Below are positions 1-57,317 of a DNA stretch of 57,317 bases, piece by piece. The translations under genes and the position numbers were made by a program. How positions within the stretch are numbered: position 1 is the stretch's first letter; each line of letters begins with the position of its first letter. Origin of the DNA: Candidatus Moraniibacteriota bacterium (GTDB taxonomy: Bacteria > Patescibacteriota > Minisyncoccia > Moranbacterales > GCA-2747515). The stretch spans positions 1 through 57,317 of the forward strand of contig PDPP01000021.1 of NCBI GenBank assembly GCA_002747515.1. Reading direction: 5' to 3'. The notes under the pieces are model-generated. The model saw only the letters and a program-made list of their open reading frames with translations, was not told where the DNA came from and made no database searches.

Positions 1-1
1 T

Positions 2-244
2 GCCGGTCGAGTTGCCACAAAGACCAACAGTCTTTCCGTGACACATCCGGAACTTGCCAAAGAATATTCACCAAAAAATCAAATTCCAGCAAATAAAGTC
101 ATTGCTGGTACGAGCAAAAAACTTTGGTGGATATGCTCGGTTTGTTCTCATGAGTGGCAAGCTGTTGGCAATAATCGTGTAAATGGAAGGGGTTGTCCGG
201 TGTGTGCTCGTCGGAAGAGAAGAAAGAAGAAGGAGGAGGATTAA
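2..244 (+). CDS. Zinc-ribbon repeat protein (DUF4379-like), 5' truncated by window edge
   Basis: Open frame continues upstream of the listed GTG start (AGRVATKTNSLSVTHPELAKEY...); W-W-x-C-x2-C...GCPVC pattern typical of probable zinc-ribbon repeats. Confidence 0.6.
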   Translation, partial: AGRVATKTNSLSVTHPELAKEYSPKNQIPANKVIAGTSKKLWWICSVCSHEWQAVGNNRVNGRGCPVCARRKRRKKKEED

Positions 245-250
245 ATAAAA

Positions 251-291
251 CACCTCATCGGTCACAAAAGTGATCGGTGAGGTTTTTTGTA
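251..291 (+). terminator. Rho-independent terminator
   Basis: cacctcatcggtcac-aaaa-gtgatcggtgaggttttttt hairpin followed by T-tract. Confidence 0.75.
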
Positions 292-324
292 ATTATTTTT
301 TGAAAAAAAATTTTTATTGACAAG

Positions 325-648
325 GTGTATAGATGTCATTTAGTATGTGCAATGTGGAGAACAGAAGACATGTTTTTAATGTACAGTACAATTCAAAAAA
401 GATATTCTAAAAAGGATGTCGCATTCACAAAAAGGAGTAAAAGTATGGGTTGGAAACCAAGTCAGGATTATATACATTTGGTAAATGAATTAGCACAAAC
501 AAGAGGTGAATTAGTCGTAGAAGAAAAATATATATGGAAAGTTTTGAATAAATTTAAGGACGGAAAATTACATGTCAAATGTTATCCTATGGGGGCGCCA
601 TCACCAAAAGAAGTCTACAATCATGCTGTTGAATTAATGAAAAAATAG
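325..648 (+). CDS. Hypothetical protein
   Basis: 107 aa ORF followed by terminator; start uncertain (could be internal Met). Confidence 0.5.
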   Translation: MYRCHLVCAMWRTEDMFLMYSTIQKRYSKKDVAFTKRSKSMGWKPSQDYIHLVNELAQTRGELVVEEKYIWKVLNKFKDGKLHVKCYPMGAPSPKEVYNHAVELMKK

Positions 649-655
649 ATGGTAC

Positions 656-690
656 AACCTCATCGATTATAATAATCGATGAGGTTTTAA
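656..690 (+). terminator. Rho-independent terminator
   Basis: acctcatcgattat/ataatcgatgaggttt perfect hairpin + T-rich tail. Confidence 0.75.
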
Positions 691-730
691 AATTTATTAT
701 AAAAATGATTGTTGTGGTAAAATAAAAAAG

Positions 731-1507
731 ATGAAAGAAATATATTATTTTGTTATGTATTATTTTGATTTGTTGGTTAATTTTATTTCCAGTTTTTCTC
801 TGGAAAAACTAACAATGGAGGAAATAATCTCTTGGAGCATTCTTGGTATGACGACTCTTGTGTGTTTTGTTGTTTTGGGGAAGATTTTTATTATAAATAT
901 TTTGATTGAGAGAAAAAAGGGTTTGTCACGTCGATTTGCTGCAATGGAGAAAATATATAATATGGGGGTTGTTTTGGTGTTTGTGTATGCAGAAGCATGG
1001 TATAGATATGCAAAAAATACAGAAAAAAATGCTTTTGAAGGAGATATGAAAGATATGCGTGAAACAGCATCTAATCAAATTGTATCGTATCTTTTGGGTC
1101 GTAGTTGTATCAATCAAAAAGACCAGATAAAAGATATTCAAGTACGCTCTCGTGCAACTATAATGCAATCACATGTTCCATTATGGGCCAATGAAATTAT
1201 GAAGCGAGAAGAGTTGTTTAAGGAATTAATATTGCAGTTATTGGCGTATGAAGAATATTTGGCAAAATTTGAAAAAAAAGGTAAATATACACCTTCAGAA
1301 AATGTGGATATAGGCAAAGAAGATCAACGACGAAAGATTTTTAAAAAATATGGAGCAAAAAATGCGACAATGTCTCTCAGTAAAAGTCGCTATAAGAAGC
1401 TTGTGAAGGTGTTTTCTGAGTGGGATGATAATTTTATAAAACTTTCAGATGCAGAAAAATTGTCTCGTTCGGAAAAAAACACATTGTTTTTTGGTGATAA
1501 AAAATGA
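731..1507 (+). CDS. Hypothetical membrane protein
   Basis: 258 aa ORF with N-terminal hydrophobic segments; ATGA-overlap with next CDS. Confidence 0.65.
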   Translation: MKEIYYFVMYYFDLLVNFISSFSLEKLTMEEIISWSILGMTTLVCFVVLGKIFIINILIERKKGLSRRFAAMEKIYNMGVVLVFVYAEAWYRYAKNTEKNAFEGDMKDMRETASNQIVSYLLGRSCINQKDQIKDIQVRSRATIMQSHVPLWANEIMKREELFKELILQLLAYEEYLAKFEKKGKYTPSENVDIGKEDQRRKIFKKYGAKNATMSLSKSRYKKLVKVFSEWDDNFIKLSDAEKLSRSEKNTLFFGDKK

Positions 1508-2595
1508 TTTATTTTGTGAAAAAAAGAAGAATATATATTTTAGCAATTAGTGTATTCATTGCAAGCTTTTCTATTGTGAGTTACTTTGTATTTTTTTATG
1601 GATGTAAACCTCAAATAATCTCAGTCAAGATGCATCATGTACAAAATGATGTACAAGATTTTCCGGAAATTGAAAAGAAACAGAATATCATTGAAAATGA
1701 ATGTGAGAAGAAAGAAAGTGATGGGATAGTAGTGAGTAATGATATTGTAGAAGGCAGTGAAATTGTTGTTGAAAAAGAGAAGGAGAAATACAAACCTTTT
1801 AAGTTTGCAATTATTGGAGATAGTGAGCGTGAGAAGAGTCCATATGGTTTTGGCGAAAATGCATATGGTGTGTTTGATCATGTTAAAACATTATATCCAG
1901 ATTTTGTTTTGTTTACAGGTGACATTATTATGGCTAATGCTGATTCACGTGGTCCACGAGTGAGTATTAGACATGTACGAAAAGTATTTGATAAATATTT
2001 TGCAAATATTCCATATTATATTGTTTTTGGGTATCATGATGTTGAATGTGGTGTGACTTGTGTAGATTTATGGCAAGAATATTTTTCTGATCATAAATAT
2101 ATTGCTGATAAAAAGAGAGTCTTACATTATTCTTTTGATTATGAAAATACGCATTTTGTAATTTTGTCGACTGACTGGCCAACAAAAAGAACAATCAAAG
2201 CAGAGCAACTCTCATGGTTGGAGAAGGATTTAGAAAAAAATAAATTAAAAAATGTTATTGTAGCAACGCATGTACCACCTGTGACGTTTTACAAAAAATC
2301 TGCAAAAAATTGTCATGATTTTGCATGTCAACCTGAATTACAGAGAAAGTTGCAATATATTTTTAAAAATGGTGGGGTAGATCTCGTGATTTCTGGACAT
2401 GAGGCGGTGTTTGATCATAAGATTGTTGATGGAATTCATTATATACTCAGTGGTAATACACTTGGCGGTAAAGCAAAATATAAGGGCGTAAAATCTGGTC
2501 AAACATTTAGCGAGGTTTTGATAAATGGAAGTTCAATCATTGTGCGAGGAATTGATATGGAAGATGGACTTTTGCGAGAAATTAAAGTGAGGTAA
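1504..2595 (+). CDS. Membrane-anchored calcineurin-like metallophosphoesterase family protein (divergent)
   Basis: N-terminal TM; FAIIGDSE, LFTGDII, FGYHDVE, VATHVPP, VISGHE blocks in the order of the metallophosphoesterase fold. Confidence 0.65.
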   Translation: MIYFVKKRRIYILAISVFIASFSIVSYFVFFYGCKPQIISVKMHHVQNDVQDFPEIEKKQNIIENECEKKESDGIVVSNDIVEGSEIVVEKEKEKYKPFKFAIIGDSEREKSPYGFGENAYGVFDHVKTLYPDFVLFTGDIIMANADSRGPRVSIRHVRKVFDKYFANIPYYIVFGYHDVECGVTCVDLWQEYFSDHKYIADKKRVLHYSFDYENTHFVILSTDWPTKRTIKAEQLSWLEKDLEKNKLKNVIVATHVPPVTFYKKSAKNCHDFACQPELQRKLQYIFKNGGVDLVISGHEAVFDHKIVDGIHYILSGNTLGGKAKYKGVKSGQTFSEVLINGSSIIVRGIDMEDGLLREIKVR

Positions 2596-2702
2596 ATAAT
2601 GGGTTATATGTAAAATAGCAAAATTATACATCATAGGTTTTTGGTTTTTGTTTGAAATTAAGGAATTATGAATGGAAGTAATTTTTGTGGTAAAATAAAA
2701 GC

Positions 2703-2885
2703 ATGAGAAGGATATTTCATAGAGAAGTGCCACATTTTGTAGGATTATCTACAATTTTAGTGTTAGCATTTATGATCTGGGCAGTTATTTGGCTCGGAGA
2801 TCAACAAATGAACGAAGATATGCAAATTCGGGAAGGGAACATTGGGGAAATTCTCTATGATTTTTTGACTTCACAAATTAATTAG
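2703..2885 (+). CDS. Small hypothetical membrane protein
   Basis: 60 aa ORF with one TM segment. Confidence 0.4.
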   Translation: MRRIFHREVPHFVGLSTILVLAFMIWAVIWLGDQQMNEDMQIREGNIGEILYDFLTSQIN

Positions 2886-3110
2886 AAGAGTGAATTATTT
2901 GCAAGTGATCCGTTTTGTGCAAATGTGCAGAATGTATTTTTTTGGTACTATAATCTGAAACGTAAAAGAGAGGTTTGTAAAAAAATGGAAAAAATTAATA
3001 TTTGTGCAAAAGCGTTGATTTTTTTTGTAAAAATCGGTACAATTTGTTAGTTATATGAAAAATAATTTTTTATAAAAAGTTCTTTATTGTAAGAGAGGGA
3101 GGAAGATAAA

Positions 3111-3614
3111 ATGGATAGAGTATGGACATGGCCAAATATCATCACTGTGGCACGGTTGTTTTTTGGTGTATATTGGCTTTATCTTGCTACATTGCCGAAT
3201 AGTTTTTTTGTAGGAATAATGATGTTTGTGTTATGCGGTCTTTTGCCAGATGTAATTGATGGGTGGCTGGCACGAACATTCAATCAAAAAACGCGTTTTG
3301 GAGAATTTTTAGATCCTTTTGCAGATAAAATTCTTTTTTATCTTGCTATTTTATTATTATTCTCTGAAAATGTATGGTGGTCAGTGTTTATCCTTCTTGC
3401 GTGTGATATAGCATCTACATTTCTTCATTTTTTTAAAAGTGGTGGCGCTGTTAAAAGTGGAAAACAAAAATTTTTCTTACAAAACTGTGCACTTGGAGTT
3501 TTTATATTTGCTAAAATTACAGAATCAAATATAGCGTTTGTATTTGCGAACTTTGTATTGATTTGCGCAACTTTTTTTGCATTACATTCACTATGGAGTC
3601 GATTAAGGCGATAA
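3111..3614 (+). CDS. pgsA: CDP-alcohol phosphatidyltransferase family protein
   Basis: CDP-OH-P motif DGWLARTFNQKTRFGEFLDPFADK. Confidence 0.8.
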   Translation: MDRVWTWPNIITVARLFFGVYWLYLATLPNSFFVGIMMFVLCGLLPDVIDGWLARTFNQKTRFGEFLDPFADKILFYLAILLLFSENVWWSVFILLACDIASTFLHFFKSGGAVKSGKQKFFLQNCALGVFIFAKITESNIAFVFANFVLICATFFALHSLWSRLRR

Positions 3615-3615
3615 T

Positions 3616-3650
3616 TGTAGAGGTGATTGTATAATACAATCACCTCTCTT
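3616..3650 (+). terminator. Rho-independent terminator
   Basis: agaggtgattgtataatacaatcacctct perfect palindrome. Confidence 0.7.
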
Positions 3651-3707
3651 CTATATTTGTAGTTGATATAATATAATTACTATAGAATTATTTTTTAGAG
3701 ATGTGTT

Positions 3708-4508
3708 ATGAAAATTATTACATGGAATGTCAATGGTATTCGTGCAGTAGAACGAAAAAAAGAATTACAAAATCTTCTAGAGACATATGTACCAGATGTG
3801 TTGTTTTTACAAGAGATTAAGGGGAAGAGGGAACAATTTAGTAATTTTCTCACAAAAAATGAGATTTATGAACAATATTATCATAGTGCAGAAAAACCGG
3901 GCTATGCAGGTACAGGTATTTGGATTAGTCGGGAATTTCTGCAAAATGTAAGTGATGCTACATTTGATGTTCAAGTGCCAAAAGCACCAAATGCAGATGA
4001 AGGACGTGTATCACATGTATCTTTTGTGTTTAATGAACAAATATATGATTTATTATCAATTTATTTTCCAAATGGCGGTAAGAGTGAAAAGGCATGGGAA
4101 GAAAAATTAGATTTTTTTGATCGTGTTTTGGAATATATGAATGAACTTCGTAATCGAGAGCATGAAGTGATTGTCGGAGGTGATATGAATGTAGCACATA
4201 CAGAGATTGATCTTGCGCGTGCAAAGGAGAATGATGGTAATATTGGATTTCATCCACGAGAGCGTGCATGGATGGATCGCGTTTTGGAAAATGATTGGGC
4301 GGATGTATGGCGGACAAAAAATCCTAAAGTAACAGATGTGTATTCATGGTGGGATATGATTACACGTGCACGAGAAAGAAATGTGGGATGGCGTATTGAT
4401 TATTTTTTTGTAGACAAGAATTTTGTTAAAAAAGTGAGTGAGATAGAATATCTCAATGAACAGATGGGTTCTGATCACTGTCCACTTTTTATGCAGATTG
4501 ATGTGTAA
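3708..4508 (+). CDS. xth: Exodeoxyribonuclease III
   Basis: MKIITWNVNGIRA...LFLQEIKG...GGDMNVAHTEIDL...SDHCPL signature of AP endonuclease/ExoIII family. Confidence 0.9.
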   Translation: MKIITWNVNGIRAVERKKELQNLLETYVPDVLFLQEIKGKREQFSNFLTKNEIYEQYYHSAEKPGYAGTGIWISREFLQNVSDATFDVQVPKAPNADEGRVSHVSFVFNEQIYDLLSIYFPNGGKSEKAWEEKLDFFDRVLEYMNELRNREHEVIVGGDMNVAHTEIDLARAKENDGNIGFHPRERAWMDRVLENDWADVWRTKNPKVTDVYSWWDMITRARERNVGWRIDYFFVDKNFVKKVSEIEYLNEQMGSDHCPLFMQIDV

Positions 4509-4511
4509 TAT

Positions 4512-5048
4512 ATGATTGAGATACTTTTTTCAATTTTTGTAGTTATTTTATGTGTGTGGATTATATATACAGTGCTTTTTCTTGCACCGTGGCTACCAAC
4601 TTTTTCCAGAGATATGAAACGCATTGTGGAAATCGCAAACCTCGATGAAGGAGATGTCTTTTGTGAATTAGGATCAGGAGATGGACGTGTGAGTTTTTAT
4701 GTGAGTGAAAAAAGTCCACAGGCAAAAATTATTGGCGTAGAGATTTCTTATATATTACATAGTATTGCTAGTGTAAAAAAAATGTTTTCTCATGCAAAAA
4801 ACATCACATTTAAAAGAGAAGATATTTATAGAACAAATCTTAGTGATGTAGATGTAATCTATGTATTTGCAACATCACGATCTGCGAATAGACTTGCAAG
4901 ATATTTACAAAAATCTGTAAAAAAAGGTTCTCGAATCATATCTTATAATTTTCAGTTACCATTTGAGTCAAAGGTAGCAACTGAAAAGAAGGTAAAAGAA
5001 AAAAAGAGGACATGGTATTATATGTGTATGATATGGTTAGATAAATAA
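4512..5048 (+). CDS. Class I SAM-dependent methyltransferase
   Basis: GDVFCELGSGDGRVSFY motif I; N-terminal TM helix. Confidence 0.7.
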   Translation: MIEILFSIFVVILCVWIIYTVLFLAPWLPTFSRDMKRIVEIANLDEGDVFCELGSGDGRVSFYVSEKSPQAKIIGVEISYILHSIASVKKMFSHAKNITFKREDIYRTNLSDVDVIYVFATSRSANRLARYLQKSVKKGSRIISYNFQLPFESKVATEKKVKEKKRTWYYMCMIWLDK

Positions 5049-5099
5049 TGATGTGTGGCTAGTGGTAAACAGATGTAATCAGTGATAATATATTAAGCT

Positions 5100-5705
5100 A
5101 TGGTACAAAATCGTGTGAGACATCATGTAAATCCATTGGCAGATCGTACAGAACATCGATTTAGTGGATTTGGTAATGATAAACCTATTATTGTGGATAT
5201 TGGTGCTGATAGGGGAGAATTCAGTGAAAAATTAGTATATCTTTTTGGTGAAGAAAAAAATTTTATCGTGTGTGAAATTCGTAAGCCATTGGCGAGAAAG
5301 CTTGAGAAAAAATTTGAGAGTTACAAAAATGTTGTAGTTTTTGATGGTGATATGGTGCGAAATTTTGAAAATATTTTAAAACCATCTGTAGATAGTAATA
5401 TTCTCATTGAAGAAATATATATAAATTTTCCAGATCCATGGTTTAAAGAGCGACACAAAAAACGACGTATTATACATAAAGCATTTTTGGAGAGTGTGCA
5501 AAGGTGGATATCACCACAAACAAAATGGATTTTTCAGACAGACCAAAAGCAATTGTTTGATGAAACTGTGGAGGTTTTGAAAGAAATTGAAAATAGTGAA
5601 TTACATTTTTTTGATGAATCGCCATATGGTTACACAACAAAATGGGAGGATGCAAAAGTATCGGCAGGTAATAGGATTTATCGAGTATTTTTTTATTTAA
5701 AATAA
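5100..5705 (+). CDS. trmB: tRNA (guanine-N7-)-methyltransferase
   Basis: VDIGADRGEFSEK motif I and INFPDPWFKERHKKRRI hallmark. Confidence 0.9.
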   Translation: MVQNRVRHHVNPLADRTEHRFSGFGNDKPIIVDIGADRGEFSEKLVYLFGEEKNFIVCEIRKPLARKLEKKFESYKNVVVFDGDMVRNFENILKPSVDSNILIEEIYINFPDPWFKERHKKRRIIHKAFLESVQRWISPQTKWIFQTDQKQLFDETVEVLKEIENSELHFFDESPYGYTTKWEDAKVSAGNRIYRVFFYLK

Positions 5706-5708
5706 TAT

Positions 5709-6083
5709 ATGCAAAAAGAAATGTTTTATTTTTTATTATTTCTCATATCAATCTTCTTTATAGGATGGTATATTGTCGCGTATTCTTTTTATGATAGTCA
5801 AGTTGACGAACAAAAGGTATTTGTAACAGATGGATGTACACTTTTTTTTGATGGAAAATTACATGAATGTTGCGTGGAACATGATCGTGCATACTGGCAA
5901 GGTGGTTCTAGTACGCAGCGAAAGAGTGTGGATGAAAAATTTAAAGAGTGTGTTTATAAAACTTCAAATAATAAGATGCTCTCATACGGTATGTATGTAG
6001 CTGTACGCGTTTTTGCTATTCCATATATTAATACGCCATGGAGGTGGGGATTTGGATGGGAGTTTGGTCGAGGGTACTTGTAA
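5709..6083 (+). CDS. Hypothetical protein with phospholipase A2-like CCxxHD motif
   Basis: N-terminal TM; DGCTLFFDGKLHECCVEHDRAYWQGG. Confidence 0.55.
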   Translation: MQKEMFYFLLFLISIFFIGWYIVAYSFYDSQVDEQKVFVTDGCTLFFDGKLHECCVEHDRAYWQGGSSTQRKSVDEKFKECVYKTSNNKMLSYGMYVAVRVFAIPYINTPWRWGFGWEFGRGYL

Positions 6084-6133
6084 TGATAATTTATGAATTT
6101 TTAATTTTCAAAATTCTTTTTTACTATATATAA

Positions 6134-7198
6134 TTATTTTTGGTATTCGTTTTCTAAATACAATTTAAATCTTTTGAGGCCTTCGATGATTTTTTTTTCG
6201 TCAAGTGCATAACTCAGTCTGATACGGTCTTTTTTACCAAACCATTCTCCATTATAGACCACAATATTATATTTGTAGTAGAGATCTTCCATGACTTTTT
6301 GCGGATTTTTAATTGTGACAAAAACATAAAATGCACCTTCAGGTTTCCATACTTGCAGGCCAAGTTTTTTGATGCCATTGTAGATTAGATCACGTCTTTT
6401 TTGCCAAATATGTGCTTGATCATTGAGATATTTCTGTGACATTTTAGTTGCCATAAGTGCCATCTCTTGACTGACAATACTTGTGTTCATGGAAGTGTGT
6501 GTTTTTATTTCCGTCATTTTTTTAATCCAATCATGGTTTCGTGCATAAATATATCCAATACGCGCACCACACAGTGAATATGATTTTGAAAAAGAATTGA
6601 TAGTGAGAACATTTTCCCCTTCAATGAGATAATTCTTTCTCTCGTAAATCATATCTTTGTACACTTCATCAGATAATACATAGATGCCATGTTTTTGTGT
6701 AATTTTTTCAATTTCTTTTAATGTATCAATTTCTTGTACAGTTCCAGTTGGGTTTCCAGGAGAATTGATGATGACAGCTTTACAATTTTTGACTTTTTCT
6801 TTGAAATTTTTTATATCAATTTTTCCTTTAACAAGATCATAATATCTACATGTCATATGTGCATACTTCACGTTGTGTGGATAAGAATAATAATAGGGTC
6901 GTGGTATAAGAATTTTTGCATCTTTTTCGTAAAGTGCTCTCAGAGCGAGGTCGATTCCTTCGGATGCACCGTTGGTAATAATGATATTTTCTTTTTTTGC
7001 GCCTGGATAATTTTTTGCGATTGCTTTACGTAATTTTTCTTTTCCTTGTATTTCACCATATTTAAATTCTTTGTAATCTTTGAGAAAGTCAAAACAAATT
7101 TTAGGTGGCGGAAGATCTGGTTGTCCAGAGCCAAAAGATATGAGGTTATCTGATTGCTTTCCAATGAAAAAAGAAGCACTTGTAATTTTTTTGTTCAT
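6134..7198 (-). CDS. Pyridoxal-phosphate-dependent class I/II aminotransferase
   Basis: NSPGNPTG, SDEVYKDMIYE, SFSKSYSLCGARIGY; start placed at MNKKITSASFF rather than ORF start 7240. Confidence 0.85.
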   Translation of the reverse strand: MNKKITSASFFIGKQSDNLISFGSGQPDLPPPKICFDFLKDYKEFKYGEIQGKEKLRKAIAKNYPGAKKENIIITNGASEGIDLALRALYEKDAKILIPRPYYYSYPHNVKYAHMTCRYYDLVKGKIDIKNFKEKVKNCKAVIINSPGNPTGTVQEIDTLKEIEKITQKHGIYVLSDEVYKDMIYERKNYLIEGENVLTINSFSKSYSLCGARIGYIYARNHDWIKKMTEIKTHTSMNTSIVSQEMALMATKMSQKYLNDQAHIWQKRRDLIYNGIKKLGLQVWKPEGAFYVFVTIKNPQKVMEDLYYKYNIVVYNGEWFGKKDRIRLSYALDEKKIIEGLKRFKLYLENEYQK

Positions 7199-7263
7199 AA
7201 TATCTTGTAAGCATATAAAAGATAACTCTAAATGTATCACATCAAAAAAATCTAATCAAAACA

Positions 7264-7288
7264 AAAACCTCGAAAATTTCGAGGTTTT
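7264..7288. terminator. Bidirectional terminator hairpin
   Basis: aaaacctcgaaaatttcgaggtttt palindrome. Confidence 0.7.
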
Positions 7289-7304
7289 CAAAATAACTCT
7301 TAGA

Positions 7305-7691
7305 TTATTTTACATCTTTGCAACCTTCTTCTAAAGTTTTTGTAACTGCATTAACGATTTCATCTGGCGTATATTCTGATTTGACCATATATTTTACAGC
7401 ACCCATATCAAGTGCTTTTTGTATATCTTCATCATTATCGAGATTACTAATAACAATGATATTGCATTTGAATTTTGCATTTTCTTGTAATGCTTCTAAT
7501 ATTGCAAATCCGTCCATTTGAGGCATCATGATATCGAGAAGGACAAGATCTGGTTCAAAATCAATTGCGCGCATAGCACCAGTAAGACCATTTTCTTCTG
7601 ATAAAACTTCATATCCGCGAGCACTAAGTGCGCTTTCATACATTTCTCGGATATCTGCGTGATCATCAATGATCAATATTTTTTTGTTCAT
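7305..7691 (-). CDS. CheY-like response regulator receiver protein
   Basis: IIDDHADIRE, LVLLDIMMPQMDG, VISN, VKSEYTP; intact receiver residues, no output domain. Confidence 0.9.
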   Translation of the reverse strand: MNKKILIIDDHADIREMYESALSARGYEVLSEENGLTGAMRAIDFEPDLVLLDIMMPQMDGFAILEALQENAKFKCNIIVISNLDNDEDIQKALDMGAVKYMVKSEYTPDEIVNAVTKTLEEGCKDVK

Positions 7692-7710
7692 ATGTTTATT
7701 AAATTATAAA

Positions 7711-9513
7711 TTACTTCTTTAAAGATAATGTAACACAAAAGTCGCTACCTTTGCCAATAGAACTAGTTACATCAATAGTTCCACCAAGTTCTTTGAGTAA
7801 TTTCTTTATCAGTGGCAAAGCAAGGCCTGAGCCACTATAAATACGTTTAACATGTCCATCAACTTGTTCAAATTTTTCAAAAATGATTTTTAGATTACTT
7901 TTTTTGATGCCAATGCCATTATCTTTTATGTGGATTTTTACATGCTCGTTTTTGATTTTTTCTACATAAATTTCTATTTGACCCACATTTTTTTCAGTGA
8001 ATTTTATAGCATTGTCTATGAGGTTTGTAAAAATTTGCTGTAATTTCTTTTGATCACTTTCTACAATTAATTTTTCATCTGGAAGGACAAGTTTAATTTT
8101 TTTGTGCTCAACTGCGCAACGAATTTGTGATTCAAGGTATATTTCTGTAAGGAGTTTATCAAGTCGAATAGTTTTTTTATCAAATTGCATTTTTCCTGTT
8201 TCAATTTTTTCGATATCAAGTATATTTGTAATCATTTCTGATAGATTGTCAGTATTTTTGATAATGTCTATCAATTTATTTTTCTGTTCTTTTGTGATAT
8301 CGCCACAATCTTCGTGTGTAAGCATTGATGCGAAACCTTTGATGATTGTTAAAGGAGTACGAAGCTCATGAGATGTGATTGATATAATCTCACTTTTTGT
8401 TTTTTCAACTTTTTTTAGTCTATCATAAGCTTCTGTAAGTTTTTTTCGAGATCTTTTTTCCTCTGTAATGTCTTCTATATATGCGTCGACAAAAAGTTCA
8501 TTGTTTTTTATGGAAGGGCGTGCGTAAAATCTGATCCAGAGGTCATGGCCTTTTAGCGTTTTGATTTTATATTCATTTCCAATAATTTCTTTTCCATTAA
8601 GCAATGTTTCGATTACTTCTTCTTTATCTCTTTTATTTAGAAAATCTTGCATATGAATATTATTTTTTGCAATGAATTGATCATTCGGAATTTCACCAAG
8701 TCTAATAAGAGAATTATTCCAAATGATTGGAGTGTCTAGCTTCGTTTTTTTATCTAATTTTGTTTTAAATATACCTACTGGAATGTTCTGAATAAGAGAT
8801 CTGAACTCTAATTGAATAGTTTTTTTCTGTTGTTTTAGATCTGCTCCTGTTTTTATGATATACATGATCAATCCAATCATGAGTATAAGTATGAGTATGA
8901 AGAGGCTGATAAGTCTTTGCGTAATCCTAGTTAATTCAGCCTGTATATCGTTCATATAAATACCAGTTCCGAGCATCCATCCCCATGGTTCGAATGTTGT
9001 GACATGTGATAATTTTTGGACATATTTATGCGGATTTGATTTTGATGTCCATTTGTATGATATGCAGTTATTTGTAGGATCACCATCTTTTGCTGTCTTG
9101 AGCATTTCTTCACCAAATTTGTATCCAGTAGGATCGGTATATGTATTAAAATCTGAACCATAAAGGTCTTTGTATGGGTGAGCTATCATTATCCCAGTAT
9201 CTAATGTATTTACCCAGAAATATTCATCATCATTTTTTCCATAACGAAAATTATTAATCATATTTATAGCAATTTTTTGTGCGACATCTCTATCAATAAC
9301 GCCTTGATTTTCTTTTTTATGGAGTTCATAGAGAACGCCTAAAAATTCTTCTGATATTTCATGAATGAGAGTTTTTCTTTCTTCGATTAAAACATCATTG
9401 ATTTTTGGTATGAGAAAAAAGAAAAAGAAGGAGCTAGAAATAACAGAAAAAATGATTGTGATAATTACAATTTTTTCAAATGCTATATTGAAAGTTTCTT
9501 TAAATAGATTCAT
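7711..9513 (-). CDS. Sensor histidine kinase (Cache + PAS-like + HisKA + HATPase), H-box intact, G2 box GLAL
   Basis: DEYFWVNTLDTGIMIAHP cache; ITSHELRTPLT; TNLIDNAIKFTE; DNGIGI; GSGLALPLIKKL. Confidence 0.9.
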   Translation of the reverse strand: MNLFKETFNIAFEKIVIITIIFSVISSSFFFFFLIPKINDVLIEERKTLIHEISEEFLGVLYELHKKENQGVIDRDVAQKIAINMINNFRYGKNDDEYFWVNTLDTGIMIAHPYKDLYGSDFNTYTDPTGYKFGEEMLKTAKDGDPTNNCISYKWTSKSNPHKYVQKLSHVTTFEPWGWMLGTGIYMNDIQAELTRITQRLISLFILILILMIGLIMYIIKTGADLKQQKKTIQLEFRSLIQNIPVGIFKTKLDKKTKLDTPIIWNNSLIRLGEIPNDQFIAKNNIHMQDFLNKRDKEEVIETLLNGKEIIGNEYKIKTLKGHDLWIRFYARPSIKNNELFVDAYIEDITEEKRSRKKLTEAYDRLKKVEKTKSEIISITSHELRTPLTIIKGFASMLTHEDCGDITKEQKNKLIDIIKNTDNLSEMITNILDIEKIETGKMQFDKKTIRLDKLLTEIYLESQIRCAVEHKKIKLVLPDEKLIVESDQKKLQQIFTNLIDNAIKFTEKNVGQIEIYVEKIKNEHVKIHIKDNGIGIKKSNLKIIFEKFEQVDGHVKRIYSGSGLALPLIKKLLKELGGTIDVTSSIGKGSDFCVTLSLKK

Positions 9514-9526
9514 GATATTGACAGTG

Positions 9527-11320
9527 TTAAATATTTTTAATTAAAGGAAATGTGATGTAAAAGTCACTTCCTTTTTTAGATTGACTTTCAAACTCTATTT
9601 TTCCATTTAGTTGTTCGACAATTGTTTTCACAATTGGTAGACCAAGTCCAGAGCCATTCATTTTTCTTTCAATATTATTTTCAACTTGTGTGAATTTCTT
9701 AAATACCTTTTCTTTATCTTCTTTTGAAATTCCAATGCCATTATCTTTTATATGTATTTTCACTGTATTAGACGTTACTTCTGTGAAAATTTCTATCACA
9801 CCAGTTTTGTTTTTTGTGAATTTAAAAGCGTTATCGAGAAGGTTTGTGAAAACTCTTTTTAATTGTGCTTTGTCGGCATTGATGTAGATTTTTGGATGTG
9901 TGAGATTAATTATGCACTTCTTTTTTTCTAGTATACAACGTGCTTGAAAATCTTCATGTACATCTTTTAACACTTCATTCATTTCAACTTTTGTGATGTT
10001 AAGATTCATTTCACCTTTTTCTAACTTTTCAAGATCCATCATATTATTGATCATTTCCAATAATTTATTGGTGTTTTTTTTAATTTTTTGAAGATAGTTT
10101 TTTTGTTGTTTATTGAAGTTTTTTGTGTTTTCTTTTGAAAAATAAGAAATTATATCATTGATGTTTGCGAGGGGGGTTTTGAGTTCATAAGATGTGATTG
10201 ATATAATTTCATTTTTTATTTCACCAATTTTCCATAACTCATCGTATGATTTTTTAAGTAATTTGTCTGCCTCATAATTTCTTGTTACATTTTCAATTGA
10301 TGCATCAAGAAATGTTTTGAAATTCTTTTTTGTGATGTAACCAAAAATTCGAATCCATAAATGTTTGCCAGTAAATGTACGTATTTCATATTCTTTTCCT
10401 AGGAGTGTGCCATCTTTTGCTCTTTTTATAATGTCAATTCGATCCTCTTGATTGACTAGAAGATTTTGTAATCGAAATCCATGCTTACTAGGATAATCTT
10501 CATAAGGAAATTCACAAGTATTTATAAGAGATTTGTTCCATAAGATCAGCGAGGAGCCTTTATTATCTTTTGCGAGTTCAATTCTAAAAACAGCAATTGG
10601 CAAGTTTTTAATTAATGACATGAATTGTAGTTCAATCTCATTTTTTTGCTTTTCAATTTTTGCACTAGTTCTGAGAATATAGATCAATAGGCTAATTATG
10701 AGAAAAAGAATGGAAGAAAAGACGCTAACGATCTTGCGTATTATTGCATTGATTTCTTGTGTAATATCATCAATATATACACCAGTACCAATTAGCCATT
10801 GCCACGGTTCAAATTGTGCAAAATATGAAAGTTTTTGTCCAATTTTATCAGATTCAGTTTTATTCCATTTGTATGATATAAAAAGGTTTTCTGCATTACT
10901 TCGTGTATCTTTTAACGCATCTTTTCCGAAAGGGTGTCCGATAGTGTCAATTTCATCTATCATTGTTTTATTAAGTTGATTTTTGAATGGCGTTGCAATT
11001 ATTTTTTTATTTTTTGCATCAATTGCAAAAAAATAATCATTATTTTGATAAAGATATCCATTAATTATATCTTTAGCGATTTCTTCTGCTTGTCCATCTG
11101 GTAAGTATTTAGTCTGTTCTTGTGTCTCTAGTTCTTCAAATACTTCAACCATAAAATTTGTCATTTCACGAACGATTTGTTTTCTCTCTTCCATCAATAT
11201 TTCATTGATGCGAGGAATAATGTAGAAGAAAAAAATAACAATCATTGTGATAAGGTATACAATAGAAATGAATAACATTTTCTTAAAAGTGGTGTCAAGA
11301 AAAATTTTAAAAAATGGCAT
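9527..11320 (-). CDS. Sensor histidine kinase paralogue (Cache + PAS-like + HisKA + HATPase), H-box His replaced by Tyr
   Basis: NDYFFAIDAKNKKIIATP cache; ITSYELKTPLAN (His to Tyr); TNLLDNAFKFTK; DNGIGI; GSGLGLPIVKTI. Confidence 0.9.
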   Translation of the reverse strand: MPFFKIFLDTTFKKMLFISIVYLITMIVIFFFYIIPRINEILMEERKQIVREMTNFMVEVFEELETQEQTKYLPDGQAEEIAKDIINGYLYQNNDYFFAIDAKNKKIIATPFKNQLNKTMIDEIDTIGHPFGKDALKDTRSNAENLFISYKWNKTESDKIGQKLSYFAQFEPWQWLIGTGVYIDDITQEINAIIRKIVSVFSSILFLIISLLIYILRTSAKIEKQKNEIELQFMSLIKNLPIAVFRIELAKDNKGSSLILWNKSLINTCEFPYEDYPSKHGFRLQNLLVNQEDRIDIIKRAKDGTLLGKEYEIRTFTGKHLWIRIFGYITKKNFKTFLDASIENVTRNYEADKLLKKSYDELWKIGEIKNEIISITSYELKTPLANINDIISYFSKENTKNFNKQQKNYLQKIKKNTNKLLEMINNMMDLEKLEKGEMNLNITKVEMNEVLKDVHEDFQARCILEKKKCIINLTHPKIYINADKAQLKRVFTNLLDNAFKFTKNKTGVIEIFTEVTSNTVKIHIKDNGIGISKEDKEKVFKKFTQVENNIERKMNGSGLGLPIVKTIVEQLNGKIEFESQSKKGSDFYITFPLIKNI

Positions 11321-11467
11321 ATCTGTAGATAATTATTTTTTAAGTGTAGACAAATACAAGAATCTTTTGCAGTATATACTTATATAATAACACATTTTAT
11401 AGAATGTTGATGTATTAATTGATTTATGGTATGATTTTACGATAGAAATTTGTTTTAATTTAAATTG

Positions 11468-12040
11468 ATGGAAATTACAAGTGCACAATTTATTCGTGGT
11501 GTTGTTGGGTCACATAATTTGCTTGTAGATGAAAAACCACAAGTGGCATTTGTAGGACGTTCAAATGTAGGTAAATCAAGTGTAATTAATATGCTTGTTG
11601 GACAAAAAAGTCTTGTGCACTCTTCTTCTACACCAGGTAAGACACAAGAAATTAATTTTTTTCTGATTAATGATAGACTATATTTTGTGGATTTGCCTGG
11701 TTATGGATATGCTAAAACAGGCTTGAAGCATCGCGAAAAATTACGACGATTGATATTGTGGTATTTGATTAGTGGGGAAGCACCAGTATCAAAAGTTGTT
11801 GTGATTACTGATGCAAAAGCAGGGCTGCGAGATTTTGATAGAGAGATGATTGGTGTGTTACAAGAATATGAACATCCATTTGTAATTGCAGCAAATAAAA
11901 TAGATAAATTAAACCAAAAAGAGTTACATCGGTCACTTAAATTAATTTCAGAAGAAATAGGCGATTGGGTAAAAATTTTTCCCATTTCTGCAAAGACAGG
12001 AAAGGGAAAGAATGCGTTGTTAAAAGAAGTGTTATTGTAG
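11468..12040 (+). CDS. engB: Ribosome biogenesis GTP-binding protein EngB/YsxC
   Basis: GRSNVGKSS, STPGKTQEINFF, DLPGYGYAK, NKIDKL. Confidence 0.93.
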   Translation: MEITSAQFIRGVVGSHNLLVDEKPQVAFVGRSNVGKSSVINMLVGQKSLVHSSSTPGKTQEINFFLINDRLYFVDLPGYGYAKTGLKHREKLRRLILWYLISGEAPVSKVVVITDAKAGLRDFDREMIGVLQEYEHPFVIAANKIDKLNQKELHRSLKLISEEIGDWVKIFPISAKTGKGKNALLKEVLL

Positions 12041-12113
12041 TATTATTTTTATCTAATGTACTATTTTTGAAAAAAAATGATAAAGTTTTTTAGTATTTAA
12101 TATAATAAAAGCG

Positions 12114-12150
12114 TGAAAACATCAGCTATAATTATGCTGGTGTTTTTTGG
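12114..12150. terminator. Bidirectional terminator hairpin overlapping the 3' end of the O-antigen ligase ORF
   Basis: aaaacatcagc-tataattat-gctggtgttttttt. Confidence 0.6.
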
Positions 12151-13454
12151 TATGCGAGTAATCCACAAAAGACAAAAAATCCAATAAGCCCGCTATGCGA
12201 TGTCCACAACCAATGATCAAAAAGTGAAGAAAGTAAAAACATACATAAAATAGTTGCTAATACTGTTTTTTCTAAAGAATATTTTTGTGTGTAAGAGAAT
12301 ATATTTTTGCATGCATAAAAAATAAATAACCACAGAAAAATACTTCCAATTAGTCCAATTTCTGCAAAAATAAGTAAGGCGGATTGATGAACGGGTTGAT
12401 AATACCATATTGGATGGATATTGTTGTAAGTTTTTGCGACGGTGTTTGTATAATTTCCGACACCCACGCCTGTCAAGGTGTGATGTGTGACGATATGGTG
12501 TGCATGTATGAGATAGGTTTTTCGATCAGAAATTGAATTGTGTGTAGGTGTCGTGTGATGTACACGTGTAGAAAAAATCGGCAAAAAAGTTATGAAGCAA
12601 AATATGCTTATACAAAACATGATTATGATGTGCATGGACATTTTTCTTTTGTTTGTATATTTTTCTTTGCAAAATACAATGGTAGACAGAAGTATAATTG
12701 TGATACATCCAGATACCCATGCTGTACGAGAAAAGGTGAATATCAGATTAATCATAAAAAGTGCAGTAACAAAATAAGAAAATACGTGATATTTCTGGGA
12801 ACATTTCTTTGTCGCAAGATGTGTGTAAATGTTACATATTAGTGCAATGATTACAAAGCTACCAAAAATGTTTGGATGAGGAAAGCCGCCATAAACGCGT
12901 AACCATCTTTCAGCATGAGTGGTAATTGTTGCAGTGCTGCCGTGCCATACATCATGATTTTGTAGTCCGAGAAGTGTATATGCAAATGTATTTTGTGTAC
13001 AAAATTGATATAAACCTAAAATGCTGTGAAAAAGCATACTTACTAAAAATATTTTTGATATGTGCCGTAATGAATACGATTGAATTTGTGTAAGAAAAAA
13101 AATACATAAACACATCGTTAATTTGAACCAAAAGTATAAACCAACTTCGAAATTGTCTGACCATGAGAGAGAAAATAATGTCCATATACAAAGAAGTAAT
13201 GCTAGAATACTTATTTTTTTATTGGTGATAATATATGAATATATCTTTTTTTTGTATAAAAAAACATTACATAAAAACCAAAATAAAAATATTCCATCAA
13301 AAGCATATATACCAATTGTGCCATATTGCCACTTTTCATTATTGAGAAAAGTTTCTTTAATAATCCAGATAGTTTGCCATGGCAAAAGAAATATTAAAAT
13401 GTAAAACAAAATGGTATGTATATTTTTCAATCTCATTTTTTTTGCAATAATCAT
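12132..13454 (-). CDS. O-antigen ligase/polymerase family membrane protein
   Basis: Polytopic; FTFSRTAWVSG and GVGVGNYTN...PVHQSALLIFAEIGLIG typical of Wzy_C/O-antigen ligase. Confidence 0.8.
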   Translation of the reverse strand: MIIAKKMRLKNIHTILFYILIFLLPWQTIWIIKETFLNNEKWQYGTIGIYAFDGIFLFWFLCNVFLYKKKIYSYIITNKKISILALLLCIWTLFSLSWSDNFEVGLYFWFKLTMCLCIFFLTQIQSYSLRHISKIFLVSMLFHSILGLYQFCTQNTFAYTLLGLQNHDVWHGSTATITTHAERWLRVYGGFPHPNIFGSFVIIALICNIYTHLATKKCSQKYHVFSYFVTALFMINLIFTFSRTAWVSGCITIILLSTIVFCKEKYTNKRKMSMHIIIMFCISIFCFITFLPIFSTRVHHTTPTHNSISDRKTYLIHAHHIVTHHTLTGVGVGNYTNTVAKTYNNIHPIWYYQPVHQSALLIFAEIGLIGSIFLWLFIFYACKNIFSYTQKYSLEKTVLATILCMFLLSSLFDHWLWTSHSGLIGFFVFCGLLAYQKTPA

Positions 13455-13508
13455 ATGTTGCGTGAATAAAACACATTGTTACATTTATGTCTTTTAAATG
13501 AGGGTGTG

Positions 13509-14645
13509 TTAGTAATGAGTAATTATGGGCGTGCCAATTTCTGCCCATTCATAAACTTTTTTTGCTGGACCTACGCCAAGTCGCATACAGCCATGTGAAA
13601 CTGGAATACCAAGATGGTTTTGTCCCTCTTTGTATCCACCTGGCCATTCTGGTAATTCGTGAATGCCATATTTTCCATCAGATGTAATCGCCATCCAATA
13701 AGGCATATAAAGGCTATATTTTTTTGACCATGGACGTGGGTGTTTGTTATAAATTTGAAATTGTCCTACAGGAGTATTCATTCCTGATTTGCCCGATGAG
13801 ATTAAAAATGAATCAATGAGTTTTCCATTTTCAAAAATAGTCATAATTTGTGTTGCAAGATTTACATCAATATATTTTCCATCAGAAATTTGGGCTTGTG
13901 TGAATTTTCGTGCTTGACCAAGTCGTTCTTGTAGGTTTTCTGCCCATGTTTTTGGTTTTGGTGCAATTGTTGTAAATGTTGTTTGGCTTATTGTCTCATA
14001 ATCTGTATTGCGACCACCATTTGTTTTAGCGCGAATTGTGAGTGTGTATTTTGTATTATCTTGCAGGGGTTCTTGTGGTAGTATATTAAATTTGGTTTTT
14101 TGGGGATTGTTTTGATATTTGACTGGCACATTTGGTTCAAGGATGAAATCAACATAAAAGCCTTTGATGGATTTTTCAAATTGCACTGTGAGTGGATCTT
14201 CGATGTCGAGTCGTATATCAGTTGCTGCATCTTGTGGTGTGACGTTAAGTACTTTTGGAATTTTTGGTGTAGTGAAGGAAAAATTTGCTGCAGCTATTTG
14301 TTGCAGTTGATTTTTTCCACGTCCTTCAGGAATTGATACATGATATGTTTGATTAGGATTCCATGAATACTTTGGTGTGATGGTAATTTGAGTGTGTGCA
14401 TCATTGATAACAGCAGTCATTGGTGTGCGTGGTGTGATCGTGACATTTTTCTGGTAGTATTCTTTGTCAACAGGTTTTCCAAGATTAATTACAAATGCAT
14501 CAGAAGGCAGAATTTTATGACCATTTTGTTGTGACATTGGTATTGCTGCAAAATGCGGAGATGTTGCATAAATATATGTACTGACAAGGATCGTGGGAAT
14601 TAATAAAAAAAGAAAAAAGAGAATATTTTTCAAGATCTTTTTCAT
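13509..14645 (-). CDS. L,D-transpeptidase (YkuD) with N-terminal Ig-like domains
   Basis: GIHELPEWPGG...HLGIPVSHGCMRLG catalytic motif; signal/TM at N-terminus. Confidence 0.9.
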   Translation of the reverse strand: MKKILKNILFFLFLLIPTILVSTYIYATSPHFAAIPMSQQNGHKILPSDAFVINLGKPVDKEYYQKNVTITPRTPMTAVINDAHTQITITPKYSWNPNQTYHVSIPEGRGKNQLQQIAAANFSFTTPKIPKVLNVTPQDAATDIRLDIEDPLTVQFEKSIKGFYVDFILEPNVPVKYQNNPQKTKFNILPQEPLQDNTKYTLTIRAKTNGGRNTDYETISQTTFTTIAPKPKTWAENLQERLGQARKFTQAQISDGKYIDVNLATQIMTIFENGKLIDSFLISSGKSGMNTPVGQFQIYNKHPRPWSKKYSLYMPYWMAITSDGKYGIHELPEWPGGYKEGQNHLGIPVSHGCMRLGVGPAKKVYEWAEIGTPIITHY

Positions 14646-14654
14646 AAGCGTGTT

Positions 14655-15389
14655 CTACTCTCTTGCTAAGACGAGGCAATATACATTTTTTGCACCAGAT
14701 TTTTTCAGTACTGAAGCACATTCTTCAAGAGTTGTGCCAGTCGTTATAATATCGTCAATCAAGAGAATATTTTTTTGTTTAATTGTTTCTGTATGTGATA
14801 TGTGAAAAGCATTGCTCAAATTATTTTTTCGATTATTTTTGTTTTTTGTGCGAGCTTGCGGTTTTGTATATCGCATACGTATTAGTATATCAGTAATGAT
14901 AGGAATTTGTAAGTCGAGTGCATATGCAAGCTCTTCTGCTTGATTAAACCCGCGCCAGCGCAAACGTCTTTTGTGTAGAGGGACAGGAATGATGATGTCA
15001 GGAGCGGGGAGATTTGAATTTTGTAATGATTGTGCAAGTAATAAAGCTAATGGTTCTGATAAATCCTTCACAAATCGGTATTTATAATAATGAATTGCCT
15101 TTTTTAATAACGTGTCGCTATAGTGTGATGCAATAAATACACCATCAATTGATGTGTTTTTTTGCAAACATTCAAAACATGTTTCACCATTATGTGTAAT
15201 ATGTTTTTTACAAATAGGACAATGTTGTTCTGTCAAAATTGGCAATGTTGTATGACACTTATTGCAAATCCAGTGGTCATATGTTCCACATCCGAGACAG
15301 CGGATAGGAAAAAGTCCATCAATTATGAGGTTTTTGATGGACTTGTAGAATGTGTGCAGGTTATGAGATAGTAATTTTATTTTGGACAT
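14655..15389 (-). CDS. comF: ComF family phosphoribosyltransferase-like protein
   Basis: CxxC zinc motifs, PVPLHKRRLRWRGFNQAEELA, LLIDDIITTGTTLEEC; start placed at internal Met (MSKIKLL), overlapping clpC 3' end by ~29 nt. Confidence 0.85.
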   Translation of the reverse strand: MSKIKLLSHNLHTFYKSIKNLIIDGLFPIRCLGCGTYDHWICNKCHTTLPILTEQHCPICKKHITHNGETCFECLQKNTSIDGVFIASHYSDTLLKKAIHYYKYRFVKDLSEPLALLLAQSLQNSNLPAPDIIIPVPLHKRRLRWRGFNQAEELAYALDLQIPIITDILIRMRYTKPQARTKNKNNRKNNLSNAFHISHTETIKQKNILLIDDIITTGTTLEECASVLKKSGAKNVYCLVLARE

Positions 15390-17829
15390 AATCAATGGAA
15401 ATGGTAGTTGTATCAGGTTTATGTGCAATATGGTAAGCAATATCTCCCTCAATGTGATCTTGAATGTATTGTCGGACGCCTCGTGCACCCTCATTTTTTT
15501 CTTGTGCGGTTTGCGCAATATGATTTATAATCTTTGGTGTAAATGAGAAATTAATCTCTTTTGAATGTAATCGCTTTTTTAGTAGTAAGAGTTCGTTTCG
15601 TGCGATTTTTTGCAATTCTTTTTTTTGTAACTCATTAAAAACAATCACGTGGTCAAGACGAGAAAGTAATTCTGGTGATAGAGTTTCTTTTGCAGCCGAG
15701 TATAATTTTTTTGTGATATTTACTTGCGTATTCTTTTGGTTTTCATCAAATCCAAGTGTTTTTTCTTGAGTAATTTGCGCACTGCCAATATTTGATGTGA
15801 GGATAATAATTGTATTTTTGAAATCGATTTTTTTACCACTTGCATCTGTGAGCATTCCATCTTCTAATATCTGCAATAGAATATTGAATACGTCTGGATG
15901 TGCTTTTTCAATTTCATCAAAAAGGACGACACTATGTGGATTGTTTCGTACTTTTTCTGTGAGTGTACCACCTTCACCATAACCAACATAGCCTGCTGGT
16001 GCACCAAGTAGTTTTGATGCGTGATGTTTTTCCATAAACTCGCTCATATCAACACGAATCAAAGATTTCTCTGTTTCATAAAGTTCTTCCGCGAGAGTTT
16101 GTGCAGTAAATGTTTTTCCAACGCCAGTTGTGCCGAGGAAAAGAAATGATCCATTTGGTCTTTTTTCATTGCTGATTCCACTTGAGGAACGAATAAGCGT
16201 GTCAGAAATTTTTTCAACAGCATTATTTTGACCAATAATCTTTTTTGTTAGATGTTTTTTTGCATCTATGATACGACGACTTGCTGTTTGCATAATCTTT
16301 TCTTGTGGAATATTTGTATGCATTGTAATAGTTTGTGCGATATCTTGCTCTGTAATTGTTGGGTGATTTTTTTTCTTAGCAGTTTCAAATTTCTTTTTAG
16401 TTTCAACAATTTCTCGTGTGATTGCATCCTCTGCGTCACGTAATTGGGATGCTTCTTCATATTTTTCACTGCGCACATATGCTGTTTTTTGTACAAGGAT
16501 TTCTTTGAGATTATTTTCAAGTGAAATAATGTCTTTATGGGCATCATTTTGATCTTGTGTTCCACACAATCGTGCAGCTGTTTCATCGAGTATGTCAATT
16601 GCTTTATCAGGAAATCGTTGTTCTGGCAAGTAGCGATCAGTAAATGTTACTGAAGAGTTAAGTGCTTCTTTAGTGAAGATAACGTTGTGGTGTTTTTCAA
16701 GTGTATGTCTGACACCAGAAATAATTTTTTTTGTTTGTTCTACAGTTGGTTCTTCGAGTGTAATTTTTTGAAACCGTCTTTCTAGTGCAGGGTCTTTTTC
16801 AATGTGTTTTTTATATTCACTGAGAGTTGTGGCACCGATGATTCGTACATTTCCACGAGCAAGTGCAGGTTTGAGGATGTTTGCTGCGTCAAGACTACCA
16901 CCAGTATTTCCAGTGCCGATAATTGTATGAATTTCATCAATAAATAGGATGATATGGGGGTTTTCCTGTACTTCAGAAATGATATTTTTTAGACGCTGTT
17001 CAAATTCACCTCTGAAACTTGTACCAGCAACGAGCATTGCAAGATCGAGTGTAACAATTTCCTTTCCATAAAGGTGGCGTGGTGCATTAGGACTTTTGGC
17101 GAGATGTGCAATGTGTTCGATTACAGCAGTTTTGCCAATGCCAGGTTCGCCAATAATGAGAGGGTTGTTTTTGTTGCGTCGTCCGAGAATTGTAATAATA
17201 CGTTCAATATCTGTATTTCTGCCAAAAAATGGTTCTTTATTTTGCTGTGAAATAAATGTGCAAAACTGATCAATTGTTGAATCTATAACAATCTCTTTTT
17301 CGCCCATGAGCGCAGAGAGGTTTTCGATGCCAAAGAGACCATTGTTCTGTGGGATAGCATGAGGGTTATTTGGATCAAATTCTGGTTGTTTTTTAGGTCT
17401 TACTTGAGATGTAATTTTTTGAATTGTGTCATTTTTTGTATTGAGTAGAACATAGACGAAATGTTCTGTGCCCACGTATGTATACCCAAACTCAGAAGCA
17501 AGTGCATGTGCATCTGTGATGATTTTTTTGAATGCATCAGATGACTTGATTTTTGGAAGAATCTTTTTTGTGGTCACTTTTTCACAAAAGAGGTTTTTTT
17601 CAAAAATCCCTTTTGAAAGACCAATATTTCTGAGAATTGTTGCTCCGACACTACCGCGTTCGAGAAATATACCATAAAGCAAGTGTTCTGGACGTACTTC
17701 TTTGGATTCGTGTACGCCAGCAATTTTTTCAGCATGTGAAATGCTCTTTTTTGCGTGTAAAGTAAGTTTATTTGTCATGGAATGTTGTGGTTTCATAAAT
17801 TGCAAATATTGAAAATCTAAGTATTTCAT
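15361..17829 (-). CDS. clpC: ATP-dependent Clp protease ATP-binding subunit (ClpC-type)
   Basis: Clp_N repeats, Walker A GEPGIGKTA and GTTGVGKTFTA, UVR-like LRDAEDAI region; alternative starts at 17796 or 17778. Confidence 0.9.
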   Translation of the reverse strand: MKYLDFQYLQFMKPQHSMTNKLTLHAKKSISHAEKIAGVHESKEVRPEHLLYGIFLERGSVGATILRNIGLSKGIFEKNLFCEKVTTKKILPKIKSSDAFKKIITDAHALASEFGYTYVGTEHFVYVLLNTKNDTIQKITSQVRPKKQPEFDPNNPHAIPQNNGLFGIENLSALMGEKEIVIDSTIDQFCTFISQQNKEPFFGRNTDIERIITILGRRNKNNPLIIGEPGIGKTAVIEHIAHLAKSPNAPRHLYGKEIVTLDLAMLVAGTSFRGEFEQRLKNIISEVQENPHIILFIDEIHTIIGTGNTGGSLDAANILKPALARGNVRIIGATTLSEYKKHIEKDPALERRFQKITLEEPTVEQTKKIISGVRHTLEKHHNVIFTKEALNSSVTFTDRYLPEQRFPDKAIDILDETAARLCGTQDQNDAHKDIISLENNLKEILVQKTAYVRSEKYEEASQLRDAEDAITREIVETKKKFETAKKKNHPTITEQDIAQTITMHTNIPQEKIMQTASRRIIDAKKHLTKKIIGQNNAVEKISDTLIRSSSGISNEKRPNGSFLFLGTTGVGKTFTAQTLAEELYETEKSLIRVDMSEFMEKHHASKLLGAPAGYVGYGEGGTLTEKVRNNPHSVVLFDEIEKAHPDVFNILLQILEDGMLTDASGKKIDFKNTIIILTSNIGSAQITQEKTLGFDENQKNTQVNITKKLYSAAKETLSPELLSRLDHVIVFNELQKKELQKIARNELLLLKKRLHSKEINFSFTPKIINHIAQTAQEKNEGARGVRQYIQDHIEGDIAYHIAHKPDTTTISIDYVQNKITIS

Positions 17830-17972
17830 TATGTATGTATTTTGGGTTTTTTGTCAATGGTTTTGTGTGGGGTATTACAATTACAACATAAAAAACACAC
17901 CACAAAATCAAAATATTTTTTTTACAAAAAAATATGATATACTAAAGACGTAAACAATAACACACAAACAAA

Positions 17973-20405
17973 ATGCGTAAAAATAAAAAAATCTTGATAG
18001 CATCTTTTGCTGTTGTCTCTTTTGTTTTGGTGGCGGTTTTTTACCTCACACAAATAAAAGAAAAAACGTTTATTCCACAAGTAACTTGTAATTATGCGAG
18101 TGATGAACAAGCACTTACTGCTGCTACAAAAGCAGTTGATAGCACTATTTGTCAGTGTCTTAGTGATGCAGAAAAGAAAAAGCAATGTATAGATTATATT
18201 ACATACGGAGCAATAGATCTAGCACATAAGGGCAGTATGAACTTTGAAGAAAAAGAACAAGGAGAAAAGTCTGTAGAAGCATTTGAAAAAATCTTAAAAA
18301 CAGATCCAAAAAATAGAGAAGCATTGCTTGGTATGGGATACGCATATGAAATCATGGAAAAATATGATAAAGCACTTACATATTATGAAAAAGCACAAAA
18401 ACTAGATGAAAATGATGCATTGGTATATGTACGGATTGGACATCTCTATGATTTGAAAGAAGGTTTTGAAAAAGCACAATCATACTATGAGAAAGCTGCT
18501 AAACTCAATGAATATTCACTTGATGCACAATACAATCTTGCACGAGGATATTATCGAAATGATCAAAAAGAAAAGGCTGTAGAGATTTTTAAAGACATTT
18601 TTGAAACTGGAGACATCAATCAACGAACAAGAGCAGAAATCGGATATGTTCTCGCTACAGAAAGCATGGAAACAAAAGAATATGATCAAGCAAAAGACTA
18701 TAGTGATATCGCAATCGGAAGTGATCCAACACTCCCAATTGTATGGGTAGGTGCAGGAATCGTAAGAATTCCAGATATTGAAAAAGCATCCTCAAACGAA
18801 GAGGCAAATGATATTTTAAATGAAATACTCATATATTTTGATGAAGCAATAAATCTACAAAGTGACAGTACAATGGCACATTATTGGAAAGGACGTATAC
18901 TTTCCGCTTCAGGAAACGAAAAACAAGCACAAGAATCATTTGCAACTGCACTAAAATCTGCAGATACTGACATTACACTCATGCAAGATGAAAGAGGTGC
19001 ACTTAAAACAGAAATCAAGAGATATATCACCAAGAAAACATCATGGCTTTTCAAAGGATTAATACATGAAGCACATGCAAAGTCACATTGGAATGGTGAT
19101 TCAGTAAAGATTGCGGAGATGACTGATGAGCGATATAAAAAACGACAAAGTGCCATGAAACAAAGCATAGCTAGAAGCCAGGGGTATTCTGCAGAATATC
19201 AGAAAAAAACACAGATAGAAAAAGAACTTCAAAAAATAGAAGCATTAATTATAGCAACGCAAATTCAACTTGGTGAAATATCATACGACGATTCCCATAA
19301 TCTCTTATCTAGATTCAGCTATGAAAACAGACACTTAATTAAATCGAAGATATCTCAAGACAAATCGAAGATAATATCTCAAGGCAAGCAACAAACTCTG
19401 ACAAAAGAAAAAAGAGAGGAGTTGCAAAAACAGTTAAAACAATTAAATGAAAGAAAAAAACAAAAGAGAGAAGAATTGAAAAAAATAGGGCAGGAGATAA
19501 AAAAGAAAATACTAGAATGGAGAATAGAAAAAGGTGTTAAATTGGAAGGTATTGTTTATGGAACTTATCAAGATTTTTTGAAAAGAGTGCAACAAGTTAG
19601 GAAAAGAACTCGACATGTATGGACTATTCATGGAAATATTGCAATATGTAATAATGGATGGATTTTAGTTTGGCGTCCAAAATGTAATCCTATTTGTGAT
19701 GAATGTACTGCATGCACAAAGAGTTGTGGTAGCGGAACATGTACAAGAACATGCAAAGATGCACAGTGCAATACATACGTAAAATCAGAAGCATGTAATA
19801 CACAAGCATGTGTCACAGAATGTAAAAAACTGCCAGAAACCAACAACAAACCACAAGAAGTGTGTGAATTCGGCTCTTTGGCAAGTGCAAATCCACATCT
19901 TACAGAAAATGGTCTATGGAAATGGACATGCAAAAACACAGAGTCAAGTGCGGTGCCACTAACTAAAGATTGTCAAGCACAAACATGTCTTGCAGGTTCA
20001 CCAATACATGTAGATAAAACAGTATACTTTGATCAAGACGGTAAACCACAACCTGCAGAAGTACGTGTACAGTGTAGTGGAAGAGATATTTGCTGTGACA
20101 TCACAAACAAAGGAACTGGTGAAAATATGACTGTGTGTTCAGGAGAAAACAAAAAGATTGAAGTAGCACCTGGAGTAACAGAGTTTGGTGCAGTATGCTG
20201 GTTTAATGATGAAAAAGAAGGATCAGATGTACGTGTACAACAAAATCCCTTCACTATCAAAACTGCATGCGTAGATCGTTCATGTAATGCACAAGGAAAA
20301 TGTCAAACAACACCAAAGATTGGAAATAGTGCAGACATCTGTAAAAGCACATGCACATCAGATGCAAATTGCTCTGGCAAAAAAATACTTGAGACCAGAC
20401 CATAA
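17973..20405 (+). CDS. TM-anchored TPR protein with coiled-coil and cysteine-rich, thrombospondin-1-like C-terminal region
   Basis: TPR units (ALLGMGYAYEIMEKYDKALTYYEKA...); Lys/Glu-rich coil; TACTKSCGSGTCTRTCKDAQC...ACNTQAC. Confidence 0.75.
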   Translation: MRKNKKILIASFAVVSFVLVAVFYLTQIKEKTFIPQVTCNYASDEQALTAATKAVDSTICQCLSDAEKKKQCIDYITYGAIDLAHKGSMNFEEKEQGEKSVEAFEKILKTDPKNREALLGMGYAYEIMEKYDKALTYYEKAQKLDENDALVYVRIGHLYDLKEGFEKAQSYYEKAAKLNEYSLDAQYNLARGYYRNDQKEKAVEIFKDIFETGDINQRTRAEIGYVLATESMETKEYDQAKDYSDIAIGSDPTLPIVWVGAGIVRIPDIEKASSNEEANDILNEILIYFDEAINLQSDSTMAHYWKGRILSASGNEKQAQESFATALKSADTDITLMQDERGALKTEIKRYITKKTSWLFKGLIHEAHAKSHWNGDSVKIAEMTDERYKKRQSAMKQSIARSQGYSAEYQKKTQIEKELQKIEALIIATQIQLGEISYDDSHNLLSRFSYENRHLIKSKISQDKSKIISQGKQQTLTKEKREELQKQLKQLNERKKQKREELKKIGQEIKKKILEWRIEKGVKLEGIVYGTYQDFLKRVQQVRKRTRHVWTIHGNIAICNNGWILVWRPKCNPICDECTACTKSCGSGTCTRTCKDAQCNTYVKSEACNTQACVTECKKLPETNNKPQEVCEFGSLASANPHLTENGLWKWTCKNTESSAVPLTKDCQAQTCLAGSPIHVDKTVYFDQDGKPQPAEVRVQCSGRDICCDITNKGTGENMTVCSGENKKIEVAPGVTEFGAVCWFNDEKEGSDVRVQQNPFTIKTACVDRSCNAQGKCQTTPKIGNSADICKSTCTSDANCSGKKILETRP

Positions 20406-20427
20406 GAATAACGCATGAAAGATTTAA

Positions 20428-20457
20428 AAGAACAGGTTTGTGCACCTGTTCTTTTTT
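20428..20457 (+). terminator. Rho-independent terminator
   Basis: aagaacaggt-ttgtgc-acctgttctttttt. Confidence 0.8.
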
Positions 20458-20626
20458 GTTTTTTAAAATCTTATTAGAAAATGGAATGTGAATGAGATAA
20501 TTGTTGCGTAAAAATGAAAAATGTGTAGAAGTGTTATCTTTTTTACTACAATGTTAAAACCATTTTTGATAAAAAATATGAAGATTTCATGTGCAAAAGA
20601 GAGGCGGTTGAATAAGCACTAAAGAA

Positions 20627-21190
20627 TCATGCTTGGGACTTGCCGACATAATCGCCACGTTCTGTATTGATAATAATTTTGTCACCAGTTTCTACAAAAA
20701 GTGGAGTTGTAATTTTTGCACCTGTTTCTACTGTGACGAGCTTATCACCTCCAGATTGCGTATCACCTTTGAGTCCTGGTGGTGCTTCTGTAACTTCAAG
20801 TGTAACTTTGACAGGAACTTCAATGTTGATAGGATTTCCATTGAAATTAAGCATTGTGACTTCAAGACCTTCTGTGAGATAATCTGGTGCATTGCCCAGA
20901 GCGTTTTTTTCAATAGCAAACTGATCGTATGTTTCATTGTCCATAAAGTAAAATTGGTCACCTTCTGGATAGAGATATTGTGCTTTGGATTTTGAGATAT
21001 CAGCTTCTTCTACTTTATCAGAACCTTGAAATGTTTTTTCTATGACAGCACCATTGGTGAGGTTTTTAAGTTTTGTGCGCATAACAGCACCAGCGCGACC
21101 CATCTTGGAATGCTCATTATATATAACTGCGTAGGGTTCTCCTTCGAGAATAATTTTTTTTCCTGTTTTGATATCACTTATATTTAACAT
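20627..21190 (-). CDS. efp: Translation elongation factor P
   Basis: Full-length EF-P fold, GDTQSGGDKLVTVETGAKITTPLFVETGDKIIINTERGDYVGK signature. Confidence 0.93.
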   Translation of the reverse strand: MLNISDIKTGKKIILEGEPYAVIYNEHSKMGRAGAVMRTKLKNLTNGAVIEKTFQGSDKVEEADISKSKAQYLYPEGDQFYFMDNETYDQFAIEKNALGNAPDYLTEGLEVTMLNFNGNPINIEVPVKVTLEVTEAPPGLKGDTQSGGDKLVTVETGAKITTPLFVETGDKIIINTERGDYVGKSQA

Positions 21191-21263
21191 GTTGTAGATT
21201 TTAGAATTTTGAATTGAGAAAATAGAGTATGGCTGACACGAGGTCAGCCATAATATAATGGTT

Positions 21264-21470
21264 TTATTTTACAGTAAATGGAAGTAATGCCATGTGACGT
21301 GAGCGTTTTATTGCACGTGCGATTTGTCTTTGTGAGTATGTATCAACATTATATCGTTTTGGTGGATAGATTTTTGCTTGTGAATTCAAAAAACGTCGTA
21401 AGAAAATACTATCTTTATAATCAATTGCATCGAGAGTTTTTTCTCCAATTCTAATTTTTCGCTTTGCCAT
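21264..21470 (-). CDS. rpsR: 30S ribosomal protein S18
   Basis: DYKDSIFLRRFLNSQAKIYPPKRYNVDTYSQRQIARAIKRSRHMALLPF. Confidence 0.95.
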   Translation of the reverse strand: MAKRKIRIGEKTLDAIDYKDSIFLRRFLNSQAKIYPPKRYNVDTYSQRQIARAIKRSRHMALLPFTVK

Positions 21471-21492
21471 AATAATTTATCAATTTATCAAT

Positions 21493-21972
21493 TTAAAATG
21501 GTACATCTTCAATTTTCACTTCATCTTGTTCGTCATCAAGATTGATTGTAGGAATTTCATCATCTTTTTTTTGTTCTGCTGCTGGTTGATTTTGTTGTGG
21601 TGTTGCTGTGTTGTTATAATTTCCACCACCATTTCCACCACCTGCTTTTGCACCGAACTCAAAGTTTTCCATTATGATTTCTGTACGATACATTTTTTTG
21701 CCAGTGTCTTTGTCATCCCAATTTCGTGTCTCCAATCGTCCTTCTACGTATAGTTCCTGACCTTTTGTCACGTATTGTCCGATTATTTCACCGCGTCGTC
21801 CCCATGCGACGATATTATGAAATTCTGTGCGTTCTTGTTGCTGACCACTTTGGTCTTTCCATTTTGTGTTTGTTGCTATGGTAAAATTTGCAACAGTTTG
21901 ACCATTTGGTGTTGTACGCATCTCAGGATCTTGTGTGAGACGACCGACAACAATTGCTTTATTTACATTCAT
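21493..21972 (-). CDS. ssb: Single-stranded DNA-binding protein
   Basis: MNVNKAIVVGRLTQDPEMRTTPNGQTVANFTIATN; acidic tail ending EDVPF. Confidence 0.95.
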   Translation of the reverse strand: MNVNKAIVVGRLTQDPEMRTTPNGQTVANFTIATNTKWKDQSGQQQERTEFHNIVAWGRRGEIIGQYVTKGQELYVEGRLETRNWDDKDTGKKMYRTEIIMENFEFGAKAGGGNGGGNYNNTATPQQNQPAAEQKKDDEIPTINLDDEQDEVKIEDVPF

Positions 21973-22032
21973 ATTTTTGTCGTTTTATTTAGTTAGAGAC
22001 GTGTGACGTGCACACGCATTAAAAGAAAACTA

Positions 22033-22464
22033 TTAGATGTTGAGTGCTTCCTCGAGTTTTTCGTCAATTTTTTCTCCAGTTTCTTTGAGTTGCTTTTTGT
22101 CTTCTTTTTGAGTCTTGTCAAATTGTTTCGCAAATTCAGAAAGTGGTGGAAGTTCTTCAGCATTTACGATGATATAACGCAACACATTTTGATTGAGATT
22201 CATTTGACGGGTAATCTCTGCGATTGCGTCTTTTGTTTCTTTTGATTCATCACGTTCGTCTTTTTCTGGAAGAGTAAAACGACTCACATAATATGTACCA
22301 CGCCAGTTATGTTTAATTTCATATGCAAGCTTGCGATCAAACTCGAGTTCTTCACTTTTCCATGTGCCACCAGCAGCTTCTACTGCAGCACGTACTTCAT
22401 CTTTGATGCGAGAAAATTCTGGTTTTTTCTCTTCTGCGATGAGAAACATCAATTCATATTCCAT
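22033..22464 (-). CDS. rpsF: 30S ribosomal protein S6
   Basis: MEYELMFLIAEEKK...LAYEIKHNWRGTYYVSRF...LNQNVLRYIIV; upstream of ssb-rpsR. Confidence 0.93.
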   Translation of the reverse strand: MEYELMFLIAEEKKPEFSRIKDEVRAAVEAAGGTWKSEELEFDRKLAYEIKHNWRGTYYVSRFTLPEKDERDESKETKDAIAEITRQMNLNQNVLRYIIVNAEELPPLSEFAKQFDKTQKEDKKQLKETGEKIDEKLEEALNI

Positions 22465-22535
22465 AAATATGTTGTTTATTATAAATTATTGCTGAGAAAT
22501 TATTTTGTAAAAATTAAAAAATCCCATAACACAAC

Positions 22536-22620
22536 AAAAGTCCACACACAGACTCCACAAACTATGGAATATTGCTGCATCCTATCCACCTAAAAAAATG
22601 GCGGGATACAATGGACTTTT
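22536..22620 (-). promoter_or_regulatory. Structured 5' leader of rpsF operon, candidate S6:S18-type leader RNA
   Basis: 9-bp closing helix aaaagtcca/tggactttt enclosing hairpin tatcccgcc-attttttta-ggtggata (CCG in asymmetric bulge) and hairpin attcca/tggagt, just upstream of rpsF. Confidence 0.45.
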
Positions 22621-22705
22621 ATAAATTGTTACAGAGAGCATAGCACAATACATGAGATTATGCAAGGAAAAAATGATGAAGAGAGCATTATTTTTCAGAT
22701 TGTGC

Positions 22706-23205
22706 ACACAAGAGATTCTGAAATAAATTTAGAATGATGTTTTTTAGTGTGTGTATTTTTTTCAGTATGTAAAAATCTTTCTAGATTCCCGCCTACGCGG
22801 GAATGACAAACAGAAACACACATGTCATCCCCGCGAATGCGGGGATCCAGGGGGAAGTGGTAAGTTTTAAGTATTAAATCAAAAATCAAAAGTTGTGTGT
22901 TTACTTTGTGATTTTTTGAATGAATATGATGTGTTTTTTGTTTTGTGCTACTCTCTAGATTCCCGCTCACCACAGGTGGATAAACCTACGCGGGAATGAC
23001 AACAAATTTATCACGTGTCATCTCCGCGCAGGCGGGGATCCAGGACTGTGTAGCAGTATCAATATATTTTTATATGACAAGGCTTTTTTTCTTGAAAAAA
23101 ATAGATTTTGAAACACGTTCAGAATGACATTTTTAATGATTTTAGTATGTGCACTTTTTTTGTGTGTAAAAAACTTTCTGGATTCCTGCTTACGTGGGAA
23201 TGATA
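22706..23205. repeat. Cluster of palindromic intergenic repeats (attcccgc..gcgggaat type and attctgaa..ttcagaat type)
   Basis: 22709-22735, 22785-22807, 22823-22851, 22959-23000, 23017-23044, ~23096-23128, 23180-23203 carry related hairpin units. Confidence 0.8.
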
Positions 23206-23278
23206 TTTTATGCATTTTCAAAAAGACAAATTGTTTTAATATTGAAAAAAAGTAGTGATTGTGCCACTATGGGATTGT

Positions 23279-25240
23279 ATGCAAAAATTTGACTTACACA
23301 AACATTTTGAGCCGACGGGGGATCAGCCGCGGGCGATTGAACAGTTGGTTGATAGCGTGTTGTCTGGTAGTGCTGCGCAGACGCTTTTGGGTGTGACGGG
23401 GTCAGGGAAGACGTTTACGGTGGCAAATGTGATTCAAGAGGTGCAAAAGCCGACGCTGGTCATTGCGCACAATAAGACATTGGCAGCGCAGCTTGTGCAG
23501 GAGTTTCGGACGTTTTTTCCGCAGAATGCAGTGGAATATTTTGTGTCGTATTATGACTATTATCAGCCAGAAGCGTATGTGCATGCATCGGATACATATA
23601 TTGACAAAGAGGTGGAGATTAATGAAGAAATTGATCGGTTGCGTCACGCTGCGACTGCTGCGCTTTTGACACGTAGAGATGTAATTATTGTGGCGAGTGT
23701 ATCATGTATCTATGGTTTGGGATCACCAGCGTTTTATAGGGACAGTATGATGACGATTAGAGTAGGTGATGTGATTGATCGAGAGGATTTACTGAAGAAA
23801 TTGATTGACTTGCATTATGAGCGTAGTGACATATTGTCGCGCGCAAAGTTTCGTGCAACTGGACCGACGATTGATATTGTGCCTGCTGGGCGAGAAGCGA
23901 TTATGCGGATTATGATGCGAGGGACGCGTGTTGTGCGGATTATGGAAATTGATTTGGTAAGTGGAGAGAAGCGTGCAAGTTTTGATGAAATGATTATTTA
24001 TCCAGCAAAACATTTTGTCGTGACGGAGCCAGTATTGCAGAGTTCGCTGGATCAAATTCAAAAAGATTTGACAGAGCAATTGGCATTTTTTCAAAAAGAA
24101 GGGAAATTACTTGAGGCACAAAGATTGGAAATACGTACCAGACAAGACATTGAAATGATGAAGGAGCTCGGGTATTGTAATGGTATTGAAAATTATTCTC
24201 TGTATCTTACAGGGCGAGAAGTAGGTGAAGCGCCGTATACACTTATGGATTATTTTCCTGAGGATTATTTGCTTGTGATTGATGAATCACACGTGACTGT
24301 GCCACAAATTGGTGGGATGTACAATGGCGATAGAGCGCGAAAACAAAATCTCGTGGATTATGGATTTCGTTTACCGAGTGCATTGGATAATCGACCACTA
24401 AACTTTGATGAATTTGAAAAACGCATGGGACAAACAATTTTTGTTTCAGCGACACCGGCAGAATACGAGCAGAAAAAAAGCACAAAAATGATTGAACAAA
24501 TTATTCGTCCAACAGGACTTGTAGATCCAGAGTTAATTATTCGTCCGACAAATAAACAGGTGCAAGATGTGATTACAGAGATCGGGGAAGTAGTAAAAAA
24601 GGGCGAACGTGTACTCATTACAACACTAACTAAAAAACAAGCAGAGGATCTTTCTGAATATCTTGACGAAAATAATATCAAATCAAAATATTTACATTCT
24701 GATGTGGACACGCTTGACCGTATTACAATATTGGAGGAATTGCGACGAGGTGTGTTTGATGTGCTTGTTGGTGTAAATCTTTTGCGAGAAGGTTTGGATT
24801 TGCCAGAGGTATCGCTCGTGGCAATTCTTGATGCAGATAAAGAAGGATTTTTGCGCTCAGAAGTGTCGCTCATTCAGACGATTGGACGTGCAGCACGTAA
24901 TGCTGAGGGTCGCGTGATACTGTACGCGGATAAAATCACAGGATCTCTGAAAAAAGCAATCGATGAAACAGAGCGTCGTCGTAAAATACAATTGCAATAC
25001 AATAAAGAACATAATATTACACCACAAACCATTAAAAAACACATTGAATCAATTGTAAAAAATACACCAAAAGATATAAAAGAAAAAGCAAAGGAATTTG
25101 TGACAATGGCACGGATAGAAAACATTGACGGATATATCAAACAACGAGAAATGGACATGAAAAAAGCTGCGACATCATTAAATTTTGAAGAAGCAGCAAT
25201 GATTCGCGATGAAATCAAAGAATTGCGAAAAATGCGGTGA
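23279..25240 (+). CDS. uvrB: Excinuclease ABC subunit B
   Basis: MQKFDLHKHFEPTGDQPRAIEQL, GVTGSGKTFT, YYDYYQPEAYV, QTIGRAARN, C-terminal UVR motif. Confidence 0.96.
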   Translation: MQKFDLHKHFEPTGDQPRAIEQLVDSVLSGSAAQTLLGVTGSGKTFTVANVIQEVQKPTLVIAHNKTLAAQLVQEFRTFFPQNAVEYFVSYYDYYQPEAYVHASDTYIDKEVEINEEIDRLRHAATAALLTRRDVIIVASVSCIYGLGSPAFYRDSMMTIRVGDVIDREDLLKKLIDLHYERSDILSRAKFRATGPTIDIVPAGREAIMRIMMRGTRVVRIMEIDLVSGEKRASFDEMIIYPAKHFVVTEPVLQSSLDQIQKDLTEQLAFFQKEGKLLEAQRLEIRTRQDIEMMKELGYCNGIENYSLYLTGREVGEAPYTLMDYFPEDYLLVIDESHVTVPQIGGMYNGDRARKQNLVDYGFRLPSALDNRPLNFDEFEKRMGQTIFVSATPAEYEQKKSTKMIEQIIRPTGLVDPELIIRPTNKQVQDVITEIGEVVKKGERVLITTLTKKQAEDLSEYLDENNIKSKYLHSDVDTLDRITILEELRRGVFDVLVGVNLLREGLDLPEVSLVAILDADKEGFLRSEVSLIQTIGRAARNAEGRVILYADKITGSLKKAIDETERRRKIQLQYNKEHNITPQTIKKHIESIVKNTPKDIKEKAKEFVTMARIENIDGYIKQREMDMKKAATSLNFEEAAMIRDEIKELRKMR

Positions 25241-25275
25241 TACAAGAATTATGATGTATGATATACTAGAAAACT

Positions 25276-25872
25276 ATGAAAAAAAAGTTACAAAAAACAA
25301 AGAAGAAAATTATCAGTGCATATGCGCACAAACATCCATTATTGTTTTTTATGATTGTTTTCAATGTTTTTGTAATTACAGTCATTTTTGTAAGTAATGC
25401 AATGATTGATGATTTGGATATGATTAATGCAAAAAGAATTCTTTTTCATCAACCAGATCCTGAGTTACAAAGAGAGGTGGAGATAATGCTTGCGGGATAT
25501 CCAATGGTAGAAATGGCACCGTATATTGCAGCAGAGAATAGAAAAGTTGCCGCATTTTTGGTAGCAATTGGTAAAAAAGAAAGTGCATGGGGCAAACGAT
25601 CACCAAAATTACATGGAAAAGATTGCTATAATTATTGGGGATTTCGTAGAAAAGATAAAAAGATGGGCAGTGAAGGACATACATGTTTTGATTCACCGGA
25701 GCAAGCCGTGCGTATTGTAGCGAGACGTATTCATCATTTGATTAAGAGGGGATATGATACACCAGAAAAAATGGTGTTGTGGAAGTGTGGTGATTGCACT
25801 GGTCCAGAATCTGTAGGTGCAGGAAAATGGATACAAGATGTGGATTTATATTATAAAAAAATGATCGAATAA
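25276..25872 (+). CDS. Membrane-anchored lysozyme/glucosaminidase-like protein
   Basis: N-terminal TM; VAIGKKESAWGKRSP...CYNYWGFRRKD...CFDSPEQAVRIVARRI resembles muramidase/glucosaminidase-like folds. Confidence 0.55.
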   Translation: MKKKLQKTKKKIISAYAHKHPLLFFMIVFNVFVITVIFVSNAMIDDLDMINAKRILFHQPDPELQREVEIMLAGYPMVEMAPYIAAENRKVAAFLVAIGKKESAWGKRSPKLHGKDCYNYWGFRRKDKKMGSEGHTCFDSPEQAVRIVARRIHHLIKRGYDTPEKMVLWKCGDCTGPESVGAGKWIQDVDLYYKKMIE

Positions 25873-25946
25873 TTTTTTTGTAATATTTTAGAATTTATCT
25901 ACACTTCCTCTTTTGTATATGAAATTCTCAGATTGTAATATAAATG

Positions 25947-25987
25947 AAAAAGCTATTTCATAGAAATTCTATGAAATAGCTTTTTTT
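25947..25987. terminator. Bidirectional terminator hairpin
   Basis: aaaaagctatttcatagaa-attctatgaaatagcttttttt. Confidence 0.8.
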
Positions 25988-26267
25988 ACATGTGTTTGTA
26001 CAATTCTTTGATTATTGCAGAACGCATTTCAGGTGGACACGTTTTGTACAACATTTGAGCTTCGGCAGGAGTTCGTAATTTTGGGATGGCTTGTTTTACA
26101 AGTGCAATCCATTTATCCATTACTACAGTTTTCATATCGGATCGACATGTTCTATATAATTCCTGAGCTTCAGCAGGTGTGTTGAGAGGAGGTATTTCTC
26201 CAGTTATATAAAAGTATACGTAGATTTCATCGATTTCGAGTAGTTTTGCAATATTTGCTACATCCAT
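25986..26267 (-). CDS. Small hypothetical protein with two TPAEAQxLYxTC repeats
   Basis: LNTPAEAQELYRTCRSDMKT and LRTPAEAQMLYKTCPPEMRS. Confidence 0.6.
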   Translation of the reverse strand: MDVANIAKLLEIDEIYVYFYITGEIPPLNTPAEAQELYRTCRSDMKTVVMDKWIALVKQAIPKLRTPAEAQMLYKTCPPEMRSAIIKELYKHM

Positions 26268-26431
26268 GAGATTTTTCTCCTCTATGATTGTATGTTTTTT
26301 TCAAAGGACGATTCTGTACATTATATATTTTATTTTTTTGCATTGTCAATAATCTTTCCATTTTTATTGACGAAAAGTATAAAATACGAGAAGATGACAC
26401 TATTGTTCTGTTATTAAAATATACAATATTT

Positions 26432-27706
26432 ATGGAATATAAAAAATATACGTTGAAAAATGGGTTACGTGTTGTGCTAGTTCCGATAAAAGAAATGACA
26501 ACGGCAACGGCTTTAATTTGCGTTGGTACAGGATCACGATATGAGGATAAAAAGGAAAATGGTCTTGCGCATTTTCTGGAACATATGTTTTTTAAAGGTA
26601 CAAAAAAACGTCCAAAGTCGATGAATATCACAAAAGAACTTGATGCACTTGGATCACATCATAATGCATATACAGGAAAAGATCGCACAGGATATTATAC
26701 AAAAGTGCCAGCAACAAATATTTTACCTGCACTTGATGTGCTCAACGATTTATTTCTCAATGCAACAATCAAAAACACAGAGATCAAAAAAGAATCAGGT
26801 ACAATTGTGCAAGAAATTAATATGTATGAGGATATGCCTTCGCGATTGGTATATGATGTTTTTGAAAATTTGTTGTATGGCAAAGATCATCCGCTAGGTC
26901 GTGATATCATCGGTACAAAAAAAAATGTGATGTCATTTGTACGTAAGGATTTTATGAATTATCTTGAACGATGCTATACAGCAGAAAATACAGTGATTTG
27001 CGTAACGGGAAATTTTCCGCAGACAAAAGTACTCAAAAAGATTCGTGAAGATTTCAAAGAGATGCGAATAGGTGAAAAACCAGCACATGAATTATTTATA
27101 TGTGAGCAAGAGGAGCCGGAAATTATGATTAAGCATAAAAAAAGTGATCAAACACATTTTATGGTAGGCGTGCATACAGGTGGATTTACACATAAAGATC
27201 GTTATGTATTGTCTGTGCTAGCAAACATTCTCGGTGGTGGCATGAGTAGTCGTCTGTGGGAGGAAGTGCGTGAAAAGAGGGGTTTGGCATATAGTGTACA
27301 AGCACTTGTAGACTTTTATCCGGAGACAGGATTTTTTGTAGCAAAAGCTGGGGTGGAGCATGAAAATCTCATTGAGACATTACAGATTATTCTAAAGGAA
27401 ATGAAAAAAATTGCAAAAAACGGTGTAAAGAAAGAAGAATTTGATAAAGCACGTAGCGGATTTGAAGGGCGATTGGCATTTAGTCTTGAAACATCAGATA
27501 CAATTGCAGGAAGTTTTGCAGAGCAAGAAGCTGTGCGAAATGAAATTATTGTACCAGAAGAATCTCTTAAGCGAATTAAAAAAGTGACACAAAAAGATAT
27601 TCAGCGTGTAGCAAAAGAAATATTTGTAAATGATAAATTAAATTGTGCAATTATCGGTCCACAGAAAGAAAATGAGAAAAAGATAAAAGAAGTATTACAT
27701 TTTTAA
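26432..27706 (+). CDS. M16 family (insulinase-like) zinc peptidase
   Basis: HFLEHMFFKGT (HxxEH) motif; start moved to MEYKKYTLKNG. Confidence 0.9.
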   Translation: MEYKKYTLKNGLRVVLVPIKEMTTATALICVGTGSRYEDKKENGLAHFLEHMFFKGTKKRPKSMNITKELDALGSHHNAYTGKDRTGYYTKVPATNILPALDVLNDLFLNATIKNTEIKKESGTIVQEINMYEDMPSRLVYDVFENLLYGKDHPLGRDIIGTKKNVMSFVRKDFMNYLERCYTAENTVICVTGNFPQTKVLKKIREDFKEMRIGEKPAHELFICEQEEPEIMIKHKKSDQTHFMVGVHTGGFTHKDRYVLSVLANILGGGMSSRLWEEVREKRGLAYSVQALVDFYPETGFFVAKAGVEHENLIETLQIILKEMKKIAKNGVKKEEFDKARSGFEGRLAFSLETSDTIAGSFAEQEAVRNEIIVPEESLKRIKKVTQKDIQRVAKEIFVNDKLNCAIIGPQKENEKKIKEVLHF

Positions 27707-27721
27707 TAGATCAAAAAAAGA

Positions 27722-27758
27722 AAACAACCATAGGTTTCTTCTTGGTTGTTTTTTTATG
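27722..27758 (+). terminator. Rho-independent terminator
   Basis: aaaacaacca...tggttgttttttt. Confidence 0.75.
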
Positions 27759-27798
27759 TATTTTGTGCTAGTGTATAGTGAAATTTAATCACTGACAT

Positions 27799-28788
27799 AT
27801 GAGTCGATCAATAGATATATCTTCAAATACAGTTATTAGGATTGTTGCAATTATTTTAGGTGCGTGGCTTTTGTATGTGATTAGGGATGTAATTTGGCTT
27901 TTTCTTGTTTCGATTATTATTACAGCAGCGCTAAATCCCATTATCAAGAGTGCGCAAAAATTTTTTCGATCACCGAGGACATCAGCTGTAGTTGTTGTGT
28001 ATGTATCTTTTTTTGTGATACTTGGGTTTCTTGTATCAATTATCGTACCAGCATTGACAGAGCAGTTCACAGAACTTCTTCATGATTTACCAGGTTTTTT
28101 TTCGCAAGTAATTCCATCTAATATCACTGTGCCAAATGATGTATCGTTTGCAGATGTTAGTCAAAGATTGATTGGAATGATAAATAATCCATTTTCTACA
28201 ACTGTAGGATTTTTTACAGGTATTATTTCAACCATTGCAGTAATTTCCATGTCATTTTATATGTCGCTTCAAGATGATGGATTGAAGGAATCATTACTTA
28301 TCATTACACCAGAACAACATAAAAAATACATCGCATCACTTATTAATCGTATTCAAGAAAATTTTGGACGATGGGTGGTTGGTCAATTAGTAACCATGGT
28401 TTTTGTGGGCGTTTTATATTATATAGCCTTAATTATTCTTGGCGTGCCTTATGCGCCAGTTCTCGCTCTTATTGGAGGACTTCTTGAAATTGTGCCATAT
28501 TTTGGCCCAATTATTTCAGCGATTCCAGCAATGATTTTTGGTTTTATGATGGATCCTGTTGTAGGCATTACTGTGGGCGTTGCATATCTTGGAATTAATA
28601 TGATTGAAAATTATTTCCTTATTCCAAAAATTATGAACAAAGCTGTTGGTCTTAATCCTGTTTTGGTAATTCTCGTTTTGCTTATTGGTGCAAAAATTGC
28701 TGGAGTGATTGGAATTCTTCTTGCTGTGCCACTTGCAGGAGCTGTTGGACTTTTTCTCAAAGATGTTATGGAACAAAAAATTTCTTAG
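27799..28788 (+). CDS. AI-2E family transporter (PerM-like)
   Basis: Polytopic; GRWVVGQLVTMVFVG, GLLEIVPYFGPIISAIPA, IGAKIAGVIGILLAVPLAG. Confidence 0.88.
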   Translation: MSRSIDISSNTVIRIVAIILGAWLLYVIRDVIWLFLVSIIITAALNPIIKSAQKFFRSPRTSAVVVVYVSFFVILGFLVSIIVPALTEQFTELLHDLPGFFSQVIPSNITVPNDVSFADVSQRLIGMINNPFSTTVGFFTGIISTIAVISMSFYMSLQDDGLKESLLIITPEQHKKYIASLINRIQENFGRWVVGQLVTMVFVGVLYYIALIILGVPYAPVLALIGGLLEIVPYFGPIISAIPAMIFGFMMDPVVGITVGVAYLGINMIENYFLIPKIMNKAVGLNPVLVILVLLIGAKIAGVIGILLAVPLAGAVGLFLKDVMEQKIS

Positions 28789-28862
28789 ATTTTCAGTATA
28801 TTGTTTTAGGTTTATTATAAAGGGGGAGTATTATACAAAAATAATAAATAAAATATATTTGT

Positions 28863-29936
28863 ATGAAAAAAATATTTTCAAAAAGAAAAATAATTTTTCT
28901 TTTTGTTTTTTGGGTGACAATATTTGGATGGTCGTTTTTTTCTATTTGGAGATATTCGCAAAATAAGATATATAATAAAAAAGATGTAATTGAATCAGTA
29001 AATATTTCTATTATAACTGATATTGATCATTGCCCTTCACGGTCATCTGTGTCTGAAGAAAACCTTTCACAATTTATATCTTTTACAAAAGAGCATGATT
29101 TTGATTTTGTGATTAGTTTGGGGGATAATGCGAGTCATGGATTGGCGAAATGTTCTGAAACAGGAGATCAAGATGTGCGATATATTGCAGATAAAATTCG
29201 TTCTATTGGAAAGCCTACATATTTTGTGTTAGGTGATCATGATATACAGAGTGAAGTATACTCTTTTGAGGCGTGGTTGGAGATGATACAAAAAGAGAAA
29301 ACATTTTATTCTTTTGATGTAAAAGATGTACATGTTGTTGTATTGGATACAGTGCTTGGTGGAGAACCGATGAGTGATCGATGCACAGAAAAAGAAGAGT
29401 GCATAAAGCAGATTCAGCGTATAAAAGATGCAAAGAAAAAACCATTTCTTGAATACAAAAAATTGTATCCTCATACAGAAAAAACTTTAGAACGTGAACG
29501 ATTAAAACAAGAGAAAATACTGAAAGATATGAGGCGAGAAATTAAGTTGACGAGACATCCAAAGGTACGAGATGCAGGAAGGATTTCTCAGGTACAGATT
29601 GATTGGTTGAAAAAAGATATAAAAAAAACTAAACGAGATAAAATTTTGGTATTTAGTGACCATCCTCTTTTTCCTTTTGCATCAGATAGAAAATCATATA
29701 ATGTAGTTGATGCAGATATAGTGCGAGATATTTTAAAAAAAAGTAAAAAGAATGTTGTGTGTATCTCAGGAGAAGCACATTTGTGGCATGATGAAATCAT
29801 CGATGGAATACAATATTATATTATTGATGAATTTAAAAAAGCGAATGGTTCTTGGGCGGTTTTTTCTTGGGATGAAAACGGGTATTATTTGGAAAAAATT
29901 ACACATTCAAAAGAAGATAAAAAAGTTAATCAATAA
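28863..29936 (+). CDS. Membrane-anchored metallophosphoesterase family protein (divergent, second copy)
   Basis: VISLGDNASH, FVLGDHDIQ, VFSDHPLF, CISGEAHLWHDEIIDGI. Confidence 0.65.
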   Translation: MKKIFSKRKIIFLFVFWVTIFGWSFFSIWRYSQNKIYNKKDVIESVNISIITDIDHCPSRSSVSEENLSQFISFTKEHDFDFVISLGDNASHGLAKCSETGDQDVRYIADKIRSIGKPTYFVLGDHDIQSEVYSFEAWLEMIQKEKTFYSFDVKDVHVVVLDTVLGGEPMSDRCTEKEECIKQIQRIKDAKKKPFLEYKKLYPHTEKTLERERLKQEKILKDMRREIKLTRHPKVRDAGRISQVQIDWLKKDIKKTKRDKILVFSDHPLFPFASDRKSYNVVDADIVRDILKKSKKNVVCISGEAHLWHDEIIDGIQYYIIDEFKKANGSWAVFSWDENGYYLEKITHSKEDKKVNQ

Positions 29937-30080
29937 GTGTAATTATACTTTTGTATTTTTTTATGGAATCGTGATTTGTTGATGGTTTTGAATGTGTGTA
30001 GAATCAATTTTTAAAATCTTTTATATTTTTTCATTTTTTATATTTTTGTAGTTTTAGAGTAATTTTGTTAGTATTTATAC

Positions 30081-31016
30081 ATGAATGAAAAATATAAACA
30101 ACCCGAAGGAGGGTTATTGCAATCACAAGAATGGGCAAATGTACTTCGTGCAGAAGGAAAAAAAATTATTGAAATATCTTCGCGTGAAAAAATATTTTTT
30201 GGTGTGGAGCAAAAATTGCCATTTGTAGGTACATATGTGTATTTTCCTCGTATTTTTGATATAGATGATGTTTTTGTGGAGGAGGTTTCCCGTTTTCATT
30301 CTGCGTGGGTGCGATGTGATATTTCTAAGGATAGTGATTTACGCTGTTTTGAAAAATGTGATAAGAAAATTATATCTTCTCCTCATGATATGCAACCAAA
30401 AGAAAATTTTATTGTAGATATTACAGTTGCAGAAGATGAATTGTTGTCACATATGAAAAGTAAAACACGTTATAATATACGTCTTGCACGAAAAAAAGGT
30501 GTACATGTATTTACAACAAAAGAACAAAAATATATTGATGCCTTTATTGCATTAGTGAGAGATACTGCAAGAAGGAAAGGTGTGTCATTTCATGTAGGTG
30601 AACACTATAAAAAAATTATTACACAATTGCCAGAAGATGTAATTGATTTGTATGTTGCAGAATATGAGGGAGAGGTGATTGCAGCAAACCTTATATCATT
30701 TTATGGAGGAGTTGCTACGTATTTACATGGGGCAACATCAGATGAACATCGTAATGTTATGGCGCCGTTTTTATTGCAGTGGACTGCTATACAAGATGCA
30801 AAAAAAAGAGAATGTCGATGGTATGATTTTGGTGGCATTTTTTCACATTCTGATGATTTAGGAAAAAAGGGAATTACACGTTTCAAAAAAGGATTTGCAC
30901 CAAAAGAAAAAATTTATACATCGCTTGGGTCTTATGACCTCGTTTTATCTCCGTGGCGATATTTTTTGTATAAGATAATGCAAAGAGCACAAAAGAAATT
31001 AACACAGTATTTATGA
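30081..31016 (+). CDS. FemAB family peptidoglycan-bridge aminoacyltransferase-like protein
   Basis: LLQSQEWANVLRAEG...MKSKTRYNIRLARKKGV...YDFGGIF...FKKGFAPKE. Confidence 0.85.
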   Translation: MNEKYKQPEGGLLQSQEWANVLRAEGKKIIEISSREKIFFGVEQKLPFVGTYVYFPRIFDIDDVFVEEVSRFHSAWVRCDISKDSDLRCFEKCDKKIISSPHDMQPKENFIVDITVAEDELLSHMKSKTRYNIRLARKKGVHVFTTKEQKYIDAFIALVRDTARRKGVSFHVGEHYKKIITQLPEDVIDLYVAEYEGEVIAANLISFYGGVATYLHGATSDEHRNVMAPFLLQWTAIQDAKKRECRWYDFGGIFSHSDDLGKKGITRFKKGFAPKEKIYTSLGSYDLVLSPWRYFLYKIMQRAQKKLTQYL

Positions 31017-31058
31017 GTGAGTGGTATAATATGTGTGTAGTACTTTTTCTAAAAATAT

Positions 31059-32399
31059 ATGCTTAATTTTATAAAAAAACATATTCCAAAAACATTATTC
31101 AAAAAATTGCAGCCAATGTATCATTTTGTCATTAATTATTTGGCGGCAGTTGTTTATCGATTTCCAAGTGAGGAATTAATTGTTGTTGGTGTCACAGGCA
31201 CAACAGGAAAAACAACTGTGACATATATGACAGCACAAATATTAGGGTATGCAGGGATGCGAGTTGGATATACATCAACAGCAATGTTTAGTGATGGAAG
31301 AACTGCATGGCTTAATGACAAAAAAATGACAATGGTTGGGCGATTTTTTACACAAAAAATGCTCAGAAAAATGGTAAATAATGGATGTAATGTAGCAATT
31401 GTGGAGACGACATCAGAGGGAGCTGTGCAGTATCGTCATCGATTTATCAATTATGATGTAATGGTGTTTACGGGATTATATCCAGAACACATTGAATCAC
31501 ATGGAGGATTTGAAAATTATAAAAAGGCAAAACAAAAATTATTTGCACACGTAAGTAATAGTAATGGAAAAGTTTTTATTGATAAAAAAGAACGCAAGAC
31601 AATTATTGCCAATCTTGATGATGAGTATGCAAAGGATTTTATTTGTTTTGATGCAAATAAAAAAATAGGGTTTTCCATTGGTATGGATAAGGTACCAGAG
31701 GATATTGAGTTAATTACGTATTCTTTTGACGGTATGTCAAAAACTGGTACAAAAATGACATTTGCTGGTGAAAAAATTCAGATGAATATTTTGGGTGACT
31801 TTAATGCAACAAATGCAGCAGCTGCAGGAAGTATTTGTCATGCTCTTGGAGTAAATAATCAGTCGATTAAAAAAGGCCTCGAAAAGATAAGAGACTTACC
31901 TGGTAGACTAGAGAGAATTGATGAAGGGCAAGATTTTACAGTAATTGTAGACTATGCATTTGAGCCAGTTGCAGTAACAAAGCTCTATGAGACAGTTCGT
32001 GTTTTAGAACCGCAAAATATCATTCACGTCCTTGGATCCGCAGGTGGTGGTCGTGACATTTCTCGTCGAGCACAACTTGGTGCAATTGCTGGTGAGAGAG
32101 CGGATATGGTAATTATTACAAATGAAGATCCCTATGATGACGATCCGCGTGCAATTATGAATGCGGTTATGGAGGGTTCTTTGCAGGCAGGAAAGAGAGA
32201 AGGTGAAAATGTTTTTATTATTGAAGATCGTGGAGATGCGATTGAGAAAGCTATTTCATTTGCAGGGAAAGATGACATTGTGCTAGTAACCGGAAAAGGA
32301 TCTGAACAAGCAATTGTTGGAAAAGATAACACGCTTGTCCCATGGGATGATCGTGATGCGGTGCGAAAAAGTTTGAAAAAAATAGGGAAAAGCTATTGA
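31059..32399 (+). CDS. murE: Mur ligase family, UDP-N-acetylmuramyl-tripeptide synthetase-like with short N-terminus
   Basis: GVTGTTGKTTVTYM, GDFNATNAAAA, YAFEPVA, GSAGGGRDISRRAQLG, TNEDPYDDDP. Confidence 0.8.
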   Translation: MLNFIKKHIPKTLFKKLQPMYHFVINYLAAVVYRFPSEELIVVGVTGTTGKTTVTYMTAQILGYAGMRVGYTSTAMFSDGRTAWLNDKKMTMVGRFFTQKMLRKMVNNGCNVAIVETTSEGAVQYRHRFINYDVMVFTGLYPEHIESHGGFENYKKAKQKLFAHVSNSNGKVFIDKKERKTIIANLDDEYAKDFICFDANKKIGFSIGMDKVPEDIELITYSFDGMSKTGTKMTFAGEKIQMNILGDFNATNAAAAGSICHALGVNNQSIKKGLEKIRDLPGRLERIDEGQDFTVIVDYAFEPVAVTKLYETVRVLEPQNIIHVLGSAGGGRDISRRAQLGAIAGERADMVIITNEDPYDDDPRAIMNAVMEGSLQAGKREGENVFIIEDRGDAIEKAISFAGKDDIVLVTGKGSEQAIVGKDNTLVPWDDRDAVRKSLKKIGKSY

Positions 32400-32424
32400 C
32401 AAAAATATTAATTTGTGCTAAAAC

Positions 32425-32453
32425 ATCCTTTCCAGAAGCGGAAAGGTTTTTTA
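32425..32453 (+). terminator. Rho-independent terminator
   Basis: cctttcc-agaagc-ggaaaggtttttt. Confidence 0.75.
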
Positions 32454-32489
32454 GTTTTCTAAAATAGAAAATATTTAGGGAGGTAAAAT

Positions 32490-32909
32490 ATGTTGCAAAA
32501 TAAGAGAATGGATGTGAAAGGTGGTCGTATACGTACTACTTGTCCATGGTGTAGGATGGTTAAGTATTCTGGTATAAGTGCAAGTGTACATAGGAAAAAT
32601 GTGCGATGTAAATGCGGAAAATCGACGATGTATAAAATTAATCACAGAAAACATAAGCGAGAGATTTGTACAATTCCTGCTACGGTATGTGTAGATGGTC
32701 GGATTGTTCGCGTCTGGATTTGTGATAGATCACCATTTAATATTGGTTTTACTGTTCCAAGAGGTGATATGGGCAAGTTTCGGAAAAAACAACGTGTTGA
32801 GATCAAATACAAAGAATCAACGCGAATACTGGGAAAACAAGTAATCATTCAAAGTAAATTTGGTGATCGTATTGGTGCAACTATAATAAACCCAATTATT
32901 TGCCAATAG
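32490..32909 (+). CDS. Zinc-ribbon protein with possible PilZ-like C-terminal domain
   Basis: CPWC...CKCG; HKREICTIPATVCVDGRIVRVWICDRSPFNIGFTVP. Confidence 0.5.
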   Translation: MLQNKRMDVKGGRIRTTCPWCRMVKYSGISASVHRKNVRCKCGKSTMYKINHRKHKREICTIPATVCVDGRIVRVWICDRSPFNIGFTVPRGDMGKFRKKQRVEIKYKESTRILGKQVIIQSKFGDRIGATIINPIICQ

Positions 32910-32911
32910 CA

Positions 32912-32956
32912 AAAACGCTCATGTTGTGTAAAGATACAACATGAGCGTTATTTTTT
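32912..32956. terminator. Bidirectional terminator hairpin
   Basis: aaaaacgctcatgttgt-gtaaagat-acaacatgagcgttattttt. Confidence 0.8.
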
Positions 32957-33410
32957 ATAAATAGAATTCAATAATCCAGATAAGTGTGATACTGAGAATG
33001 ATTCCAACACCAATTCCACCAGCTACCTCATTTGCAAAATGACCAACGTGTTCTTTGAGTCGAGGGAATGTTTTTGAATCAATATCATCAATTTCTTTTA
33101 CAAGTCTGTTGAGTGTTTTGCCCTGGATGCCAATTTGCATGCGTACACGCATCGCATCATAAATTGTGATAAATGCAAAACAGGCTGCGACAGCAAATAC
33201 ACCAGAAGTGATGTTTTCATAATATCCAATGACTACAACAAGTGATGTAACAAATGCGCTGTGTGCACTTGGAAAATGTCCTGGATCGAAAATATTATCC
33301 CATTTGAATTCGTATTTATACGATAAACGTGCAAATTTCATCATTTGTGCACAAAAGATGACAATGATTGGAATTAAAAAAAGTTTATATTGTAGCATTA
33401 AATCTATCAT
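32955..33410 (-). CDS. Divergent PAP2 family (DUF212) membrane protein
   Basis: FDPGHFPSAHSAFVTSL...YDAMRVRMQIGIQGKTLN. Confidence 0.88.
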   Translation of the reverse strand: MIDLMLQYKLFLIPIIVIFCAQMMKFARLSYKYEFKWDNIFDPGHFPSAHSAFVTSLVVVIGYYENITSGVFAVAACFAFITIYDAMRVRMQIGIQGKTLNRLVKEIDDIDSKTFPRLKEHVGHFANEVAGGIGVGIILSITLIWIIEFYL

Positions 33411-33496
33411 GTATATAGTATATCATACATTTTATTTTTTTGATGTTTGTGTTACTATTTTTAATAGGTTAAGTAATATGTTAAAACCAAATAATT

Positions 33497-34072
33497 ATGA
33501 TGACAATTTTGGCATTAGGTGTTGTCGGAGCACTTATTATCTTTGTCATAGGACTGTATAATGGTCTTGTGAAATTGCGTATTCGTGTCGATGAAGCATG
33601 GAGTGATATTGACGTACAACTCAAGAGGCGTTATGATTTGATTCCAAATCTCGTTGAGACGGTAAAAGGGTATGCAAAGCATGAGAGTGAAACTCTCGAA
33701 GCAGTGATGGAAGCACGTTCAAAAGCAACAGCTATTAATGTGGATGCAAGTAATGCAACAGCAGATGATATGATGGCGCTTGCTGGTGCACAGCAAGGTC
33801 TCTCAGGTGCACTTGGAAAGCTTTTTGCAGTTGCAGAAAATTATCCAGATCTTAAGGCAAATCAGAACTTTTTGCAATTACAAAATGATCTCACAGAAAC
33901 TGAGGACAAAATTCAAGCGTCACGACGGTTCTATAATGGTACAGTTCGTGACTATAATACAAAAGTACAAACAGTTCCAAGTAATATCATTGCCGGCATG
34001 TTCGGATTTGTAAAACGAGAATTTTTTGATATTGATGAAAAAGAACGGGAAAATGTTGAAGTAAAATTTTAG
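33497..34072 (+). CDS. lemA: LemA family protein
   Basis: [43 protein letters not shown]. Confidence 0.95.
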
Positions 34073-34078
34073 TGAATT

Positions 34079-34957
34079 ATGGGTGCTACATTGTACACGC
34101 ATCAAACTGAAAATATTGTAAAAACGTGGTTACTTATAACTGCGTTTTTAGGACTTTTGATTGCTGTAGGTTTTGTTTTTTCCATGTATTTTAATAATGG
34201 AGCATTTTTAGTGGTCTCATCAGTTTTTGCGGTTGGGACGAGTATGTGGTCATATTGGTTTTCAGATAAGATGGTGCTCAAAATGACAGGAGCTAAAGAG
34301 GTGTCACGAGAAAATCTCAAAGAGTTGTATGAAATTGTGGATAATCTTGCGATTACAGCAGGGTTACCGACGCCAAAGATTTATGTAATTGATGACATGG
34401 CACTCAATGCATTTGCTACAGGGCGTAATCCGCAGCACGGCGTGATTGTTTTTACACGTGGTCTCTTGGAGCGATTGGATAAAGAGGAAATTCGTGGTGT
34501 GGCAGCGCATGAAATGTCACATATTGGCAATCGAGATATTTTGATTGGTACTGTGGCAGTGATATTTACTAGTATTATTGCAATGACGTCACGAATAATG
34601 TTTTTTTCTGGGGGTGATTCACGAGATCGTGGAGGTGTCTTTTTTCTGATCACTGGTTTAATTTTATTGGTTCTTTCGCCAATTATTGCAACATTGTTGC
34701 GACTTGCAATTTCACGAAAAAGAGAATTTCTTGCAGATGCATCAGGAGCAATGCTTACACGATATCCAGAGGGACTTGCTTCAGCATTGGAAAAAATCTC
34801 TTCTGATGCACGACCAGTACAAACAGCTTCTGACACGACAGCACATTTATTTATTGCAAACCCATTTAAAGATACAAAACGCATTTCAAAACTTTTTGCA
34901 ACACATCCTCCAGTCGAGGAACGTATTGCACGATTGCGAGGATCGTTAGATGTTTAA
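34079..34957 (+). CDS. htpX: M48 family metalloprotease HtpX-like
   Basis: AAHEMSHIGNRD; follows lemA; AFATGRNPQHGVIVFTRGLL. Confidence 0.93.
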   Translation: MGATLYTHQTENIVKTWLLITAFLGLLIAVGFVFSMYFNNGAFLVVSSVFAVGTSMWSYWFSDKMVLKMTGAKEVSRENLKELYEIVDNLAITAGLPTPKIYVIDDMALNAFATGRNPQHGVIVFTRGLLERLDKEEIRGVAAHEMSHIGNRDILIGTVAVIFTSIIAMTSRIMFFSGGDSRDRGGVFFLITGLILLVLSPIIATLLRLAISRKREFLADASGAMLTRYPEGLASALEKISSDARPVQTASDTTAHLFIANPFKDTKRISKLFATHPPVEERIARLRGSLDV

Positions 34958-35044
34958 TTTTTTATTATCATTTTATATTTCAAATATCTTGTTAATAAAA
35001 ATGATGTGTGTTTTTGGAAATTTGTAAATTGAAAATCATTTCTT

Positions 35045-35473
35045 ATGCAATGGAAAGAACCACGGAATTCAGAAAAATATTTTTGGACAGAACATGCAAA
35101 GTTAAAAATGAAAAAATATGGTCTAACGGGACAACGTGTGACACGAGTAATTCGTGCGCCAATGCGTACAGAAGAAAGTATTGTAGGTGGAAATGTGATT
35201 GCAGTGATGCAACCACAATCAACTAAACGTGGAGCGGATGGAACAAAAACATGGTCAAATGAAATTTGGGTAATGTATAAAATTGTGGAGAAGAAGGGAG
35301 AAAGTAAAAAAAAGAATTATCCTGTAGATGATGTAATGGCACAGTTTTTACAAAAAATGACAAGAGCACAAAAACACATTTGTATTATAAGCGCTTGGCG
35401 TTTTCCCGGTAAAACAGAGCCAGGTGAAAGTTTGCCGGATGAAATTGTAAAAGAGATTGCAGAAGTGATGTAA
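35045..35473 (+). CDS. Hypothetical protein (DUF4258-like N-terminus)
   Basis: WTEHAKLKMKKYGLTGQRVTRVIRAP pattern. Confidence 0.5.
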   Translation: MQWKEPRNSEKYFWTEHAKLKMKKYGLTGQRVTRVIRAPMRTEESIVGGNVIAVMQPQSTKRGADGTKTWSNEIWVMYKIVEKKGESKKKNYPVDDVMAQFLQKMTRAQKHICIISAWRFPGKTEPGESLPDEIVKEIAEVM

Positions 35474-35536
35474 TTTGATATACTAAAAACTATAAAATAT
35501 AGTATTATTTTTTATATAGAAAGGTAGGTGATATAC

Positions 35537-35923
35537 ATGGAAGAGCAAAATAACACACAACAGCAAGAACAGGCACAACAACAAGCGCCAGTACAAGCTG
35601 AAACTATCAAACAGGTAGATCCAGCAGATGTGGAGAAAAATAAGACAATGGCAGTTTTGGCGTATTTCATTTTTTTCTTGCCGTTACTTACTGATGCAAA
35701 AAATTCGCCATTTGCAAAATTTCATGCAAATCAATCTCTTGTTTTGATAATCGCATGGGTTGTTTTGACATTTATTAATATCATTCCATTTCTTGGACAG
35801 TTGATCTGGTTTATCGGAGCAATTGCATTCTTTGTTTTTTGGATTATGGGTATTATGAATGCATCAAATGGCAAGATGAAAGAATTGCCACTTATCGGTG
35901 GTATTCACATTTTGGACAAATAA
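35537..35923 (+). CDS. DUF4870-like small membrane protein
   Basis: Gln-rich N-terminus; AVLAYFIFFLPLLTDAKNSPFAKFHANQSLVL. Confidence 0.65.
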   Translation: MEEQNNTQQQEQAQQQAPVQAETIKQVDPADVEKNKTMAVLAYFIFFLPLLTDAKNSPFAKFHANQSLVLIIAWVVLTFINIIPFLGQLIWFIGAIAFFVFWIMGIMNASNGKMKELPLIGGIHILDK

Positions 35924-35942
35924 TTTTTTCTAGAGAAAAACT

Positions 35943-35980
35943 ATTTACAAAAAACAGGTATATATGCCTGTTTTTTGTAT
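35943..35980 (+). terminator. Rho-independent terminator
   Basis: aaaaaacagg-tatatatg-cctgttttttgt. Confidence 0.75.
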
Positions 35981-36024
35981 AAGAGTATGGTATTATAGGG
36001 AGAGTAATAGGAAAAAATGGAAAA

Positions 36025-37476
36025 ATGGAAAAAAAAATAATACACAAACATACAAAAATTGTAGCAACACTTGGACCAGTATCAGAATCTGTGGAAGTTT
36101 TAGAAAAAATGATAAAAAATGGCTTAAACGTGACACGTTTTAATTTTTCTCATGGAGAGTATGAATGGCATGAAAGAGTGATGAATAATGTACGAATGGC
36201 AGCAAAAAATGTCGGTGTGCCAATTGCAATTCTTGCTGATTTACAAGGACCGCGTGTGCGTACACATATGAGTGAAGAATTAGAAATTATAGATGGAGAA
36301 ACAGTGCGTATATGTGATATATCAATGGATGATGAAGAGATTGCACAAAAATTCAGTGATCAAAAAGTTATTACGTTGGATTGTCCAAAAATTATTGATA
36401 GTATTGCAGTGGGAAATGATATTTTGATTGAAGATGGGCTCATGAAGGTGAAAATTGTAGATATCATGGATGGATATGCTGTTGCTGATGTTATTGATGG
36501 TGGTGTGATAAAAAATCATAAAGGAGTGAATATTCCAGATGCGCGAATTCCATTACCGACAGTAACAAAAAAAGATTATGATGATCTCGCTTTTGCTCTT
36601 GCGCATGATGTGGATTATATTGCATTGTCTTTTGTGCGTAATGGACAGGATATTGTGGATGTGCGAAAACATATGCGTAAAATTCTTGGAGATGAGGTGT
36701 CATTACCAAAAATCGTGTCAAAGATCGAATGTAAAGAAGCACTGAATAATTTAGAGCGTATATTATGTGCAACGGATGCTGTGATGATTGCACGTGGGGA
36801 TCTCGGTATTGAGATGAATCCAGCACGTATCGCAATACTAGAAAAAGATATTTTGGAAAAAGCAATTCGACATATGCGACCAGTAATTGTAGCAACGCAG
36901 ATGCTTGCAAGTATGGAGCATAATCCGCGTGCTACACGTGCAGAAATTTCGGATGTGACAAATGCTGTGGCAGATCATGCTGATGCGGTGATGCTCTCAG
37001 GTGAATCAAGTATGGGTACATATCCAGTTGATACGGTGAGGACAATGGCAGAAGTAGCAACACAAACAGAGATTTCTCCATATGATGATGTGTTTGATGC
37101 GATGCCACTGACATTTTCTTCAGAAGAGGTGCGAATTGCACATGGGACATATGATTTTGCACGAGAGTTGGAAGCACAGGCAATTGTGATTTATTCAGAA
37201 AGTGGATATACTGCGCGATTGTTATCACATTTTCGTCCAGATCAAAATATTATTGTTGTCACAAACAATCAAAAAACATATCATCAATTAGCTCTGCCAT
37301 GGGGTGTAAAATCGTTTATGTGTCCAGGAGAACAAAGTCGAGAAAAGTGCATAGAAAATGCTATTCAACAAGCAAAAGAAAAAGGAGTATTACATACAGG
37401 TGATTTGGTAATTACAGTACTTGGTACTACAAAAACAGGAAAAAAACTAACTTTAACGGGAACACGTATTGCATAA
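36025..37476 (+). CDS. pyk: Pyruvate kinase
   Basis: TKIVATLGPVSES, TRFNFSHGEYEWH, ARGDLGIEMNP, VIVATQMLASM, DVTNAVADHADAVMLSGESSMG. Confidence 0.96.
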   Translation: MEKKIIHKHTKIVATLGPVSESVEVLEKMIKNGLNVTRFNFSHGEYEWHERVMNNVRMAAKNVGVPIAILADLQGPRVRTHMSEELEIIDGETVRICDISMDDEEIAQKFSDQKVITLDCPKIIDSIAVGNDILIEDGLMKVKIVDIMDGYAVADVIDGGVIKNHKGVNIPDARIPLPTVTKKDYDDLAFALAHDVDYIALSFVRNGQDIVDVRKHMRKILGDEVSLPKIVSKIECKEALNNLERILCATDAVMIARGDLGIEMNPARIAILEKDILEKAIRHMRPVIVATQMLASMEHNPRATRAEISDVTNAVADHADAVMLSGESSMGTYPVDTVRTMAEVATQTEISPYDDVFDAMPLTFSSEEVRIAHGTYDFARELEAQAIVIYSESGYTARLLSHFRPDQNIIVVTNNQKTYHQLALPWGVKSFMCPGEQSREKCIENAIQQAKEKGVLHTGDLVITVLGTTKTGKKLTLTGTRIA

Positions 37477-37643
37477 TTTTACATAAATAGTAAGAACCTG
37501 TTTAAAATTTTCGTATTTGACTGCAGTTTCTCTATTTTGGCTGCAAATAATTCACAACTCGTCGTCTTTCTCGTTGTTCATTATTTTTACCAGAAAATAG
37601 GAAAATTTCATGTGCCAAAGAGAGAATTTAGACAAGTTCTAAG

Positions 37644-37675
37644 GACACACAACACTTTTCACTGTTGTGTGTTTG
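37644..37675 (+). terminator. Terminator-like hairpin
   Basis: acacacaaca-cttttcac-tgttgtgtgt. Confidence 0.55.
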
Positions 37676-37706
37676 TGATATAGTGCAAAGCAGTTCAAGT
37701 TTTTTT

Positions 37707-37796
37707 GGTGAGGTGGCCGAGTGGTTGAAGGCGCACGCTTGGAAAGCGTGTAAGGGGTAAAACTCTTCGCAGGTTCGAATCCTGTCCTCACCGCCA
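37707..37796 (+). tRNA. tRNA-Ser (anticodon GGA), CCA encoded
   Basis: ggtgagg...cctcacc acceptor, cacgc-ttGGAaa-gcgtg anticodon arm (anticodon 37741-37743), long variable arm, GGTTCGAATCC, gcca end. Confidence 0.95.
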
Positions 37797-37809
37797 ATGT
37801 ATTCTTTTT

Positions 37810-37891
37810 GGAGAGATGCTGGAGTGGTTGAATGGGATCGACTCGAAATCAGTTGTTTTATTTTTTATAGGACTGTTGGTTCGAATCTCAC
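37810..37891 (+). pseudogene. Truncated tRNA-Ser (anticodon CGA) relic
   Basis: GGAGAGA-TG-CTGGAGTGGTTGAATGGGATCGA-CTCGAAA-TCAGT...GTTGGTTCGAATCTCAC matches class II tRNA-Ser layout, but 3' acceptor strand (expected TCTCTCC) is absent and stems carry mismatches. Confidence 0.7.
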
Positions 37892-37933
37892 AGGATTTTG
37901 ATTAAATCATCAACTCCACCACGACTTGGGTGT

Positions 37934-37972
37934 ACTCCCTCTGGTCGCGCACGCAAAATCAAAAATTTCCTT
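37934..37972. repeat. Left inverted repeat of R-M island
   Basis: actccctctggtcgcgcacgcaaaatcaaaaatttcctt; reverse complement at 43429-43467 with 1 mismatch in 39. Confidence 0.9.
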
Positions 37973-38138
37973 ACTCTTCCAAAAAACGGCGGAGGTGCAG
38001 GGGGCCGCAAAAAATTGGAAGGAAATTTTATAGTTTTGCTTCTGTTGCTTTCAGTTCGTTTGTGAAAATTACACATACCTGTTATCATTATATTGAAAGT
38101 GTAGAAAATCAATATCATACTATCAAATTATTGAAATT

Positions 38139-38345
38139 ATGGTAAAAGAAATAGAAATCGGCAAAAACATAAAAAAGTACCGCAACAAGCAAGAATTGTC
38201 GCAAGAAGACTTTGCAAAAAAGTCTGGTGTGAAATATACGACTTTGACAAAAATTGAAAGCGGAGTGATTAAAAAACCGTCTGTGTTGGTTATGGCACAG
38301 ATTGCTAAAGCGCTCGGCGTTCAAATTGAGGATTTAATAAAATAA
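38139..38345 (+). CDS. XRE-family HTH regulator (R-M controller-like)
   Basis: IGKNIKKYRNKQELSQEDFAKKSGVKYTTLTKIESG; 1-nt gap to next CDS. Confidence 0.85.
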   Translation: MVKEIEIGKNIKKYRNKQELSQEDFAKKSGVKYTTLTKIESGVIKKPSVLVMAQIAKALGVQIEDLIK

Positions 38346-38346
38346 C

Positions 38347-40155
38347 ATGGCAAAGATTAAAGACATTCCAAAAGTTGATAGACCACGAGAAAAATTTCTC
38401 AAAAAAGGTCCGGAAGCACTTTCAAAAAGTGATCTTTTGGCAATCTTGCTCGGAAGTGGAATTAAGGGGAAAAATGTTCAACAGCTTTCGCAACAAATCA
38501 TCAAAAAATTTGGCAAAAACTTTTTGAATATTACGGTTAATGATTTGAAAGGTGTCGCAGGAATTGGCGAAGCCAAAGCGCTACAAATTGCGTCAGCAAT
38601 TTCTCTCGTAAAAAGATTTTATGCAGATGATCAAACAAATGAAGTTGTGATAAAAAATTCTCAAGATGTTGCTTCACTTACTTATGATTTACGAAGCAAG
38701 AAAAAAGAGCATTTAGTTTGTTTGTATCTCAACGCACGAAATGTTTTGCTAAAAAAGGAAGTGGTGAGCGTTGGACTTGCCGACAAAACTCTACTTCACC
38801 CAAGAGAAATTTTTTACCCTGCAACAGAACTCAACGCCGCGAGTGTGATTTTGATACACAATCATCCGTCTGGTAACTCATCGCCAAGTGAAAAAGATAT
38901 TGAGATTGTGGAGAAAATCGCACAAGCGGGAGAAATAATGGGGATTCCAGTTATTGATTTTATCATTATTTCTGAAAAAGGAGATTACAGTTTTTACGAA
39001 AAACTAAAAGATCAAAACAAAGGTTTTGATTATGTCGCAGACGGAATACAGGGAACACTTTTTGATTTATTGGAAATTGAGAGATCATCCTATGAAATAA
39101 GCGCAGAAAAAATCCAAGAAACCTATTTTCATATTCCACAAGTTAAAGAAAATCATTTCCAATTACAAAATCGTCGATACATCGGCAATAAATATAAATT
39201 AATAGAATGGATTTTTTCTATACTTGATAAAGAATGTGACGGAAAATCATTTACAGATATCTTTGCGGGAACAGGTGTTGTAGCTGCGGTTGCAAGTAAA
39301 CATTTTGACGAAATTATTTTGAATGATTTTCTTTTCTCAAATGAAGCAATATACAGAGCATTTTTTGATAATGGAAATTGGAATCCAGAAAAAATCAATT
39401 CCATAATTAAAGATTGCAACAATATAAACGGAGAAGATTTAAATGAAAACTATTTTTCTCTAAATTTTGGCGGAAAATATTTCTCAAAAAATTCTGCAAA
39501 AATTATTGGATCTGTACGAGAAAATATAGAGAAAAACAAGGAAAATTTAACGGAGCGAGAATATAATATGTTGATTTCCTCTTTACTTTATTCTATTGAT
39601 AAAATTGCAAACACGGTTGGGCACTATGATGCGTATTTCAAAAAAGATTTTATCGAAGATAATTTCTTTATGCGACCAATAGACCCTATCGAAGTAAAAG
39701 TAGTTTCAATTTTTCGAGAAGATGCAAATTTGCTTGCGAAGCAAGTAAAAACGGACATCGTTTATATTGATCCGCCATACAATTCCCGACAATACAGCAG
39801 GTTTTATCATGTGTTAGAAACGCTAACTAAATGGGATAAACCAAAATTGCATGGTGTAGCGCTAAAACCAGAACCAGAAAATATGAGTGATTATTGTCGT
39901 GTAAGCGCAAAGGATAGATTTGCAGAATTGGTAAATGATATAAATGCAAAATATTTAGTTGTTTCCTACAACAATACTTACGAGTCAAAAAGCAATTCAT
40001 CACAGAATAAAATTACACTTGAAGAAATAAAAAATATTTTAAGCAAAAGAGGAAAAACAAAAGTATTTGAAAAAGATTATCGGCATTTCAATGCTGGAAA
40101 TACTGACTTTAATAATCACAAAGAATATTTGTTTGTAACTAAAACTATGTCATGA
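38347..40155 (+). CDS. RadC (JAB/MPN) domain fused to D12-type adenine DNA methyltransferase
   Basis: RPREKFLKKGPEALSKSDLLAILLGSG, HhH VAGIGEAKA, HNHPSGNSSPSEKD; then RRYIGNKYKLIEWI, FTDIFAGTGVVA, VYIDPPYNSRQYSRFYHVLETLTKWD, in one uninterrupted 602 aa frame. Confidence 0.85.
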   Translation: MAKIKDIPKVDRPREKFLKKGPEALSKSDLLAILLGSGIKGKNVQQLSQQIIKKFGKNFLNITVNDLKGVAGIGEAKALQIASAISLVKRFYADDQTNEVVIKNSQDVASLTYDLRSKKKEHLVCLYLNARNVLLKKEVVSVGLADKTLLHPREIFYPATELNAASVILIHNHPSGNSSPSEKDIEIVEKIAQAGEIMGIPVIDFIIISEKGDYSFYEKLKDQNKGFDYVADGIQGTLFDLLEIERSSYEISAEKIQETYFHIPQVKENHFQLQNRRYIGNKYKLIEWIFSILDKECDGKSFTDIFAGTGVVAAVASKHFDEIILNDFLFSNEAIYRAFFDNGNWNPEKINSIIKDCNNINGEDLNENYFSLNFGGKYFSKNSAKIIGSVRENIEKNKENLTEREYNMLISSLLYSIDKIANTVGHYDAYFKKDFIEDNFFMRPIDPIEVKVVSIFREDANLLAKQVKTDIVYIDPPYNSRQYSRFYHVLETLTKWDKPKLHGVALKPEPENMSDYCRVSAKDRFAELVNDINAKYLVVSYNNTYESKSNSSQNKITLEEIKNILSKRGKTKVFEKDYRHFNAGNTDFNNHKEYLFVTKTMS

Positions 40156-41057
40156 ATAAGAAAATAAAAAGATCACCCCTGTTTTATGTCGGGGATAAAT
40201 ATCGGTTAATGAAGCAAATTTTAGATTTATTTCCCGAGGGAATAGATAATTTTTACGAACCGTTTGTTGGCGGTGGTACTGTTTTTTTGAATGTCGAAGC
40301 AAACAAATATTTCCTAAACGATATAGACAGACATCTTGTAAATATTCATAAGTTTTTGATTTCCAACGCAAAAAAACCAGAAAAGTTTTTTAACGAGGTT
40401 GAGAGAATTATTTACAAATACAAATTATCTCATTCTTATAAAAAAGATATTGTTCCCGATTCACTCAAAAAAGAGTTCAAAAAGACTTATTATGCAAGAT
40501 TCAATAAAGAGGGCTATGAAAAATTAAGAATTTGTGTAAATAAAAACAAAAAAAATGACCCTCTCATTCTCTATGTATTGTTGATTTATGGATTTAATAG
40601 AATGCTTCGTTTCAATGGTGGTGGAAAATTTAATCTGCCCGTTGGAAATGTGGATTTCAATAAAAATGTTGTTAGTGCTTTAAATAACTATTTTGATTTT
40701 GTAAAAAATAAAAAGATTAAATTTACAACAAAGGATTTTAGAAAATTTTTTGAGAATAAAGAATTTTCCAAGAATGATTTTGTTTACATTGATCCACCAT
40801 ATCTTATAACTTCGAGTGAGTACAATAAGTTATGGAACGAGAAAGAAGAATCTGATTTATTGAATTTTATTGATGAATTGGATAAAAATGGTGTTAAATT
40901 TGCCTTGTCAAATGTTACGCATTACAACGGAAGCAAAAATGATTTTTTGATAAAATGGATGAAAAAATACAATACATACAAGATAAAAAGTAATTATATT
41001 AGTTACCATAATAACGGAAAGAAAAAAATCACTGAGATTCTAGTTACAAATTATTAA
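40152..41057 (+). CDS. DNA adenine methylase (Dam/D12 class)
   Basis: FYVGDKYRLMKQI, FYEPFVGGGTVFLNV, FVYIDPPYLITSSEYNKLW; ATGA overlap with preceding CDS. Confidence 0.9.
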   Translation: MNKKIKRSPLFYVGDKYRLMKQILDLFPEGIDNFYEPFVGGGTVFLNVEANKYFLNDIDRHLVNIHKFLISNAKKPEKFFNEVERIIYKYKLSHSYKKDIVPDSLKKEFKKTYYARFNKEGYEKLRICVNKNKKNDPLILYVLLIYGFNRMLRFNGGGKFNLPVGNVDFNKNVVSALNNYFDFVKNKKIKFTTKDFRKFFENKEFSKNDFVYIDPPYLITSSEYNKLWNEKEESDLLNFIDELDKNGVKFALSNVTHYNGSKNDFLIKWMKKYNTYKIKSNYISYHNNGKKKITEILVTNY

Positions 41058-41058
41058 T

Positions 41059-42657
41059 ATGAGACAAAACACACCAAAATATAAACCCTTATTGTTTACA
41101 ACAACAATGCGTAACCCAAAAAGACTGAAAGGGATTTTAAATGTGTTTAAGTATTTTGACGGAGAACAACTAACTAATGAGCTAGCAACTTCAATTATGG
41201 GCGAGCTTATTCGATATGGTTTGTATCGTCCAACAAAAGGAATAACTAAGAGCATAGAGCAAAAGTGGGGGTCTAAGAGAATTACAGACACATCTCAAAT
41301 TGGAGTTGAGCTTCTTTCTGACAAAGATGTAACTCATCTTCTTGAAAAGAATCCACAAAGGCATAAAGAGGCTGGATTTGAAGCGGGTTGGCCTTCGCGT
41401 TTTGCTACGGTGTTTGATTTGGCGAAGGAATTAGGTTTTGTGTATTACAAACAAGGAGAAAATATTCAGTTTTCAGAAATTGGTAATCTCCTTGCGGAAT
41501 CAATAGAAATTACCACTGAGGATGGTTTGATTGGCTTAAATGATGTACACCCTGAATTTGAACAACATGCGTTTCTCAATGCGCTTGCGAAATACCAACG
41601 CAAAAATCCGTTTGTTCGTGTTCTAAACGACAATGTTCCGCTTATCTTGCTTTTGGAAGTAATACAGAAATTAAAAGATGATCCTGAATTATCAGATGCG
41701 GGTATATCAAAATTAGAGTTGCCTTTTGTTGCATTCTGGAAAAATAACGATTCAAATGCACTTTACCGATTTATTAAAGCATTTCGTGAACGACACGGAC
41801 TAAATCCGAGTTTTGAGGTAATTGTTGACGTTTGTGTTGACGATATTATGGAAGGTGATTATAAAAAGTTTAAACCTAGTTCGCTCACAAGTGATTATGT
41901 GGATGAGTTTATTCGAAAAATGCGCCTTACTGGCATTTTTTCACTTCGTGGTGCAGGACGCTTTCTTGATATAAACCAAAAAGAAATTGATAAAGTTCGT
42001 TATATACTTGCTACTTATTCTGATTATTCTGAATACACGAATGAACGAGAATATTTTAAATATGTTTCAACAATAGATGATAATCTTGTATCTGTAACAC
42101 TAACAACAGCAGAAGAACAAAGCGTTTATCTTGAGAAATGGGTAAATACTTTTTCATGGGATGAAATCCGGAAGGAGATGATGATACTGGCGCAGAAACA
42201 AATGTCAAAAAACGACATTCTGAAATATATTGCGGCACCTGTACGCCTTGAATTTCTAGCTTCTATAGCTATAAAATCAAAATTTCCAGATATCCGAGTT
42301 TCTCCCAACTATCCTGTTGATGACGAAGGTTTGCCAACATCTACCGCTGCAGGCACAAACAACACAGGAGACATAGAGTGTTTTGAAAATCAGAATGGCG
42401 TGTTGGTTGAAGTAACCATGTCAGAGGGTCGTATCCAGACAATGATGGAGGTATGGCCGATTAGTAGGCATCTCGAAGCATTTAAACCAAAAGTAGAGAG
42501 TGCAATGTGCTATTTTGTTGCCCCAAGTATATTTAGTGACTCTGCGAGACAGATTGATTATGTAAAGAAAACTGAAAACTTATTCATTATTCCTAAAACA
42601 ATTGAGGATTTTCTAGAACATTTGGAAAATAATTCAGTTTTATACTCTATGCAATAA
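41059..42657 (+). CDS. AlwI-family-like type II restriction endonuclease
   Basis: N-terminal LLFTTTMRNPKRLKGIL; C-terminal PVDDEGLPTSTAAGTNNTGDIECFENQNGVLVEVTMSEGRIQTMMEVWPISRHLEAF (D...ExT nuclease-like core); adjacent to two MTases. Confidence 0.7.
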   Translation: MRQNTPKYKPLLFTTTMRNPKRLKGILNVFKYFDGEQLTNELATSIMGELIRYGLYRPTKGITKSIEQKWGSKRITDTSQIGVELLSDKDVTHLLEKNPQRHKEAGFEAGWPSRFATVFDLAKELGFVYYKQGENIQFSEIGNLLAESIEITTEDGLIGLNDVHPEFEQHAFLNALAKYQRKNPFVRVLNDNVPLILLLEVIQKLKDDPELSDAGISKLELPFVAFWKNNDSNALYRFIKAFRERHGLNPSFEVIVDVCVDDIMEGDYKKFKPSSLTSDYVDEFIRKMRLTGIFSLRGAGRFLDINQKEIDKVRYILATYSDYSEYTNEREYFKYVSTIDDNLVSVTLTTAEEQSVYLEKWVNTFSWDEIRKEMMILAQKQMSKNDILKYIAAPVRLEFLASIAIKSKFPDIRVSPNYPVDDEGLPTSTAAGTNNTGDIECFENQNGVLVEVTMSEGRIQTMMEVWPISRHLEAFKPKVESAMCYFVAPSIFSDSARQIDYVKKTENLFIIPKTIEDFLEHLENNSVLYSMQ

Positions 42658-42674
42658 CATGTTTATCAAAAAAA

Positions 42675-43049
42675 AATACAATTAAGAATTTCAGACTTTT
42701 TCCCACAGATAAGGATTTTGAAATTGATAACATAAATACGTCCGACGGCACAAATGAGAGTTTGGGATTAAATGTTTTTGTTGGCGAGAGCGGAATAAAG
42801 GCACATCCCACACAAAAACCTTTAAAACTTATTCAGCAAGTTTTGCTTTTCGCAAGTAATAAAGGTGATATTGTTTTTAATCCATTTATGGGGAGTGGCA
42901 CAACGGCAGTTGTTGCTGAAGCGTTAGAGCGCAAATGGTTTGGAATTGAGAGAGATAAAAAATATTTTAAACTTGCGGAGAACAGAATTGAGAATTTTAT
43001 AAAAAATGCGGAAAAACAGTCTTTGTGTGATAATACAACATACAAGTAA
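42675..43049 (+). pseudogene. C-terminal fragment of an N4/N6 beta-class DNA methyltransferase
   Basis: AHPTQKPLKLIQQVLLFASNKGDIVFNPFMGSGTTAVVAEALERKWFGIERD; no upstream catalytic DPPY/SPPY in frame and no clear in-frame ATG. Confidence 0.65.
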
Positions 43050-43428
43050 TAGCAAACATCATGAAAGTTAAGTGGTTACTACAAAATCAAGCACCAGCAG
43101 GTCATGGGCATTGTTGTTGGGGAATATAAATTTGCATTGCGTACAACAGAGATCTTTGAGTTTGTAACATTTGGTTTCAAATTTGTTGAAGCTTGTAGAT
43201 TTGAATAATTGAAGAGGGTTCTACTCTTGAGCGAACGGACTTTAGATTTACCACAGACGTAGTGATTCGGGTCGGCGCAAGCGATGAAGAAAAAGGTGAT
43301 ATGCAGACAGCACCATGCTATATTTCATTTACAAGCCTTTTTCGTAGGAGTGAAGTGCTGCAATTAAAACCCTAAAATTTCCTTTCAATATTTTGTGACT
43401 TCCCTTACATCTTGCCGTTTTAAAAGGA

Positions 43429-43467
43429 AAGGAAATTTTTGGTTTTGCGTGCGCGACCAGAGGGAGT
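43429..43467. repeat. Right inverted repeat of R-M island
   Basis: aaggaaatttttggttttgcgtgcgcgaccagagggagt, reverse complement of 37934-37972 (38/39). Confidence 0.9.
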
Positions 43468-43759
43468 GCGAGGTGCGTATTATTCGCACCACCACAAAAT
43501 CCGAGTGTACGAAGAAATACAAAGCACCACACGCTCCGTGTGTGTGAAGTTAATCAAAATCTTGCGGATTTTGCTCATACACAATGTTCGAACTTCGTTC
43601 AAGAAACACTGCCAATATATTTTTTAAAAGATTTTGTAATATACAATATTTTTATGAATCATACATAAAGCGTGTCAGTAAAGTGATCTAAAAAATAACT
43701 TTTGTTTTCTTTGTGGTAATTGTGGTATAATTAAAAAATAAAAGTTAGACGATTTCTAT

Positions 43760-44296
43760 ATGGAGCATCCAGAAGACATTGTATTAGATCCAAACACATT
43801 ACTTGCAGAATGCAATATTGAAAAAGATCATAATATTGCAGATTTTGGTTGTGGTCCAGGTATTTTTTCAATTCCAATGGCACAGATTGTAGTAGATGGT
43901 ACAGTATATTGCTTTGATGTTCTATCTTCTGCGCTTGAAGCAGTAAATTCTCGTGCACAGATTATTGGATTGAGAAATATTGTGACAAAGCGATCAAATC
44001 TGGAAAAGGTAAATGGATCTGGGTTGGAGGATTCTGCGGTAAACCATGTGATCATGCGTAAAATTCTTTTACAAAATCAGGATCGTCCAGCGCTTTTTGC
44101 TGAGTCATATCGTGTGTTGAATGGTGGTGGTAATTTACTGGTTGTTGGGTGGACAGAAGATGCGGTTCAAGGATTTGGCATGGAAGAAAGAGTGTCAGCT
44201 GAAGAAGTACAAAAATATGCGATGGAGGCGGGTTTTGCAGATGAAAAAAAACTGGATGCAGGAAGGTATCATTATGCCTTTGTTTTTGTTAAATAG
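43760..44296 (+). CDS. Class I SAM-dependent methyltransferase
   Basis: IADFGCGPGIFSIPMAQ motif I. Confidence 0.75.
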   Translation: MEHPEDIVLDPNTLLAECNIEKDHNIADFGCGPGIFSIPMAQIVVDGTVYCFDVLSSALEAVNSRAQIIGLRNIVTKRSNLEKVNGSGLEDSAVNHVIMRKILLQNQDRPALFAESYRVLNGGGNLLVVGWTEDAVQGFGMEERVSAEEVQKYAMEAGFADEKKLDAGRYHYAFVFVK

Positions 44297-44310
44297 ATTA
44301 TTTTTAAATA

Positions 44311-45723
44311 GTGAAAAAATTTATGAAAAAGTTTTTTGTGGTCATTGGTATTTTTTCTATGGTATTTCTCTCTGGTTGCGGATTGAAGCCAGCTAATAAC
44401 AAATATGCTGTAAATTTAGAAATGTGGGGTACTTTTGATAACTCTAGTGCGTATTCTGATATTTTTACAGAGTATGAAAAAGTCAATAGTAATGTGCCGT
44501 CAGTAAATTATCAAAAACATACTATTGAATCATATAAAGATGATTTACTTAATGCACTTGCTGCTGGCAATGGACCAGATATTTTTATGATTCAAAGTTC
44601 ATGGCTTCCAGATTTTCAGGACAAAATTGTTCCAATGCCAGAATATATTGTAACGGAAGCAGAATTTCGCAATAATTTTGTCGATGTTGTAGAAAATGAC
44701 ATGATTATAGATGGGTTGATTTATGGTGTGCCGCTCTCTGTGGATTCACTAGGATTGTATTATAATAAAGACATTTTCAACGCAGCAGGTATAACACAAC
44801 CACCAAAAACATGGGAAGAATTTGATGATATTGTAAAGAAATTGACGGATATTGATGAGTTTGGAAATTTTGCACAAAGTGCTGCAGCAATGGGAACAGC
44901 TTTTAACATTAATCGTTCTGCGGATATTTTGACTGTACTCATGCTTCAAAACGGTGTAGAAATGTCACGAGAAAATGATGGTGCGGTGACATTTGGAGAG
45001 CCTGTGCAAGGGATCAGTGGTATGCCAAGTGAGAAAGCGTTAGAGTATTATACAAGCTTTGCATCAGCAGCTTCACCACTCTATACGTGGAATAAAAGGC
45101 AAAAATTTTCTATTGATGAATTTTTTCAAGGAGAAACTGCAATGACAATCAATTATTCATATCATTACGATACAATCAAAGCGAAAAATGCAAAGTTAAA
45201 TTTTGCAGTAGCCGAATTGCCACAGACTTCACGTGACATGGCGGGCGGTCAAGTGAATTATGCAAATTATTGGGTGCTTGTTGTAGCAAAAAATAAAGTG
45301 CCTGTACAATCGAGTGAATCAATGCAAGTGACAAATGATATGCGTATTCATGAGGCATGGCAATTACTCAAGGCTTTAACTTTCCCAACCTCTGATGGTG
45401 TAACGATTGCAAATGCTATAAGTGGTGAGGCACTCGTGTATATGACAGAATTTGATTTGACAGAAAAATATCTCGAGAATACAGGGAAGCCTGCAGCAAG
45501 AGTCGATCTTGTTGAAAAGCAACTTTCTGATGTGCGTCTTGGTGCATTTGCACAGGGTAATTTAATTGCAAGATCATGGCGACGACATAATCCTGAAGCA
45601 ATTGAAGCGATATTTGCAGATATGATTGATAATGTAAATACAGGAAACATGTCAGTACATGATGCTATTAGTCTTGGTGCACATCGTGCACAAAATTTAC
45701 AGCCAAGATATGAAAATTTGTGA
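44311..45723 (+). CDS. Extracellular solute-binding lipoprotein (family 1, sugar-binding-like)
   Basis: Lipobox FLSGCG; NGPDIFMIQSSWLPDFQ, GVPLSVDSLGLYYNKDIFNAAGI, PKTWEEFDDIVKKLT. Confidence 0.88.
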   Translation: MKKFMKKFFVVIGIFSMVFLSGCGLKPANNKYAVNLEMWGTFDNSSAYSDIFTEYEKVNSNVPSVNYQKHTIESYKDDLLNALAAGNGPDIFMIQSSWLPDFQDKIVPMPEYIVTEAEFRNNFVDVVENDMIIDGLIYGVPLSVDSLGLYYNKDIFNAAGITQPPKTWEEFDDIVKKLTDIDEFGNFAQSAAAMGTAFNINRSADILTVLMLQNGVEMSRENDGAVTFGEPVQGISGMPSEKALEYYTSFASAASPLYTWNKRQKFSIDEFFQGETAMTINYSYHYDTIKAKNAKLNFAVAELPQTSRDMAGGQVNYANYWVLVVAKNKVPVQSSESMQVTNDMRIHEAWQLLKALTFPTSDGVTIANAISGEALVYMTEFDLTEKYLENTGKPAARVDLVEKQLSDVRLGAFAQGNLIARSWRRHNPEAIEAIFADMIDNVNTGNMSVHDAISLGAHRAQNLQPRYENL

Positions 45724-45749
45724 TCATTAACTAGGTTTAATTTTGTATA

Positions 45750-46025
45750 GTGATGAGATTTATACATATTGCACAAGCAGGACCAATGGCAGATGCACCA
45801 CGATTGAGTGACATTCTTCTTAATGTGTTGAATTTTGTATTAATGATTGTTGGTGTACTCGCAGTTCTAGTTGTTTTGGTATCTGGTGTGATGTATATTA
45901 CGTCAGGAGGGGATAGTGAGCGTGTTGCATTTGCAAAGAAGGCTCTTGTAGGAGGTGTCATTGGGATTCTTGTGGCAGTGTTAGCATTGGTTATTGTACA
46001 TGCGGTTACAAGTAGTCTTGTGTAA
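45750..46025 (+). CDS. T4SS pilin-like small membrane protein (paralogue 1)
   Basis: VLVSGVMYITSGGDSERVAFAKKALVGGVIGILVAVLALVIV. Confidence 0.75.
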   Translation: MMRFIHIAQAGPMADAPRLSDILLNVLNFVLMIVGVLAVLVVLVSGVMYITSGGDSERVAFAKKALVGGVIGILVAVLALVIVHAVTSSLV

Positions 46026-46092
46026 TTTTTCAGATATGCGATAATAAGGATATGAAAAATAAAAATGAAATTGAGAAAGGGGGTGGCAATAC

Positions 46093-46443
46093 ATGATAAA
46101 GAAAATGAAAAATACTATGTATGCAGTTTTGTCAACGGTGCTTTTGTTGCCGGCAGTAGTTTCTGCACAATACAAAGTAGGTAATGCTCCAAAAGGCATG
46201 GCAAAACAGGCAGATGCAAATAGTCTTTTAACACAAGTTATTAACTGGCTTCTCGGAATTCTTGCATCACTAAGTATTTTGATGATTGTTGTTGCTGGTA
46301 TTATGTACATTACATCTGCAGGTGATGAAGGTAAGGTAGAATCAGCAAAAAAATGGCTTATTTATGCGGTTGTTGGTTTGGTGGTAGCACTCCTCGGATT
46401 TGTAATCGTCTCTACGGTTTCAGGCGCACTTGGTGCTGGGTAA
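46093..46443 (+). CDS. T4SS pilin-like membrane protein (paralogue 2)
   Basis: Signal peptide ...VVSAQ; VVAGIMYITSAGDEGKVESAKKWLIYAVVGLVVALLGFVIV. Confidence 0.78.
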   Translation: MIKKMKNTMYAVLSTVLLLPAVVSAQYKVGNAPKGMAKQADANSLLTQVINWLLGILASLSILMIVVAGIMYITSAGDEGKVESAKKWLIYAVVGLVVALLGFVIVSTVSGALGAG

Positions 46444-46574
46444 GTAAGGAATAGTATTTTTTTATATAGAATTGTAGAAAATATCAACGAAAAAAACGAG
46501 GGCATGTACCTCGTTTTTTCTTTTTTATTGATTGGTGGTATACTCTCTGTGAAAAATGTGATTAGAATCATACT

Positions 46575-46916
46575 ATGAAAAAATATATAATAATACAATT
46601 TTTTGCATTTATGCCACATCTGGTAAGTGCACAGTACAATCCACAACAGAAAAATGGTCTCAATTTTGAAATATTTGATATCGTATCGCATATCATTGGA
46701 TTTATAATGGATGCAATCCAATTTTTTATTGGGATATGGGTTATGTATTTATTGCTTTTTGTGATTATTGCAGCAATATTGTATTTCACATCTGGTGGAG
46801 ATGAGGATCGTATGGATAAGGCAATGGAGTGGTGGAAGAGGAGTGCTATAGGTTTGATCATTGCACCGATTGCATTTGTAATCATTTCTCTTGTCAGTGA
46901 TGCATTGGATATATAA
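46575..46916 (+). CDS. T4SS pilin-like membrane protein (paralogue 3, divergent)
   Basis: Signal ...LVSAQ; IIAAILYFTSGGDEDRMDKAMEWWKRSAIGLIIAPIAFVII. Confidence 0.7.
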   Translation: MKKYIIIQFFAFMPHLVSAQYNPQQKNGLNFEIFDIVSHIIGFIMDAIQFFIGIWVMYLLLFVIIAAILYFTSGGDEDRMDKAMEWWKRSAIGLIIAPIAFVIISLVSDALDI

Positions 46917-46981
46917 GTATTTTTGGTTTTCAAATAGTTTAATGGTATAATATAAAATAAGAAAAAAATAAAAGAAAAATT

Positions 46982-47434
46982 ATGAAAAAACTATTTTGTT
47001 TTCTTTTTAGCCTGATGTTTTTCATTTTTCCACTTGCGACATATGCAGCACCGTGTCCTAATGGCGGATATATGAATCAAAATGGTGTCTGTGTACCACC
47101 AGCAAAAAAACAGCAAGGGTCATCAGTTAAGTGTCCTACTGGAACAAGTAATTATAAAGGGGTTTGTGTGCCGACAAAAGGAAAAACAGGTTTATCTGAC
47201 AGTGATGTAGGAAATGTCATTGAAAATGTGACAAAATTTGTCACAGGTCTTATTGCTGTGTTATCAATTTTTATGATTGTTGTTTCTGGTATCATGTACA
47301 TCACATCAGCAGGTGATGATCAAAAAGTCACTCAAGCAAAAAACATTCTTACATTTGCAATCATCGGTCTCGTCGTAGCACTTCTCGGTTATGTGATTGT
47401 CATTGCAGTGGGATCAGCAACTGGTGCGTGGTAG
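46982..47434 (+). CDS. T4SS pilin-like membrane protein with Cys-containing N-terminal region (paralogue 4)
   Basis: CPNGGYMNQNGVCVPP...CPTGTSNYKGVCVPTKGK; VVSGIMYITSAGDDQKVTQAKNILTFAIIGLVVALLGYVIV. Confidence 0.78.
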   Translation: MKKLFCFLFSLMFFIFPLATYAAPCPNGGYMNQNGVCVPPAKKQQGSSVKCPTGTSNYKGVCVPTKGKTGLSDSDVGNVIENVTKFVTGLIAVLSIFMIVVSGIMYITSAGDDQKVTQAKNILTFAIIGLVVALLGYVIVIAVGSATGAW

Positions 47435-47457
47435 TGTTATTAATCTCAAAAATATAT

Positions 47458-47805
47458 ATGAAAAACTCAAAAATTTTTTTTATATCTCTATTTCTGACAA
47501 TAGTAACTTTTCCAAGTATTGCATTGGCACAATTAACAAAACCGACACAATCACATGGTCTCGTGCACAATCATAGCTTTTTAGGAGTATTGGAAGGAGT
47601 TTTATATTGGATTTTGCGCATCACAGCATCACTTTCAATTCTTATGATTGTGATAGCTGGTGTCATATATGTCACGTCAGGAGGAGATCAAGGACGTGTT
47701 GACACAGCAAAAAAAATGCTCACTTTTGCAATTGTTGGGCTTATCGTGGCATTACTTGGTTTTGTAATTACGTCTGCTGTTTCTAATGCACTTGGTGCAG
47801 GGTAA
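47458..47805 (+). CDS. T4SS pilin-like membrane protein (paralogue 5)
   Basis: VIAGVIYVTSGGDQGRVDTAKKMLTFAIVGLIVALLGFVI. Confidence 0.78.
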   Translation: MKNSKIFFISLFLTIVTFPSIALAQLTKPTQSHGLVHNHSFLGVLEGVLYWILRITASLSILMIVIAGVIYVTSGGDQGRVDTAKKMLTFAIVGLIVALLGFVITSAVSNALGAG

Positions 47806-47822
47806 AATTATTATAAAAAAAT

Positions 47823-49286
47823 ATGAAAATACAAAAAAATAAAATCACATATATCATTTTTCCAACATTTTGTTTTTTTATATTGTTCTTTTTGCATATT
47901 TCTTCTACACAAGCGACTATTACAAAAGCAGAAGCACAAAAATTGCTTTCAAGGCAATTTATTGAACAATCAGAAAAAAACATTAATATTTATATGCAAT
48001 CTGTTAATGTTGGCATGACAAGTGAACAAGCATTGAATAATATTAATAAATTACAAAATTTTACATCATCAAGTCCATCTGTTGAAGGCCTTATTACAGG
48101 GGGACAGTGGTCATATATTGGTGATGTAATTGCTTTTACACCAAATGCTTCTTTTATTGCTGAAGTCCCAGAGAAGAAGAGAAATTATGATTATACAAGG
48201 AGGCGTATTGACGGAATTGAAGAAGTAGTGGATGAGAGTACAGCGAGTGGTGAAAATTATAATGATGTATTTGATAAATATAAAAAAGCATTAGGTAGTT
48301 CTAAAATTTCAGGAACAAGAGTTGGTGAGTTGATGCTCAAGAGATATAGGGATCAATTTCCAAAAGAAGGTCAACCGCGGTTTCATGAAGAGGTTAATCA
48401 AATGGTAAAAGAGATGAATGAGAAAATGTCACAGGATTTATTTAATAAAGTGGCAACAGTTGCTCAAGAGCATGGCGTTGATATTGATGATGTCACAGGA
48501 TACATGACCGATCTTCAAATTCCTGGTGCTGGATATACAGTAAAGATCAAAACAGCTGATGGAAAGATATATCCACCTGATACAAATGCAACCAATCCTT
48601 CAAATGCAAATCCTAATGGAACAAAAAATCCTGCTACTAACGCAACAGGAATCGCTAAAGCTAGTTCCAATCCCAGTACAACAAGTCCTGCAACAACTAC
48701 ACCTGGTGGAAGTCCTGCAGCAATTGCACCTGGTGGAAGTCCTGCAGCAATTGCATCTGGAGGCGGTTCTTCTCCAACATTTAAAAATCCAATTCAATTT
48801 GGCACTGTAGATGGTTTGTTGGAAAACATCCTTACTACTGTACAGGGGATTGTGGCGGTTCTCGCAACAGTGATGATTGTCATCGGTGGAATCATCTATA
48901 TCACATCAGCAGGGGATCAAGGACGTGTACAACTAGCAAAGACAGCTATTACATCAGCAATCATCGGTCTTGCGATTGCGATTGCAGCACCGACGTTTCT
49001 CTTTGAAATCTATAATGTGCTCGGTGCGACCAATAACTCAAGTGCTGTAGCAAATGCTACACCGCTTAGCACAATCCTCTTTAACATTCTTAACCTCTTA
49101 CTCGGCATTATCGGTACGCTTTCTGTACTGATGCTCGTCATAGGTGGTATCATGTACATGACGTCAGCAGGAGATCAAACACGAGCAGATACAGCAAAAA
49201 AGACAATTCAATATTCTATTGCAGGTCTTGCAGTGGCGGTTCTTGCACTTGTAATCGTGCGAGCAGTAGCAAGTATGTTTACATAA
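47823..49286 (+). CDS. Secreted N-terminal domain + Asn/Pro/Thr/Gly-rich linker + two tandem T4SS pilin-like domains
   Basis: IGGIIYITSAGDQGRVQLAKTAITSAIIGLAIAIAAP and IGGIMYMTSAGDQTRADTAKKTIQYSIAGLAVAVLALVIV in one ORF. Confidence 0.8.
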   Translation: MKIQKNKITYIIFPTFCFFILFFLHISSTQATITKAEAQKLLSRQFIEQSEKNINIYMQSVNVGMTSEQALNNINKLQNFTSSSPSVEGLITGGQWSYIGDVIAFTPNASFIAEVPEKKRNYDYTRRRIDGIEEVVDESTASGENYNDVFDKYKKALGSSKISGTRVGELMLKRYRDQFPKEGQPRFHEEVNQMVKEMNEKMSQDLFNKVATVAQEHGVDIDDVTGYMTDLQIPGAGYTVKIKTADGKIYPPDTNATNPSNANPNGTKNPATNATGIAKASSNPSTTSPATTTPGGSPAAIAPGGSPAAIASGGGSSPTFKNPIQFGTVDGLLENILTTVQGIVAVLATVMIVIGGIIYITSAGDQGRVQLAKTAITSAIIGLAIAIAAPTFLFEIYNVLGATNNSSAVANATPLSTILFNILNLLLGIIGTLSVLMLVIGGIMYMTSAGDQTRADTAKKTIQYSIAGLAVAVLALVIVRAVASMFT

Positions 49287-49310
49287 GTTAGAGTTTTTCA
49301 AAAAAAAAAA

Positions 49311-49341
49311 AAACGGTTGTGCGCATTGCGCACGACCGTTT
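49311..49341 (-). terminator. Terminator hairpin, cassette 1
   Basis: aaacggttgtgcgca-ttgcgcacgaccgttt; near-identical to 50249-50279. Confidence 0.8.
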
Positions 49342-49342
49342 C

Positions 49343-50071
49343 TTATCTGCTTACAGTAAGAGTTAATCCTCCTGTGATTTTTGAATATGATCTTGGAATT
49401 TGAACAATATTTAAATTCACAAGAAAATATCTATCGTATTTTTGAATTAATGCAGTTCCGTACGCCTTTGATTCATCAAATATTTTGTACTCTTCTGGCA
49501 TTATGACGTCATTAATTCCTTCGCATCCGATGTTTTTTCTACGATTAGTGAATTTTTGTGAATACAATCCACTACAACTCACTTCGTAATCACCAGTGCC
49601 AGGAACATCAAATCTTTGCCATCCTGGTTTTGTGGGGTGATAGAAGAATGTGTACTCCTCATCTGTGAAGATATTTTTTATATTAGAAACTGTTTTCTTA
49701 ACAATTTCTTTGAAAGATGCTGGTCCATCGTCCACTTGTTGTATGCATTTTTTTTCATATACACTGATTTCTTCGCCTCTTTGTATTTTTTTTATTATCG
49801 ATGTAAGGTTTCTTTCACGATCTATAGATGTTTTTCCAAGACACATCAGATTTGTGTTTTCAGAATTTTGCTCAAGAATTTTATGAGCGGTTACCTGAAA
49901 ATCTGATAATTTCAGTGATCTCATCAAAGAACCACCAGCAATATGATCAACACGAGTCTTGAATCGTTCTGATGAAACTATAGGTTGTAAAATAACAAAT
50001 CCTATAATACAAAACACTATTATTACAACGATTTTTCTAAACAGATTTAAGGAATGTTTTTTCTCAGACAT
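49343..50071 (-). CDS. Hypothetical TM-anchored protein
   Basis: 242 aa ORF, MSEKKHSLNLFRKIVVIIVFCIIGFVILQPIV N-terminal TM. Confidence 0.7.
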   Translation of the reverse strand: MSEKKHSLNLFRKIVVIIVFCIIGFVILQPIVSSERFKTRVDHIAGGSLMRSLKLSDFQVTAHKILEQNSENTNLMCLGKTSIDRERNLTSIIKKIQRGEEISVYEKKCIQQVDDGPASFKEIVKKTVSNIKNIFTDEEYTFFYHPTKPGWQRFDVPGTGDYEVSCSGLYSQKFTNRRKNIGCEGINDVIMPEEYKIFDESKAYGTALIQKYDRYFLVNLNIVQIPRSYSKITGGLTLTVSR

Positions 50072-50087
50072 TTCTTTTTCTCCTTTT

Positions 50088-50188
50088 ATTAAATTGGTAA
50101 TGTACTTAAATTTTTTACAGTTTTAGATACTATCACAGTACTTTAACTGTGATAGGACATTGTATCACATTTTTATTGTTTTGTCAAT
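50088..50188 (-). promoter_or_regulatory. Sigma-70-like promoter with operator palindrome, copy 1
   Basis: On minus: TTGACA (50182-50187) - 17 nt - TACAAT (50159-50164) then TATCACAGTtaaagtACTGTGATA (50131-50154). Confidence 0.75.
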
Positions 50189-50246
50189 AATTTCTGGTAA
50201 TGTCTAAACATATTTTGTGATTAGAATATTTTTTGTTACAAAATAG

Positions 50247-50280
50247 AAAAAACGGTGTGCGCATTGCGCACGACCGTTTT
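50247..50280 (-). terminator. Terminator hairpin, cassette 2
   Basis: aaacggtgtgcgca-ttgcgcacgaccgttt. Confidence 0.8.
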
Positions 50281-50281
50281 G

Positions 50282-50743
50282 TTAATTAGTTTCTTTTGGC
50301 CAGAGAGCCAAAAGAATAATTCCTAGTAATGCTACCCAAAAAAGTTTGGGGTATTGCTCAAAGCCTATAAGGCCTAGAGCAAAAAATATACCAGAATAAT
50401 AAAAGAGAATGAGGTGAATTCCACGGGCGTAAAGTTTTAGAAAATCTTCGCCACCTTCCCAAAAATTTTTCTTGGGATTTGGAATTCCTGTAGCAGCACC
50501 TATTTGGAATACACGTAGTGTAATTCCGGGGTGTATTGAATTTACTGCTAAACCCAGAATTCCAATCACACCAATAAGTATATTAATACCTTTGTACCCT
50601 AGTATATTCAAGAAATATCCTAGGATGACTAGTGCAGATAGTAGAGCTGCAATGCTTGTCAATATCGCATGCGCTCGACGGAGATGGGGCATAGCCCAAG
50701 CATCTGACTGTCGAAATATTTGAAGAATTCTTATAAATTCCAT
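50282..50743 (-). CDS. Hypothetical membrane protein
   Basis: 153 aa, several hydrophobic segments; directly follows 50743-51375. Confidence 0.65.
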   Translation of the reverse strand: MEFIRILQIFRQSDAWAMPHLRRAHAILTSIAALLSALVILGYFLNILGYKGINILIGVIGILGLAVNSIHPGITLRVFQIGAATGIPNPKKNFWEGGEDFLKLYARGIHLILFYYSGIFFALGLIGFEQYPKLFWVALLGIILLALWPKETN

Positions 50744-51375
50744 TATTTTTTCCTCCGTGTAGTAAAGAGGTTAACGATTGGAACAAAATCCCAAAAAACA
50801 CCTCTTCTTGTTTCATAAGTACTATCTTTAAAGAATTTTTCTGTTGCATCATTAAATTCTTTAACCTTTTCTTCAATTTGCTTTAATCTGTATGGCAAAA
50901 CTTCATTGCTGCGTGCCATTGCTTTAAAGCACATTTGTGTGAAATTTCTGTCATCATGTTTGGCTAACATAATGATTATATCTTGACCATCAATGTTTTG
51001 AAAAATGCCTTGTGCATTTTTTGTTTGTTCTAATCCAATTGTAAGGATTACAGCCTCATCAGTTATAGGATCAAGAGCATCTCTTTCTTTTTGGATGTTG
51101 TGAATTCTTCTTTTTGCATCATTTTCATGATATTTGAATTCACGAATCAGTCTTTCTTCTGCGCGAGCACATGCAGTAAAAAACAAACGTTCATCAGCTT
51201 TTCCTTTTCCAGAAGCACTAGCTTGTAATCCAGCTGATTCTGCGGATTTACTTCCCTGTGATAATCCTAAAAAACTTTTTACAAAAGATAAAAGCGTGTG
51301 TCCATGGCTCATTGCACTAGCTATTTCATTTGCGGTATCAGTTGCTTTTTTTATGGAATTTTTCTTTTCGCTCAT
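50743..51375 (-). CDS. Hypothetical protein
   Basis: 210 aa ORF, MSEKKNSIKKATDTANEIASAMSHG; preceded by promoter copy 2. Confidence 0.65.
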   Translation of the reverse strand: MSEKKNSIKKATDTANEIASAMSHGHTLLSFVKSFLGLSQGSKSAESAGLQASASGKGKADERLFFTACARAEERLIREFKYHENDAKRRIHNIQKERDALDPITDEAVILTIGLEQTKNAQGIFQNIDGQDIIIMLAKHDDRNFTQMCFKAMARSNEVLPYRLKQIEEKVKEFNDATEKFFKDSTYETRRGVFWDFVPIVNLFTTRRKK

Positions 51376-51395
51376 TGTATTTATTCTCCATTATT

Positions 51396-51496
51396 ATTAA
51401 ATTGGTAATGTACTTAAATTTTTTACAGTTTTAGATACTATCACAGTACTTTAACTGTGATAGGAAATTGTATCACATTTTTATTGTTTTGTCAAT
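51396..51496 (-). promoter_or_regulatory. Sigma-70-like promoter with operator palindrome, copy 2
   Basis: Apparently 1 mismatch over ~101 nt versus 50088-50188; -35 51490-51495, -10 51467-51472, operator 51439-51462. Confidence 0.75.
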
Positions 51497-51535
51497 TAAT
51501 TTTGCCTACATCTCACCATCAACCGTAATTTCTAG

Positions 51536-51569
51536 AAAAAAAACATCCACAGGAGAGCGGATGTTTTTT
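51536..51569 (-). terminator. Rho-independent terminator of infC-rpmI-rplT
   Basis: aaaaaacatcc-acaggagagc-ggatgtttttt. Confidence 0.75.
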
Positions 51570-51575
51570 ATAGTA

Positions 51576-51920
51576 TTATTTTACTTCTTTTATAAATTGC
51601 GCAAATGTTTCTGGGTTTTCGATTGCAAGTTGTGATAGTACCTTGCGATCGAGTTCGATATTTTTCTTCTTCATTTTGTTGATAAATGTCGAATATTTTT
51701 CATCGTGTAGTCTTAGTGCATTGTTGAGTCGAAGGATCCAGAGATTACGCATTGTACGCTTTTTTGTACGGCGATCACGATATTTATATTTTCCTGCCTT
51801 GAGAACTGCTTCTTTTGCTGCACGATAATGTGATTTTCTGCGCCACTTAAAACCTTTGGTTAGTTTGAGGAGATTTTTGCGTCGCTTGTTTGCTGTGACG
51901 CTACGTTTTACTCTTGCCAT
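51576..51920 (-). CDS. rplT: 50S ribosomal protein L20
   Basis: MARVKRSVTANKRRKNLLKLTKGFKWRRKSHYRAAKEAVLKA. Confidence 0.95.
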   Translation of the reverse strand: MARVKRSVTANKRRKNLLKLTKGFKWRRKSHYRAAKEAVLKAGKYKYRDRRTKKRTMRNLWILRLNNALRLHDEKYSTFINKMKKKNIELDRKVLSQLAIENPETFAQFIKEVK

Positions 51921-51945
51921 AATTTAGAATTTAGAATGATAGAAT

Positions 51946-52140
51946 TTAGTTGACTAGTGCTTTGAGAATGTTTTTTTCATCAGTTTTGAAAAGGCGTTTA
52001 TCACTGCGTTTTGCGCGTGTTTTGTTGCCTGATTCTTTTCCATTGAAATGATTTTGTCCAGTAGAACGACGTTGTACTTTGTCGTTTTTTGATACTTTAA
52101 TTTTTTTTACAAGTGCTTTTCGCGTTTTCATCTTTGGCAT
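51946..52140 (-). CDS. rpmI: 50S ribosomal protein L35
   Basis: MPKMKTRKALVKKIKVSKNDKVQRRSTGQNHF. Confidence 0.93.
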   Translation of the reverse strand: MPKMKTRKALVKKIKVSKNDKVQRRSTGQNHFNGKESGNKTRAKRSDKRLFKTDEKNILKALVN

Positions 52141-52171
52141 AATTTTTCTCTAAAACAATAATTTATATCAC

Positions 52172-52263
52172 CACTGTCATTCTGAATTTATTTCAGAATC
52201 TTGATCAAAAACAAAACCTCGCACAATGTCGAGATCCTGAAACAAGTTCAGGATGACAAAAAA
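52172..52263. repeat. Two palindromic intergenic repeats between rpmI and infC
   Basis: gtcattctgaatttatttcagaatc and gatcctgaaacaagttcaggatgac. Confidence 0.75.
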
Positions 52264-52323
52264 CTACATCAATGTAGTGACTGTTAAGAAATTCTATAGG
52301 AAATAGTGTATTTTGTCAAATGT

Positions 52324-52869
52324 TTATTCTGGTGCAATGATTGTATTAAATCCACCAGGAAATTTTTTTATTTGCTCTTCTGTGCGAAATGGTACTTCCA
52401 GTGCATTAAGAAAATTTTGGATATTTTCTTTTGCGAGATCTTGATGTGCTTTTTCGCGTCCACGAAGTACAATTTCCACTTTTACTTTATTGCCTTTTGA
52501 AAGGAATTTTTCCGCTTGGCGTTTTTTGAAATCAAGATCATGTGTATCAGTTCGTAGTCCGATGCGTACGCCTTTTGTACTGACGACTTTTTGTTGTGAT
52601 TTGCTTTGTTTGTATTGTTTCGCTTGAGCATATTGAAATTTTCCGTAATCTAGAATTTTACAAACTGGTGGATGCGCTTTTGGTGAAACTTCTACAAGAT
52701 CTAGTCCTACACTTTCTGCCATCGTACGCGCTTCTGATAATGCGATTTCACCGACATGTTCACCGTTGTGGTCAATGAGAATTATAGGATCGGCAAAAAT
52801 CCGCTCGTTTGCACGCATTTGCGGTATTTGCGGTTTTTTCTTTGGTTTTCGGCGAAATCTTCTACGCAT
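52324..52869 (-). CDS. infC: Translation initiation factor IF-3
   Basis: ANERIFADPIILIDHNGEHVGEIALSEA...PPVCKILDYGKFQYAQ...KFLSKGNKVKVEIVLRGRE; start at MRRRFRRKP. Confidence 0.94.
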   Translation of the reverse strand: MRRRFRRKPKKKPQIPQMRANERIFADPIILIDHNGEHVGEIALSEARTMAESVGLDLVEVSPKAHPPVCKILDYGKFQYAQAKQYKQSKSQQKVVSTKGVRIGLRTDTHDLDFKKRQAEKFLSKGNKVKVEIVLRGREKAHQDLAKENIQNFLNALEVPFRTEEQIKKFPGGFNTIIAPE

Positions 52870-52899
52870 TGTGGTTTGTTTATAATAATTAAAATATTG

Positions 52900-53311
52900 T
52901 GGAGATGGTGGGAATTGCACCCACGTCCAAATTTGTATATTTGAAAATACTTCTTACACGTTTAGAGATGTCTTTCATGTCAATGCAAATTGAACGTGTT
53001 CGGTAGAGAGTGAGAAGACATTCAAAAAATCTCTCGACCTATCTTTGAAAATTTAATTCCTCATGTGCAAAGATACATATGCGAAACGAGTCTCGAAAAT
53101 ATGACACTACAACCAACCTACGAGACATCAGTTGGCGAGTGGCTCAGGCGTTTATTACGCGAGAGACGGTGCAAAAGACGGCGTGAAAGCCGCTTTTACT
53201 TTATTGACAAAGTTTGCACTTATCAAAAGTATATACCATTTTAACGGGATGAGTATATGTGCCCGACGTGCATATCAGCAAACAACAAACTGTCGAAAGC
53301 TTAGCATCCCC
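52900..53311 (-). ncRNA. ssrA: tmRNA
   Basis: 5' GGGGATGCTAAGCTTTCGACAG pairs with 3' CATCTCC; T-arm GTGGGTGCAATTCCCAC; resume GCA at 53217 encoding ANFVNKVKAAFTPSFAPSLA then TAATAA; adjacent to smpB. Confidence 0.9.
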
Positions 53312-53317
53312 AATTGT

Positions 53318-53764
53318 TTATGAACGTTTGAACGCGCGTGCAATCGATCGATCAGTCTCACGCTTTTTAATTGAGTGTCTTTTGTCGTGTTTTGACTTGC
53401 CACGTGCAAGTGCAAACTCAACTTTCACAAACTTTCCCTTAGTATAAACACGAATTGGCACCAATGTCAATCCTGCCTGCTTCTTTTTTCCGATAATAGA
53501 ACGAATTTCAGATTTTTTGACAAGAAGTTTGCGAGAGCGATTTGGATCATATTCTTTAATATTGCCTGCATGTTTATAAAGAGGGATGAGAGCATTTGTA
53601 AGATAGAGTTCTTCACCTTTCATTGTGACAAAAGCGCCTTTGAGCGAGATATTACCAGTTTTTATGGACTTAACTTCATGACCATACAAAGACAAACCAG
53701 CCTCATATGTTTGCATGAGTTCATAATCAAATTTTGCCTTATTGTTTCTTGCGATTGTCGTCAT
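53318..53764 (-). CDS. smpB: SsrA-binding protein
   Basis: GLSLYGHEVKSIKTGNISLKGAFV...YKHAGNIKEYDPNRSRKLLVKKSEI...KGKFVKVEFALARGKSKHDKR. Confidence 0.95.
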   Translation of the reverse strand: MTTIARNNKAKFDYELMQTYEAGLSLYGHEVKSIKTGNISLKGAFVTMKGEELYLTNALIPLYKHAGNIKEYDPNRSRKLLVKKSEIRSIIGKKKQAGLTLVPIRVYTKGKFVKVEFALARGKSKHDKRHSIKKRETDRSIARAFKRS

Positions 53765-53901
53765 GAGTATAGTATATCATTCAAAAGATATTATATCTAT
53801 CATAATGATTTTTTTAGTTGCGTCAACGGGTGTAATTTTTTGATTTTATAAAAAAAAGACGATATACTTATCATGTGTTGTATGAGTGACTTGGTGTATT
53901 T

Positions 53902-54483
53902 ATGGAAAAAGAATTAAAAATTATTATCGCATTAATTATTCTTCTGGTAGGAGTAATTTTTTCGATGTTGTTTTTTACCACAAATGAAGAGATGAATGTG
54001 CACATTATCACAGAAGATGAATGGGATGACATTAAATTAAATAGTGATTTTGTTGATTCATCCAATTGGTATACATATGTAAGTGAAGAATATGCATATG
54101 AAATGAAATACCCTCTCGGATGGGAGTTTAATTTAATTGACGGTACGATGTTTCATCCAGAGGCATGTGCACGCAATAAGTATGATAAATGTATCGCACG
54201 TATTACTGTTGGCGTATATCCAGATACGGAGGAAGTAAAATTGGAAAAAAAATGTAATAATATCTCAAAGAGTGATTTACGTTATATTAGTGGAGATGTG
54301 TGGATGTGCGAAGAAGTGATGTCTGAAGAGTTTGCTTTGACACAAGGATATAATCGTAAAAAAGAATATTATTTCAAGGATGGAAGGGGAAGTGTCTTTG
54401 AAGTGAATTTGATGTATATGCAAGGAGAAAATCTCCGCATAGAAAATGAAATGATCCAAACGATAAAATTAAAAGCAAAATAA
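53902..54483 (+). CDS. TM-anchored hypothetical protein (PsbP-like region)
   Basis: N-terminal TM; WYTYVSEEYAYEMKYPLGWEF. Confidence 0.6.
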   Translation: MEKELKIIIALIILLVGVIFSMLFFTTNEEMNVHIITEDEWDDIKLNSDFVDSSNWYTYVSEEYAYEMKYPLGWEFNLIDGTMFHPEACARNKYDKCIARITVGVYPDTEEVKLEKKCNNISKSDLRYISGDVWMCEEVMSEEFALTQGYNRKKEYYFKDGRGSVFEVNLMYMQGENLRIENEMIQTIKLKAK

Positions 54484-54702
54484 TTGGTTTGTTTTTTGAC
54501 AAATTTCCAATTGAAATGTTTATGGTACAACGTGCTGAAGAAATGTATTTGAATAAAGATTGTTTTTTGTGAGATGTTTTCATGTATTCAGGTTTAGAAA
54601 ATTGTATGCAGATTGTATCAGTTTTGCAGGAGAAATGTTTTGTGGATTTGAAAGAGGATAATTTGTGATATTATTAAAATAATTGATAAATAACGTTTTT
54701 TC

Positions 54703-54969
54703 ATGAATATAAGATTGCAATTGAAAGAAAAAGATGTTGTTCTCGTATTAGAGGATAATGGTAGTGCTATTTTGGAAAAAAAATGGATTGATAATAATGA
54801 TTTATTAGAAAATTTTTTTCCTACACTTGATGAAATGTTGCGAGCGTATAGTTTGTCGGTTGAAGATATTGATGATTTTTTACTTGATCTTGATATCCCA
54901 AAGGGATATACAACAGCACGGATAGCACGAACTATCATTAAAACACTGAATTTTGCACGGCAAACATAG
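54703..54969 (+). CDS. Short TsaB-like protein (N-terminal half of ASKHA fold only)
   Basis: EKKWIDNNDLLENFFPTLDEMLRAYSLSVEDIDDFLLDLDIPKGYTTARIARTIIKTLNFA parallels the TsaB N-terminal lobe. Confidence 0.5.
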   Translation: MNIRLQLKEKDVVLVLEDNGSAILEKKWIDNNDLLENFFPTLDEMLRAYSLSVEDIDDFLLDLDIPKGYTTARIARTIIKTLNFARQT

Positions 54970-55034
54970 GTATGATAATATAATGAAAACTTTAGTAACT
55001 AATTTTTAAAGTATAATTTTTTAATAAAAAATGC

Positions 55035-56153
55035 ATGGTAGAAGAAAAGAAGAAGGATGTTTCTGAGAAAAAAAAGGAGAAGATAAAAGATTCTGAAAAA
55101 AAAGAGGGTAAAAAATGTTTTGATGGATCTTGTGCGTCAGGTGGAAAAAACATTTTTGTATGGATTATTATTGGTTTGATTGTTATCGGACTAATCATGG
55201 TTGTAGTCGGAAAAAACAAAGAAAAAAACGCAAGGACCGGTGAACCTGTGCCTGTGAGTGATAACGTAGCAGAGGAAGTAAAAAACACTGTAAATGAATG
55301 GCTCGCGCTTAATGTGCCAGCTGATGTCTCAATTAGTGCAGGTAAGGTGATGGAGGAAAAAGGTTTTTATAGCGTTGAAATTGTTGTAGAGGGCCAGTCA
55401 GAAGAGGTGCCACCTCTATATATTACAAAAGATATGATGTATATTATTCCGCAAGTGATTGAGGTTAATCCTTCGGAAGAAACGAAAGAAGGGATGGCGA
55501 CAGAGGGGATGCCAGCTACAGAAGCACATACAAAATTATCAAAACCAGAAGTTGAGGTTTTCGTGATGAGTCACTGTCCATATGGCACGCAAATTGAAAA
55601 GGGTATGATTCCAGTTTTTGAAGCTCTTGGAAATAAGATTGACGGAAAGTTTAAATTTGTCGATTATGCGATGCATGGAGTGAAGGAAGTGACAGAGCAA
55701 TTGCGTCAATATTGCATCCAAGAAAAAGAACCACAAAAGTTTTTGACATACCTTACATGTTTCCTCGAAGATGGAGATGCTACACGATGCAATACTGTTG
55801 CTAATATCAATCAGGCAATTCTTAATCAGTGTGTTGCTGTAACTGATGAAGCGTACAAGGTTACAGAATTACTCGAAGACAAAAGTGCATGGGTTAGTGG
55901 GCAATTTCCACAATTCAATATTTATAAGGAGGAAAATGAAAAATATGGTGTGCAGGGATCGCCAACTCTTGTAATCAATGGTGAAAAAATTCAGTCTGGA
56001 CGTGATAGTGCAAGTTTACTTGCTGCGGTATGTTCAGGATTTGAAGAACAGCCAGAGGAATGTCAAGCAGAACTTTCAAGCACAGGTCCTGCTGCGGGGT
56101 TTGGCGGAGGAACTACTTCAGAAGCAAATACTGATGCTGGATGTGGTGCGTAG
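55035..56153 (+). CDS. TM-anchored thioredoxin-fold protein (CPYG motif)
   Basis: KPEVEVFVMSHCPYGTQIEKGMIPVFEAL...YGVQGSPTLVINGEKI. Confidence 0.75.
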   Translation: MVEEKKKDVSEKKKEKIKDSEKKEGKKCFDGSCASGGKNIFVWIIIGLIVIGLIMVVVGKNKEKNARTGEPVPVSDNVAEEVKNTVNEWLALNVPADVSISAGKVMEEKGFYSVEIVVEGQSEEVPPLYITKDMMYIIPQVIEVNPSEETKEGMATEGMPATEAHTKLSKPEVEVFVMSHCPYGTQIEKGMIPVFEALGNKIDGKFKFVDYAMHGVKEVTEQLRQYCIQEKEPQKFLTYLTCFLEDGDATRCNTVANINQAILNQCVAVTDEAYKVTELLEDKSAWVSGQFPQFNIYKEENEKYGVQGSPTLVINGEKIQSGRDSASLLAAVCSGFEEQPEECQAELSSTGPAAGFGGGTTSEANTDAGCGA

Positions 56154-56172
56154 ATTAAATCTTTGGAATTAT

Positions 56173-56212
56173 AGAAAAATCTCTTGATGTGTATACATTG
56201 AGAGATTTTCTT
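56173..56212 (+). terminator. Rho-independent terminator-like hairpin
   Basis: aaaaatctcttgatgtgtatacattgagagattttctt. Confidence 0.6.
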
Positions 56213-56279
56213 GTGTTGTAGTATCATATAATTCAATAATTTGAATTGTGAGTAATTCATTTTTAAGTAAGACTATCTA

Positions 56280-56333
56280 TTGACAACATATTTGATATAA
56301 TATACACCACAGTATTCGCAAATAATGAAATGT
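56280..56333 (+). promoter_or_regulatory. Promoter/leader, related copy at 57147-57200
   Basis: ttgacaacatatttgatataatatacaccacagtattcgcaaataatgaaatg. Confidence 0.6.
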
Positions 56334-56963
56334 AAAAATATGTTACACAAAAAACGCACTATCATCATAATATCAATCGGTGTACTCCTTACCGCAAGTA
56401 TCATACTTTTCTACACACAAAAAAACAATCACAACACACTTCGCACATTTGATCTCAACGGCACCAAAATCTCTTTTATTCCACCGCATGGTTGGGAATG
56501 TGGGGTTTTTCCATGGCAAGATGTTGCAATGAGAGGAGATAACGGTGTGATATGCGCAAAAAACATCAGCTCTGACATCATGAATCAAATAGGGGGAGAT
56601 TATGTACGTTCAAAAGGCAGTGGGCCATATTATGATGAAATTGTAAAAAACAGCTTTGGTGAGGTTTTTCTGTTGTATCCTGAAAATTCATCAGAAGAAG
56701 AAATGACATTTCTTATGGACAAAGAACATGTTAATACGGAGTATTCTCAATCAGAATTCATCACCATTGCAGGTAAGGAATTTAAGTCAACGATCATTAC
56801 ACGGGGGCGCAAAAATGCATCAACAATTCTTTTACCATACGAAAGAAAAATTGTCATTATGACGAGCATCCTCCCAGAATATCGCACCGCACATATCACA
56901 CCTACAAGAAAAGTACGACAAATTCTTGAAACGATTTCTGTTGAAGAAAATAATGTCCAGTAA
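56325..56963 (+). CDS. TM-anchored hypothetical protein
   Basis: 212 aa ORF, MKCKNMLHKKRTIIIISIGVLLTASIILFY N-terminal TM. Confidence 0.6.
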   Translation: MKCKNMLHKKRTIIIISIGVLLTASIILFYTQKNNHNTLRTFDLNGTKISFIPPHGWECGVFPWQDVAMRGDNGVICAKNISSDIMNQIGGDYVRSKGSGPYYDEIVKNSFGEVFLLYPENSSEEEMTFLMDKEHVNTEYSQSEFITIAGKEFKSTIITRGRKNASTILLPYERKIVIMTSILPEYRTAHITPTRKVRQILETISVEENNVQ

Positions 56964-57041
56964 TTTTCATGTATGATCAATGCGTTGAAAGGTGATTTCT
57001 ATCAGATTAGACATTTCCAAATAATATTTACAAAATTAGTT

Positions 57042-57085
57042 ATAAAGTCACAAATTTTCTTAATGGAAATTTGTGGCTTTTTGTT
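57042..57085 (+). terminator. Terminator-like hairpin
   Basis: aaagtcacaaatttt-cttaatgg-aaatttgtggctttttg. Confidence 0.55.
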
Positions 57086-57146
57086 TAAATAAAAATACAT
57101 ATTCATAAACAATACTTAATATACTTCATCAAAGAAAAATGAATCG

Positions 57147-57200
57147 TTGACACAATATTTGATATACTATACACTGCAACATTCGCAAATAATGAAATGA
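57147..57200 (+). promoter_or_regulatory. Promoter/leader copy 2
   Basis: ttgacacaatatttgatatactatacactgcaacattcgcaaataatgaaatg. Confidence 0.6.
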
Positions 57201-57210
57201 AAAAAACATT

Positions 57211-57317
57211 ATGATATACAACTCTCTCACAAAGAAATTCCTCATCATCCCAGTTCTACTGGTTGTTTTTGTTGTGATGGGATGTCAAAACAATTCTCAA
57301 AAAAACACAGAAAATCA
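57211..57317 (+). CDS. Predicted lipoprotein, 3' truncated by window edge
   Basis: MIYNSLTKKFLIIPVLLVVFVVMGCQNNSQKN lipobox. Confidence 0.6.
   Translation, partial: MIYNSLTKKFLIIPVLLVVFVVMGCQNNSQKNTEN

What the first reader, a model, noticed from the sequence alone, without database searches (positions are those of the whole stretch)
38347..40155. Single-ORF fusion of RadC (JAB/MPN) and D12 adenine DNA methyltransferase
One uninterrupted 602-aa frame carries an apparently complete RadC (N-terminal domain, helix-hairpin-helix VAGIGEAKA, metal site HNHPSGNSSPSEKD) followed by a full methyltransferase (FADIF-like FTDIFAGTGVVA, catalytic DPPYNSRQY). RadC's function is still unclear, though it often travels with mobile/defence loci. 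Covalent linkage to a modification enzyme inside an R-M operon suggests RadC acts in DNA modification or restriction, for example as a JAMM protease or DNA-processing module that regulates the methylase or endonuclease.
Basis: partly seen in the sequence, partly recalled or inferred. Interest (0 to 1): 0.78.

Follow-up and report, generated by a model that had tools for sequence, protein, structure and literature searches.

The report
RadC module fused to protective DNA methylases
In this small uncultured bacterium, and in at least 20 other genomes, a RadC protein of unknown function and a short peptide that looks like a replication-clamp docking motif are built onto the front of several unrelated self-protecting DNA methylases of restriction systems, which gives RadC a testable job: bringing the methylase to newly copied DNA.

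Summary
Window 38347-40155 is one 602-aa frame: a full RadC (UPF0758_N + JAB), a 50-aa linker and an intact D12 adenine methylase. It sits in an operon XRE / RadC-M1 / M2 / AlwI-type endonuclease. It is not an artefact: I found 21 further loci with the fusion. The RadCs form one clade (support 100/100), well apart from ordinary stand-alone RadC. This clade is fused to six methylase lineages from three catalytic superfamilies (two D12 types, one N6_N4, three C5), always inside restriction-modification loci and never to an endonuclease.

New here: the otherwise variable linker holds a conserved core, Y[VI]xxGxQxxLFDLL. It fits the bacterial sliding-clamp motif QxxLF, which also stands at the usual DnaE position in all 13 fusion-bearing genomes tested. 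Two methylases that lack RadC keep the motif. Two swaps exchanged RadC plus motif as one unit. The metal site is invariant in all rows and under purifying selection.

Best explanation (inferred, about 0.45): RadC plus clamp motif is a swappable tether that carries the protective methylase to replicating DNA before the partner endonuclease cuts. Clamp binding and RadC's own activity are untested. A new variant of type II restriction-modification.

The parts
38139..38345 (+). XRE-family HTH regulator (68 aa), candidate control protein of the operon
   Evidence: Pfam HTH_3 4e-17; PADLOC Control_protein 8.5e-12; stop 1 nt before the fusion's ATG
38347..39021 (+). RadC part of the fusion: UPF0758_N / helix-hairpin-helix (residues 4-98) and JAB domain (102-219), metal site E154, H171, H173, S181, D184
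   Evidence: model matches PDB 2qlc RadC, TM 0.87 by target length, rmsd 1.8; ligands invariant 21/21
39031..39072 (+). Conserved linker core YVADGIQGTLFDLL (residues 229-242) with clamp-binding-like pentapeptide QGTLF (235-239)
   Evidence: Column entropy 1.04 against 2.0 on both sides; Y229, G233, L238, F239 invariant in 13 divergent representatives, Q235 12/13; linker predicted disordered, pLDDT < 50
39151..40155 (+). D12-class N6-adenine methyltransferase (M1), FTDIFAGTGVVA and DPPYNSRQY, plus stop codon
   Evidence: Pfam MethyltransfD12 2e-36; PADLOC MTase_II PDLC03373 2.9e-129
40152..41057 (+). Second D12/Dam-type methyltransferase (M2), start overlaps the fusion's stop
   Evidence: Pfam 5e-32, TIGR00571 dam 1e-42 above cut-off
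41059..42657 (+). AlwI-type restriction endonuclease
   Evidence: Pfam RE_AlwI 1.7e-36; PADLOC REase_II 8.5e-128
42762..43049 (+). 3' remnant of a beta-class N6/N4 methyltransferase (only profile positions 159-220 of 221 left)
   Evidence: Pfam N6_N4_Mtase 2.5e-22; an intact N6_N4 gene lies after the endonuclease in L083 and L084
37934..38045 (+). Left flanking inverted repeat of the cassette
   Evidence: 81% match over 104 nt to 43366-43467 on the other strand; only these two copies in the genome
43366..43467 (-). Right flanking inverted repeat of the cassette

Best explanation
The 602-aa protein is the protective methylase of an AlwI-type restriction-modification system that carries an exchangeable N-terminal recruitment module: RadC (helix-hairpin-helix + JAB domain) followed by a flexible linker with a sliding-clamp docking peptide (QGTLF). 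Most likely the peptide binds DnaN and RadC contacts DNA structures at or behind the fork. This would bring the methylase to freshly replicated, hemimethylated DNA so that sites are modified before the partner endonuclease cuts. Shown here: the fusion, its recurrence, its restriction to methylases, exchange of the module as a unit, conservation of the motif also without RadC, and an intact metal site under purifying selection. Inferred: binding to DnaN, and recruitment to replicating DNA. Not known: what the RadC domain does chemically.
For: (1) Twenty-two loci carry the fusion. Every RadC >=57% identical to the window's continues into linker and methylase; in the CPR samples the others (<=49%) are stand-alone. 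(2) Partners are D12, N6_N4 and C5 methylases with AlwI-, HpaII- and NgoFVII-type endonuclease neighbours. (3) The linker core QxxLF is conserved across all classes while its surroundings diverge; 20 of 21 linkers carry it, against 2.4e-4 per residue in other ORFs of these loci. (4) DnaE of 13 of 13 fusion-bearing genomes has Q-x-[SDG]-L-F at the usual position; the window genome's is QNSLF, identical to the linkers of L029, L083 and L084. (5) The genome's DnaN keeps the E. coli cleft residues R152, L155, T172, L177, P242, V361, M362, P363. (6) Methylases L034 and L036 lack RadC but keep FQDKLF / VQTRLF near the N-terminus. (7) L029 is a mosaic whose junction lies just after the motif; L102 and L071 share RadC and linker (80-89%) but have C5 methylases only 32% alike. 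(8) QxxLF is the accepted bacterial clamp-binding consensus (PMC12309361); DNMT1-PCNA is a precedent for a clamp-tethered methylase (PMC9690074).
Against: No binding was tested, and a five-residue motif is weak evidence alone. L028 has H in place of Q. Conservation extends to Y229, G233 and L241, so the segment may have a structural role; a stand-alone RadC (L148) has a similar tail, YLREGVFSIDLLKLW, without QxxLF. The AlphaFold model shows a low-confidence helix there. The linkers are related by descent, so 20 of 21 is not 20 independent observations. No DNA-targeting activity is proven for RadC. Most R-M methylases do without such a tether.
Confidence: 0.45

Rival explanations
1. The module aims the methylase at incoming or recombining DNA rather than at the fork: RadC binds single-stranded or branched DNA taken up by transformation, so that new host-useful DNA is methylated before the endonuclease meets it, in the manner of DpnA in pneumococcus (the DpnA comparison is from general knowledge).
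For: Papers on core streptococcal competence genes came up for radC (PMC5069739, PMC6001120; not read in detail). RadC domains are common on conjugative elements and were proposed to process nucleic acids (PMC5512222). The linker motif could equally engage clamps on recombination intermediates.
Against: The 2008 paper 'RadC, a misleading name?' disputes a repair role, and a later review cites it for a lack of repair phenotype. Nothing in the operon is competence-specific. The D12 partners look like ordinary R-M methylases.
Confidence: 0.2
2. RadC is an active JAMM metallo-hydrolase that regulates the methylase or endonuclease, for example by cleaving itself, a tag or the endonuclease.
For: All five metal-site residues are invariant in 21 of 21 fusions. 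RadC is under purifying selection, pN/pS about 0.01-0.30. The fold matches the 2qlc JAB structure.
Against: No substrate or ubiquitin-like gene was seen in the operons. PMC5512222 argues that RadC is unlikely to have the ubiquitin-tail groove. Two family members lack RadC but keep the linker motif and the R-M partners.
Confidence: 0.12
3. Co-expression fusion: a mobile RadC gene became joined to methylases for balanced dosage in a compact operon, and the linker core is a structural cap of this RadC subfamily rather than a docking site.
For: Some cassettes look mobile (flanking inverted repeats, recombinases). Conserved Y229/G233/L241 flank QxxLF. L148 has a similar tail without a methylase.
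Against: Endonucleases and second methylases were never joined. Six methylase lineages were joined to the same RadC clade. QxxLF survives where RadC is absent (L034, L036), which a RadC cap would not explain. The segment is predicted disordered.
Confidence: 0.18

Closest known systems
Type II (IIS, AlwI-type) restriction-modification systems
   Same: Two D12/Dam-type methylases plus an RE_AlwI endonuclease in one operon; M1 homologues without RadC stand next to AlwI-family endonucleases on Helicobacter plasmids
   Different: M1 carries a RadC + clamp-motif module at its N-terminus; the best M1 matches on plasmids and phages start only at residue ~263 or later
RadC / UPF0758 family (PDB 2qlc)
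   Same: Both domains present, above NCBIfam RadC cut-offs, metal site intact, fold match
   Different: Separate clade (100/100, stem 0.8 changes per column), never stand-alone in the sample, with a conserved C-terminal extension absent from ordinary RadC
RadC-DinG helicase fusions and RadC domains in polyvalent proteins
   Same: RadC as a module of larger DNA-acting, conflict-related proteins (PMC11981726, PMC5512222)
   Different: Here the partner is a type II methylase in an R-M operon; I found no report of this pairing
DNMT1-PCNA (clamp-tethered maintenance methylase of eukaryotes)
   Same: A methylase with a clamp-binding peptide that favours hemimethylated new DNA (PMC9690074)
   Different: Analogy only; no homology, clamp binding untested here, and the module includes RadC

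Membership tests
Type II restriction-modification system, AlwI type | AlwI-family endonuclease gene | tested here: met
   RE_AlwI 1.7e-36, PADLOC REase_II 8.5e-128
Type II restriction-modification system, AlwI type | Cognate methylase(s) with intact catalytic motifs in the same operon | tested here: met
   M1 with DPPY and FxGxG motifs and M2 Dam-type, overlapping/adjacent genes
Type II restriction-modification system, AlwI type | Cleaves GGATC-like sites outside the sequence; methylases protect them | not testable with these tools
   needs enzyme assay or methylome
RadC (UPF0758) | UPF0758_N domain plus JAB domain above curated cut-offs | tested here: met
RadC (UPF0758) | Metal ligands E..HxH..S..D | tested here: met
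   E154, H171, H173, S181, D184 in 21/21
RadC (UPF0758) | Stand-alone protein of about 225 aa | tested here: not met
   all members of this clade are fused; it is a RadC domain in a larger protein, not a classic RadC protein
Sliding-clamp (DnaN) client | QxxLF-type motif in a flexible segment | tested here: met
   20 of 21 linkers; pLDDT < 50; same pattern in host DnaE
Sliding-clamp (DnaN) client | Physical binding to DnaN | not testable with these tools
   no complex prediction or assay available
JAMM isopeptidase/protease | Cleavage of a ubiquitin-like or other protein substrate | not testable with these tools
   metal site intact, no substrate gene seen
Polyvalent protein of conjugative elements | Many domains on a conjugative/phage element with ArdC, primase or helicase domains | tested here: not met
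   only RadC + methylase; no such neighbours in the window operon; no fusion in plasmid or phage collections

The most novel reading that the evidence does not exclude
RadC plus a clamp-docking peptide is a general, mobile tether that R-M methylases of any chemistry acquire in order to travel with the replication clamp and remethylate new DNA: a bacterial counterpart of DNMT1's PCNA-binding motif, and the first concrete job for a RadC domain.
Probability: 0.38. Interest if true: 0.86.

Novelty: new variant of a known kind. Interest (0 to 1): 0.72.

Why it matters
RadC is a common bacterial marker protein whose function has been disputed for decades. Here a RadC subfamily is covalently tied to enzymes whose job is known, and only to methylases, so RadC's contribution can be read out as a change in protection, methylation kinetics or localisation. 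If the clamp motif works, it would answer how a newly replicated genome is protected from its own restriction enzyme, and would give a modular way to tether methylases to replication.

Tried and rejected
Assembly or frameshift artefact: rejected, the same frame recurs in many assemblies. Phage or plasmid cargo: no fusion in the annotated phage or plasmid records; two IMG/VR scans found no relative, but those scans reach only close relatives. Insertion of the R-M cassette into the host's own radC: rejected, the fused RadCs form one clade far from same-genus stand-alone RadC (44-45% identity). Confinement to CPR bacteria: weakened, two of 396 genomes in a Desulfobacterota-labelled sample carry it, one on a contig with dnaX and recR (these two names are my reading of the protein sequences); none in 348 Bacteroidota-labelled genomes (E <= 1e-45); bin labels may be wrong. 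Methylase tree for gain or loss of RadC in L034/L036: unresolved. Literature on RadC-methylase fusions or clamp-bound bacterial methylases: nothing in the open-access library; subscription papers, REBASE and InterPro architectures were not available.

Full report
Observation. The frame 38347-40155 is real and uninterrupted: 602 aa from ATG to stop. Pfam finds UPF0758_N (residues 4-78), the RadC JAB domain (102-219) and MethyltransfD12 (278-540), each at E <= 1.1e-22. NCBIfam scores residues 12-219 as RadC well over its cut-off. The linker has no methionine, so the two parts are not obviously separable by an internal ATG start. The window is one whole contig (C33) of a 1.08 Mb assembly (completeness 99.8%), and this is the only RadC in that genome.

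Operon. An XRE regulator (38139-38345) ends 1 nt before the fusion. The fusion's stop overlaps the start of a second D12/Dam-type methylase (40152-41057). An AlwI-type endonuclease follows (41059-42657), then a 3' remnant of an N6/N4 methylase (42762-43049). The whole cassette lies between imperfect inverted repeats, 37934-38045 and 43366-43467 (81% over 104 nt), which occur nowhere else in the genome.

Recurrence. Searching with the methylase part alone brought back loci in which the same frame begins with RadC and is followed by the same M2 and endonuclease genes. Searching with RadC in the order, class and phylum samples found more, and a Desulfobacterota-labelled sample gave another. Together there are 22 distinct loci including the window. 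Four of these are incomplete: L033, L076 and L102 at contig ends, and L072, whose frame breaks at the start of the methylase. Some loci come from bins labelled Desulfobacteraceae, Brocadiaceae, Gammaproteobacteria, Clostridiales and Auribacterota. One such contig (L159) appears to carry dnaX and recR beside the fusion, so some of these hosts may be real and imply transfer between phyla; bin labels remain uncertain.

A RadC clade that is always fused. In the CPR samples the split is clean. Every RadC at least 57% identical to the window's runs on into a linker and a methylase. Those at or below 49% are stand-alone and end shortly after the JAB domain. In a tree of 54 RadC domains the fused ones form a single group (100/100) on a stem of 0.8 changes per column.

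Many methylases, one module. The C-terminal partner is a D12 methylase with AlwI-type endonuclease and second D12 methylase (window type); a different D12 methylase with a larger AlwI-type endonuclease and an N6_N4 methylase (L083, L084); an N6_N4 methylase (L070); a C5 methylase with a HpaII-type endonuclease and Vsr (L071; L085 has the same methylase and a similar endonuclease); a C5 methylase with an NgoFVII-like endonuclease and Vsr (L101); and a further C5 methylase (L102). No endonuclease was found fused to this RadC.

The module is exchanged as a unit. L029 is a mosaic. In blocks up to residue 210 it is 87-97% identical to L083, whose methylase is of the other D12 type; from residue 241 on it is 63-97% identical to the window-type proteins instead. 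The junction lies just after the motif QNSLFDLLE. L102 and L071 share RadC and linker (80-89%) but their C5 methylases are only 32% identical.

The linker motif. Across 13 divergent representatives the stretch 230-245 has mean entropy 1.04 bits against 1.99 and 2.02 on either side. Y229, G233, L238 and F239 are invariant and Q235 is kept in 12. The pentapeptide QxxLF is present in 20 of 21 linkers; L028 has H for Q. QxxLF is the general bacterial clamp-binding consensus (PMC12309361). In 13 of 13 fusion-bearing genomes the DNA polymerase DnaE has Q-x-[SDG]-L-F at its expected site; in the window's genome it is QNSLF. The genome's DnaN retains key residues of the E. coli peptide cleft (which residues form the cleft is from general knowledge). 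AlphaFold gives the linker pLDDT below 50 in both jobs, as expected for a flexible segment. Two window-type methylases without RadC (L034, L036) still start with a short extension that holds FQDKLFEVLE or VQTRLFDLLE, whereas more distant relatives (L037, L038) have neither. So the motif is retained apart from RadC.

RadC is kept functional. The metal ligands are invariant in 21 of 21 rows. pN/pS over RadC regions is about 0.01-0.30, similar to or somewhat above that of the methylase part. The model's JAB domain matches PDB 2qlc (TM 0.87 by target length, rmsd 1.8).

How it most likely works. Shown: an exchangeable RadC + motif module, specific to methylases of R-M systems, under selection. Inferred: the motif docks on DnaN and carries the methylase to freshly replicated DNA, where sites are hemimethylated and most at risk from the partner endonuclease. 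DNMT1 and PCNA offer a precedent for such tethering (PMC9690074). RadC itself may hold DNA structures at the fork; its chemistry is unknown. Rivals are targeting of incoming DNA, proteolytic control, or a co-expression fusion with a structural linker. The chief doubts are the lack of any binding test, the shortness of the motif, shared descent of the linkers, and a similar tail without QxxLF on one stand-alone RadC (L148).

Known or new. RadC domains have been described with DinG helicases (PMC11981726) and in polyvalent proteins (PMC5512222). I found no description of RadC-methylase fusions, nor of a clamp motif in an R-M methylase, in the open-access library; that library is incomplete and REBASE could not be searched. 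I file it as a new variant of type II restriction-modification.

Noticed in passing
window 37934-38045 and 43366-43467: Imperfect inverted repeats (81% over 104 nt) that occur only here in the genome and bound the whole R-M cassette, as if it were a mobile unit without its own recombinase.
   Followed up: partly
window 37805-37848: 73% copy of the 5' half of the neighbouring tRNA-Ser gene (37707-37796), not called as a tRNA by ARAGORN: a possible tRNA remnant at the left edge of the cassette.
   Followed up: no
L085 5234-5442 and 11107-11315: 209-nt inverted repeats, 99% complementary, flank the RadC-C5 methylase cassette, with a large serine recombinase at 3554-5296.
   Followed up: partly
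L157 286-5020: Three integrase-like ORFs in a row (one confirmed by Pfam) and a fragment that reads like the start of a Mod-type methylase just before a RadC-methylase operon in a Desulfobacterota-labelled genome; the fragment contains QLGMF, also clamp-motif-like.
   Followed up: partly
L071 3586-3993, L101 8527-8943: Vsr mismatch endonuclease genes next to RadC-C5 methylase systems.
   Followed up: no
L025 3346-4191, L030 3343-4191, L100 9928-10800: A DUF4357 protein sits beside several RadC-methylase operons, upstream or downstream (Pfam checked in L025 and L100, L030 by similarity): a possible accessory gene.
   Followed up: partly
L148 1462-2223: A stand-alone RadC (254-aa frame, 50% identical) with tail YLREGVFSIDLLKLW resembling the fusion linker core without QxxLF: a possible intermediate.
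   Followed up: partly
L072 667-2363: RadC fused to a D12 methylase whose frame breaks right at the start of the methylase, so the system looks decayed there.
   Followed up: no
window 45750-49286: Run of small membrane proteins sharing a G-[IV]-[IM]-Y-[IVM]-T-S-[AG]-G-D motif near the C-terminus, like VirB2/TrbC-type pilins repeated in tandem.
   Followed up: no
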